Program-made: the position numbers and the translations under genes
In this document: in pieces, positions 1 to 36,605 of the stretch
Layout of the letters: each line of letters opens with the position of its first letter
How positions within the stretch are numbered: position 1 is the first letter of the stretch
Source: a virus
Virus record (IMG/VR): IMGVR_UViG_3300003873_000028
Coordinates: 1 to 36,605 of that record
Direction: 5' to 3' (one strand)
Length of the DNA stretch: 36,605 nucleotides
Notes under the pieces: generated by a model
What the model saw: only the letters and a program-made list of their open reading frames with translations
Told to the model about the DNA's origin: nothing
Databases searched by the model: none

Positions 1-258
1 CCAAAACTCATATACTTATTGTAGTAATTTTGAGGTCTATCAGGTCTAACCACTATCATCTCTAATGTATGGTTATATGGATGTAAAGGAGGAATCCACC
101 CAGTGTCTACATACCCAACACCATCGCATTCAAGTGCATTAAAACTACTAGCATAAGGAACACCCAAAGCATCTCGTTTCCATGAGCTTGTCTGTAAACC
201 ATAATGTAAGTTTTTAGCATTATCTCTCATTGCTTGAGTGAAGTTTGTTATTGGATAT
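1..258 (-). repeat. Fibre direct repeat B, copy 1
   Basis: Aligns without gaps to 36048-36305 with about a dozen substitutions (roughly 95% identity). Both copies are translated in the same frame and encode the segment containing FTQAMRDNAKNLHYGLQT through KYMSFG. Similarity starts at the window edge and fades at about 253-258. Confidence 0.95.
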
Positions 259-1127
259 GTTCCTGTTATCTGTTTAATAGAGATATTTGATATTTCGTTT
301 TCTGCTAATGTAACTATCCCTTTAGGACTATTAAAATAAAAATGACCCAATGAAGTATTCCCTATTGGCACCACTAAATCAAAATGGCCACTTGCGTGTA
401 GTTGCATTGTCCAATTATTATTATTAGCCCAAAAATATACAGTAGGTATTCCATCAATCTTTACACAGTCAAAAGATATTTTTATGTAGCTATTTGGTAA
501 TACTGCAAAGTCTTTAGTTACACCACCAAAATTACTTACACCATCTCCAGTTGAATGATATGTTGTTCCAGTGTGTATTACTGTAGCATTACTATAACTC
601 AAAAGGTTAGTAGTATTAAATTCTACACCCTCGCTATATCCAACTAAATCTCTAACATACCCATCAGTTTCTGTCATAGGTAAATACGAAACTATATTAT
701 TAATTTCTGCTTGATTTAGATAGAATGATTTAAGTATATTATTTTCTCTATATAGGAATTTTTCAGGATTTTGCAGTAAGTAATCTTTTTGAGCTTGAGT
801 AAAAATGCCATTATAAAAAATAATTGTTTGGATAGTTCCAATGTTAAAAGTATAATTCCCTGCTAAATGTCCTGCTTCATCATAATTAGATATTCCATCT
901 TTAAAAGTGTAAAGTGTAGCAAAACTTACATTTGCTGTTATTGTGATAGACTGGTCTATACCATTAAACTTAAGCCCTCTGCCAAAAAAACTATTTGCAT
1001 TATATCTTGGAGACTTTCCACTGTCTCTCAAGTATCTAAAACCATTAGCACCTACAAATGAATAATCAAAACCATAATCAATTAATGGCTTGTTATTTAG
1101 ATGATGATATATAACCGCTGGATTCAT
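1..1127 (-). CDS. Tail fibre / LamG-like adhesin, N-terminal part (runs off window start)
   Basis: Minus-strand frame from ATG at 1127 that is still open at position 1 (about 375 codons). The ATG overlaps the TAA of the preceding gene (TAATG). Near the N-terminus a stretch reading GLKFNGIDQSITI resembles the first strand of concanavalin/LamG-like lectin folds, and a second such unit begins near the window edge (ECDGVGYVDTGW). This fits a receptor-binding fibre at the end of a tail module. Two stretches (675-930 and 1-258) are repeated at the other end of the window. The frame joins in phase to the minus frame entering at 36605. A circular molecule would give one 678-residue protein ending at 35696. 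An allelic overlap would give about 492 or 368 residues. The lectin fold is inferred from pattern only. Confidence 0.8.
   Translation of the reverse strand, partial: MNPAVIYHHLNNKPLIDYGFDYSFVGANGFRYLRDSGKSPRYNANSFFGRGLKFNGIDQSITITANVSFATLYTFKDGISNYDEAGHLAGNYTFNIGTIQTIIFYNGIFTQAQKDYLLQNPEKFLYRENNILKSFYLNQAEINNIVSYLPMTETDGYVRDLVGYSEGVEFNTTNLLSYSNATVIHTGTTYHSTGDGVSNFGGVTKDFAVLPNSYIKISFDCVKIDGIPTVYFWANNNNWTMQLHASGHFDLVVPIGNTSLGHFYFNSPKGIVTLAENEISNISIKQITGTYPITNFTQAMRDNAKNLHYGLQTSSWKRDALGVPYASSFNALECDGVGYVDTGWIPPLHPYNHTLEMIVVRPDRPQNYYNKYMSF
675..930 (-). repeat. Fibre direct repeat A, copy 1
   Basis: Aligns without gaps to 36350-36605 with seven substitutions in 256 bases. The last 95 bases (836-930 against 36511-36605) are identical. 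Both copies are translated in the same frame (segment from VSFATLYTFKDG to NNIVSYLPM). The match stops because the window ends at 36605. Confidence 0.95.
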
Positions 1128-1399
1128 TACGAGATGTCCTGCACCGCAACAGTTGCTGTACCATTTGACAATACTTTTATATAACACGGCGATTTTCCCA
1201 AACTGTAACTAATATCATTATTTGAAATGTTATTAAAAACACCGTTTGATACAATAAACTCAACTGGTACTGTAACAAGTGGTACTGTTGCACTATGAAT
1301 TATTGCTATCGTCTCGCTTGTTCCTTTGAGCTGTATTTGTGCTTCTCCAGCCGATATTTGAGTCCAACCATCTGCTTGTGTGAGTGTTAATAATGCCAT
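1127..1399 (-). CDS. Small beta-rich structural protein of the fibre module
   Basis: A 90-residue protein I do not recognise. It is rich in Ser, Thr, Val and Ile with no Cys and no membrane segment. The pattern of short alternating hydrophobic stretches suggests an all-beta fold, as in small virion proteins. It sits between the fibre chaperone-like gene and the large fibre gene, and its TAA overlaps the fibre ATG by one base, so the two are probably translationally coupled. An AAAGGA ribosome site lies just upstream of the start. A fibre-tip, collar or decoration role is possible from position; nothing in the sequence proves it. Confidence 0.8.
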   Translation of the reverse strand: MALLTLTQADGWTQISAGEAQIQLKGTSETIAIIHSATVPLVTVPVEFIVSNGVFNNISNNDISYSLGKSPCYIKVLSNGTATVAVQDIS

Positions 1400-1426
1400 T
1401 TTTTTATCCTTTGTGTTTTAAATTAT

Positions 1427-1930
1427 CTACCATACTATTAAATCTAGTTTAGCTTGTGCAGTAGCCAACTTTGCTTTAGTTTTTAAGCCTTGAAATTTAA
1501 CAAAATTTACTTGATTTCTAGTCAAAATAGCACCACTTAACCCTTGAAGTTGTGCAAAAGTCATAGGTATTTGAGCATTAGATTTGTCTACCCAAAAGAA
1601 CCCAGTCGGTACACTTCCTGCACTTAGTACATATACTATTAAATCTTGACTCTTTTTGTCTGCTTGAAAAGTTGTAGACATATAAGTTATGTCTAGTTCG
1701 TTAGCTTTGTTATATGATGTTTTTAATTCTGCTAGTTTCTTAGTTATTAAATGAGCAATATCAATGACCAATACACCATTATTAACTTTCAACTTATCAA
1801 AAGGAACTATCTCAAACTGTCTCCATATTGATGATGGAACGGTTATAAATGGCTCAGAAACATCAACACTCTCAGAAAAAACACTTTTTACAGTATTATC
1901 TATATTTTTAGTTATTTTTACATTTTTCAT
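1427..1930 (-). CDS. DUF4376-type tail fibre assembly/attachment protein
   Basis: A 167-residue protein. Its C-terminal half (from about residue 78, DITYMSTTFQADKKSQDLIV, through the GFFWVDKSNAQIPMT stretch to the end) has the layout of DUF4376. That domain is common at the C-terminus of phage fibre-assembly proteins: a beta start, a 'D..S...' helix, a W/D/N segment and a long closing helix. The N-terminal half carries a beta-rich segment (VSEPFITVPSSIW). It lies between two fibre genes, as expected of a fibre chaperone or fibre-bound subunit. Family assignment is by eye. Confidence 0.75.
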   Translation of the reverse strand: MKNVKITKNIDNTVKSVFSESVDVSEPFITVPSSIWRQFEIVPFDKLKVNNGVLVIDIAHLITKKLAELKTSYNKANELDITYMSTTFQADKKSQDLIVYVLSAGSVPTGFFWVDKSNAQIPMTFAQLQGLSGAILTRNQVNFVKFQGLKTKAKLATAQAKLDLIVW

Positions 1931-1939
1931 TATATTCCC

Positions 1940-2821
1940 TTATTTATGTTTATATACAGTTATCTCTATTGTTTCAAATGAAGCAAAACCGTTTGATGGC
2001 TGCACTTTGAAATACATTCCACCAGGTACTACACAACTAAGAGTCGCTATTTTAGTATTAACATTAACATCATCACCAGACTTTGATACAACTCTTGTCG
2101 GAGTATTTGTATTTCCCACGACTATTTCAGCACCATTAACGAATGCACCTGCTAAATTAACTATTAAAGTCAAATCAACATCTGCTTGATAAACTGTGTT
2201 ATATGATAGTAATTGATTTACATTGTCATAATCAGGTGTTTTTGATGTTCTCGAAATAACTCTATAATTTAACCCACCATCTGATTGTACGATAAGAGTT
2301 TCGCCACCAGTAATACTCGAGGAAGGACTTTCGATACCGTTCCCATTTAACACTATAGAAATAGGGGCAACTCCACCATTCTTTAAATAAAATAATGTAC
2401 CACTTCTAATTGTGTTTATATCAGGTAATGTTATAGTGCTACCAGCATCTAAAATCAATAATGACCCACCATCAGCTTGTACTAACTTGTGAGCAATTCC
2501 AAAACCACTTCTTTGTATATTTAAATTTCCATTATATGATATTAACTGATATAATGTAATTGCTTCATCTGTTAGTGTAGCATTTGCTACCTTGAATGTT
2601 TGTGTAGCAAGTCCACCAAGTAATGCTTTCTCTGCATCAAGATACTCAAACCATTTGTACTGAGTATGCCACATATAATTATGGTATTGAAAAGGTGGTT
2701 TTTGTGGTATTCCATTCGCATCGACTTGCCATCCGTCACTTTGGTTAGTTGCTTGAGGCTCGACGATATTTGTTCCATTTATATCCCAAACTGGTAACTT
2801 TGAGGGTTTTACTATTGCCAT
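1940..2821 (-). CDS. Tail fibre / baseplate-attached fibre protein
   Basis: A 293-residue protein. Its N-terminus (MAIVKPSKLPVWDINGTNIV, then SDGW, KPPFQYHNYMWHTQYKWFEYL) matches the common base of myovirus fibres: a short 'W...G.....P' strand, a 'GW' and 'PP' segment, then a helix ending YKWFEYL that anchors to the baseplate. The rest is repetitive and beta-rich, including a GGxxLLILDAGSTITLPD stretch typical of triple-beta-helix shafts and a LIVNLAGAFVNGAEIVVGN region. It follows the DUF2612 baseplate gene, the usual place for the first fibre. A promoter-like TAGCTATAAT and an AAAAAGGA ribosome site precede the ATG. Confidence 0.82.
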   Translation of the reverse strand: MAIVKPSKLPVWDINGTNIVEPQATNQSDGWQVDANGIPQKPPFQYHNYMWHTQYKWFEYLDAEKALLGGLATQTFKVANATLTDEAITLYQLISYNGNLNIQRSGFGIAHKLVQADGGSLLILDAGSTITLPDINTIRSGTLFYLKNGGVAPISIVLNGNGIESPSSSITGGETLIVQSDGGLNYRVISRTSKTPDYDNVNQLLSYNTVYQADVDLTLIVNLAGAFVNGAEIVVGNTNTPTRVVSKSGDDVNVNTKIATLSCVVPGGMYFKVQPSNGFASFETIEITVYKHK

Positions 2822-2839
2822 TAAACAATCCTTTTTATA

Positions 2840-2852
2840 AAATTATAGCTAT
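2840..2852 (-). promoter_or_regulatory. Promoter-like motif upstream of fibre gene
   Basis: Minus-strand ATAGCTATAATTT, containing a perfect TATAAT -10 box, starts directly after the stop of the upstream baseplate gene and lies about 20 bases before the fibre ATG. The same 13-mer occurs upstream of the portal gene (17506-17518), and a 9-base core occurs at 18570-18578. No good -35 box is visible. Confidence 0.45.
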
Positions 2853-3514
2853 AAAATAGCTGCGAAGTTTGCACCATTAGATAATAAGTTTAAATTTCCA
2901 AAAGTTCCAGCCGTTTTATCTTCAAAAAAACCGAATCCTTTATCTCTTACATTCATTGAGTAGAGAACATTTACCCCAAAAACTGTATTAATCTTTTTTA
3001 TTATTTCTATCTCATAGCTTTTTAAAATTCTGTTTATATAGTAAATGGGGATTAAAAAATTCCCACCATAATATTTAACTTCTGTTTGTAATATTAGATT
3101 TAAAATTTTAAGGGTACTGTCTACTGTAAAATTAGATGTATTTTGTAAAATCTTTGTTTTGATGATAAATCTATAAATATCATCATTTATTTTATTTACT
3201 GGCATAGGGGTTAGAGTATCGAAAAATGCTCCAGTTGTTGCATTGTTCGCATCTCCAAAAGTACCACTTAAAACATCTTCTAAAAAGCCGAAGGTGCTAT
3301 CTTGATTTGCTATAGTGTAGGGTCGTGCAATTCCTACAATATCGCCTATACCGTCAAGTTGAACACCTTGTGCCGTTTCTAAATCTCTTTTGTTTAATAA
3401 GTCGCTTAATCCCTCATCTAAAGAAATATCTACAAAGCTATTTAATAGTGCGCTAAAAACTGGTTTATTTTTAAACTGAGTAACAAGCCTATCATGAGCA
3501 TTATAATTTATCAT
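2849..3514 (-). CDS. DUF2612 baseplate protein (P2 gpI-like position)
   Basis: A 221-residue protein with the plan of DUF2612. An N-terminal helical region contains the conserved AQGVQLDGIGDIVGIARP stretch (about 48-65). A glycine/phenylalanine-rich middle, a 'DDIYRFIIKTKILQN' helix and a C-terminal beta region follow. A short motif is used twice: FGFLEDVLSGTFGD (about 75-88) and FGFFEDKTAGTFGN (about 194-207). In myoviruses this protein sits after gpJ and links the baseplate periphery to fibres. It overlaps the gpJ-like gene by four bases (ATGA). Confidence 0.85.
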   Translation of the reverse strand: MINYNAHDRLVTQFKNKPVFSALLNSFVDISLDEGLSDLLNKRDLETAQGVQLDGIGDIVGIARPYTIANQDSTFGFLEDVLSGTFGDANNATTGAFFDTLTPMPVNKINDDIYRFIIKTKILQNTSNFTVDSTLKILNLILQTEVKYYGGNFLIPIYYINRILKSYEIEIIKKINTVFGVNVLYSMNVRDKGFGFFEDKTAGTFGNLNLLSNGANFAAIL

Positions 3515-4662
3515 AGAACGACCACCGATATATTGGTGTCAATATATTGAGATACCTCTAAACTTGTTATTGGAATATTTGTACTTAATGCAGGGTTTGA
3601 AGTTTTGCCTATTTTTATATCAATAGAAATAATTCCGTTAGTTTGATTTATTGGTGTATAAAATTTTGAGGTTATAACATCATCGCCGAGTTTAAAATTA
3701 CTATTTCCAAAGGATGCAATATCTTTTTTTATTTGAATATCACTACCAATTAAGTAACTAGTATCTGTTGTGATAGTAATAATAAAAAAGATAGGTGTTA
3801 AAGTAGGACGACCAAAAAATACATTTTGTAGATTATTAGAAGCATCAATAACTGGAATAGTGACGGCACCAAAAGAATTTATACCTTGAGGTGTATTGTT
3901 CCATATTGCTTGACCTATTTCACTATCTATACCACCCTCGACAACCGTTAAAAATCTATGAGGGGGTACACCGTTGCTATCTGTAACATCTGTTTTATTA
4001 TCAACGACAACAACACTAATTACACCATTCAATAATAATAATTGAGCGATTAAAGAGTCTTTTATATTTTGAGCATTTCGACCAACTATTCTGTCTCTTC
4101 TTATTCTTAAGTTTTTATCAGTTTCTAAAGTCTGACCAATAAGCACATCATTAGTATTTGATGCACTATTCCAACCGTTTATCGGAGTTTGAATATTTGT
4201 GAGAGTTCCTGCAAGTCCTAATATCTCGCCATATTTTACACTTGTAACTGCTGTATTTGTAACCCCAGTAATAGTAGTATCATAATCAACTGTAAAACTC
4301 TCATTAGTGTCGCTTGTATTAATTATGCTCCCTGCTGTGACGACCGTTCCGTCTACACCAACGAGTTGTACATAACCTTGTGATTGTTTTGCCTTGAGTC
4401 GTGGTATGCCGTTTAATGCCACTAAGTTATCAAGACTTATTCCTGTCGCACTTTGTGGATAAAATGAAAAATAAACTTGTTCCATAACTTCCCATTCAAT
4501 AGACTCTCTTTCTGCTACAATTCCCACAATTTGACCCAATACAGACTGAGGTATAAGATTTACATTTTCACTTAATGATGCTTTTAAACTTGCTTCAATT
4601 TCTGCTTTAATATCAATAAGTCTTTTTTTCTTAAACCCTTGTGATGTTACTCCATACGCCAT
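3511..4662 (-). CDS. Baseplate J-like wedge protein
   Basis: A 383-residue baseplate J family protein (Mu gp47/P2 gpJ/XkdT type). The N-terminus has the typical SQGFKKKRLIDIKAEIEASL start and the helix around AERESIEWEVMEQVYFSFYP. The hallmark ATGISLDNLVALNGIPRLKA segment (about 93-112) follows, then a beta region with 'AGSIINTSDTNESFTVD' (the usual 'G..v....g..F'). A 'LRIRRDR' arginine segment sits near 183-190 with a PHRFLTVVEGG stretch further on. It forms the baseplate wedge with the gp25-like and DUF2612 neighbours. The full domain set appears intact. Confidence 0.93.
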   Translation of the reverse strand: MAYGVTSQGFKKKRLIDIKAEIEASLKASLSENVNLIPQSVLGQIVGIVAERESIEWEVMEQVYFSFYPQSATGISLDNLVALNGIPRLKAKQSQGYVQLVGVDGTVVTAGSIINTSDTNESFTVDYDTTITGVTNTAVTSVKYGEILGLAGTLTNIQTPINGWNSASNTNDVLIGQTLETDKNLRIRRDRIVGRNAQNIKDSLIAQLLLLNGVISVVVVDNKTDVTDSNGVPPHRFLTVVEGGIDSEIGQAIWNNTPQGINSFGAVTIPVIDASNNLQNVFFGRPTLTPIFFIITITTDTSYLIGSDIQIKKDIASFGNSNFKLGDDVITSKFYTPINQTNGIISIDIKIGKTSNPALSTNIPITSLEVSQYIDTNISVVVL

Positions 4663-4665
4663 TTT

Positions 4666-5019
4666 TTAAACCTTTATTTTTATAGTTTTTGTAATTATTA
4701 AATTATCAGCTTTAGCACTAAAATCTACTTTTAAAATTCTGTTAGTAAAAGTTAGATTTAAACTTGTTAATTCAGTTATGCCATTGCTTGATAATATCTC
4801 ATTTACAAATAACGCTTTGACTGCATCAAGATTAGCATTTTTTTTGAGTATTTCTTCAATATAAGGAATGCCCTCTAAAATATTCAAAAACCATTCCCCT
4901 ATGAAAAATTGTAAGCGAATTTCTAACTCTTGTATTACATCTTCTGCATCAGTCGTGAGTGTAGCACTTCCACCAACTAAGTCTATATCATTGTTACTAT
5001 TTAGTTTTATATCTCTCAT
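4666..5019 (-). CDS. gp25/gpW-like baseplate wedge protein
   Basis: A 117-residue protein of the gp25-like (P2 gpW, T4 gp25) family. It starts with a short strand (MRDIKLNSNNDIDLVGG), followed by EDVIQELEIRLQFFIGEWFLN (about 27-47), the conserved helix plus 'GEWfln...G..y' signature of the DUF2634/gp25 fold, then 'IPYIEEILKKNANLDAVK' and a C-terminal beta sheet. It nucleates the wedge and sheath attachment in myoviruses. It lies between spike and gpJ genes, overlapping the spike gene by four bases. Confidence 0.9.
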   Translation of the reverse strand: MRDIKLNSNNDIDLVGGSATLTTDAEDVIQELEIRLQFFIGEWFLNILEGIPYIEEILKKNANLDAVKALFVNEILSSNGITELTSLNLTFTNRILKVDFSAKADNLIITKTIKIKV

Positions 5020-5654
5020 AATCTAATCCCATCAATAATGGATTTTAATGCCGTAAAACTTGCTTGTGTATCTATAGCATAAGTTCCTGCACTACTTCCT
5101 TTTGTTATCGTTACTGTTGTACTTCCAAGTGTCCCAAGTGCATCGCTTAGAGTTTTAAGCACTTTTTTACCATCTTTTTCAAGTTCAATTTTACCACTTT
5201 TAGAGAGTGTTATTTTGCCGTTACCACTTTCCGTTCTTATTTCTAAGTTATCTGAGAATGAAGATATAGTTTTTCTGTCATTGTGAAGAGTTGGGAAAAA
5301 CACTGCATCACTAACTGAATGAGTCCGTGCATCTTCAGGTACTTGCTCTGCACCATTCACTAACCATTCATCAAGGCTACGCTCTGCGAATATAAGTAAA
5401 CCACTGTCGCCACTGTTTAAAGGGAATGTTAAAGAGAACCCACCACCTTTTAAATATTGAATAGGCACATCTATAAGAGGTGGATATAATTCCTCTGTAC
5501 CATCAGTAAAAAGTCTTTTTTGTACAATTTGAATATCTGCTACTTGTTTATTCTTGTTAAATGATATTATTTTAGCAGGTAGAGCAGTATGTACCTCTTT
5601 GAGTTTTGTATCAATTGCTAGATTTATAGTCTCCTCTAAAATATGATTATGCAA
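5016..5654 (-). CDS. Gp138-like membrane-puncturing spike
   Basis: A 212-residue protein with the Gp138 N-terminal plan: a helical start, an OB-fold region (ALPAKIISFNKNKQVADIQI, about 25-44) and PPLIDVPIQYLKGGGFSLTFPL (about 59-80), then 'GDSGLLIFAERSLDEWL', a conserved feature of phi92 gp138-type spikes. After about residue 130 come repeats of short beta strands (GNGKITLSKSGKIELEKDG) expected for a trimeric beta-helix needle. It plays the part of P2 gpV at the tail tip. It overlaps the hub gene by eight bases and the gp25 gene by four. Confidence 0.88.
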   Translation of the reverse strand: MHNHILEETINLAIDTKLKEVHTALPAKIISFNKNKQVADIQIVQKRLFTDGTEELYPPLIDVPIQYLKGGGFSLTFPLNSGDSGLLIFAERSLDEWLVNGAEQVPEDARTHSVSDAVFFPTLHNDRKTISSFSDNLEIRTESGNGKITLSKSGKIELEKDGKKVLKTLSDALGTLGSTTVTITKGSSAGTYAIDTQASFTALKSIIDGIRL

Positions 5655-6498
5655 GATACATTCCTATTAATTCACTTTTCCACTCGCCGTCTCTACTATC
5701 TCCACTATGCGATATGGAATTAATTCTATAAAGTGCATTATTAGAATATTTTTTTACCTTTCTGAACATCAAATTACCAACATTTAAAGTCGATGATATA
5801 CTGTCTATTTTAAAAGCATGACCGAGCTTAAAAGAGTGATTTAGTAGTGTAGTAGCATTCATTCCTATTTCTGTTTGTTCTGGACTTCCGAGCATCCCCG
5901 TATTTTGAGATATTAAAAAAGGGTTTCCCATATTCAAAGCTTTATTTTTTGCCACTGTAGAGATTACCCCATCGTCCACGGCATAATCAAAGCCACATGT
6001 GTCACTAATTTTATCAAGAAATTCCTTAACACCACCACTTAAGATGATCGCCTTTAATATGCTTATCTTTTTATATGTACAGTTTTTTATCCCCTCTGTT
6101 AATCCCTTGCTAACACCATGAAGACTGTCTATAAGTGTGTTAAAAATCGTTTCAGTTGTTGCCCCTGCCTTAAGTGTCTTGTTGATTTTTGATGAAGTAA
6201 GAGCTTTGTGTGCATCCCCTGCATATATTTCAAAAATAAAATCAGGCTTTTTGTAAGTGCTGTTTATATTTATAACTTCACCCTTAAAAATCAAGCCAAT
6301 ATTATTTTCATACCCTGCATAAAGTTCTATTTTATCGCCTTGTTTTAAAAGCTTTTTTACATTTTCAGGGGCATTATATATTTTTATATTTGCTAAGTTT
6401 GGAAAGCCTACTAAAGATTTATCTATTTTAAAATTAATGCGATATTCTGATAATTCTGTACCTGCTAATTTTAGTTTATATTTTCTTAAAAAATACAT
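5647..6498 (-). CDS. Baseplate hub protein (gpD / gp27-like)
   Basis: A 283-residue protein in the hub position between the plug and the spike. The N-terminal barrel (YKLKLAGTELSEYRINFKID, then GFPNLANIKIYNAPENVKK, then GDKIELYAGYENNIGLIFKG at about 56-75) has the gpD/gp27 'low-level strands plus GyeN' pattern. The middle (ILSGGVKEFLDKISDTCGFDY, about 152-172) matches the second hub barrel, and RINSISHSGDSRDGEWKSELIG closes the protein in the usual way. It forms the trimeric hub that the spike docks to. The call rests on order plus these motifs. Confidence 0.85.
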   Translation of the reverse strand: MYFLRKYKLKLAGTELSEYRINFKIDKSLVGFPNLANIKIYNAPENVKKLLKQGDKIELYAGYENNIGLIFKGEVININSTYKKPDFIFEIYAGDAHKALTSSKINKTLKAGATTETIFNTLIDSLHGVSKGLTEGIKNCTYKKISILKAIILSGGVKEFLDKISDTCGFDYAVDDGVISTVAKNKALNMGNPFLISQNTGMLGSPEQTEIGMNATTLLNHSFKLGHAFKIDSISSTLNVGNLMFRKVKKYSNNALYRINSISHSGDSRDGEWKSELIGMYLA

Positions 6499-6759
6499 TT
6501 AGATAACCTGCAAAGTGTAGTTAATAAGTGTGTCTCTCGTGGGGTCTTCTTGTGTGCTTAATAATCCAAAGCCTAATCCATACTGCTTTAAAATATCAAT
6601 ACCACTGACAATTCTAATCCCATAAATAAAAATATTATTATCGTTTATATCTAATATCCATTCATCGGTTATTGTATTGTAAGAAACTTCAAAAAAGTAT
6701 AATTTTCCGTATATCGTCGTACTAAATTTCTGTGAGCTGTCATTTGTGAATGTAATCAT
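6499..6759 (-). CDS. Small baseplate plug protein (DUF6983-like)
   Basis: An 86-residue protein with the pattern of the small myovirus baseplate/plug family: an early beta pair with YFEVSYNTITDEWILDI, then NIFIYGIRIVSGIDILKQYG (about 42-61) and a short C-terminal strand. In related phages (such as the Pam3 type) this plug sits on the hub below the tail tube. Its gene lies directly between the Dit-like and hub genes, with its ATG overlapping the previous stop by four bases. Family name is by eye and moderately certain; a baseplate role is well supported by context. Confidence 0.78.
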   Translation of the reverse strand: MITFTNDSSQKFSTTIYGKLYFFEVSYNTITDEWILDINDNNIFIYGIRIVSGIDILKQYGLGFGLLSTQEDPTRDTLINYTLQVI

Positions 6760-7280
6760 ACTAAGCCTCTATCTGTTGTTGGTGTAGATTTGTCTGCCAC
6801 TTTTTTATCTTTAAATTGCTTTTTTTTCACTGCTTTACTTGCAACTGTTGGAACTTCTTGAAGAGTAACAGAGAAGCTTAAAATGTTAAAAGTGTCTTTA
6901 TCTTGTGTATAATTTAACGATTTTATAGCAATGTTATCATACTTTTTTAAGTTGTTCTGATATGTAAAAGGTTTTCTATCTGCTTGTAGTTTTAAGAGTT
7001 CGTTCCAAGCTTTAACTGATGGTTTTTCGTGTTCATTCCCTTTTACAAAGTCTTTTATTTTGTTAAATGTTTCAGTGTACGAGAGTGGGGTATCGCTAAT
7101 AATAGCTTCAAGTTTGAATGTTAAAGGCTGTATAACGATATTATCAGATATATCAACACCTTGCTCTACTGGATTAGTCGTAATTTCTGCTTCTGCTGTT
7201 ACACTCTCCGAAATGAGAGCATCAAAAGTTATTACACCGATACTAGATTTTTTTTGGATAAATAGTGATACTAAACTCAT
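6756..7280 (-). CDS. Dit-like distal tail / baseplate protein
   Basis: A 174-residue protein. The N-terminal half (IGVITFDALISESVTAEAEI, then NPVEQGVDISDNIVIQPLTF at about 37-56) has the Dit_N-like pattern of 'f....s......a..t..pve.G..i.D' found in myovirus baseplate genes placed after the tape measure. A helix and a 'YQNNLKKYDNIAIKSLNYTQD' strand pair follow, then a beta strand with SFSVTLQEV. The last 30 residues are Lys/Ser/Thr-rich and probably flexible. It would cap the tail tube as the first baseplate ring. It overlaps the tape measure stop by four bases. Confidence 0.82.
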   Translation of the reverse strand: MSLVSLFIQKKSSIGVITFDALISESVTAEAEITTNPVEQGVDISDNIVIQPLTFKLEAIISDTPLSYTETFNKIKDFVKGNEHEKPSVKAWNELLKLQADRKPFTYQNNLKKYDNIAIKSLNYTQDKDTFNILSFSVTLQEVPTVASKAVKKKQFKDKKVADKSTPTTDRGLV

Positions 7281-8935
7281 CTTGCGATTGCTCCTCTTAG
7301 ATTATTTTGTGCTTTTTTGTTCGTGCTTTTGAACCATGTATCAAGTTGAGATGATATATCCGCTCCTATCGTTTTCCCATCTCCATTCCCACCATTAACT
7401 GTAATATTTGCATGAAAGTTCATTGGTGCCGTTGTTGTGCTGTTGTTAGTCGTAAATGCTCTTGTTTGCACTGGCACCATTTGTGGAGTAGTAAAGCCAC
7501 CTGTTGAGGGATTTAAGAAGTTTTTAAGTGCATTAAAAAAACTATCTTCACCACCCGTTGAGGGGTTTAAAAAGTTTCTGTTATCTTGAGTCTCTTTGAC
7601 ATCAGTCGGATTTAAAAGATAGTTTTTTACAGAGTCTTTAATATCTTTTGCATCTTCTCCGACTGCATCATAGCCACCGTCTAAAGGGTTTTTTATTTCA
7701 AGGTCTGAGCCTGTTACCTTATTAATTAGTTTTAATACTGCATTAAGTGGTGCTATCATAAAATCAAAAATATGTTTGCCGATTGATTTTATGTATATTC
7801 CTAGTCCGTCTAAAGCATCGCCACCTTTTGTAAATATTAATGTCCATCCATCAGCCACTTGTTTCAATATTTGTCTTAATGCTTCAAGTGCTTTTTTTAA
7901 GAACTCATGCTTTTTTGCTAAGTCTCCTATCGCACTATCTGAACCATTATAATATGAAATTAAATCTTCGAGTAATAGCCCAACTGCTACACCAATTGCG
8001 ATTAATGTAATCGGCAAAATTAGAGCTTTTGCATTTAAAACAAGGAGGGCAGAGCCAACTACTTTTATTGTTTTTTCCCATCCACCAAAGGCTCGTGCGA
8101 TGCTATTTATTGCACTTGATACCCTTTTTATAACAGCCCAAACACCCCCTAGAACTTTATTCATATTCTCTAAAAACTTCGTGATATTCTGTTGTATGAT
8201 TTTTTTATTATTTATAAACCATACTTTAAATTGTGTCATTAGCTTAGTGATTATAGGCATTGACTTCGTGGCTATCTGACTTGTTAAGCCTTTCATAACT
8301 TTATGAACTTTTAGAAGTGCATCGTTAAAATCAGCCGCGTTTTTTGTGTCTTCAGGACTTAATAAAAAGCCTAGTTTTTTAGCCTCTTCTCTCTGCTTAT
8401 TTAATTCTTTTGCACCTTGATTTAAAGTCAATAATAGCTTATTTGATACACCTAAATTTTGTAAAAATTCTAACTTTTCAGATTGTGAACTCAATTTGGA
8501 GATTTTATCAGATAGTTCACTCATTAAAGAAGTTGAGCTTTTTACATTTCCATTTGCATCATTAACAGATATTCCGAGTAGTCCAAATGTTTCAACACCT
8601 GCACCAATACCTCGAGAGGCTTGTGATGCTACTCTTCCAAGATTTTCTAATGAAGACGACATATCAGAAGATGATGCACCACCAAGTTCTGCCGCATACT
8701 GAAACGATTGTAATTCTGCTGTTGTAATTCCAAGTGTTTCGGCTTGTTTTCCTAAAATATCGTTTTGCTCTGCCATCGCTTCGGTAGATTTAAGCATAGC
8801 AACGGCATAACCACCTGCTACAACTGCTAAACCACTTAAAAGTTTTTTAGCATTTTGCATTCCACTATCAAACTTTTTAAGATTTGTATCATCGAATTTA
8901 AAACCAAGTTTCGCGATTAATTCTTCAACTATCAT
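7277..8935 (-). CDS. Tail tape measure protein
   Basis: A 552-residue protein, the longest in the tail block. It is alpha-helical through the first 320 residues with long heptad-like stretches (for example AMAEQNDILGKQAETLGITT and ELSDKISKLSSQSEKLEFLQ). A hydrophobic segment (LILPITLIAIGVAVGLLLED, about 303-322) follows, as tape measure proteins often have for membrane passage. By the usual rough scaling of 0.15 nm per residue the tail would be about 80 nm, a short contractile tail. A duplicated NFLNPSTGG motif lies near the C-terminus. It follows the frameshifting chaperone pair, the standard order. Confidence 0.92.
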   Translation of the reverse strand: MIVEELIAKLGFKFDDTNLKKFDSGMQNAKKLLSGLAVVAGGYAVAMLKSTEAMAEQNDILGKQAETLGITTAELQSFQYAAELGGASSSDMSSSLENLGRVASQASRGIGAGVETFGLLGISVNDANGNVKSSTSLMSELSDKISKLSSQSEKLEFLQNLGVSNKLLLTLNQGAKELNKQREEAKKLGFLLSPEDTKNAADFNDALLKVHKVMKGLTSQIATKSMPIITKLMTQFKVWFINNKKIIQQNITKFLENMNKVLGGVWAVIKRVSSAINSIARAFGGWEKTIKVVGSALLVLNAKALILPITLIAIGVAVGLLLEDLISYYNGSDSAIGDLAKKHEFLKKALEALRQILKQVADGWTLIFTKGGDALDGLGIYIKSIGKHIFDFMIAPLNAVLKLINKVTGSDLEIKNPLDGGYDAVGEDAKDIKDSVKNYLLNPTDVKETQDNRNFLNPSTGGEDSFFNALKNFLNPSTGGFTTPQMVPVQTRAFTTNNSTTTAPMNFHANITVNGGNGDGKTIGADISSQLDTWFKSTNKKAQNNLRGAIAR

Positions 8936-8936
8936 G

Positions 8937-9529
8937 TTATTCCCTATTTGCTAGATATTCTGCTTCTGCTTGTAAGCTTATCATTTCATTAAACAGATAC
9001 ACATCATATAAATCATAAGTTCCGTCATTCACTTCTGCCCAAGTACAAAAACCTTTCGCTATCGCTTGCCATACAAATAAATCTATATTTAGCTCTCTTT
9101 TGTCTACTTCACCGTGAGGGAGGGCAAACTCGACACTTTTGAGAGTATAGACTTTCCCACGTTTAGCTTAATAACCTCAAACGCTAATAGATATACATCC
9201 ATCGGCTCATCTTTTAAATGAACATCTGGAATAAGCTTGACCTTTACCTCTTCATCATCTGCACTTCCAAACACAAACACATTTTTAGATAAAGTAAATT
9301 TAATAAGTTCATAAACTTCTTTTTCGTCTGTACTTTCAATAATTTCAGAAATAACATTAAAAATCTTATCAGTACCCAACTGCTTGAGATTTGATAAATC
9401 AAGCTTATTGAGTGCTTTTAATATGCCACTTCCTAAGATTTTAACGACTTTCATTTGTAATTTAATAGCTTCCATCACCGTTAGTTTTTCAATACCGAAT
9501 GTTTTATCTGAGAGAGTTATCTTGTGCAT
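8937..9529 (-). CDS. Tail assembly chaperone, -1 frameshift product (gpGT-like)
   Basis: The -1 frame downstream of the G-like gene stays open from the GGGAAAG heptamer (9152-9158) to a TAA at 8937-8939, just before the tape measure ATG at 8935. A slip there fuses the G-like N-terminus to about 70 residues, giving a product of about 197 residues that ends EAEYLANRE. The total of 593 bases plus one re-read base is divisible by three. The extension has no useful start codon or ribosome site of its own, yet is clearly coding-like (for example LFVWQAIAKGFCTWAEVNDG). In lambda the T part binds the tape measure. Confidence 0.85.
9104..9529 (-). CDS. Tail assembly chaperone, unshifted product (gpG-like)
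   Basis: A 141-residue protein, mostly helical (LTVMEAIKLQMKVVKILGSG, then a helix-rich middle with DEKEVYELIKFTLSKN), of the kind encoded between tail tube and tape measure as the short tail chaperone. Zero-frame translation ends at the TAG at 9104-9106. In related phages the short form is made in large excess over the frameshifted form. The heptamer G GGA AAG lies in frame near codons 124-126. The start at 9529 follows a short gap after the tube gene and has an AAAGGA ribosome site. Confidence 0.85.
   Translation of the reverse strand: MHKITLSDKTFGIEKLTVMEAIKLQMKVVKILGSGILKALNKLDLSNLKQLGTDKIFNVISEIIESTDEKEVYELIKFTLSKNVFVFGSADDEEVKVKLIPDVHLKDEPMDVYLLAFEVIKLNVGKSILSKVSSLPSLTVK
9152..9158 (-). 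other. Programmed -1 frameshift slippery heptamer
   Basis: Minus-strand GGGAAAG, read as G GGA AAG in the zero frame (codons GTG GGA AAG). This is the same heptamer used by lambda G/GT. After a -1 slip the frame is open for about 70 codons. Zero-frame translation stops about 48 bases further on. No obvious strong downstream stem is seen, as in lambda. Confidence 0.88.
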
Positions 9530-9543
9530 AAATATCCTTTTTG

Positions 9544-9957
9544 TTAAATAACTACTGGAATAAGAATATCCCCATCGAACTCGATACTATAAGGGTTTTG
9601 GTTTTGCCCTCTTACGATTTCAGGTTGTTTTTTAATCCATGCGCTTTTAATACTAAAGCTTTCACCAGTCTCTAAGTCTGTAATAAGCATTGGTAAAGCA
9701 CCTGCACCTGTCGCCTTATCTGCTAAGTATAGATTCTGGAGAATTGGAACACTTGATGAAGTTTGTAACAGTTTAATAGTAACCGTTACACTCTCATCAT
9801 TTAGCATTGCACGAGTTACCTCGCCCTTTGCACCTACAATTTTACCAAATCCGTCACTTGCAGGAACGACTGATACAACATCATCACCATCAGCAAAGCC
9901 TTTAAGCTCTGCAACTCCAAAGATTACATTTACATTTTTAAAACTATATGTTTTCAT
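9544..9957 (-). CDS. Tail tube protein (DUF3277-like)
   Basis: A 137-residue protein in the slot between sheath and chaperone, where myoviruses place the tube. The sequence MKTYSFKNVNVIFGVAELKG, then FADGDDVVSVVPASDGFGKI (about 21-40) with 'GAKGEVTRAML' and 'VTVTIKLLQTSSSVPILQNL' (about 57-76), follows the DUF3277 tube pattern. A closing 'PYSIEFDGDIL' strand completes the sheet. It would form the hexameric inner tube inside the sheath. The neighbouring DUF3383-type sheath supports this pairing. Confidence 0.88.
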   Translation of the reverse strand: MKTYSFKNVNVIFGVAELKGFADGDDVVSVVPASDGFGKIVGAKGEVTRAMLNDESVTVTIKLLQTSSSVPILQNLYLADKATGAGALPMLITDLETGESFSIKSAWIKKQPEIVRGQNQNPYSIEFDGDILIPVVI

Positions 9958-9966
9958 ATTTTCTCC

Positions 9967-11100
9967 TTAAACTCTTACTTTACCACGGACAACTACGCCG
10001 ACAATAGCACCTGCTAAGTCTGCCGTAAAGTCCACATTTCTTAACATTCTGCTATCTCTATCAGCGATAGATGTACTACTTCGTTTTGGTACACTCGTAA
10101 CAATACTTTTATCAACTAAGATGTTAGTTGCTACTCCAAACTTTTCAAGTGTATCCACTAGTCGAGTTTGCACCATTGCGATTCCTGCATTTGTATAGGG
10201 TACTTTTTCGCCACTGTTTGCTTTTTCAAGTAAAAGAGATAACATTTTTTCAGTAGTACGAGCAGTTAAAAAATCGATAGAGCGAATAATATCAAACCAT
10301 TCTCCCTCTCTATTTAAATTTCTGCCACCAGTCATAGTACCCGGATAAATAAATTCAGCACCGATTGAAGATACTACAGTATTACCATTTTTAGAGAATA
10401 ATGTATCTTTCTGAGCTTCAGTAAGTTTCGCAGGTCTGATATAAACTGCTCCTGCCGTTGCATCTGCTAACTTGTGATAAGCTACTTGTGAACTGCCCGG
10501 CTGTAACGGTAAATATTTACCCATAATCGCCCATGTTGGATACAGTGTAATATCATCATGGTATACGACCATAGTTCTTTTATAGCCACTCGTTCCTTGA
10601 CTTTTTAAAATAGCAAGTAAAGATGTTGTTTCACCAAGCACTAAGCTATTTGCATCGCTATTATCTAAAATCATAACTTTTGGTAAAGCTTCGATATAAG
10701 TCGCTAGTGTTGTCAAATCTGCCGTTGCCGTTCTAATTGATGCCGTGATACCTAGAGCATACCAATTATCCTGTACTGCACGAATTGCATCAAGTGCTAC
10801 TGTAATAGTTTCAGGTGTTACATTGTTTTTATCCCAACATCCGATATATAATTTCGTTGGAAAATTTTTGTTATTATGGTCTTGCTTGAAAAATGCTCTT
10901 GAAGCTTCATACTCATCAGTACCTTTTATAAAATCAGTTTCGACTGCCGATAATGATAAATACTCTTTCACTCTTGTTGTAGTTGTAATCACTGTTACAT
11001 TATCAGTAAGTAAAAGTGGAACTCCAAAACCTGCTGAGGTTGTCAATGCAGTTTCTTTTGTTATGCTAACATCTATAAATCTTTTTACACCTTGTGGCAT
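9967..11100 (-). CDS. Tail sheath protein (DUF3383-like)
   Basis: A 377-residue protein of the DUF3383 sheath type. It starts with RFIDVSITKETALTTSAGFG (about 7-26), the usual 'v.V.i...' strand pair, followed by a beta/alpha core (YLSLSAVETDFIKGTDEYEA, then AFFKQDHNNKNFPTKLYIGC, about 69-88). The C-terminal domain has 'RTTEKMLSLLLEKANSGEKVPYT' and 'GVVVRGKVRV', typical of contractile sheath C-termini that swap strands with neighbours. It contracts to drive the spike. It is separated by nine bases from the tube gene. Confidence 0.93.
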   Translation of the reverse strand: MPQGVKRFIDVSITKETALTTSAGFGVPLLLTDNVTVITTTTRVKEYLSLSAVETDFIKGTDEYEASRAFFKQDHNNKNFPTKLYIGCWDKNNVTPETITVALDAIRAVQDNWYALGITASIRTATADLTTLATYIEALPKVMILDNSDANSLVLGETTSLLAILKSQGTSGYKRTMVVYHDDITLYPTWAIMGKYLPLQPGSSQVAYHKLADATAGAVYIRPAKLTEAQKDTLFSKNGNTVVSSIGAEFIYPGTMTGGRNLNREGEWFDIIRSIDFLTARTTEKMLSLLLEKANSGEKVPYTNAGIAMVQTRLVDTLEKFGVATNILVDKSIVTSVPKRSSTSIADRDSRMLRNVDFTADLAGAIVGVVVRGKVRV

Positions 11101-11112
11101 AATATCTCCTTG

Positions 11113-11616
11113 TTAAATTGAATAATTTTGACCGATACCATTCCCTGAAATATGCTCGATTGTCTCGACTGTTTCAGTATTGCTATCAGTTACATAAAAA
11201 AAGAAATCGCATTGTAATCGCTCTTCCCAACTATTGTTAATCGCTTGGCTCAAATCTCTTGATGCCGATTGATTAATAATTCCTATACTTTTTGAGCTAA
11301 AAAACTCTGTAATCCATACCTCGTCGGTACTGTTTGATAATCTTGATAATATATTAAATGTTTCACCACGATATATATCTATACTTAACATTAGTTCAAA
11401 TATACTGCTATGATTCACATCAACTAAGTTATTTGGAATTGCCGTATATTTACTTTCACTTTCTCCTATCTTACGAATGTTTAAAATGTTAATAGCTACA
11501 TATTGACCTTGAGGTCGTGGTGCTGTTGTATTTAGATTAATTACATGATTATTGTCTAACCCTGTAACAGTTCTAACCCACTCCTTAAAGTAGTTTGATA
11601 AAACTTTTTTATCCAT
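11113..11616 (-). CDS. Tail terminator / neck protein (gp12-like)
   Basis: A 167-residue protein like the phage neck terminator (gp12-like) family found just before sheath genes. The N-terminal helix has 'YFKEWVRTVTGLDNNHVINLN', followed by APRPQGQYVAINILNIRKIG (about 32-51), the conserved 'PRP...Y..i.i' signature. A middle 'FELMLSIDIYRGETFNILSR' region and 'LQCDFFFYVTDSN' strands follow. It would cap the tail at the head end. Its start overlaps the previous stop by eight bases. Confidence 0.82.
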   Translation of the reverse strand: MDKKVLSNYFKEWVRTVTGLDNNHVINLNTTAPRPQGQYVAINILNIRKIGESESKYTAIPNNLVDVNHSSIFELMLSIDIYRGETFNILSRLSNSTDEVWITEFFSSKSIGIINQSASRDLSQAINNSWEERLQCDFFFYVTDSNTETVETIEHISGNGIGQNYSI

Positions 11617-11968
11617 TTTCTCTCACCGCAATAGCCTTAAAATACCCACCGTTATAGAGACGATTAAAAACATTTATAATCTTATAAAGTTCCCCCTGAT
11701 AAATAATTTTATCAGCACTTGTTGACTTTATAACATCAGCAGTCTTTAAAATGCTTTTAGTATGTATCTTCACAAGTCTTTTAGTCCGTTCGCCCTCTGC
11801 CAATGTTAGCAACTCGTTAGAGCTTAATGATTGTACCACTGCTTGAATAGTTGAAGTTATCGGTATTCCTGCGATATAATCACCGTTAATATCTCTACTC
11901 CCTGTTGTTGCACTCTCTAAGATAATATCTTCATAAAACTCTTCAAGTGCATCTGTAACAACTATCAT
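11609..11968 (-). CDS. Head-closure / head-tail joining protein
   Basis: A 119-residue protein with the pattern of small head-closure (stopper) proteins: an N-terminal helix (LEEFYEDIILESATTGSRDI), then 'GIPITSTIQAVVQSLSSNEL' and 'RTKRLVKIHTKSILKTADVI', and a final strand with 'YQGELYKIINVFNRLYNGGY' (about 91-110). Such a beta barrel sits between portal/connector and tail terminator. The gene's position, between the completion gene and the neck gene, fits. I cannot name the exact family, so the role rests mainly on order. Confidence 0.75.
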   Translation of the reverse strand: MIVVTDALEEFYEDIILESATTGSRDINGDYIAGIPITSTIQAVVQSLSSNELLTLAEGERTKRLVKIHTKSILKTADVIKSTSADKIIYQGELYKIINVFNRLYNGGYFKAIAVRENG

Positions 11969-12399
11969 TTTCTTCTCACTTCATAAGTTATATTTTGTCT
12001 CATTTGACCAGTTATTCCAATTAACGGAGTTGAAGAACCTTTAGCCTTAATAGTGCTTTCTGCATTAGGAGCCCAGTCGTTATCTTGAAAACTTGCTTTC
12101 ATTTTGTCACTCATTAAAATTCCGAGCAATGATAAACTTTTTTCACTTGTTGTTTTTAATTCAAAAATCTTTTTAGCTTCCATTTTTGCTAATTTAAAAA
12201 AGTCATCTTTTCCATTTATCACTGGAACTCTTATAAAGCTACGAGCAGGTATATATTCAGTTCCAAACTCATTTTTTACACCTCTTTCGATTATAGAAGT
12301 GTCGGCTTTTCCTTTCGGTAATCCTGCCACTACTTCTTGATTTTTAAGAAGTTTTTTAAGAGCTTTTCCATAATCGCCCTTGTGAATTATCTCAAACAC
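11965..12399 (-). CDS. Tail completion / neck protein (HK97 gp10-like plan)
   Basis: A 144-residue protein with features of tail-completion proteins. An IPARSFIRVPV stretch (about 52-62) follows 'GVKNEFGTEY', and the C-terminal 'KAKGSSTPLIGITGQMRQNI' (about 118-137) is the usual 'kg...pLidtG.lr.si' signature. The family joins tail tube to head in HK97/Mu-like phages. It overlaps the DUF4054 connector gene by eight bases and the joining gene by four. Confidence in a neck role is high; the exact homolog is uncertain. Confidence 0.82.
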   Translation of the reverse strand: MFEIIHKGDYGKALKKLLKNQEVVAGLPKGKADTSIIERGVKNEFGTEYIPARSFIRVPVINGKDDFFKLAKMEAKKIFELKTTSEKSLSLLGILMSDKMKASFQDNDWAPNAESTIKAKGSSTPLIGITGQMRQNITYEVRRK

Positions 12400-12748
12400 T
12401 TAACACATTCCCTAAGCCTACTTGAGAGAGTAGACTTAAATATCTTTGACCGTAAATAGTAGATAAAAAATAGTCTTCGAATGTAGTGCCTTGAGGAGTT
12501 GTATAACTTACAGATACACCTTCAACACTTTTTGATGCTACTTGATTAACTGCACCACTCTTTCCACTATTGCCTTTTAAAGCTAAAGTGAGATAATGAG
12601 CAGATAAAAAAGCTACACCAACATTGAAAAGCTGTCCCCATTTTTGCTCGGTAACCATTATTCCTGCATCTTGAATATAAATATCGATTGTTACATCTGA
12701 AGTATTTACAAATTCAGGGAAACGATTTTTAAATTCAATAGCAGTCAT
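12392..12748 (-). CDS. Head-tail connector (DUF4054)
   Basis: A 118-residue protein with the DUF4054 plan. The start FKNRFPEFVNTSDVTIDIYI (about 6-25) is the characteristic 'F...fPeF....d..i...i..A' helix pair. Then 'AFLSAHYLTLALKG' (about 46-59), 'SKSVEGVSVSYTTPQGTTFE' (about 72-91) and 'DYFLSTIYGQRYLSLLSQ' follow. This is the adaptor ring under the portal. It lies between a small gene after the capsid and the completion gene, as in other phages with DUF2184 capsids. Confidence 0.92.
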   Translation of the reverse strand: MTAIEFKNRFPEFVNTSDVTIDIYIQDAGIMVTEQKWGQLFNVGVAFLSAHYLTLALKGNSGKSGAVNQVASKSVEGVSVSYTTPQGTTFEDYFLSTIYGQRYLSLLSQVGLGNVLSV

Positions 12749-12751
12749 TTG

Positions 12752-12925
12752 TTACTTCACTTTAGGTGTTGCTACTTTTTCAAGTTGCTTTTCTTTAATA
12801 AGTGCCAGTACACTCTCATTTTTTTCAATACCAGTAATCTCTAAAGATTTAGTCGGTAAAACTGTAAATGTGCCTTTATCTGTCGCAATGTGAATAACTC
12901 TTGATGAAATGTTTTTAACTGTCAT
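12752..12925 (-). CDS. Small virion-module protein
   Basis: A 57-residue protein (ATG 12925, TAA 12752-12754). It has a beta-type N-terminal part (NISSRVIHIATDKGTFTVLP) and a helical, lysine-rich end (ALIKEKQLEKVATPKVK). The start has an AAAGGAAAA-type ribosome site, and only short gaps separate it from the capsid gene above and connector gene below. Similar small genes sit here in other phages of this type, but I do not recognise a named family. A minor head or joining role is a guess from position. Confidence 0.82.
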   Translation of the reverse strand: MTVKNISSRVIHIATDKGTFTVLPTKSLEITGIEKNESVLALIKEKQLEKVATPKVK

Positions 12926-12942
12926 AATTTTTCCTTTTTAAA

Positions 12943-13866
12943 TTAGATACCATCTGCATATAAAGCAGACATTGGATAACGAAACTCAACACCACCGACT
13001 GAAAAATCGCCAGGTACTTGAAAACCTAAACCTTTCTCTTGTGGAGCTTTGAACGATAAAAGCTTAGGCAAATGTAAGATAACTTTGTCACTGTCATTAG
13101 TGTATGCCATAGCTCTATCTGCACCACTAACACCTGCACCAGTCAATTCATTAATAGGCACGATTTTATCAATAGAAGAGATATATGGTGAGTTATTCAC
13201 GATATATTGAGCAATAGTCGTATCACTGTTTGCACTTCTCGGAGTTCCCATAATGTATGACCATTGTTTTGGTGGTAAAGCTAACGTATCAGCTCTTTCA
13301 GCCATTTTAGTGCTTTCAAAAATTGTAGAGAAAATTGTGTTTACATCTTTTAAAATTTCATCAGGAGTTTTTGATGCCCACGGTGTTGTTGTACTTGCAC
13401 CAGTTAAAACTGTCGTTAAAGGTACATTTGAATTATCTAAAAATCCCGGAAGACCTTTTTCAACATTTCCAGTCATTGCTGTTTTTTGTACAAGTGTTTC
13501 ATATCCACGTCGTGCGATAGTTGCTTTTAAAACAGATAAATTTCTGTTAAGTTGTTGAGCTTGTTCCATCTCTCTTAATGAATACTCGTAACCAATAGCA
13601 CCATATTCAACTGGAATAGTTACTTTATTAGTAGAAATATCTGCAATAGGAACATCAAGAGCATCACTACCGACAAACTTCGCCATCGCCGCTCCATCCA
13701 CGTAAAAGTAAGTGATACTATCTGCAAACTCTCCTGCTTCGTTAGAGACTGGAATTATTTTTGAATAGTTAATCTCTTCATACTTTTTCTCAAAAACTTT
13801 GTTCTCAACATAAGAGAGCTGTGATACTAAAAATGCAAGTCCTGCATCCATTGTCATTGGTTTCAT
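12943..13866 (-). CDS. Major capsid protein (DUF2184-like)
   Basis: A 307-residue protein of the DUF2184-type major capsid group, an HK97-like fold. A helix-rich start includes FLVSQLSYVENKVFEKKYEE and the 'DSITYFYVDGAAMAKFVGSD' stretch (about 49-68). The central helix 'YSLREMEQAQQLNRNLSVLK' (about 94-113) and 'ARRGYETLVQKTAMTGN' are typical of the spine and P-domain of this family. The C-terminus ends with 'VGGVEFRYPMSALYADGI'. It is preceded by the protease/scaffold and cement genes, the expected order. Confidence 0.93.
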   Translation of the reverse strand: MKPMTMDAGLAFLVSQLSYVENKVFEKKYEEINYSKIIPVSNEAGEFADSITYFYVDGAAMAKFVGSDALDVPIADISTNKVTIPVEYGAIGYEYSLREMEQAQQLNRNLSVLKATIARRGYETLVQKTAMTGNVEKGLPGFLDNSNVPLTTVLTGASTTTPWASKTPDEILKDVNTIFSTIFESTKMAERADTLALPPKQWSYIMGTPRSANSDTTIAQYIVNNSPYISSIDKIVPINELTGAGVSGADRAMAYTNDSDKVILHLPKLLSFKAPQEKGLGFQVPGDFSVGGVEFRYPMSALYADGI

Positions 13867-13875
13867 TTTGTTTCC

Positions 13876-14343
13876 TTATCTTAATTTAATAACGGCAATT
13901 TGACCTGCTGTTGCTGTTGTTTCCCAAGTTGCATTTGGAACGACATCTGTTTGACCTGCCACTGCTACACTTGTAAAACCACCAAGCTTCCCAGTTCCTG
14001 CAACATATCTAAAGTTTACCGTGTTTCCTGCGATACATCCATCTTCACAAATAGCATAAACTTTTCCAAAGTCTATAACATTAGCACTCTGATCAACTTG
14101 ATAGTTTTGAATATTTGCACCATCCGCAACACCTGCTAAAGTTCTAAGTGTAATACCTACGAACTTTCCACCTGTTGCTGTTGCTAGAGTTCCACCATTG
14201 TCTCCAGTGCCTCGAACTACTGCTAGACCGTTTCCAAGAACTACATTTGCATTCTTTGTCGTGATATTATGTAGCTCTTCGTCTACTAATTGACCTTCAA
14301 ACCCTGCATCAGGATTGAGTTGATAATTTGTCTGTACTGGCAT
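13876..14343 (-). CDS. Capsid cement / decoration protein (gp24-like)
   Basis: A 155-residue, glycine- and alanine-rich, beta-rich protein. The start MPVQTNYQLNPDAGFEGQLV (about 1-20), then 'NANVVLGNGLAVVRGTGDNG' (about 31-50) and the regular 'GKFVGITLRTLAG' stretch, follow the structural cement protein pattern. It is low in Lys and lacks membrane segments. Such proteins stabilise expanded heads. The gene is nine bases upstream of the major capsid gene. Confidence 0.85.
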   Translation of the reverse strand: MPVQTNYQLNPDAGFEGQLVDEELHNITTKNANVVLGNGLAVVRGTGDNGGTLATATGGKFVGITLRTLAGVADGANIQNYQVDQSANVIDFGKVYAICEDGCIAGNTVNFRYVAGTGKLGGFTSVAVAGQTDVVPNATWETTATAGQIAVIKLR

Positions 14344-14344
14344 T

Positions 14345-14848
14345 TTATTTTTCTCCTAAAATTTGTTTATGGTATGCTTGTGTAGCACTGTCTCTTGTAA
14401 CTTGTCTATCTCCACCTCTTGAAGTAGGCAAACCATCATTCACATTTTTTTTGTTTGCTACGATAATATCGTAAGAGGCATCAATATACTCTGGTGTTTT
14501 TCCATCAGCTGTAAAGCCATCACCCATGTATTTAGCAACTACTGCAAGTTTTAATGCTTGTGTATCTTGTGCCATATCAGCATCACCTATAAAAGAAGAT
14601 GCAAAAGCTACAACTTGTGCTTTTTCTGCTACGAGTGCATTAATTGAGTCTTTACTCATCTTTGAAGCTTCCAAAGTATCAATTTTTGCTTTTAATACTT
14701 CTACCTCTTTTTTAGCATTAGCGAGTTCATCATCTTTTGAAGTTTCACCTTCTTTTAAACTAGAGTTTTCCTCTGCGATTCCGTCATAAGCTAATTTAAC
14801 TTTTTCAGGAACTTCAAAAGTATCTCCGTCAATAACAATTTTTTTCAT
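14345..14848 (-). CDS. Scaffold protein from an internal in-frame start
   Basis: Within the DUF2213 gene, ATG 14848 is preceded by GGAGG five bases upstream, the strongest Shine-Dalgarno sequence I noticed in the window. The product would be 167 residues: a short beta start (MKKIVIDGDTFEVPEKVKLA), a charged coiled coil and a helical tail. It lacks the protease domain. The full-length protein plus a separate scaffold is the classic nested design (lambda C/Nu3, Mu I/Z). Direct evidence is the ribosome site and the domain boundary; in vivo use is inferred. Confidence 0.72.
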   Translation of the reverse strand: MKKIVIDGDTFEVPEKVKLAYDGIAEENSSLKEGETSKDDELANAKKEVEVLKAKIDTLEASKMSKDSINALVAEKAQVVAFASSFIGDADMAQDTQALKLAVVAKYMGDGFTADGKTPEYIDASYDIIVANKKNVNDGLPTSRGGDRQVTRDSATQAYHKQILGEK

Positions 14849-15433
14849 ATTTTCCTCCGTTTTAATATAAGAATGCAAAATTTTAGCACGATTATCAAGG
14901 CTTAGTTTGCACTCTCCACCACATCTGCCTTTATCAACGACTGCAACATGATTAACTTTGATATTAGTTTGTATAAAATCATGCCCATGCCTTGTATCTT
15001 CTTTTAAATCGTTTGTGTATCCTACCGATAACTCTACCTTTCCGTCTTGTATTTTTTTAATGAGTGCTTTGTCTTTAATAGTTGCCGTTGCACTTATAAA
15101 GTGTTCTCCGTCTTTTTCAAAAGTAGTTATATTACTCAATGAGCCTTTATCAAGTGTTCTAATATTATCAGTTGTGACTGCTTCTGTTGGATGATCGTCT
15201 GTGACGGTTGCATTAATAAAAGTGTCTAAGCTGTCTTTGTTTAGAACTTCATCTTTAGGTCTAAACACTGAATACTTTTTCATTGGTTCTAAACTATCAT
15301 CAATTTCAAAGCCGTAATAGTCTTGAACTCCAGTCCGTGCTAATACTCCAGTAAGTGTTAAAAACCCACTTGTTCCATCTATCTTTTGCTTAAAAGTTTC
15401 ATTGTTAAAATCTAACATTAGTTTATTTTTCAT
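14345..15433 (-). CDS. DUF2213 prohead protease with C-terminal scaffold
   Basis: A 362-residue protein. The first ~190 residues follow DUF2213: LTGVLARTGVQDYYGFEIDD (about 27-46), 'SVFRPKDEVLNKDSLDTF', 'VTDDHP' (about 76-81), 'KVELSVGYTNDL' and 'VNHVAVVDKGRCGGECKL' (about 160-177). This is the prohead maturation protease type. From about residue 196 a different, coiled-coil-rich domain begins (ANAKKEVEVLKAKIDTLEAS), which is scaffold-like. That domain has its own strong internal start at 14848. The two-in-one layout resembles lambda C/Nu3. I do not assign catalytic residues by eye. Confidence 0.88.
   Translation of the reverse strand: MKNKLMLDFNNETFKQKIDGTSGFLTLTGVLARTGVQDYYGFEIDDSLEPMKKYSVFRPKDEVLNKDSLDTFINATVTDDHPTEAVTTDNIRTLDKGSLSNITTFEKDGEHFISATATIKDKALIKKIQDGKVELSVGYTNDLKEDTRHGHDFIQTNIKVNHVAVVDKGRCGGECKLSLDNRAKILHSYIKTEENMKKIVIDGDTFEVPEKVKLAYDGIAEENSSLKEGETSKDDELANAKKEVEVLKAKIDTLEASKMSKDSINALVAEKAQVVAFASSFIGDADMAQDTQALKLAVVAKYMGDGFTADGKTPEYIDASYDIIVANKKNVNDGLPTSRGGDRQVTRDSATQAYHKQILGEK
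14849..14858 (-). promoter_or_regulatory. Strong internal Shine-Dalgarno for scaffold start
   Basis: Minus-strand GGAGGAAAAT directly before ATG 14848: a full GGAGG core with a five-base spacer, inside a larger gene where a ribosome site is otherwise not needed. Confidence 0.8.
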
Positions 15434-16271
15434 TGTTAATCCCTTGAATTATATTTATTGCTACACATCTGCAATTAAAATCACTACCCGGATAAATCAC
15501 TTTACCACCACATTTTGCACCTTTATCCCATGCAAATACCTCTCCATCAAGTTTATAGTGTGAGCATTTTGCATTTGGATATAAGCCTGCTGGATTACCT
15601 CTCACTCTCTCATCTCTTGCCGTCTGCCAAATAAATTCTTTAAGCCCTACTTTTTCACTTCGTTTTTTCACAAGTGCGGCATTTATATTCTCAACTTCAT
15701 TTCTTGCTATAAACTTAGTACGATTTGATAATTTTCCAAACACACTCGAGATATTTTTTATCCCATTTATTTTTTTAGCAATACTCGAATAGGTTGCACC
15801 ATTTGAAACACCTTGATAGATTTCTGCTTCTATCTGTTTAAAAAAATCATCGGGTATGGATTTAACTAGAGATACATTTTTATTAATTTGCATACTTACA
15901 AAGTCCTCTAAGTTTTCATTTTTAAGTATCTGCTCTAAATCTACACCTATTGCACTATTAACATTATTAATAAATTTGCTTTTTTGTATTTTGTTTAAAG
16001 AGTTTACTATATTTGTAATATCGTTAAAATATGATTTTGTTATGTTTGAATATTTTAGCTTTAGCATTGATAAAGTAGTTTCTAATTCATCAGACAAACT
16101 ATCTTTAATCAGTGCTTTATCTCTATTTAAAAGAGGCATCACTTGTTCTCTAATATCTTTTTTTAAACTATTTGCTAACTTGTTGATGATAGATTTATAT
16201 TTATTTTCAATAGTACGACTTGCTTTTTGAGGTCGTACCTTTTTGTTATTCTTCGGCTTCGGTAACATCAT
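15423..16271 (-). CDS. Mu gpF-like head morphogenesis protein
   Basis: A 282-residue protein. A basic N-terminus and a helical body are followed by the MuF/SPP1 gp7-type C-terminal domain. That domain includes 'TKFIARNEVENINAALVKKR' (about 184-203), the conserved 'ar.e......a....' helix, then FIWQTARDERVRGNPAGLYP (about 213-232) and a cysteine-bearing end (CSHYKLDGEVFAWD, then CGGKVIYPGSDFNCRC). The family sits beside the portal and enters heads as a minor protein. It overlaps the portal gene by 26 bases and the protease gene by 11. Confidence 0.88.
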   Translation of the reverse strand: MMLPKPKNNKKVRPQKASRTIENKYKSIINKLANSLKKDIREQVMPLLNRDKALIKDSLSDELETTLSMLKLKYSNITKSYFNDITNIVNSLNKIQKSKFINNVNSAIGVDLEQILKNENLEDFVSMQINKNVSLVKSIPDDFFKQIEAEIYQGVSNGATYSSIAKKINGIKNISSVFGKLSNRTKFIARNEVENINAALVKKRSEKVGLKEFIWQTARDERVRGNPAGLYPNAKCSHYKLDGEVFAWDKGAKCGGKVIYPGSDFNCRCVAINIIQGINNEK

Positions 16272-17490
16272 TCAACTCGTAATAATCGCCAAGTGTGCTT
16301 CTAACTTCATCATCTTCTAATACACCATTGTTAAGATATAAATTATCAACTTGTGCATTTATGAGTCTAATATCTGCATTTTCTTTATCTGATTTTTGCC
16401 ATAAACTAGCCCAATTATATTCTACTTCTTGCACCTTTCCAAATATTGAAGCCGTCATTAAGTCATCAAAAAACTTTAACTTAGGAGAATACTTACTCTC
16501 TTGTATAGTCGATAAATTATCGTAATAGTTTCTTAAATCGCTTTCACCTGTTGAGTTTAATCCACTCGGTGCGATACCTAAAAGTTTTGTAACTGGAATA
16601 TGACTTGCCCCACTTACTTTTTGAAGCATTTTATCATCAATATCTGCTAACCCTGCAAAAGTATTTCCATTCTTTATAAAATCATCATCTGCATCTAATA
16701 CAACACCATTTACCGTGCTTTTCAAGTCGTGAGCCATTTGTATTCTCTTAACGACTAAAGCATCTTGACCGTTAGCCACGAGCTGGTTAAGACCTTTTAT
16801 TTTATAGACATCAATATTACTCTCATATAATAACCCATTTATAAGTTGTGTTGAAGTTTGTGAGTTTTCTATCGGTGCAAATAGTTTTTCATAAATTGAA
16901 TTACCCCAGTAGTTGTTTCGAGTGTGTTCCTCTATTGTACTTTCTTCGCCATCAAAACGAACGACACGAGTATAGTGGACTTTTTCGCCACCCCTTGCTA
17001 CTGTGTAGTATTCTGATTCTCCGTATCTTTCGCTTAAAATGTTAGTGTTTGGAGCATCTGAAATTAAATTATATCTATCAAGTGCAACAAGTCTTTTGAT
17101 GCCGTTTATACTCAAAGCATTTATATTCAAAGGTTTATCAAGTGTATCATCATCAGAAACGATTATAATTGCCGCACCTCCAAAAACTTTCGCCCACTTC
17201 TCAGCTTTTTCAAAAGTTTTCCTAAGGTTTAGTCGCTTTTCTTCTTTGTATATCTCTTCAGCATTGTTTGATGTAATTTCTCTCCAATTTCGCAAGGAGT
17301 CTTCTACTGGAACATCTACTACACTATTTGCTAACCAGTTTGTGGAATACAAAGTGCTTAATTCTACATTGTTAAAAATCTTACTTCGTGTGTATCTTGA
17401 ATGACCTTGAGCATCTTTAGCAGTGCCTAAGCCTTTTTGAATATTTACAAAGCCGTCGAGTGATAATTTTTTCTTGTGAGGGTGAGCCAT
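16246..17490 (-). CDS. Portal protein (DUF1073-like)
   Basis: A 414-residue protein with the DUF1073 portal plan. The N-terminal 'ELSTLYSTNWLANSVVDVPV' (about 43-62) with 'EDSLRNWREI' is the typical portal wing start. Then 'KVFGGAAIIIVSDD' (about 101-114), 'LVALDRYNLIS' and 'IHTRVVRFDGEE'-like strands follow. A stem/crown region includes 'MLQKVSGASHIPVTKLLGIAPSG' and 'GESDLRNYYDNLSTIQESK' (about 318-336). It forms the dodecameric DNA gate and binds terminase. An ATAGCTATAAT motif and an AAAAAGGGA ribosome site precede its ATG. Confidence 0.92.
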   Translation of the reverse strand: MAHPHKKKLSLDGFVNIQKGLGTAKDAQGHSRYTRSKIFNNVELSTLYSTNWLANSVVDVPVEDSLRNWREITSNNAEEIYKEEKRLNLRKTFEKAEKWAKVFGGAAIIIVSDDDTLDKPLNINALSINGIKRLVALDRYNLISDAPNTNILSERYGESEYYTVARGGEKVHYTRVVRFDGEESTIEEHTRNNYWGNSIYEKLFAPIENSQTSTQLINGLLYESNIDVYKIKGLNQLVANGQDALVVKRIQMAHDLKSTVNGVVLDADDDFIKNGNTFAGLADIDDKMLQKVSGASHIPVTKLLGIAPSGLNSTGESDLRNYYDNLSTIQESKYSPKLKFFDDLMTASIFGKVQEVEYNWASLWQKSDKENADIRLINAQVDNLYLNNGVLEDDEVRSTLGDYYELNDVTEAEE

Positions 17491-17505
17491 AAAATCCCTT
17501 TTTAG

Positions 17506-17518
17506 AAATTATAGCTAT
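17506..17518 (-). promoter_or_regulatory. Promoter-like motif upstream of portal gene
   Basis: Minus-strand ATAGCTATAATTT, identical over 13 bases to the motif before the fibre gene (2840-2852). It carries a perfect TATAAT and lies about 18 bases before the portal ATG. A -35 box is not evident. It may be a second late promoter in addition to the one at 18463-18491. Confidence 0.45.
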
Positions 17519-17541
17519 TTTAAGGGGGTATAGTTTGCGAT

Positions 17542-17949
17542 TTAACCTTTTGAATTTTTTTTAATTTGCTTACACCTGTTAGAGCAATACTTACTTTTAC
17601 CAGTTCCTATAAAAGGAGTGTTACAGATTTCACAAATCTTTTTAAACTTATTTTTACTCCCAAGAGGATTATTAAAATCCCTTTCGTTAAAAATATCTCC
17701 TAGTTGCCGAGTGTAATTTGGTAAAAGTAAACTATCTTCTTTTGTTTTTTTCCAAAATTCAGGACTAATATCTACTATTAAACAAAAATATTCTTTATCA
17801 CTTTCGGCTTTTGTAAATCTACAAGCGATAATTTTATTTTCTATACTTTGGAATAAAGGTTTCTTTTTAATATTTTCTATAATACTCACAGTTATCTGAC
17901 TGCAAGTAGCTGTTTTTTTCAAATAGTCTATATTCCAATCAATTTTCAT
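17542..17949 (-). CDS. Unknown protein with C-terminal zinc finger
   Basis: A 135-residue protein not matched to a known family. The last 30 residues hold Cys106, Cys109, Cys122 and Cys126 (CEICN and YCSNRC), a compact treble-clef or zinc-ribbon-like finger followed by a basic tail. That suggests nucleic-acid binding. The first 100 residues are mixed alpha/beta with no motif I know. It overlaps the upstream 161-residue gene by four bases (ATGA), so the two are co-translated at the head of the late block. Role unknown; host-takeover or packaging regulation are both possible. Confidence 0.8.
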   Translation of the reverse strand: MKIDWNIDYLKKTATCSQITVSIIENIKKKPLFQSIENKIIACRFTKAESDKEYFCLIVDISPEFWKKTKEDSLLLPNYTRQLGDIFNERDFNNPLGSKNKFKKICEICNTPFIGTGKSKYCSNRCKQIKKNSKG

Positions 17950-18431
17950 GATAGTGTGCCGATAACTAAATCTTCATCAAGATTTTTAAAATCACCTTGA
18001 AGATTTTCCATAGCTTCGTCATAAGTATAGTAATTACATTCATTATCTCTTCCTATTAATTCTTTAATTACAAAATCTCTATCATCATCAACATAACTAA
18101 CACCACTGTTACCACATGAAGACCTATAAGCAGTTTTACCATTATTTAAAATAGCAATTATCTCTTCATCCATATCGCTATCTTGATAGTCTTCATCAAT
18201 TTCAAACATATACTCTTTGTATTGTTCTAAATTTTCAAAAGTATCTAAATATTCATTTTCATCTAATAACTCCTCTAAAACTTTATACCAATAACAAGAT
18301 ATAATTCTGCCGTTCATTTTAGCACTTACGAATAAGTTTTCATCTTTTTTCCAAGTAAAACTTTTTAATTCTATAATTGCTAATCTTCTTTCTTCTTCAC
18401 CAATAAAACCTCTTTGTAAACCGTAACTCAT
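17946..18431 (-). CDS. Unknown acidic protein, first gene after late promoter
   Basis: A 161-residue, very acidic protein: Asp/Glu make up roughly a quarter, with runs like DEDYQDSDMDEE. There is no membrane segment and few basic residues beyond the N-terminus. I do not recognise it. Strong acidity can fit a DNA-mimic or a protein-binding inhibitor, but nothing specific supports that. It is the first gene downstream of the consensus promoter at 18463-18491, preceded by an AAAAAGGA ribosome site. Confidence 0.8.
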   Translation of the reverse strand: MSYGLQRGFIGEEERRLAIIELKSFTWKKDENLFVSAKMNGRIISCYWYKVLEELLDENEYLDTFENLEQYKEYMFEIDEDYQDSDMDEEIIAILNNGKTAYRSSCGNSGVSYVDDDRDFVIKELIGRDNECNYYTYDEAMENLQGDFKNLDEDLVIGTLS

Positions 18432-18462
18432 AATAAATCCTTTTTTATTCTTAAGATGCCGT

Positions 18463-18491
18463 ATTATAACACTATATTGTTAAAGTGTCAA
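18463..18491 (-). promoter_or_regulatory. Consensus sigma70 promoter for the late block
   Basis: Minus strand: TTGACA (18486-18491), 17-base spacer, TATAAT (18463-18468). Both hexamers and the spacing are perfect. It lies about 32 bases before the ATG at 18431. An ACACT/AGTGT inverted pair overlaps the spacer, which may bind a regulator. Confidence 0.88.
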
Positions 18492-18569
18492 GTGTTTTGA
18501 TGATGAATTTCTAAATTTCTGCAATTATTTAAGTATTAATCTGTTATAATTTTATTATCACTGCACTTG

Positions 18570-18578
18570 TTATAGCTA
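18570..18578 (-). promoter_or_regulatory. Third copy of TAGCTATAA motif
   Basis: Minus-strand TAGCTATAA in the non-coding gap between terminase and the late block, shared with the motifs before the portal and fibre genes. It lies upstream of the consensus promoter and may be an alternative late start or a binding site. Confidence 0.3.
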
Positions 18579-18616
18579 GCAGGTGTTTTGATATTATTAC
18601 TCATTCTCTCTTTAGA

Positions 18617-18660
18617 CAAAAAAAATACATAGATGCATTCTCTGGCATACTATGTATTTT
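18617..18660 (-). terminator. Intrinsic terminator after terminase large subunit
   Basis: Stem arms 18622-18632 and 18650-18660 pair perfectly (AAAATACATAG with CTATGTATTTT), and inner TGC/GCA can extend the hairpin. On the minus strand the stem runs directly into a T-rich tract. It overlaps the terminase stop codon. It would end the terminase transcript before the late promoter. Confidence 0.85.
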
Positions 18661-20026
18661 AATCAGCCATCATAGCATCATATAAGTTATTTCCCTCTCC
18701 TTGATAAAAACTCATTATAAAACTGTCGGCAATATTTGGCGATTTAATCCCTCTTTTTGATAAGTCTTTTTTACTTTCAACTTTTAATTGCCCGTTTGCT
18801 GTGTAATCTTTTTTAGGTGTTGATAATTCTGTAATAAGTGACTCTAAAAAGTTCACGGAACTATCTATGCTTATAACCTCATCAGCATCATAATCATTAA
18901 TGCCCTCTACCATCTCGTAAGTATTCCTAAATCTATCGGCTACAATTTGCCACATCTGAGCCTTTACATTTGAGAATGCTTCGTTATTCGTGATATTTAT
19001 TTTATAATCATCTGTAGGGTTTAAAATCTTCCCACCTGCATTAAATTTATGAAACTGCACTCTTTTTGTTAAACTTGCATCGTTCAGTTCTTTAAATTTA
19101 CTTCCTGCCCCTGCTCCAACACCGATACTATCATAGTTAATTATTGCATTTTCTTCTCGAGCTTTGTTGAATACTTTAGTAAAAGATAATTGTAGCTCGT
19201 CCTCTTTGCCCTGCCATTCTTCAATATTCGTGACTATATGAGCATGTCGTAACACTGTAGCGTTCTTATCATCTCCACTATCTGCAACATCAAAGCCTAA
19301 GTATTTTTTGCCTAGTGGCTCTTTGAAGTGTTCAAAATGGAAGTCTATACTTGCATTAATCCATTTTCTTTTAATTATTGCATCATCATCATTTGACTTT
19401 GGTTCGCCTTGATAAATATGATTAAAATCTTCAATATCTAAAGTCTTCTTATCTTCTTCAATTAATGCTTTTGCACTATTTGTTAGAAATGGATTATCTT
19501 CATAATTGATTTTTCTTTTTAGCACATTATCGTGATTTTTTACAACAAACTGATCATATATGTAATCAGTTGCATATCGTGGATTAAATACAAGTAAGCA
19601 AGTTGAGTTCTCCTCTCTTAGAATTGTAGGACGGATTAAATCCCATTGCTCTTTTGTAATATTTTCTGCTTCCTCTATCCAAGTGAATGCAATATTATCA
19701 AGTCCTTTTATCTCATCAATATTTCTCTGAATACCCATAAAGATAAACTCGCTACCTGTTACTGATTTAATGCTTTTATCGGTAATTGTAAATTTATCTT
19801 TTAATCTGTCGTCTTCTTGTATAGTTCTTTTTAGTGTTGAGTAAACACTTTCGCTTATTTTATTTTGAAATCTTCTTAAACAAGCTACACGGATTTTATA
19901 AGTAGATGCTAAATAGGCTAATACTCCTGCCGTGTCCATTGTTTTCGATGATAGTCTTCCACCGTATAACACCTTGACTTGTTTTTGTGTTTTCCAAAAA
20001 TCTCGTAAATTTGGATTAAGTTTCAT
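18659..20026 (-). CDS. terL: Terminase large subunit (PBSX-like)
   Basis: A 455-residue packaging ATPase-nuclease. Walker A is GGRLSSKT (22-29). Walker B is IAFTWIEEAE (112-121) with acidic pair E118/E119. The C-terminal RNase-H-like nuclease shows FDVADSGDD (245-253), INYDSIGVGAG (296-306, D299) and a late PNIADSFIMS segment, the three acidic positions expected. The layout matches the PBSX-type large terminase, whose phages often package headfuls, which would agree with circularly permuted DNA. It overlaps the small subunit by 11 bases, and a terminator follows directly. Length is normal for the family. Confidence 0.95.
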   Translation of the reverse strand: MKLNPNLRDFWKTQKQVKVLYGGRLSSKTMDTAGVLAYLASTYKIRVACLRRFQNKISESVYSTLKRTIQEDDRLKDKFTITDKSIKSVTGSEFIFMGIQRNIDEIKGLDNIAFTWIEEAENITKEQWDLIRPTILREENSTCLLVFNPRYATDYIYDQFVVKNHDNVLKRKINYEDNPFLTNSAKALIEEDKKTLDIEDFNHIYQGEPKSNDDDAIIKRKWINASIDFHFEHFKEPLGKKYLGFDVADSGDDKNATVLRHAHIVTNIEEWQGKEDELQLSFTKVFNKAREENAIINYDSIGVGAGAGSKFKELNDASLTKRVQFHKFNAGGKILNPTDDYKINITNNEAFSNVKAQMWQIVADRFRNTYEMVEGINDYDADEVISIDSSVNFLESLITELSTPKKDYTANGQLKVESKKDLSKRGIKSPNIADSFIMSFYQGEGNNLYDAMMAD

Positions 20027-20546
20027 AAAAATCTCCTATGCTTTTAATATTTGTTTCATTGTTTACTTGAGTGTTTACATTTATTTGAGAATTCGAGTGC
20101 CTTTGATTTACACCTATTGTTATTGATGCTTTATCTACTGCATCAGCTAACTTTTTATAGTCGTCTGCTTGTAAGTCATATTCTACAACTTCTGCACTGC
20201 TATTACTCCCCTCGCTTTCTGTCACTATCTTTTGTGCCTTGCCTTGCTGTAGATGATTTTTCATCTTGTCAAGCAAAAGATTAGAAATTTCATCTATTTT
20301 TAATCTCTCTTTAATTACTCTTTCCACTGCATTTAATTCTAAGTGATTTTTAAGTGTTTTTTTTGCACTTTCTGCAACTACACAAATCTCAACAATATCG
20401 CTGTTTTCTTGCTGTATCCCATCAAGAATTTTCTGTGCTGTGTTCTTATCAATTTTATAGTGTTTTGCAACAGCATAATACGATTTAAATCTTCCAGTTT
20501 TCCACTCAGCAATAATCTGATTTTTTTTTCTCGTACTTAATGCCAT
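20016..20546 (-). CDS. terS: Terminase small subunit
   Basis: A 176-residue protein just upstream of the large subunit. The N-terminus KKNQIIAEWKTGRFKSYYAV (about 7-26), followed by AKHYKIDKNTAQKIL (about 27-41), is a helix-turn-helix typical of terminase small subunits that bind the pac site. A helical oligomerisation region and a Gln/Asn-rich C-terminus with 'NQRHSNSQINVNTQVNN' follow; the latter may contact the large subunit. The call is based on HTH plus position. Confidence 0.85.
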   Translation of the reverse strand: MALSTRKKNQIIAEWKTGRFKSYYAVAKHYKIDKNTAQKILDGIQQENSDIVEICVVAESAKKTLKNHLELNAVERVIKERLKIDEISNLLLDKMKNHLQQGKAQKIVTESEGSNSSAEVVEYDLQADDYKKLADAVDKASITIGVNQRHSNSQINVNTQVNNETNIKSIGDFYET

Positions 20547-20863
20547 TATTTCAAAAACTCCCCAACTTTAAACAAAGAAAAAGGACTATTTCCCTCTTCC
20601 TCACTCTTAATAATAAATTCTTTCACGAACCAAAAGAGATCTTCTTTTCTCTCTTCACTTAACCCTGCAATAACTTTCAATTCTGCTTTATATTTAACTA
20701 TCCACAAATTCGGTAAATCCCTAAGTATAAAGCACGGTCTCTGACCTGCTCCAACTGCTTTTAATGATAAAGCAGTCATTAGTGTATCATCACTAAATAT
20801 TTTAGATACGATATAAAAATCACTTATCGCAATAGCACGAGTTTTGTCTTTTAGATTTATCAT
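20546..20863 (-). CDS. Unknown 105-residue protein
   Basis: A small mixed protein I do not recognise. It starts with MINLKDKTRAIAISDFYIVS, then a hydrophobic middle with FILRDLPNLWIVKYKAELKV and a helical end with 'EERKEDLFWFVKEFIIKSEE'. No Cys motif or transmembrane segment is present. Its start overlaps the end of the small HTH-like gene by 44 bases, so a later start may be used, but no strong ribosome site is visible at either. The gene's stop meets the small terminase start. A terminase-related or regulatory role is possible only from position. Confidence 0.65.
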   Translation of the reverse strand: MINLKDKTRAIAISDFYIVSKIFSDDTLMTALSLKAVGAGQRPCFILRDLPNLWIVKYKAELKVIAGLSEERKEDLFWFVKEFIIKSEEEGNSPFSLFKVGEFLK

Positions 20864-20993
20864 TTTGTATTATAGCATTTTTATAATATTCTAACATTGC
20901 ATTATATAAGTTGATGTTCTTCTTTTTATGAGTTGCGATTGTTTGTCTAGTTAAATTATAAAACTTACCAAGGTTTGTATTGGTTGGTTTCAT
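20820..20993 (-). CDS. Small HTH-like DNA-binding protein
   Basis: A 57-residue protein (ATG 20993, TGA 20820-20822). The core 'NTNLGKFYNLTRQTIATHKK' is shaped like a helix-turn-helix, with 'G..ynltrqTI..hkk' as the recognition segment, then 'LYNAMLEYYKN'. Tiny proteins of this kind are common in phage early regions. The C-terminal dozen residues overlap the next gene's start in another frame. It overlaps the upstream zinc protein gene by 29 bases. It could regulate the nearby promoter; this is inferred. Confidence 0.65.
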   Translation of the reverse strand: MKPTNTNLGKFYNLTRQTIATHKKKNINLYNAMLEYYKNAIIQNDKSKRQNSCYCDK

Positions 20994-21396
20994 TTTTTAA
21001 TCTTTTATATATATTTTCTTCTTCATCTCTTAATGATATTATTTTACCACTGCTTATCTCCATCATGTCAATTTGCAATGCTTTAAAATATACTGTTTGA
21101 CCTATTTCCATCTGTATACTCTCCCATTTGTTACATCCGAAATCACTACTTGTTTCGATATGCTCATCTTCACATGGGGTGTCATTATAATTATCCCATC
21201 CACCAAAAGGAAGCAATAAACATTCTTTATTAACCCAATGCTTACATGAACTACAACAATTTTTATTTTTCTTGTAAAATCTTTCTATTGCTATATCTAA
21301 CATTTTACAAGGTTTTATTATCCCTTTTTGTATATCTTTAAGTAGGTTAGGATTAATATCTTTTGTGTCCTCTGCGAACTCTAAAAGCTTACTCAT
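20965..21396 (-). CDS. Unknown Cys-rich, probably zinc-binding protein
   Basis: A 143-residue protein with clustered cysteines: Cys47, Cys48, Cys51 (NCCSSCKHW), Cys59, Cys75 and Cys88 (CNKW). The 'CxxCKhW....C' pattern is typical of small phage zinc proteins whose function is not known. A beta-rich segment (GQTVYFKALQIDMMEIS) follows. It overlaps the upstream 55-residue gene by eight bases. No specific role can be read. Confidence 0.75.
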   Translation of the reverse strand: MSKLLEFAEDTKDINPNLLKDIQKGIIKPCKMLDIAIERFYKKNKNCCSSCKHWVNKECLLLPFGGWDNYNDTPCEDEHIETSSDFGCNKWESIQMEIGQTVYFKALQIDMMEISSGKIISLRDEEENIYKRLKNETNQYKPW

Positions 21397-21556
21397 AGAG
21401 TGCTTCTAAAGTTTTTTCGCAGATTGAATTTAATTCATTTGCTAGTTTTGTATTTCCCTTTGATATTGCCGATGCAACTTCGCTTGTTGTTGTATTGTAG
21501 TGATTTGCTAGTGTTGTAATTGCTTCGTTTGCGATTTGTTGTTTAGTGTAGTTCAT
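21389..21556 (-). CDS. Small helical protein, first gene after operator-promoter
   Basis: A 55-residue protein (ATG 21556, TAA 21389-21391), entirely helical in appearance. It contains an Ala-rich stretch (ANEAITTLANHYNTTTSEVA) that could be a HTH: 'A..aI.tla..y..t.sev..ai.kgn'. The ribosome site AAAGGA lies upstream. It directly follows the consensus promoter and its palindrome (21588-21616), the place often used for an autoregulator. It overlaps the Cys-rich gene by eight bases. DNA binding is a guess. Confidence 0.72.
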   Translation of the reverse strand: MNYTKQQIANEAITTLANHYNTTTSEVASAISKGNTKLANELNSICEKTLEALYE

Positions 21557-21587
21557 TTTAAAGTCCTTTAACTCTTTAGATAGTATA

Positions 21588-21616
21588 ATTATAGTTAAAT
21601 ATTTTAACTATGTCAA
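21588..21616 (-). promoter_or_regulatory. Consensus sigma70 promoter for the terminase operon
   Basis: Minus strand: TTGACA (21611-21616), 17-base spacer, TATAAT (21588-21593). Both boxes and spacing are perfect. The ATG at 21556 follows about 31 bases later. A 9-bp palindrome fills the spacer (see 21591-21611). Confidence 0.9.
21591..21611. promoter_or_regulatory. Operator-like palindrome inside the promoter
   Basis: ATAGTTAAA and TTTAACTAT are perfect 9-base arms around a 3-base centre (TAT). They lie exactly between the -35 and -10 boxes, so a bound protein would block polymerase. This is a typical phage operator geometry. Confidence 0.75.
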
Positions 21617-21643
21617 GGATTTGTTAAAGTATTTTACAATCTC

Positions 21644-22681
21644 TTAAAATAGTGATGTTTGTTTTTTTATTATTGATTTTTTAAATGTTGTTTCTAGTGG
21701 CTTAGTAATTTCTACACTTTTTAAATGCTCCAACATTCGTGTAATGAGATTTTTAGTAGTTGAAATGTCCATAGCATTACCGACAAATTCATAGAGTTTT
21801 GTATCGCTAAACCCATCCATGATAAATTTATCTTCAAAATCTCCCTGTATCCTTGCGGCTTCACGAGGAGTTAGTCGTCTGATATTAGATTTAACTTTTG
21901 TGTCTATATTTCCTACTTGGTTTAGTTCTTCTTTATATACACATAGTGACCCGCTGGTGTCAAGTGTAAAAGATGTATGTTCCCTATTTTTTATTGAAAA
22001 CTTTCCAAATCTTTCTAATTTTAAACAATCGTTTTCTTTTAGCCTGCTGTGTTTATATTTTTTGAGCATTTCCATAGATAAAAAATACTTCTCATCAACT
22101 TCATCTTCAAGTAAATCAGCAAGAACATATTTAAGTGACTGCCTCTGTGGAAAATGGAACATAGGGGCTATACTTCTAAACCCAACTATAAAAACTCTCT
22201 CACGGTTTTGTGGTGTTCCCTGCTCTTTTGCATTCATAATCCCCCACGAGATTGTGTAACCTTTGAGTGAATTAAAATCTTTTAGTATGTTCTTCCAATC
22301 TTCGCCATTGTTTGAACTTAATAGCCCTCTAACATTTTCTACTGTAAACATTTTAGGCTGTACTTCGTCTATGCTCTTAATTGCTTGAAACATCAATTGA
22401 CCTTTCTCTGTGTCTGCTCCACCACGATTACCTGCCATTGAATACTCTTGACACGGAGGACTCAAATGGTAGTAATCTATTTCGCCCTTGTATTTTTCTC
22501 CATCAAGTTTACAAATGTCTTCATAAAAGTTTGAAGTAGGCTCCCCATGATTTTTAACATAGCTTTCTCTTTGTGGCTTCATCCATTCACAAGCAAATAC
22601 TACTTCGTGTTCAATATTTAGATATTTTAATGCCATTTCAACTGAACCAAAACCACCGCTAAATGCTGTAGCAACTTTCAT
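21644..22681 (-). CDS. C5-cytosine DNA methyltransferase
   Basis: About 345 residues. The motifs are in order: FSGGFG (I), SPPCQ with the catalytic Cys (IV), VENVRG (VI, ENV), QNRERVF (VIII), LTPREAARIQGDF (IX) and FVGNAMD (X). The variable target-recognition region lies between VIII and IX. The start at 22681 is preferred over 22693 because GGAAAGAG precedes it and its ATGA overlaps the stop of the 63-residue gene. No restriction endonuclease is adjacent, so it likely protects phage DNA from host restriction or marks it for packaging or regulation. Key residues look intact. Confidence 0.93.
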   Translation of the reverse strand: MKVATAFSGGFGSVEMALKYLNIEHEVVFACEWMKPQRESYVKNHGEPTSNFYEDICKLDGEKYKGEIDYYHLSPPCQEYSMAGNRGGADTEKGQLMFQAIKSIDEVQPKMFTVENVRGLLSSNNGEDWKNILKDFNSLKGYTISWGIMNAKEQGTPQNRERVFIVGFRSIAPMFHFPQRQSLKYVLADLLEDEVDEKYFLSMEMLKKYKHSRLKENDCLKLERFGKFSIKNREHTSFTLDTSGSLCVYKEELNQVGNIDTKVKSNIRRLTPREAARIQGDFEDKFIMDGFSDTKLYEFVGNAMDISTTKNLITRMLEHLKSVEITKPLETTFKKSIIKKQTSLF

Positions 22682-22869
22682 AGCTCTTTCCATGCCAATA
22701 TCTCATCTTCTTCTATACTCTCATTCTCAAAGTAGTTCATATTCCACTTACCGTTATATAAGTCTGTACATGGATTTGCATACACAAAATGCTTATCGGC
22801 TTCGCTCCATATAGCTACACGTCTCCCTTTCTCAGTTATAATTATTATTTGTTTGTTTTTTGGTATCAT
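22678..22869 (-). CDS. Small conserved-looking phage protein
   Basis: A 63-residue protein with a beta start (KQIIIITEKGRRVAIWSEAD) and the ending YNGKWNMNYFENESIEEDEI followed by WKEL. The tail 'Y.GkW...YFEnE.I.EdEI..W.eL' resembles endings of small phage proteins that I cannot name. It overlaps the nuclease gene by four bases and the methyltransferase start by four. Function unknown; context is DNA metabolism. Confidence 0.75.
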   Translation of the reverse strand: MIPKNKQIIIITEKGRRVAIWSEADKHFVYANPCTDLYNGKWNMNYFENESIEEDEILAWKEL

Positions 22870-23273
22870 TTTCTATTCTCCATATATTTTTCTATTACTT
22901 CTATCGCTTCCTCAGCACCATAGCAAACTAAAGCATAATAACCTTGCTCCTTAAGCTTCTGTATCCATTTTTCCTGCTCTTGTGATACTTTTGTATGGCT
23001 TACAGTTGTTTTGCCGTTTTTGAGCCGTTTCCTTGCCCTTTTTAACTCGATATACAGTCCATGATAATATTTATTTGGAATTGGAATACAAATATCAGGT
23101 ACACCCTTACTTTTACCCATGCTTTTAGCTTTAGCTTCAACTCGTACAGCCACTGCTCTATTCGTAAAGCTGCTCTGATTTTCATTTGGTATAGCATAGT
23201 GCAATATCTTCTTAACTCTAAGATACTGTACTAGCTTCTGTTGTTCTATTGTTTCTGATTGTGGGTTAATCAT
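22866..23273 (-). CDS. VRR-NUC domain nuclease
   Basis: A 135-residue stand-alone VRR-NUC (PD-(D/E)XK-like) nuclease. Key features: an N-terminal Glu/Gln helix (ETIEQQKLVQYLRV), GVPD at 57-60, YIELK at 74-78 (E76, K78), then SQEQEKWIQKLKEQGY (about 97-112) and 'YGAEEAIEVI'. The catalytic D-E-K set is present. Such enzymes act on branched or flap DNA during phage replication and recombination. It sits between two small genes with four-base overlaps. Confidence 0.93.
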   Translation of the reverse strand: MINPQSETIEQQKLVQYLRVKKILHYAIPNENQSSFTNRAVAVRVEAKAKSMGKSKGVPDICIPIPNKYYHGLYIELKRARKRLKNGKTTVSHTKVSQEQEKWIQKLKEQGYYALVCYGAEEAIEVIEKYMENRK

Positions 23274-23464
23274 TTCATCAACTCCATAAACTTATTATCA
23301 GCACATTCCATAGCTTCTGATACACTATTATATGACTTCGCATCTATCCTCTCTAAATTTCTATCACAAACAACAAAGGGAACTGATATTAACTTCTCAC
23401 TATCGTTAATTATTGCACCTATCTTATACTGTCTCTCGTCTATTTTCACTTCTATTATTTTCAT
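23270..23464 (-). CDS. Unknown 64-residue protein
   Basis: A small basic-acidic mixed protein: MKIIEVKIDERQYKIGAIIN, a middle 'VPFVVCDRNLERIDAK' and a helix 'SVSEAMECADNKFMELMK'. No recognised domain. A four-base ATGA overlap with the nuclease gene suggests translational coupling. Possibly an accessory to the nuclease; no direct evidence. Confidence 0.7.
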   Translation of the reverse strand: MKIIEVKIDERQYKIGAIINDSEKLISVPFVVCDRNLERIDAKSYNSVSEAMECADNKFMELMK

Positions 23465-23526
23465 TATGCTACCTCTAATTTTTTATTAACAAAAAGTTTT
23501 TCAACTACTTCATTGTATTTTTTCAT
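23464..23526 (-). CDS. Possible 20-residue microprotein
   Basis: ATG 23526 to TAA 23464-23466 encodes a 20-residue helical peptide (starts MKKYNEVVEK). Its stop overlaps the next ATG (TAATG). The ribosome site is weak. It may be a leader peptide for the 64-residue gene or chance. Confidence 0.25.
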   Translation of the reverse strand: MKKYNEVVEKLFVNKKLEVA

Positions 23527-23540
23527 TACAATTTTTAACC

Positions 23541-23774
23541 TTATTCTCTTCTTAAAAACAATCTAAATAACAATCCGTAATTCCATAAAAAATGAAAGTT
23601 TATGTAAGGATTTGAATATCGATGTAATGATTTATACAATGAATATTTTTCGATGCTCCCATCACTTGAATATTCTTTTTTATTCGGATTACATTCTTTC
23701 TTCGATTTAAAAAATACTATCCCTATTCCATATCCTAAAATTATTATTGAAAATATTTCAGTTCGTTCTCTCAT
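23541..23774 (-). CDS. Small protein with an N-terminal hydrophobic segment
   Basis: A 77-residue protein. A hydrophobic stretch near the N-terminus (FSIIILGYGIGIVFF, about 8-22) could be one membrane segment or signal anchor. A charged, Tyr/Ser-rich middle and an aromatic end (INFHFLWNYGLLFRLFLRRE) follow. It overlaps the zinc-ribbon gene by 17 bases in another frame. I do not recognise it; the frame is less convincing than its neighbours. Confidence 0.45.
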   Translation of the reverse strand: MRERTEIFSIIILGYGIGIVFFKSKKECNPNKKEYSSDGSIEKYSLYKSLHRYSNPYINFHFLWNYGLLFRLFLRRE

Positions 23775-24291
23775 TGTTTCCTACCTCATTCTTTTTTAAA
23801 AAGTTTTTTATCATCTCATCATCTGTAAGCTTCTGCGATGCTTTAGCTTCTCTTTTTGCTTTTGCTTCCATCTCTTCACGATAAGCTCTGTTTTCGTCTC
23901 TAGCCTTTGCTATGGCTTCCTTAGAGTGTGTTCTCTTCCGTGGCTTATAAGTCTTCTCAATTTTAGGCATTTTATTATTTGTATCAATTCTAATTTTGAA
24001 TCCCATAATTTTAAAATCAAATGAATAATAACGTTTTGGATTTTTCGAGTAATATCGGCTACAATTTCGACAATAACTTGATGCCCTTTTTATCTGCACG
24101 GCTCTAACACTTGAGCATTCCGGGCAAAAATACCAATATCTAACTTTTGGTGTACTCTTTTTACGACTATAAAAGTTTGTTTCTTTTCTGAATTTTATTA
24201 AACATGACATACATCTTGAAGATTTTACGCCACTTCGATCAACTCTCTTTTTATCTCCACAATCTTTACATATTCTTATATGCTTAGTCAT
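23758..24291 (-). CDS. Unknown double zinc-ribbon protein
   Basis: A 177-residue protein with two zinc ribbons: Cys8/Cys11/Cys27/Cys30 (CKDC, CMSC) and Cys56/Cys59/Cys74/Cys77 (CPEC, CRNC). The region after residue 100 is basic and helical (KTYKPRKRTHSKEAIAKARD and on). The layout fits nucleic-acid binding or an RNA polymerase/transcription partner, but no known family is evident. It overlaps the RHH gene by eight bases, so regulator and zinc protein are made together. Confidence 0.72.
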   Translation of the reverse strand: MTKHIRICKDCGDKKRVDRSGVKSSRCMSCLIKFRKETNFYSRKKSTPKVRYWYFCPECSSVRAVQIKRASSYCRNCSRYYSKNPKRYYSFDFKIMGFKIRIDTNNKMPKIEKTYKPRKRTHSKEAIAKARDENRAYREEMEAKAKREAKASQKLTDDEMIKNFLKKNEVGNNERTN

Positions 24292-24415
24292 TGTTCATAG
24301 CTTTTTTAATAATTCTTCTTATGACATAAGCATAACTGCTATCAAGTCTATCTGCTTCTTTTTCCAAGAACTTTTTCATCTCTTCATTAATTCGTAATGC
24401 TATCGTGTGTTTCAT
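24284..24415 (-). CDS. Ribbon-helix-helix regulator (Arc-like)
   Basis: About 43 residues from ATG 24415: MKHTIALRINEEMKKFLEKE, then 'ADRLDSSYAYVIRRIIKKAM'. This is a beta strand plus two helices of the Arc/MetJ ribbon-helix-helix fold. An upstream ATG at 24466 would add 17 residues, but AAAGGA eight bases before 24415 supports the inner start. It probably represses its own promoter: an inverted repeat lies in the leader (24480-24515). Role inferred from fold and site. Confidence 0.82.
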   Translation of the reverse strand: MKHTIALRINEEMKKFLEKEADRLDSSYAYVIRRIIKKAMNND

Positions 24416-24479
24416 AGTTTTTCCTTTTGTTTTTGTATTGTAACATTGTTGAGCTTTGTAATACATTAAAAGTATTTTT

Positions 24480-24515
24480 TTGGTGTATATTATATCTATA
24501 TAACTATAACACCAA
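24480..24515 (-). promoter_or_regulatory. Promoter with flanking inverted repeat before RHH gene
   Basis: TTGGTGT (24480-24486) and ACACCAA (24509-24515) are perfect inverted arms. A minus-strand TATAAT (24489-24494) lies between them, so a dimeric regulator could cover it. A -35-like TTGGTG (24510-24515) has only a 15-base spacer. The RHH gene starts downstream at 24415. Confidence 0.55.
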
Positions 24516-24540
24516 TTAATTTTAAGTTCGCCCCTATTTT

Positions 24541-24560
24541 ATGGGGTTTGATGGGGTTTG
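24541..24560. repeat. Two tandem 10-base repeats
   Basis: ATGGGGTTTG occurs twice in direct tandem in the gap after the primase-helicase gene. It is too few copies to call an origin iteron set. The neighbouring sequence is AT-rich. Confidence 0.6.
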
Positions 24561-24561
24561 G

Positions 24562-24586
24562 TTTAAAGCAACTATTCTGCTTTAAA
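24562..24586. other. Hairpin just after the primase-helicase gene
   Basis: TTTAAAGCA and TGCTTTAAA are perfect 9-base arms with a 7-base loop. On the minus strand it starts right after the stop codon but has no U-run behind it, so it may be a processing or stability hairpin rather than a classic terminator. Confidence 0.6.
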
Positions 24587-24589
24587 AAA

Positions 24590-26974
24590 TCACACTATTT
24601 TAACCCCATCTAGCGGACATAATCCCACTACTTTTATACTAATATCTGCATAGTCAATACTCTTAGATTTATATTTTATTTTATTATTTTCTTTATCTAT
24701 CATCTCAATTTTAACAAGCGATAAAACAAGTTTATAAAACATATCAATACTGTATTTTTTACCATTTCTTTTATTAACTTTATTGTATTTAGTTTTTATA
24801 TCTTGAGCTATTCTGCTTCTCGTATAAACTTTTTTAAAATTAATAAATTCATTCATCTTTGCCATTTTGTAAATAAGTCCACTCTCATAATGTACTGACC
24901 ATTTATGAAATCTAACTTTATTACTTTCAGGATATTCCCAAAGAGTTCCATCACTCATGGTATGCCGTCCTCTTTTTTCTTCCTCTTCCTCGTCCTCTTG
25001 ACTTGTTTTCAAATCAATTTTTAAAATCTCTTCTGTGCCTTTATATTCTTTAAAATTATAAAAATCACTATCATAGTTATTTCTAGTTAAATATGCTAAA
25101 TAACAAGCTATCCCATAATTATCAACTTTTTTATAGTGATTAACTCCAGCACTCGTCTTAATCAAGTTGGAATAGAATTCTCCAAAAACTGCATTAAAAT
25201 CTATCTCATTTGTCATAAGCTCTTCTGCATAAGATTTCCACCATTCTATGCTTAAAAACTTAGTATATTGTTCCTTCGGTTTTTCGGATACTATCCTAAG
25301 AGTGTCTTCTAATCTCACTCTATGCACTGCTTGAATAATATCTTTTGTACTCCATAGAGATGTAGTTTTTGAATATACCATACAAGCTTTGAAGTTTGTA
25401 TTTTTAATTGATACACCCTCTCTAAGCGCTGATGTTGCATATACATATGGCTCTTGTGTCGTATTTATATCTACATTCTTATGCTTCCTCTTCGTGCTTG
25501 TTACACAACAATTAGAATAGTTTTGTTCTATTGCCTTTGCATTTTCAACAAAAATCAAACTACCATCAATTTTAGGAAGTTCTCCGTGATTTGTATAATA
25601 AATAATTTCAGGTTTTACAGGTCTATATTTGTATCTCTGCAAATCAGGTCTAAAAAACTTTTCAACTGTCCCGGACATAAACACTGCATCTAAGTTATAG
25701 ATAACTTTGTGCATTTGAATAGCTATACTAAGCAAAATATGAGCTTCATCAACAATAATTTTTATCTCTTTCGAGTCTATTAATTCCTTGAATTCAGTAT
25801 TTCGAGTGTAATGCCCATAAAATTTATTATAAGTTACAATACTACCATGAGTGAATGTTTGATTTAATAAGTAATCGGCATCATCGCCGACTAATACATT
25901 AGCCTGAATAGTTCTCGGTACTAATATCATGATGTTTGGTTTATTCTCATATTGAAAAGTCTTACCACTTCCAGTTCTAGCCACTGTAACACCAGTTTCT
26001 ATATCAATTATTTGTGGGTATTGTGTATAATAGTCAATAACTATCTCTTTGCGATTAACTTTCTTTTGCTCTTCATTAACTGGAATTTGTGGCATTACAA
26101 ACTTGAGTTTATTCTGTATCTCTTCGTGTGTAATGTCGGCTATATCTTGACAATCTTCAACACTAAAATCTATATTTATAGGCTGAGCAAGTGGTAAAAA
26201 CTCTTTTATATCAAGAAGTGCATGATAGCCTGCTTCGTCTCGGTCTGCCCATATATAGACATCATTCCGACCTTGTAACGGACTCCAATCGGTTTTTTTA
26301 ACTGTATTTGAACCACCTGCCCAACTTACAACACTATATCCCTCTACTTTAACATTCCCTGCTTTTTCGCCTTCCACTATCAAGATGGGCAAATCTCTAA
26401 TAAGCTCTTTGTGATAAAGAGCTCTATTAAATGGGACTCCTTTCCATTTCCACATTATTATGCCATTTTTAATGTTTCTTCTGTAAGTGAGAGGTCGTAT
26501 ATCTTTACTGCCATCTGCGTTTAAATATCGCATAATATAAAAATTTTCGTATTTATATTTAGCTATAGGGTAGCCAAGTTCAAAGTGTTTTCCACTCGGC
26601 TCGACTTGAGGAAGCGGTAGTACTTCCCACTCGTCATCTTCAGCATATTCATTTTTTACTTTTGTATATTCTGCATTTCGTGCATATTCACTAATTGTAC
26701 TATTACTAACAAGTGCGTCGTATGCTTCACTATTTTTACAACCAAATAAATAGGCATAAAGTGTTATTAAATTACCACCACTCGCACCATCTGCAAAATC
26801 GCTCCATTTTCCATTCTGCAAATTGATAGAAAATGAACCGATTTTTTTGTCTGAACGAGTAGGATTCAATGCCTTGTACTCGTGTCCTGCTCGTTTACCG
26901 TCGGGTAACCATGTTTGTAAAATGCTTTCTATCCCAAGAAGTAGCTCTTGAGCCAAACTGTCATAGTTACGCAT
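24590..26974 (-). CDS. TOPRIM primase-like / SF2 helicase fusion
   Basis: A 794-residue protein. An N-terminal primase-like region with GSFSINLQNGKWSDFADGAS (46-65) lacks zinc cysteines. A TOPRIM domain has VEGEKAG (200-206, catalytic Glu201) and WADRDEAG (242-249, DxD). A superfamily-2 helicase follows: Walker A ARTGSGKT (332-339), DEAH (409-412), SGT (434-436) and motif VI QAVHRVR (548-554). A typical phage primase-helicase pairs TOPRIM with a DnaB-like SF4 motor, so this SF2 pairing is unusual. A C-terminal charged region (about 660-675) and helix bundle follow. It is likely the replication initiator or primase; the pseudoknot-terminator precedes it. Confidence 0.88.
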   Translation of the reverse strand: MRNYDSLAQELLLGIESILQTWLPDGKRAGHEYKALNPTRSDKKIGSFSINLQNGKWSDFADGASGGNLITLYAYLFGCKNSEAYDALVSNSTISEYARNAEYTKVKNEYAEDDEWEVLPLPQVEPSGKHFELGYPIAKYKYENFYIMRYLNADGSKDIRPLTYRRNIKNGIIMWKWKGVPFNRALYHKELIRDLPILIVEGEKAGNVKVEGYSVVSWAGGSNTVKKTDWSPLQGRNDVYIWADRDEAGYHALLDIKEFLPLAQPINIDFSVEDCQDIADITHEEIQNKLKFVMPQIPVNEEQKKVNRKEIVIDYYTQYPQIIDIETGVTVARTGSGKTFQYENKPNIMILVPRTIQANVLVGDDADYLLNQTFTHGSIVTYNKFYGHYTRNTEFKELIDSKEIKIIVDEAHILLSIAIQMHKVIYNLDAVFMSGTVEKFFRPDLQRYKYRPVKPEIIYYTNHGELPKIDGSLIFVENAKAIEQNYSNCCVTSTKRKHKNVDINTTQEPYVYATSALREGVSIKNTNFKACMVYSKTTSLWSTKDIIQAVHRVRLEDTLRIVSEKPKEQYTKFLSIEWWKSYAEELMTNEIDFNAVFGEFYSNLIKTSAGVNHYKKVDNYGIACYLAYLTRNNYDSDFYNFKEYKGTEEILKIDLKTSQEDEEEEEKRGRHTMSDGTLWEYPESNKVRFHKWSVHYESGLIYKMAKMNEFINFKKVYTRSRIAQDIKTKYNKVNKRNGKKYSIDMFYKLVLSLVKIEMIDKENNKIKYKSKSIDYADISIKVVGLCPLDGVKIV

Positions 26975-27010
26975 TATTATAAATTAAATTGATTTTTTTT
27001 AACATGAAGG

Positions 27011-27076
27011 CTCCTACACCAAAAAATTATTTTAAAGAATAGTAGGGTGTAGGAGTTCTACTATTCCTTAAAATAA
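27011..27076 (-). terminator. Terminator with loop-to-tail pseudoknot
   Basis: On the minus strand, a 19-base arm (27076-27058) pairs with 27045-27027 (18 Watson-Crick pairs and one G-U), loop of 12 bases, followed by six T's (27026-27021): a strong intrinsic terminator after the helicase gene. The loop carries CTCCTACACC (27055-27046), and the sequence right after the U-tract, 27020-27011, is its perfect complement (GGTGTAGGAG). The four arms interleave as an H-type pseudoknot. The 10-bp pairing can form with the hairpin only after transcription reads past the U-tract. A regulated read-through or RNA-binding role is inferred. Confidence 0.85.
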
Positions 27077-27101
27077 CGATAATATTATAATATTTTTATA
27101 C

Positions 27102-28670
27102 TTAATTTCTTCTTTTTAACATACTGCTAGCAATTCCACCAAGCACCCAGCCGTTGCTAGTATAGAATTTAATTGCCTTTTTTACTTCATCTACCGTAAA
27201 ATTCTCATTTTGTAATGTTTCTATCACTCTTCTAGCCCAAAAATGATGATACTTTTTTCCGTATTTGTCTTTTGCCTTTCTAAGCTCTTTATGCAAATCT
27301 TCCCAAGTTTCAACACTATCTGTCTGTACTTCCAATAATTTCTCTTCAAGTTCTGCATCTATTGACTCTAACTCTCTAAAAACTTTTTTATGTTTACAGT
27401 GGGGGCATTCAGAATATACAATAATATTACCTTCATCTATCTCTGTTATAGTCTTCGCAGTGCCTTTTTTAATATGCTCCTCGCACTCTTCGCAAAAAGT
27501 AAGCTCGTCGATTTTCTCTTCACTCTTTATATCGATATTCCCACATTTATCGCATTTTGATACTGTCTCAACATAGTATATATTCCTTTCGTTTGGAATT
27601 GAAGCCGTTTTTTTAATCACTTTCATAGTTCCATCACAGAGCTTACACTTTATGACTTTTTTAGTAGGCTCTTTTGTAAAATCTAGCTTTTGGTATGGAT
27701 GTACCGTATCATCTATTACATTAGAACAATCAAGTATTAGAGCTACTTTATCAGGATTTTTAGGGTCAAGGCGTGTTATCCTGCCATAGATTTGCACTGC
27801 TTTAATAATTGATTTAGTGGGTGTTGCTAAGACTGCACAATAGATGTTGGAAACATCGACGCCAGTCGTTAATGACTCGACACTCACAAGAATATCGACT
27901 TTATTATCTTTAAAATCTTTAAAAATAATATCTTTATTTTTTAGCTTTGAATGGTAGGAACTCGCATTATATCCCTCTGCCGTAAGCTCTGCTACAATCA
28001 ATTCTGCATGTTCGATATTCACTGCATAAAATACAGATTTTAAGCCGTGAGCATGCTTTATATACTTCTGTACTACATCACTAATTATACTGGATTTCGT
28101 AACCTCTTCCCCTACATCTTTTTGATTATAGTCCCCTCCAACTGTTTTAAAATGGCTTCTATCTATTGACATTGGAGCAAGCACTTTGACTGGAGATGCA
28201 AAACCTAAATCAACTAAATCTTTTAATTGCACGACATCTATAACATCATTCCAACCCTCTAACCGTTCCCCTTTTGATGTAATAGGTGTAGCAGATAAAC
28301 CTATTATAATCGCATTTGGATATTTTGATAATACTTTGTCCTGCATCGGAGAGTTTGCACCAAAATGAGCTTCATCTAAAATGACTATTTTAATATTATC
28401 ATGTAATCTGTTTTTAGATGTTTGTATAGTTTCAACTGCTACATTATTACAATCACTAAGTGTTTCAATCATTTGTTTAATGAGTATAGTTCGGTGAGCT
28501 AACATCAAACTATTATTATTCTTTGCTTCTGCCATCTTTACAATCTCTCTTATAATGAGTGATTTTCCTGCACCAGTCGCAAGTGACAATAACACTTTTT
28601 TATTCCCTGCTTTTAAAGAGCTTCGTAGTTGAACTATTGCATCTTTTTGATATTCTCTGAGTTTCTTCAT
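27102..28670 (-). CDS. SF2 DEAH helicase with two C-terminal zinc ribbons
   Basis: A 522-residue ResIII/UvsW-type helicase. REYQKDAIVQL starts the Q-like motif, Walker A is ATGAGKS (31-37), DEAH 99-102, SATP 126-129 and motif VI QIYGRITR (293-300). After about residue 335 come two CxxC pairs of pairs: Cys342/345/373/376 and Cys393/396/422/425. The family helps restart or unwind phage DNA, and the zinc region probably adds DNA or protein contacts. It overlaps the upstream RHH gene by four bases (ATGA) and ends before the pseudoknot-terminator. Confidence 0.92.
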   Translation of the reverse strand: MKKLREYQKDAIVQLRSSLKAGNKKVLLSLATGAGKSLIIREIVKMAEAKNNNSLMLAHRTILIKQMIETLSDCNNVAVETIQTSKNRLHDNIKIVILDEAHFGANSPMQDKVLSKYPNAIIIGLSATPITSKGERLEGWNDVIDVVQLKDLVDLGFASPVKVLAPMSIDRSHFKTVGGDYNQKDVGEEVTKSSIISDVVQKYIKHAHGLKSVFYAVNIEHAELIVAELTAEGYNASSYHSKLKNKDIIFKDFKDNKVDILVSVESLTTGVDVSNIYCAVLATPTKSIIKAVQIYGRITRLDPKNPDKVALILDCSNVIDDTVHPYQKLDFTKEPTKKVIKCKLCDGTMKVIKKTASIPNERNIYYVETVSKCDKCGNIDIKSEEKIDELTFCEECEEHIKKGTAKTITEIDEGNIIVYSECPHCKHKKVFRELESIDAELEEKLLEVQTDSVETWEDLHKELRKAKDKYGKKYHHFWARRVIETLQNENFTVDEVKKAIKFYTSNGWVLGGIASSMLKRRN

Positions 28671-28813
28671 CTCTTTAATACTTTTTTCAATCGCTCCTCA
28701 ACCGCACGTCTGACAAATTTAGACGGCGTTGTTTCTTCCTTAATTGCCACTAACTCTAAATCCCTTTTAACTTTTGGTTCTAATATAACTGTAAACCTTA
28801 TACCTCTCGCCAT
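28667..28813 (-). CDS. Ribbon-helix-helix regulator
   Basis: A 48-residue protein (ATG 28813, TGA 28667-28669). The sequence MARGIRFTVILEPKVKRDLE, then 'LVAIKEETTPSKFVRRAVEE', is strand-helix-helix as in the Arc/CopG fold, with 'TPSKFVRRAV' as the second helix. The ribosome site AAAGGA precedes it. Encoded first in the helicase operon and adjacent to the divergent palindrome, it may bind there and set both transcripts. That link is inferred. Confidence 0.85.
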   Translation of the reverse strand: MARGIRFTVILEPKVKRDLELVAIKEETTPSKFVRRAVEERLKKVLKR

Positions 28814-28825
28814 TTTTTTTCCTTT

Positions 28826-28849
28826 ATTATTTTATTATTTTATTATTTT
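28826..28849. repeat. Three tandem 8-base repeats
   Basis: ATTATTTT occurs three times head to tail in the leader of the RHH gene. The region is nearly pure A/T and may help DNA opening. Confidence 0.7.
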
Positions 28850-28873
28850 ATTTTACCTTTATTATTATAAGAA

Positions 28874-28917
28874 GTAGCTTAAATGATTATAATAAATATT
28901 ATAATATTTTAAGCTAC
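28874..28917. promoter_or_regulatory. Large palindrome in the divergent promoter region
   Basis: Outer arms GTAGCTTAAA (28874-28883) and TTTAAGCTAC (28908-28917) are perfectly inverted. Two ATTATAAT boxes sit symmetrically inside, and these read as TATAAT-type -10 boxes on either strand. The gap between 28813 and 28973 holds this site plus more TATAAT boxes (28922-28927, 28936-28941). It could be a two-way promoter/operator, or an AT-rich opening site. Confidence 0.65.
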
Positions 28918-28972
28918 ATTTTATAATTATTATATTATAATTTGACTATCAAAACAACAAAAGGAATAAAAG

Positions 28973-29110
28973 ATGGAAAACGAAATAAAACAGAAATTAG
29001 CAAACAATGAAGACTTAAACAAAGAGGAAATATCTTTTTTGTTAAAAAATGCTAAAAGAGAAGATGACTTTTTAACAATATTGTCTACTTTTGTTTTGGT
29101 TGAAGAATAA
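28973..29110 (+). CDS. Unknown small acidic-basic helical protein
   Basis: A 45-residue helical protein (starts MENEIKQKLANNEDLNKEEI, ends STFVLVEE). First gene of the plus-strand cassette, with an AAAGGAATAAAAG ribosome site before the ATG. Helices carry alternating charges (NKEEISFLLKNAKREDDFL), so it could be a small protein-protein regulator. No family recognised. Confidence 0.78.
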   Translation: MENEIKQKLANNEDLNKEEISFLLKNAKREDDFLTILSTFVLVEE

Positions 29111-29130
29111 AATTGTTAAACCCCTCATAG

Positions 29131-29148
29131 AGCCACTTACGAGTGGCT
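29131..29148 (+). terminator. Hairpin terminator after first plus-strand gene
   Basis: AGCCACT (29131-29137), loop TACG, AGTGGCT (29142-29148), followed by TTGTTG: a GC-bearing stem with a modest U tract. It follows the 45-residue gene by 20 bases and could attenuate the downstream cassette. Confidence 0.6.
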
Positions 29149-29154
29149 TTGTTG

Positions 29155-29247
29155 AGCAGTTTAACTGCTTGAGTAACAAAACAAAGAGAGAATTTCACAA
29201 AGTGCTAAAATCGGTGGCTTGAATTACTCCGACCTCTTTTGTTTTTT
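29155..29247 (+). other. Structured RNA candidate before the zinc mini-gene
   Basis: After the first hairpin comes a second (AGCAGT 29155-29160 with ACTGCT 29164-29169). A longer-range pairing AAAACAAAGAG (29178-29188) with CTCTTTTGTTTT (29234-29245, one bulge) then encloses a small CAC/GTG stem and a TCGG/CCGA stem, ending in a T-run. The order looks like a multi-branch leader or small RNA. It is not a tRNA: no anticodon or D arm fits. Evidence is pairing by eye only. Confidence 0.3.
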
Positions 29248-29475
29248 AGATTAAAGTTTAGAGGAATTGAAACGTACAAGAATTATATAATAAAGCAGAA
29301 TGACAGTAAAGCAAACTTCCCTATTACTGATGGAAGACAAGATTTTTTTGATGTTTCACAAACATACAAATATAACCCACTCGGTTATGCAGAGGAAAAT
29401 TGTAATGTGTGTGGCATTAGATTGAGTCATAGAAATGCGATGCCATACTGTAATAATCCAGATTGTAAAGGTTAA
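29239..29475 (+). CDS. Small zinc-finger protein, start uncertain
   Basis: The frame to 29475 ends with CNVCGIRLSHRNAMPYCNNP and DC: a Cys4 zinc finger (CxxC...CxxxxC) with 'K' tail. TTG 29239 is the first usual start, but ACG at 29272 follows AGAGG seven bases upstream and is directly followed by the same TACAAGAATTAT as the next gene's ATG start, so translation could begin there (67 residues). Frame use is coding-like from the YKNY stretch on. Function unknown, probably nucleic-acid or protein binding. Confidence 0.55.
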   Translation: MFFRLKFRGIETYKNYIIKQNDSKANFPITDGRQDFFDVSQTYKYNPLGYAEENCNVCGIRLSHRNAMPYCNNPDCKG

Positions 29476-29478
29476 ACA

Positions 29479-29622
29479 ATGTACAAGAATTATGTAACAA
29501 GAGAGAAGTATGAGGGGAAATGGGTAAACACCTATTTCTCAACGATGAAAGAAGCGAAAACGTTAATGAGAAAGATAATGCGAAATGGTGGCATTGCCAT
29601 ATGCCTAAGAGCAGCTTATTAA
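29479..29622 (+). CDS. Small basic protein
   Basis: A 47-residue basic protein (starts MYKNYVTREKYEGKWVNTYF, ends GGIAICLRAAY). AAAGG lies seven bases before the ATG. It shares YKNY and its DNA with the preceding mini-gene's start. No named family. The middle helix (STMKEAKTLMRKIMRNGG) is positively charged, suggesting nucleic-acid contact. Confidence 0.72.
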   Translation: MYKNYVTREKYEGKWVNTYFSTMKEAKTLMRKIMRNGGIAICLRAAY

Positions 29623-29638
29623 AAAAAAGGAAAAGATT

Positions 29639-30625
29639 ATGACAGAGATAATAGATGAAGAGTTTAAGGCTCCAGTCCTACAGGATATTAAATATCCATT
29701 AACGATTGAAGCCTTAGAGCAGTTAGTAAAGAAATATGAAAATATTCCAGATATAGATTTGGATGCCCCTGATGAGATTGTCGCTGAACAATTTAAATTC
29801 GTCATTACTGGGCATAAAGCGATGGTGAGAGAGAGAAACAGAATAGAGAAAACTCGTAAAATCATAAAAGAACCCGCTTTTACTTTTGGAAAAAGTGTTG
29901 ATGCTTATGCAAAAAAGCTTCAAGCGATTATAAAAGATACAGAAACTAATCTTAAATATCAAAGAGATAAAGTTGAACAAAATGAGTCTCGAAAACAACG
30001 AGAGGCAGAACAAGCAGAAGAGTTGAGAGTCGAGAATATAAAGAAATTAATTGCAGACATTAAAAGTCTTGCAGGTGTTCATTATAATAGCAACTCTGAG
30101 CAACTCTCAAAGGCACTAGAGTCTTTAACTGTTCCAAATGAGGAAATTTATGAAGAGTTTTTAAATGAAGCTAGAGAGGCACAAAAGGTATCTATAATAC
30201 AACTAGAAGAGATGCGAAAAAGTAAGATATTGGCAGAAAGTGCAGAAAAGCTAGAAGCTGAACGAGCTGAAAAAGCTAAACAACTGGAAGCTGAGAGAGA
30301 TGCTAAATTTGCTAAAGAGCGCGAAGAGTTTGAAGAACAGCAACGAGCTTTTAAAAAACAACAAGATGAGTTTATAGCACAGCAACGAGAACAACAAGAG
30401 ATAATCGATAGACAAAAAGCTGAGCATGAAGCCGATGAACTTCAAGCAAAACAAGAAGCAGAAAGAGAAGAAAGAGAGAAACAAAATAGAGAAAAAATGA
30501 TTGAAAAAAGAAAAGAAACTTTTAATGCTCTTGATTATCAATTAAATTCTGAAAATGTTGATATTGAAACTCTTATTGATTTAATACAAGATGAGCAAAT
30601 ACCGAATATAAAATGGAGCAACTGA
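29639..30625 (+). CDS. Coiled-coil protein of the recombination cassette
   Basis: A 328-residue protein. The N-terminal 120 residues include a beta/alpha part with IKYPLTIEALEQLVKKYENI and 'RERNRIEKTRKIIKEPAFTF'. From about residue 115 a long coiled coil runs to about 300, with heptads such as EEMRKSKILAESAEKLEAER and very rich in Glu, Gln, Arg and Lys. Coiled-coil proteins of this build (DUF1351-like) precede annealing proteins in several phages. It is two bases from the Rad52-like gene. An AAAGGAAAAG ribosome site precedes the ATG. A partner role in recombination is inferred. Confidence 0.85.
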   Translation: MTEIIDEEFKAPVLQDIKYPLTIEALEQLVKKYENIPDIDLDAPDEIVAEQFKFVITGHKAMVRERNRIEKTRKIIKEPAFTFGKSVDAYAKKLQAIIKDTETNLKYQRDKVEQNESRKQREAEQAEELRVENIKKLIADIKSLAGVHYNSNSEQLSKALESLTVPNEEIYEEFLNEAREAQKVSIIQLEEMRKSKILAESAEKLEAERAEKAKQLEAERDAKFAKEREEFEEQQRAFKKQQDEFIAQQREQQEIIDRQKAEHEADELQAKQEAEREEREKQNREKMIEKRKETFNALDYQLNSENVDIETLIDLIQDEQIPNIKWSN

Positions 30626-30626
30626 A

Positions 30627-31319
30627 ATGAATGAACAATTAATTAAGCTATCTTCTCCTCTGGAAGTAGATGAAATTCAATTTAGAATAAAAACCGTGAA
30701 AGAAAATAAAGGTTTTAGTTTACTTGCATATAAAACTGCTAGAGTTGATACAGAACGGCTCAATACAAATTTTGGTATGAATTGGAAAAACAACCACTTT
30801 TATGACAATAAAGGAAATTTATGTTGTGAAATTTCTATCTTTAACAGTGATATTGGTGAATGGATAGGTCGGAGCGATGTAGGAAAAGAGAGTATGACTG
30901 AAAAGGAAAAGGGGTCATATAGCGACTCTTTCAAACGTGCAGGGTTCAGATGGGGAATTGGTGCAGATTTGTATAACTTTCCGTTTATTTGGATTAATTG
31001 GAGCAACTGGAACAATTTTAAAGGAAAGGTAAAACCAAATTTTAATATTAAAGATTTAAAAGTAGAAAAATATATATATTCCGACAATGAAGTTAAAGAA
31101 TTAGTTTTGTCATATAAAGGAAGTGATATTTTTGCTTTAGATAAAGTTGTACAAATTAGACTTTTAAATAGCTCGCAGATTTCCAATATTTCAAATCTTA
31201 TTGCGAAACATAGATTAATGCTATCAGATTTAAGCAGTAATTTCGGAGTAAAAAGACTCTCTGATATACATGCAATAAATTATGAACTTGCTTTGCAGTG
31301 GATAGAGGAAAACAAATGA
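30627..31319 (+). CDS. Rad52-like single-strand annealing protein
   Basis: A 230-residue protein. The conserved core runs from 'YKTARVDTERLNTNFG' (35-50), through a beta region with GEWIGRSDVGKESM (about 77-90), to the family hallmark KGSYSDSFKRAGFRWGIG (95-112) and 'YNFPFIW'. This matches the Rad52/Sak type ssDNA-annealing recombinases. The C-terminal 100 residues look helical and may bind partners. It joins the coiled-coil protein and the SSB-like protein in one cassette. Confidence 0.93.
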   Translation: MNEQLIKLSSPLEVDEIQFRIKTVKENKGFSLLAYKTARVDTERLNTNFGMNWKNNHFYDNKGNLCCEISIFNSDIGEWIGRSDVGKESMTEKEKGSYSDSFKRAGFRWGIGADLYNFPFIWINWSNWNNFKGKVKPNFNIKDLKVEKYIYSDNEVKELVLSYKGSDIFALDKVVQIRLLNSSQISNISNLIAKHRLMLSDLSSNFGVKRLSDIHAINYELALQWIEENK

Positions 31320-31456
31320 TAATGATACTATTTATGATATGTATTGTGGTAGTTTCTATATATATTTTGTGGATGAGAGAGTATAAAAATAGCGATTACA
31401 TAGAAGATAAAAACGATATATTCAATGATTTCTATACACTTTTAAAAAGGAGATAA
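31316..31456 (+). CDS. Tiny single-pass membrane protein
   Basis: A 46-residue protein (ATG 31316, TAA 31454-31456). Residues 1-19 (MIMILFMICIVVVSIYILW) are a clear membrane helix, followed by a charged cytoplasmic-type tail ending LLKRR. The ATG overlaps the annealing-protein stop (ATGA). Function unknown; it may be a small anchor, inhibitor or toxin-like peptide. Confidence 0.8.
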   Translation: MIMILFMICIVVVSIYILWMREYKNSDYIEDKNDIFNDFYTLLKRR

Positions 31457-31458
31457 AA

Positions 31459-31716
31459 ATGGAAACTCATGGTGAATGTTGGTATGCACGAAAATGCAAA
31501 ATAGAAAAATCTCAATCACTAGCAATAGATGAGTTTGAAGATAGAAGAGCATTACCAAAGCGAATGAGTCGCAAGGATGCAGGAAAATACTACAATAAAA
31601 AACTTTTTGGCTATTGGAGTAAAGGAAGTGATAAAAAAATAGTTTTGACAGAGTCGCAAATAGTTAGCATGCTAATGTTTTGTAATATAGATATATATAA
31701 AAATTTAAGGAAATAA
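31459..31716 (+). CDS. Unknown basic protein
   Basis: An 85-residue protein, Lys/Arg-rich (METHGECWYARKCKIEKSQS, then RRALPKRMSRKDAGKYYNKK). Cys7 and Cys13 are too few for a standard finger. 'GYWSKGSDKKIVLTESQIV' follows, and a hydrophobic helix ends the protein. Located between the membrane peptide and SSB-like genes, it is likely a DNA-metabolism accessory. The ribosome site AAAAAGGAGATAA overlaps the previous stop. Not recognised. Confidence 0.8.
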   Translation: METHGECWYARKCKIEKSQSLAIDEFEDRRALPKRMSRKDAGKYYNKKLFGYWSKGSDKKIVLTESQIVSMLMFCNIDIYKNLRK

Positions 31717-31718
31717 AA

Positions 31719-32120
31719 ATGAAACAAATAAGTGTAGCAAATGGAAATTATATCGGGCAGGATGGAACTCAGAAGACAAAATGGGTAAAAGTTGGTGTTA
31801 TTGGAACAAGTCAAAATGGGAAAGAGTATGTTTTGTTAGACCCGACGATAAATCTTGCAGGATTTAAACGAGAAGAGGGGAAAGACATGATTATGTGTAC
31901 TGTTTATGATGGCTCTCAACAACAATCAAACAACACTCAAACAAATCAAGCCCCACAACAAGGGCAACAACAAGGATATAATCCTCAACAACAAGGGCAA
32001 CAACAACAGCAAGCTTATCAAGCACCACAACCAACCTATCAAGACGCACAAGGTAATTCTCAAACACAGCAACAGTCACAACAGGCTTACCAACAAAATC
32101 AACAACAGGGTTATGCCTAG
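31719..32120 (+). CDS. SSB-like protein with Gln-rich tail (zero-frame product)
   Basis: A 133-residue protein. The first 65 residues (ISVANGNYIGQDGTQKTKWV, then KVGVIGTSQNGKEYVLLDPT, NLAGFKREEGKDMIMCTVYD) are a small beta domain of ssDNA-binding type in this context. Residues 66-133 are a low-complexity Gln-rich tail. Bacterial SSB tails end in an acidic tip (DDDIPF type), but this frame stops at GYA (TAG 32118-32120). A classic tip is found at once in the +1 frame (see 32113-32163). The tail's CAA/CAG repeats are prone to slippage. Confidence 0.78.
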   Translation: MKQISVANGNYIGQDGTQKTKWVKVGVIGTSQNGKEYVLLDPTINLAGFKREEGKDMIMCTVYDGSQQQSNNTQTNQAPQQGQQQGYNPQQQGQQQQQAYQAPQPTYQDAQGNSQTQQQSQQAYQQNQQQGYA

Positions 32121-32163
32121 CACGCAACAGATAGATATTAGTGAAGATGAAATTCCGTTTTAG
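32113..32163 (+). CDS. SSB acidic tip in the +1 frame (micro-ORF or recoded extension)
   Basis: Right at the stop of the SSB-like gene, the +1 frame reads STQQIDISEDEIPF followed by TAG 32161-32163. This has the exact design of the SSB C-terminal tip that binds partner proteins. If the ribosome skips the T of GCC-TAG-C it gives GYA-STQQIDISEDEIPF. Alternatively ATG 32113 (overlapping the TAG region) makes a free 16-residue peptide MPSTQQIDISEDEIPF. A sequencing or real indel is the third option. Only the tip's sequence is directly seen. Confidence 0.6.
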   Translation: MPSTQQIDISEDEIPF

Positions 32164-32171
32164 GAGAAAAA

Positions 32172-32258
32172 ATGAACGATGAAAAAATAGAAATATTAGC
32201 ATTTACTACTCTGCTTGCGTTTGCAGTAGTTTATATTTTAATAGAGGTTGTGAAATGA
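32172..32258 (+). CDS. Tiny single-pass membrane protein
   Basis: A 28-residue peptide (MNDEKIEILAFTTLLAFAVV, then YILIEVVK) with one clear membrane helix from about residue 7. The GGAGAAAAA ribosome site lies just before the ATG, and the TGA overlaps the next ATG (ATGA). It is the second such peptide in this cassette. Function unknown. Confidence 0.75.
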   Translation: MNDEKIEILAFTTLLAFAVVYILIEVVK

Positions 32259-32647
32259 GAAAAATAAAATCTAAAGCATGGGATAAAAAGTTAAAAAAAT
32301 TTGTGACTGATTATTGGATTGATGGCGAAAATAACATTTATTACCCGAATAGTGATTTGCCTTTTGCCCCAGAGGATTCAACAGACACAAGAGCTGTCTC
32401 AGATTTAGCACCATTAATGCAATACACTGGATTAAAAGACAAAAAAGGTGTTGAAATTTACGAAGGGTATATTGTAAAATTTAATATTGATTTTGAGTAT
32501 GGTGGTACTGAATTTATAGCAGAAGTGATATTTAATGAGCAAGGGTTTAAATATAAAAGTTCTGATGGTATTGATTTTATTAGAGGTTTTGACAATGTAA
32601 CAGTCATAGGCAATATTTACGAAAATAAGGAGCTACTAGATGTTTAA
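32255..32647 (+). CDS. YopX family protein
   Basis: A 130-residue YopX-like protein. MRKIKSKAWDKKLKKFVTDY begins in family style, followed by LAPLMQYTGLKDKKGVEIYE (about 51-70), the strongest hallmark, then 'GYIVKFN' and a closing 'VTVIGNIYENKELL'. YopX proteins are common in phage accessory cassettes; their molecular role is not established. It overlaps the membrane peptide by four bases and the dUTPase gene by eight. Confidence 0.92.
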   Translation: MRKIKSKAWDKKLKKFVTDYWIDGENNIYYPNSDLPFAPEDSTDTRAVSDLAPLMQYTGLKDKKGVEIYEGYIVKFNIDFEYGGTEFIAEVIFNEQGFKYKSSDGIDFIRGFDNVTVIGNIYENKELLDV

Positions 32648-33134
32648 AATATTAACAAAAGGATGTGAACCAACTAGAAACAAAAGATTTAGTGCAGGGA
32701 TAGACCTCTATTCCTCTAAAGATATTGTTATAGGTGCAGGCGAGACTGCTGTTATAGGTCTTGGCGTATGTATTGATACAGACGAATTAAATTATACTGT
32801 TGATAATTATTTTTTAAGTCAAAGAAAAGATGTGTTTAAACATAGAGAAAAGTTTTTAAAATCTCATTACTTAGAACTCCACCCACAAAATAGTCTAATG
32901 GCTAAAGGGCTTATCTCTAACACTGGCATAATTGATTTAGATTATGAAGATGAGATTAAGATTATTATTCATAATTCACTAAAATTAAAATGGTGGAATG
33001 AAAAAAATGAAGATTATTTGTTTCCTAAAGTTCACAGTGACACGATATATAAAATAAAAAAAGGCGATAAAGTAGCTCAAGTACTCCTAAAAGAGCATAA
33101 AGGCTATTTGTTTGAAGTAGAGAGTGATGGATAA
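32640..33134 (+). CDS. dut: dUTPase-like nucleotidohydrolase
   Basis: A 164-residue trimeric-type dUTPase homolog. Motif 1 SAGIDLYS (18-25), motif 2 HPQNSLMAKGL (81-91), motif 3 NTGIIDLDYEDEI (94-106) and motif 4 GDKVAQ (142-147) are present. The catalytic Asp of motif 3 is likely in the IDLDY stretch. Compared with the family there is a long insert between motifs 1 and 2 (about 50-75) and another before motif 4, and the glycine-rich motif 5 (RGxGGFGSTG type) is missing. It would keep dUTP low during phage DNA synthesis, if still active. Confidence 0.85.
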   Translation: MFKILTKGCEPTRNKRFSAGIDLYSSKDIVIGAGETAVIGLGVCIDTDELNYTVDNYFLSQRKDVFKHREKFLKSHYLELHPQNSLMAKGLISNTGIIDLDYEDEIKIIIHNSLKLKWWNEKNEDYLFPKVHSDTIYKIKKGDKVAQVLLKEHKGYLFEVESDG

Positions 33135-33600
33135 AAATCTAACAAGAATACAAATAGCAATAATTGTATCTCACTCTATGAGAAGAATGCTAAAGCACTT
33201 TGAACCTCACGAGCAAACTAAGCTATTTAGCAAAGTTTCTCGAAAAATATTCAAGTTTCTCATCCGAAAACAAAAAGAGTCTGCTAGAGATTTTGTTATT
33301 GCTACAGAGTATGAGAGAATATTGTATCTAAATGCTACAGAAAAATATGATAAAGAAACTCCTATCTTTGGAATGTTTTTTGTGAGTGAATTGTATGAGT
33401 ATTTTGATGAAATAATATATAAATATGTAAATATCTCGAGTACAGAAATTGAGAAACTTGGAGTAAAATATAATGGTGGTGGTGTTGATTCTGAAACATC
33501 TTATCTAATAGAAAAAAACGGAACTGATTTACTATCTACTTATATAAAACTATTTGAAAAAGATAGTGGTGTATGTTTAAAAAAGAGCTGGAGATTATAA
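33127..33600 (+). CDS. Unknown helical protein, last gene of plus-strand cassette
   Basis: About 157 residues. A helical N-terminus includes IQIAIIVSHSMRRMLKHFEP and a basic patch with 'SRKIFKFLIRKQKESARDFV'. An acidic-aromatic middle (ELYEYFDEIIYKYVNISSTE) and a final 'EKDSGVCLKKSWRL' follow. I do not know the family. GTG 33124 is an alternative start, but the ATG at 33127 is preferred. It overlaps the dUTPase end by several bases and ends in the shared bidirectional terminator. Confidence 0.8.
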   Translation: MDKNLTRIQIAIIVSHSMRRMLKHFEPHEQTKLFSKVSRKIFKFLIRKQKESARDFVIATEYERILYLNATEKYDKETPIFGMFFVSELYEYFDEIIYKYVNISSTEIEKLGVKYNGGGVDSETSYLIEKNGTDLLSTYIKLFEKDSGVCLKKSWRL

Positions 33601-33612
33601 TCTCTGCTCTTT
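33582..33612. terminator. Bidirectional terminator between convergent operons
   Basis: AAAGAGC (33582-33588) pairs with GCTCTTT (33606-33612), and an inner palindrome GAGATTATAATCTC lengthens the stem with one small bulge. It spans the stop codons of both convergent genes and has A-runs on one side and T's on the other, so it can end plus transcripts and the minus late/lysis transcript. Confidence 0.82.
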
Positions 33613-34015
33613 ATGCTTCCATCAAGATATTATAATTTTCAGTACATCTTGCACCAACTTGCTCACACCATTTAGAGTCGGTGGCTTCTTTCGCTGCTAA
33701 TTTATAATCTTGTATTCTTATAGCACCAATCATTCTTTTAAACTTAGAAAAACGAGTATATCCTAAATTAAACATCATATCAATCAATACAGATTTAACA
33801 CTTTCTTGAATTTCTTCCCATTCTTCAAAAATATCTTTCAGTTCATTTACTGCTATCGCTATATCTTCTTCTAGCATCAATTCAGCTACTGCAACAGATA
33901 TTCCGTTAGCTTCAAGATTATGCCCCACACCGACTGTGAGAATACCTACACTATCTTTATACGGTCTAAGTCTTATACCCTCATGTTTTTTTATTAATTC
34001 TTTTGTTGTTGTCAT
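33611..34015 (-). CDS. Endolysin (GH24 lysozyme, T4 type)
   Basis: A 134-residue muramidase. The active site is visible: Glu12 (KKHEG), Asp21 (YKDS) and Thr27 (LTVGVGH), the T4-type E-D-T set with standard spacing. The body includes the helix 'VKSVLIDMMFNLGYTRFSKF' (about 72-91) that forms the family core. No signal peptide or membrane anchor is present, so release depends on the holin. It overlaps the coiled-coil/membrane gene by one base. It is the last gene before the bidirectional terminator, probably expressed late with the fibre and holin genes. Confidence 0.95.
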   Translation of the reverse strand: MTTTKELIKKHEGIRLRPYKDSVGILTVGVGHNLEANGISVAVAELMLEEDIAIAVNELKDIFEEWEEIQESVKSVLIDMMFNLGYTRFSKFKRMIGAIRIQDYKLAAKEATDSKWCEQVGARCTENYNILMEA

Positions 34016-34539
34016 TATTTACTCCTGTTTATTAAATGATTTTCTTGATTAGTAAGAATTGCTTGTTGTATACTCTTTGTATGTTGCAGTTCGTTACCAT
34101 ATTTCCATGTACCATATACTATAGTACCTATGCCTATGATTATAACAGAAATTATAGTGCTTGCGATTTTCATCCACCAAACTTTCCACTTTTCTGCTTC
34201 CATCTCTGTTTTTCTCTCTTTTTCTTCTCTAAAAACTCTATGTTGCTCTTGATTACCGATTAAACTCTCAACACTTGATGCTAGACTATCTATAGCACGA
34301 GAAGTGTTTATATGATGTTGTGTTTCATCTTCCATATGTGCCATGAGTGCCTCATCTAATTTGTCGATTTTTTCTTTCATAGACTCGGTACTCTGAAGAT
34401 TAATTCTGTGTTCAATTTCAATATTATTAACTGTTTTTTGTACATTTTTAATCTCAATATCTAAGTCATTAAACTTAATTCCATTATGTTTACTTTTATG
34501 ATACATAGGACACTCACTAAATTTAACTTTTCCAAACAT
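34015..34539 (-). CDS. Coiled-coil protein with C-terminal membrane helix (lysis cassette)
   Basis: A 174-residue protein. Residues about 25-115 are a long coiled coil (for example 'LDIEIKNVQKTVNNIEIEHR' and 'MKEKIDKLDEALMAHMEDET'). It has a basic-aromatic WKVWWMKI, a membrane helix (IASTIISVIIIGIGTIVYGT, about 125-144) and a short charged tail. Placed between holin and endolysin, it could be a second lysis protein, such as a spanin-like or holin-modulating component. No lipobox is present. Function is inferred from context and topology. Confidence 0.78.
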   Translation of the reverse strand: MFGKVKFSECPMYHKSKHNGIKFNDLDIEIKNVQKTVNNIEIEHRINLQSTESMKEKIDKLDEALMAHMEDETQHHINTSRAIDSLASSVESLIGNQEQHRVFREEKERKTEMEAEKWKVWWMKIASTIISVIIIGIGTIVYGTWKYGNELQHTKSIQQAILTNQENHLINRSK

Positions 34540-34541
34540 TA

Positions 34542-34976
34542 CTATCCTTTATAAGCTTTCACTGATTTTTCAACACTTCTACCGACAACATAACCACCTA
34601 AGCCGAGCTTTATTAAGTCCCATAAATCAGCAGGAATTTCAAGTGCTACGGCTTTTCCACCATAGAGCGTAATATACGGATAAAATATGTAATTATTAGC
34701 AACAATAAACACAAAAGTAAGCATTGTTATAGGTCGCCAATTTTGAGCTAACCATGAGCCACTGTTAGCCTCTGCTTGAATAATCTTACTTTGAGACTCA
34801 ATTACAGTCTTAGAATAATCATTCATTTGTTTACTCATCTCTAATTTATAAGCTTGTAATCCTGCCTCTAGTTTTGCTTTCTGCTCTGGACTTAAATCGG
34901 GTGGAAAATATGACTTTATCATATTTGTCCCTGCATCAACTACCTTACCTATTAAATCACCGATTATTGGTATCAT
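34542..34976 (-). CDS. Holin (three-TM holin family)
   Basis: A 144-residue protein of the Holin_3TMs type. An amphipathic N-terminus (MIPIIGDLIGKVVDAGTNMI), a charged helix (SPEQKAKLEAGLQAYKLEMS), then the conserved 'SWLAQNWRPITMLTFVFIVA' (about 73-92) continuing into 'NNYIFYPYITLYGG', then IPADLWDLIKLGLGGYVVGR (about 113-132) and 'SVEKSVKAYKG'. The WRPITML and lWdLi.lGLGGYvvGRs.EK stretches are the family hallmarks. It makes the pores that release the GH24 lysozyme. It overlaps the next gene by four bases. Confidence 0.93.
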   Translation of the reverse strand: MIPIIGDLIGKVVDAGTNMIKSYFPPDLSPEQKAKLEAGLQAYKLEMSKQMNDYSKTVIESQSKIIQAEANSGSWLAQNWRPITMLTFVFIVANNYIFYPYITLYGGKAVALEIPADLWDLIKLGLGGYVVGRSVEKSVKAYKG

Positions 34977-35215
34977 AACTCACCTTTGATATTTTCTTGA
35001 TTATCTATAGAATCTAAACAATGCCTATGCTGTAATTTTCGCAACACTTTGCAGATAGTCATCTCTAACCAATTAGTGTTACCTTTGCGAACTTTACGAC
35101 CTATTACACCACTAATCGTTTCATCAGATGTGTAATTACCGAAGTATAATAAAACTTGCACGAATTGGTCAAAACCTATTATAATATTTTTTAATCTTCT
35201 TTTTATTTCTTGCAT
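34973..35215 (-). CDS. Small basic protein of the lysis/fibre module
   Basis: An 80-residue protein from ATG 35215, which has AAAAAGGAATTTAAA before it; an upstream frame start at 35269 is less likely because it would overlap the preceding gene. The sequence IGFDQFVQVLLYFGNYTSDE, then 'TISGVIGRKVRKGNTNWLEM' and 'ICKVLRKLQHRHCLDSID', looks like a small protein often next to holins in phages of many hosts, but without a known function. A weak hydrophobic N-terminal half could touch the membrane. Confidence 0.78.
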   Translation of the reverse strand: MQEIKRRLKNIIIGFDQFVQVLLYFGNYTSDETISGVIGRKVRKGNTNWLEMTICKVLRKLQHRHCLDSIDNQENIKGEL

Positions 35216-35216
35216 T

Positions 35217-35699
35217 TTAAATTCCTTTTTTAAACTTAGGCAGATACTTAATCTCTCTCGCGCTAGCAAAACAATAGTATTTCTTAGTCAAGTTTTTTAA
35301 TGGTGTAACCCAATCCATTGCTTCAATACCTACATCATTTAAACCATCGTTGTTCAAGTCACGAATATTAGTAAATCCTTTAGATCTTAGTAATTGTCTA
35401 AGCATTTGTTGCTCAGATAAACCACCCTGTAATCTCTCATCAAATCCCCAATGAACGACTCTGTAATCTGCTCCGAGTATTCCACTGGCAGGAACAAATA
35501 ATGAACCTAATTGTATACTTAAATCACTTAAACTCATATATCCTGCTAATGTATTATCTATTGTGTTATAAATACCCATTTTTGACAATGGGATAGGTAC
35601 AGTTAAAGCACTTTTATGTAATATAATATAACTATATCCGTCTGTGACCGTCTCTTCAAGTAGAGAACTCTTTATATATTGTTTGCTCGTTGGTATCAT
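35217..35699 (-). CDS. Unknown protein downstream of fibre gene
   Basis: A 160-residue protein. A beta-type N-terminal part (TDGYSYIILHKSALTVPIPL, then GYMSLSDLSIQLGSLFVPAS) is followed by a helical middle with SEQQMLRQLLRSKGFTNIRD and an EF-like 'DLNNDGLNDVG' (about 114-124), a possible calcium loop. It overlaps the fibre gene by four bases (ATGA). A fibre-associated or host-recognition role fits the position, but no family is recognised. A possible metal site is interesting, as fibres and adhesins often bind calcium. Confidence 0.78.
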   Translation of the reverse strand: MIPTSKQYIKSSLLEETVTDGYSYIILHKSALTVPIPLSKMGIYNTIDNTLAGYMSLSDLSIQLGSLFVPASGILGADYRVVHWGFDERLQGGLSEQQMLRQLLRSKGFTNIRDLNNDGLNDVGIEAMDWVTPLKNLTKKYYCFASAREIKYLPKFKKGI

Positions 35700-36605
35700 A
35701 ATAATAATCCTTTTTGTACTGCTTTGTTGTATAAGTTTAAAGCATTTTGTGGTTTTGTGTGGACTTTGAATAGTCTTAACCCACCAGTATCTAAACTTTC
35801 AGTTAAGTTTTGACTATATTTCCCAAGTTCTAGTGACTTTGTACTTGTGTAATCTATAGCTGGAGCAGTAGAAGCATTTACAATATCTCCATCAAAAATA
35901 ATACTTGCTATACCATTTGTAACAGATAACACCATGTGTGTATACTTATTAAGATTATAATTTACTTTTACTAAAAAATAATATCTAACTGCAAAGTTAT
36001 TTGTGTTCCCTTTTGAAATTTCAATAGTCCCTTCTCCACTATCTGCACCAAAACTCATATACTTATTGTAGTAATTCTGAGGTCTATCAGGTCTAACCAC
36101 TATCATCTCTAAAGTATGGTCGTATGGATGTAATGGAGGAACCCACCCAGTGTCTACATACCCAACACCATCGCATTCAAGTGTATTAAAACTACTAGCA
36201 TAAGGAACTCCAAGTGCATCTCGTTTCCATGAGCTTGTCTGTAAACCATAATGTAAGTTTTTAGCATTATCTCTCATTGCTTGAGTGAAGTTTGTTATTT
36301 GATATACTGCCATGGTTACTAAGTCTGTAACACTATTACTAAGTTCGCACATAGGTAAATACGAAACTATATTATTAATTTCTGCTTGATTTAGATAGAA
36401 TGATTTAAGTATATTGTTTTCTCTGTATAGAAACTTTTCAGGATTTTGCAGTAAGTAATCTTTTTGAGCTTGAGTAAAAATGCCATTATAAAAAATAATC
36501 GTTTGAATAATTCCAATGTTAAAAGTATAATTCCCTGCTAAATGTCCTGCTTCATCATAATTAGATATTCCATCTTTAAAAGTGTAAAGTGTAGCAAAAC
36601 TTACA
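35696..36605 (-). CDS. Tail fibre, C-terminal part (enters from window end)
   Basis: Minus-strand frame open from 36605 to the TGA at 35696. ATG 36352 is in frame but lies inside the repeat-A-derived reading and is unlikely to be the true start. The protein segment includes repeat A (36350-36605), a short linker (CELSNSVTDLVTM), repeat B (36048-36305) and a unique end with a LamG-like continuation (ADSGEGTIEISKGNTNNFAV and 'LDTGGLRLFKVHTKPQNALN'). It joins in frame to the part at 1-1127 if the molecule is circular. A receptor-binding role is inferred from module position and fold-like pattern. Confidence 0.82.
   Translation of the reverse strand, partial: VSFATLYTFKDGISNYDEAGHLAGNYTFNIGIIQTIIFYNGIFTQAQKDYLLQNPEKFLYRENNILKSFYLNQAEINNIVSYLPMCELSNSVTDLVTMAVYQITNFTQAMRDNAKNLHYGLQTSSWKRDALGVPYASSFNTLECDGVGYVDTGWVPPLHPYDHTLEMIVVRPDRPQNYYNKYMSFGADSGEGTIEISKGNTNNFAVRYYFLVKVNYNLNKYTHMVLSVTNGIASIIFDGDIVNASTAPAIDYTSTKSLELGKYSQNLTESLDTGGLRLFKVHTKPQNALNLYNKAVQKGLLL
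36048..36305 (-). repeat. Fibre direct repeat B, copy 2
   Basis: Ungapped match to 1-258 with about a dozen substitutions. Past the left edge of this match (below 36048) this copy continues into the unique fibre C-terminus. Copy 1 is cut by the window edge. Confidence 0.95.
36350..36605 (-). repeat. Fibre direct repeat A, copy 2
   Basis: Ungapped match to 675-930 with seven substitutions, and identical for the last 95 bases up to the window end. The linker between A and B is about 45 bases here but about 415 bases at the other end of the window. Confidence 0.95.

What the first reader, a model, noticed from the sequence alone, without database searches (positions are those of the whole stretch)
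27011..27076. Intrinsic terminator whose loop is perfectly complementary to the bases right after its U-tract
A 19-pair stem (one G-U on the transcribed strand, none broken) with T6 forms a strong terminator between the helicase and the primase-helicase fusion. Ten loop bases CTCCTACACC pair perfectly with GGTGTAGGAG just downstream, interleaving the arms as an H-type pseudoknot. The single mismatch is a G-U only in minus-strand RNA, which points to RNA function. This could be a read-through sensor, an exonuclease-resistant 3' end, or a protein-binding RNA controlling primase expression, and I know no named element with this layout.
Basis: partly seen in the sequence, partly recalled or inferred. 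Interest (0 to 1): 0.78.

Follow-up and report, generated by a model that had tools for sequence, protein, structure and literature searches.

The report
Phage primase leader RNA pseudoknot
Between two DNA-replication genes of an uncultured phage lies a long RNA hairpin whose loop matches, base for base, the ribosome-binding site of a tiny reading frame that overlaps the start of the next gene; it is probably an RNA switch on primase production, and related phages carry a conserved RNA with a similar loop-to-start-site layout in front of a tail gene.

Summary
Chance is a poor explanation. The likeliest role is control of primase translation by loop-SD pairing; the hairpin plus T6 may also attenuate transcription. 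No homologue of this leader was found, so covariation at this locus is untested. An architecture scan of structurally related phages did find a strongly covarying RNA family, absent from Rfam, between the tail-tube and tail-assembly-chaperone genes: a long hairpin whose 12-nt loop pairs with a downstream arm and with a second copy overlapping the chaperone SD. The window element shares the topology but fails that family's membership tests (covariance-model score 6.1 bits). Verdict: a real, probably regulatory RNA, a new variant of SD-pairing pseudoknot operators. The terminator call is plausible but unproven; sensor and exonuclease-resistance readings have no support.

The parts
27102..28670 (-). 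upstream gene: SF2 DNA helicase, 522 aa; its stop is 25 nt before the hairpin
   Evidence: Pfam ResIII, Helicase_C; phrog_16 DNA helicase 5e-74
27058..27076 (-). S1 5' arm (27077 adds a G-U pair)
27046..27057 (-). 12-nt apical loop AACTCCTACACC; 27046-27055 is the S2 5' arm (anti-SD)
27027..27045 (-). S1 3' arm
27021..27026 (-). T6: U-tract of a possible terminator and/or flexible linker to S2
27011..27020 (-). S2 3' arm GGTGTAGGAG; its last five bases (27015-27011) are the Shine-Dalgarno AGGAG
26967..27005 (-). 12-codon leader ORF MLKKINLIYNNA*, ATG 5 nt after AGGAG; its TAA (26969-26967) lies within the first codons of the primase gene (ATGCGTAAC)
   Evidence: sequence printed; SD energy -6.5 vs -1.3 kcal/mol for the primase start
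24590..26974 (-). downstream gene: primase (TOPRIM-type N-terminal part, residues about 1-290) fused to an SF2-like helicase part (TGSGKT...VDEAH), 794 aa; no SD directly before its ATG
   Evidence: phrog_239 primase/helicase 1e-8, phrog_4762; tblastn to phage primase/helicases; alignment A9

Best explanation
A cis-acting leader RNA controls primase expression in the minus-strand replication operon. Transcripts that pass the helicase gene fold into the S1 hairpin (shown thermodynamically). Its loop carries an anti-SD that pairs with GGUGUAGGAG six bases beyond the stem (complementarity shown). While S2 is paired, the only good SD of the leader is hidden, so the 12-codon ORF and, through its overlapping stop (ATGCGTAA), the SD-less primase start are translated poorly (inferred). 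Anything that opens S1 or captures its loop (a ribosome, RNase III, a replication protein, falling Mg2+) would free the SD and raise primase synthesis (inferred, factor unknown). S1 followed by U6 may also end part of the transcripts, so that read-through and SD release act in series (possible, untested).
For: The layout is exact and far from chance. The S2 3' arm coincides with the only SD between the two genes, correctly spaced 5 nt from an ATG, in a phage whose genes mostly use AGGA/GGAG SDs. The primase start has one of the weakest SD scores in the window (-1.3 kcal/mol) and overlaps the leader ORF stop. S2 as a helix is about -17 kcal/mol and the upper 11 bp of S1 about -10, so a pseudoknot with the AU-rich lower stem open is energetically reasonable (rough estimate, no pseudoknot program used). 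Phages of the same structural lineage hold an independent conserved RNA with the same topology and a second arm copy overlapping the downstream SD: over P1, P2, P3 and S2a, 30 of 33 pairs show two-sided changes, 0/500 shuffles as high; own loop versus own downstream arm beats permuted partners, 0/20000 for each arm. L072:11408-11477 is another intergenic case (17-bp stem, 12-nt loop, 9-nt complement at a start region).
Against: No comparative evidence at this locus: no homologous leader was found. No expression data. The 12-codon ORF is conjectural; several other genes of the window also lack an SD (24284, 20546, 23758), so the primase could start without one. Full S1 and full S2 cannot coexist sterically. 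In the nested ensemble the last three SD bases already pair partly with GGCUC in the primase coding region.
Confidence: 0.55

Rival explanations
1. An ordinary intrinsic terminator at the end of the helicase gene; the loop-SD complementarity is a coincidence or a by-product of short inverted duplication.
For: Stem directly followed by T6 between two genes. Ordinary terminators occur at such places in a relative, e.g. L040 after the tail-tube gene.
Against: A perfect 10-nt match of a 12-nt loop within 40 nt is expected about 1e-4 times, and it lands on the SD. A strong terminator would cut off the primase, for which no promoter stands out: the -35/-10-like match at 27002-26973 is 9 of 12 and such matches are as frequent as in shuffles.
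Confidence: 0.2
2. An RNA processing or stability element: the 20-bp stem is an RNase III site or a 3' barrier that protects the helicase mRNA, as intergenic hairpins of T7-like phages do (own knowledge).
For: Nearly perfect 19-20 bp stem in an intergenic region.
Against: Does not explain the loop-SD complementarity.
Confidence: 0.1
3. A DNA-level element: interleaved palindromes serve as an origin or protein-binding site near the replication genes, or arose by template switching.
For: Lies between helicase and primase; inverted repeats are symmetric on both strands.
Against: GC skew changes sign near 28.5-30 kb at the divergent promoter region, not here. No iterons seen. The SD/ATG fit and T6 are strand-specific.
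Confidence: 0.1
4. The terminated transcript is a 3'-derived small RNA whose CU-rich terminator loop acts in trans on SDs of other mRNAs.
For: CUCC in a terminator loop resembles the seed regions of anti-SD small RNAs (own knowledge).
Against: No second perfect GTGTAGGAG target in the window outside the element itself, and the one-mismatch matches are not ribosome-binding sites. The perfect target is in cis.
Confidence: 0.05

Closest known systems
Tail-tube/tail-chaperone leader RNA of related phages
   Same: Intergenic long hairpin, 12-nt loop, short U/A-rich linker, loop complementary to a downstream arm close to or overlapping the SD of the next gene
   Different: Window element lies between helicase and primase, has an uninterrupted stem (no 5-nt 5' bulge), only one downstream arm, no start-site hairpin P3, no CCGGCC loop; not matched by the covariance model (6.1 bits)
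T4-type gene 32 autoregulatory pseudoknot (PMC3014915)
   Same: H-type pseudoknot in the leader of a phage replication gene, controlling translation initiation
   Different: T4 pseudoknot lies 67 nt upstream of the start and nucleates gp32 binding over an unstructured RBS; here the pseudoknot arm itself is the SD
LEU element of actinobacterial leuA (PMC1262725)
   Same: Leader peptide, pseudoknot and pairing with the SD in one leader
   Different: There a run of leucine codons in the leader peptide pairs with the SD; here the leader ORF follows the structure and has no codon run
IncI-alpha/IncB plasmid repZ control (own knowledge, no describing paper in the held library)
   Same: Replication protein made through a coupled leader peptide and a loop-to-downstream pseudoknot
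   Different: There the pseudoknot activates and an antisense RNA inhibits; no antisense RNA is seen here

Membership tests
   6.1 bits, E 0.08 in 301 bases; members score 23-112 bits
   Window tube and chaperone genes are 14 nt apart; the element is 25 nt after the helicase stop
   Stem is uninterrupted; one arm only
Intrinsic (Rho-independent) terminator | Stable stem directly followed by a U-tract | tested here: met
   20 bp, T6
Intrinsic (Rho-independent) terminator | Compact GC-rich stem with loop of 3-8 nt; transcript 3' end at the U-tract | tested here: inconclusive
   Loop is 12 nt, stem base is A-U; not listed by the scan; no transcript data
Gene 32-type pseudoknot operator | Two interleaved helices upstream of the start codon | tested here: inconclusive
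   Complementarity present; coexistence of both helices not shown; no homologues to test covariation
Gene 32-type pseudoknot operator | Binding by the gene product and autoregulation | not testable with these tools
   needs protein-RNA binding
Leader-peptide attenuator (LEU, trp type) | Regulatory codon run in the leader peptide | tested here: not met
   MLKKINLIYNNA has no codon run
Any Rfam 15 family | Match at gathering score | tested here: not met
   None in the window; best weak hits are chance miRNA hairpins

The most novel reading that the evidence does not exclude
Loop-to-start-site hairpins are a recurring, so far undescribed class of phage gene-expression switch: a long intergenic hairpin offers a 12-nt loop that pairs with one or two downstream arms at the next gene's ribosome-binding site. 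They would have arisen independently in front of replication (primase) and tail (chaperone) genes, and would set expression ratios within operons, possibly in response to ribosomes ending translation just upstream.
Probability: 0.35. Interest if true: 0.72.

Novelty: new variant of a known kind. Interest (0 to 1): 0.52.

Why it matters
SD-pairing structures are common, but one in which the loop of a terminator-like hairpin reaches over its U-tract to cover the SD of a coupling ORF, in front of a replication primase, is not a named element. A covarying RNA of the same topology in related phages makes the design testable by simple reporters and suggests that phage operons set ratios such as tube to chaperone, or helicase to primase, by RNA folding alone. 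The gene 32 review cited here stated in 2010 that the T4-type pseudoknot might be the only viral example used in autoregulation of translation (PMC3014915).

Tried and rejected
Searches for homologues of the primase in viral contigs and genomes found nothing usable, nor did the helicase search give close relatives. The Erf-like gene gave none; the terminase gave one 69-kb relative (L193) without the replication module. A direct DNA pattern AGTAGNNCTCCTACACC in viral contigs gave 33 matches, none with the architecture. Leaders of distant primases (30-40% identity) show no comparable hairpin. The idea that the related-phage hairpin is a frameshift or stop-readthrough stimulator was considered because it starts 4-9 nt after the tube stop, and dropped: the frames after the stop close quickly and the frame relation of the two genes varies (L064 same frame, L070 different). 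Frameshifting from the 12-codon ORF into the primase was rejected (in-frame stop after the A8 run, from the sequence). A first MFE-based parse of the leaders misassigned several and was redone (L183 is still misparsed there). RNAalifold on the raw MAFFT alignment failed because MAFFT shifted the stem arms; a small hand-structured alignment and covariance model solved it.

Full report
OBSERVATION. The sequence at 27011-27076 is as described. Read on the minus strand, the order is: helicase stop (27102), 25 nt, S1 5' arm (27076-27058), loop AACTCCTACACC (27057-27046), S1 3' arm (27045-27027), T6 (27026-27021), GGTGTAGGAG (27020-27011), CCTTC, ATG (27005). S1 has 19 pairs plus a closing G-U. The RNA folds at -23.1 kcal/mol, z -4.3. 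The S2 10-mers occur nowhere else in the window. In dinucleotide-based shuffles, hairpins of 18 bp or more occur 0.03 times per window and a 10-nt complement of this loop within 40 nt is expected 5.6e-5 times. The window was picked by a reader looking for oddities, so these numbers are not formal P values, but the joint expectation is of the order of 1e-6 to 1e-5 per window.

The downstream arm is a ribosome-binding site. AGGAG (27015-27011) sits 5 nt before ATG (27005) of a 12-codon ORF, MLKKINLIYNNA*, whose TAA lies inside the first codons of the primase gene (ATGCGTAAC, start 26974). Most genes of this phage have AGGA/GGAG before the start; the primase start does not (-1.3 kcal/mol against the anti-SD, among the weakest of about 50 starts), while the leader ORF does (-6.5). 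So the loop CUCCUACACC is an anti-SD, and S2 would hide the only SD in the leader. This also fixes the strand better than the single G-U: on the plus strand S2 even gains two G-U pairs and there is no evident gene to serve.

THE FLANKING GENES. Upstream is an SF2 helicase (Pfam ResIII/Helicase_C, phrog_16). Downstream is a primase with an N-terminal part shared with phage primase/helicases and a C-terminal part with Walker A (TGSGKT) and VDEAH motifs (sequence).

SEARCH FOR HOMOLOGUES. The primase finds no usable relative in IMG/VR or GTDB genomes nor in phages that share the capsid gene. The phage itself has close structural relatives (L039, L040, L193), but these records lack this replication module or are fragments. 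Covariation at the locus therefore cannot be tested now.

A RELATED ARCHITECTURE IN RELATED PHAGES. A scan for 'hairpin whose loop is complementary to the next few dozen bases' over 1.6 Mb of fetched loci gave 27 hits against 4 in shuffled sequence. Besides the window element, the one site that recurred (seven of the 27) was the gap between the tail-tube and tail-assembly-chaperone genes (PF11681, PF21822) of phages related through the major head protein. Collecting chaperone leaders gave 35 distinct sequences. All but a few share a lower stem P1 starting 4-9 nt after the tube stop codon, a bulge of about 5 nt on the 5' side only, an upper stem P2, a loop of about 12 nt (typically GAUCCCGGCCUA), a U/A-rich linker, an arm S2a (UAGGCCGG), and a small hairpin P3 (UAAACU...AGUUUA) just before the ATG, whose loop holds a second copy S2b overlapping the SD (GGACCGGAG). 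A covariance model found each leader once per phage. On 27 sequences, 93.6% of cells are standard pairs against 72.2% in shuffles; 30 of 33 pairs have two-sided changes; no shuffle or slid version comes close (the alignment was fitted to P1-P3, which favours them). S2a alone is weaker, since the loop is conserved, but still exceeds shuffles (score 2/500); on all 35 leaders own loop pairs better with own arms than with permuted ones, 0/20000 for S2a and for S2b. Distant members change loop and both arms together: CCAGCC with GGCUGG twice (L044, L184), CCGAUC with GAUCGG twice (L172). Related sequences are not independent, so the counts are not probabilities, but these concerted changes are hard to explain otherwise. 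No Rfam family matches. I found no paper describing it in the held library.

IS THE WINDOW ELEMENT A MEMBER? No. It scores 6.1 bits (members 23-112), lies elsewhere, has no bulge, no P3 and no second arm. It works like them at most: hairpin, 12-nt loop, U-rich linker, loop complementary to an arm at the next start site. L072:11408-11477 is a further intergenic case with an uninterrupted 17-bp stem. The parallel raises the prior that the window layout is functional; it does not prove it.

MECHANISM. Shown: the sequences, complementarity, SD, overlap of ORFs, and hairpin stability. Inferred: S2 forms in the mRNA and represses the leader ORF and, by coupling, the primase; release by an unknown factor. 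Geometry limits the structure: six U cannot bridge 20 bp, so the lower, A-U-rich half of S1 must open. Upper S1 (11 bp, -10.4 kcal/mol) plus S2 (about -17 as a duplex) is comparable to or better than full S1 (-18.6 to -20.6) after a pseudoknot penalty; no pseudoknot program was run. Alternatively S1 and S2 exclude each other and form a two-state switch. Whether U6 terminates is open: it may be only the linker.

COMPARISON. Mechanistic cousins are the T4 gene 32 pseudoknot operator (PMC3014915) and the LEU element (PMC1262725), and, from own knowledge, the repZ/repY control of IncI-alpha plasmids. None has this arrangement; none was shown to be homologous.

VERDICT. Real, non-random, probably a translational control element for the primase, at most partly a terminator. 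New variant of a known kind. Interest is moderate for the single locus and higher for the class it may belong to.

Noticed in passing
L136:1396-1503 and 34 other leaders listed (e.g. L064:9424-9531, L044:15180-15291): Conserved, covarying RNA between tail-tube and tail-assembly-chaperone genes of many uncultured phages: stop codon, 4-9 nt, bulged long hairpin, loop complementary to two downstream copies, the second overlapping the chaperone SD in hairpin P3. Not in Rfam; looks like a bistable translational switch.
   Followed up: partly
L124:337-433: Member of that RNA family found only by the covariance model (E 0.09), before another chaperone-like start ATGTCGTGTAAAGTTGAA; loop TACCCGGCACA with arms TGCCGGGTA and TGTCGGGAG.
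   Followed up: partly
L072:11408-11477: Second hairpin of similar layout in the same phage, near the capsid gene: uninterrupted 17-bp stem, 12-nt loop, 9-nt complement TGAGTAATA at a possible TTG start (11468).
   Followed up: partly
L040:7653-7749: The close structural relative of the window phage has a plain terminator-like hairpin (TAATAGCCCATCTTCGGGCTATTA) between tail-tube and chaperone genes instead of the pseudoknot RNA; the window has only 14 nt there.
   Followed up: no
window 28850-28941: Long imperfect palindrome (45-nt arms, 78%) in the divergent intergenic region 28671-29638, where GC skew changes sign: candidate operator or origin.
   Followed up: no
window 20546-20863, 23758-24291, 24284-24466: Several genes besides the primase lack any Shine-Dalgarno (duplex energy near or above zero), so SD-less starts are not unique to the primase.
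   Followed up: no
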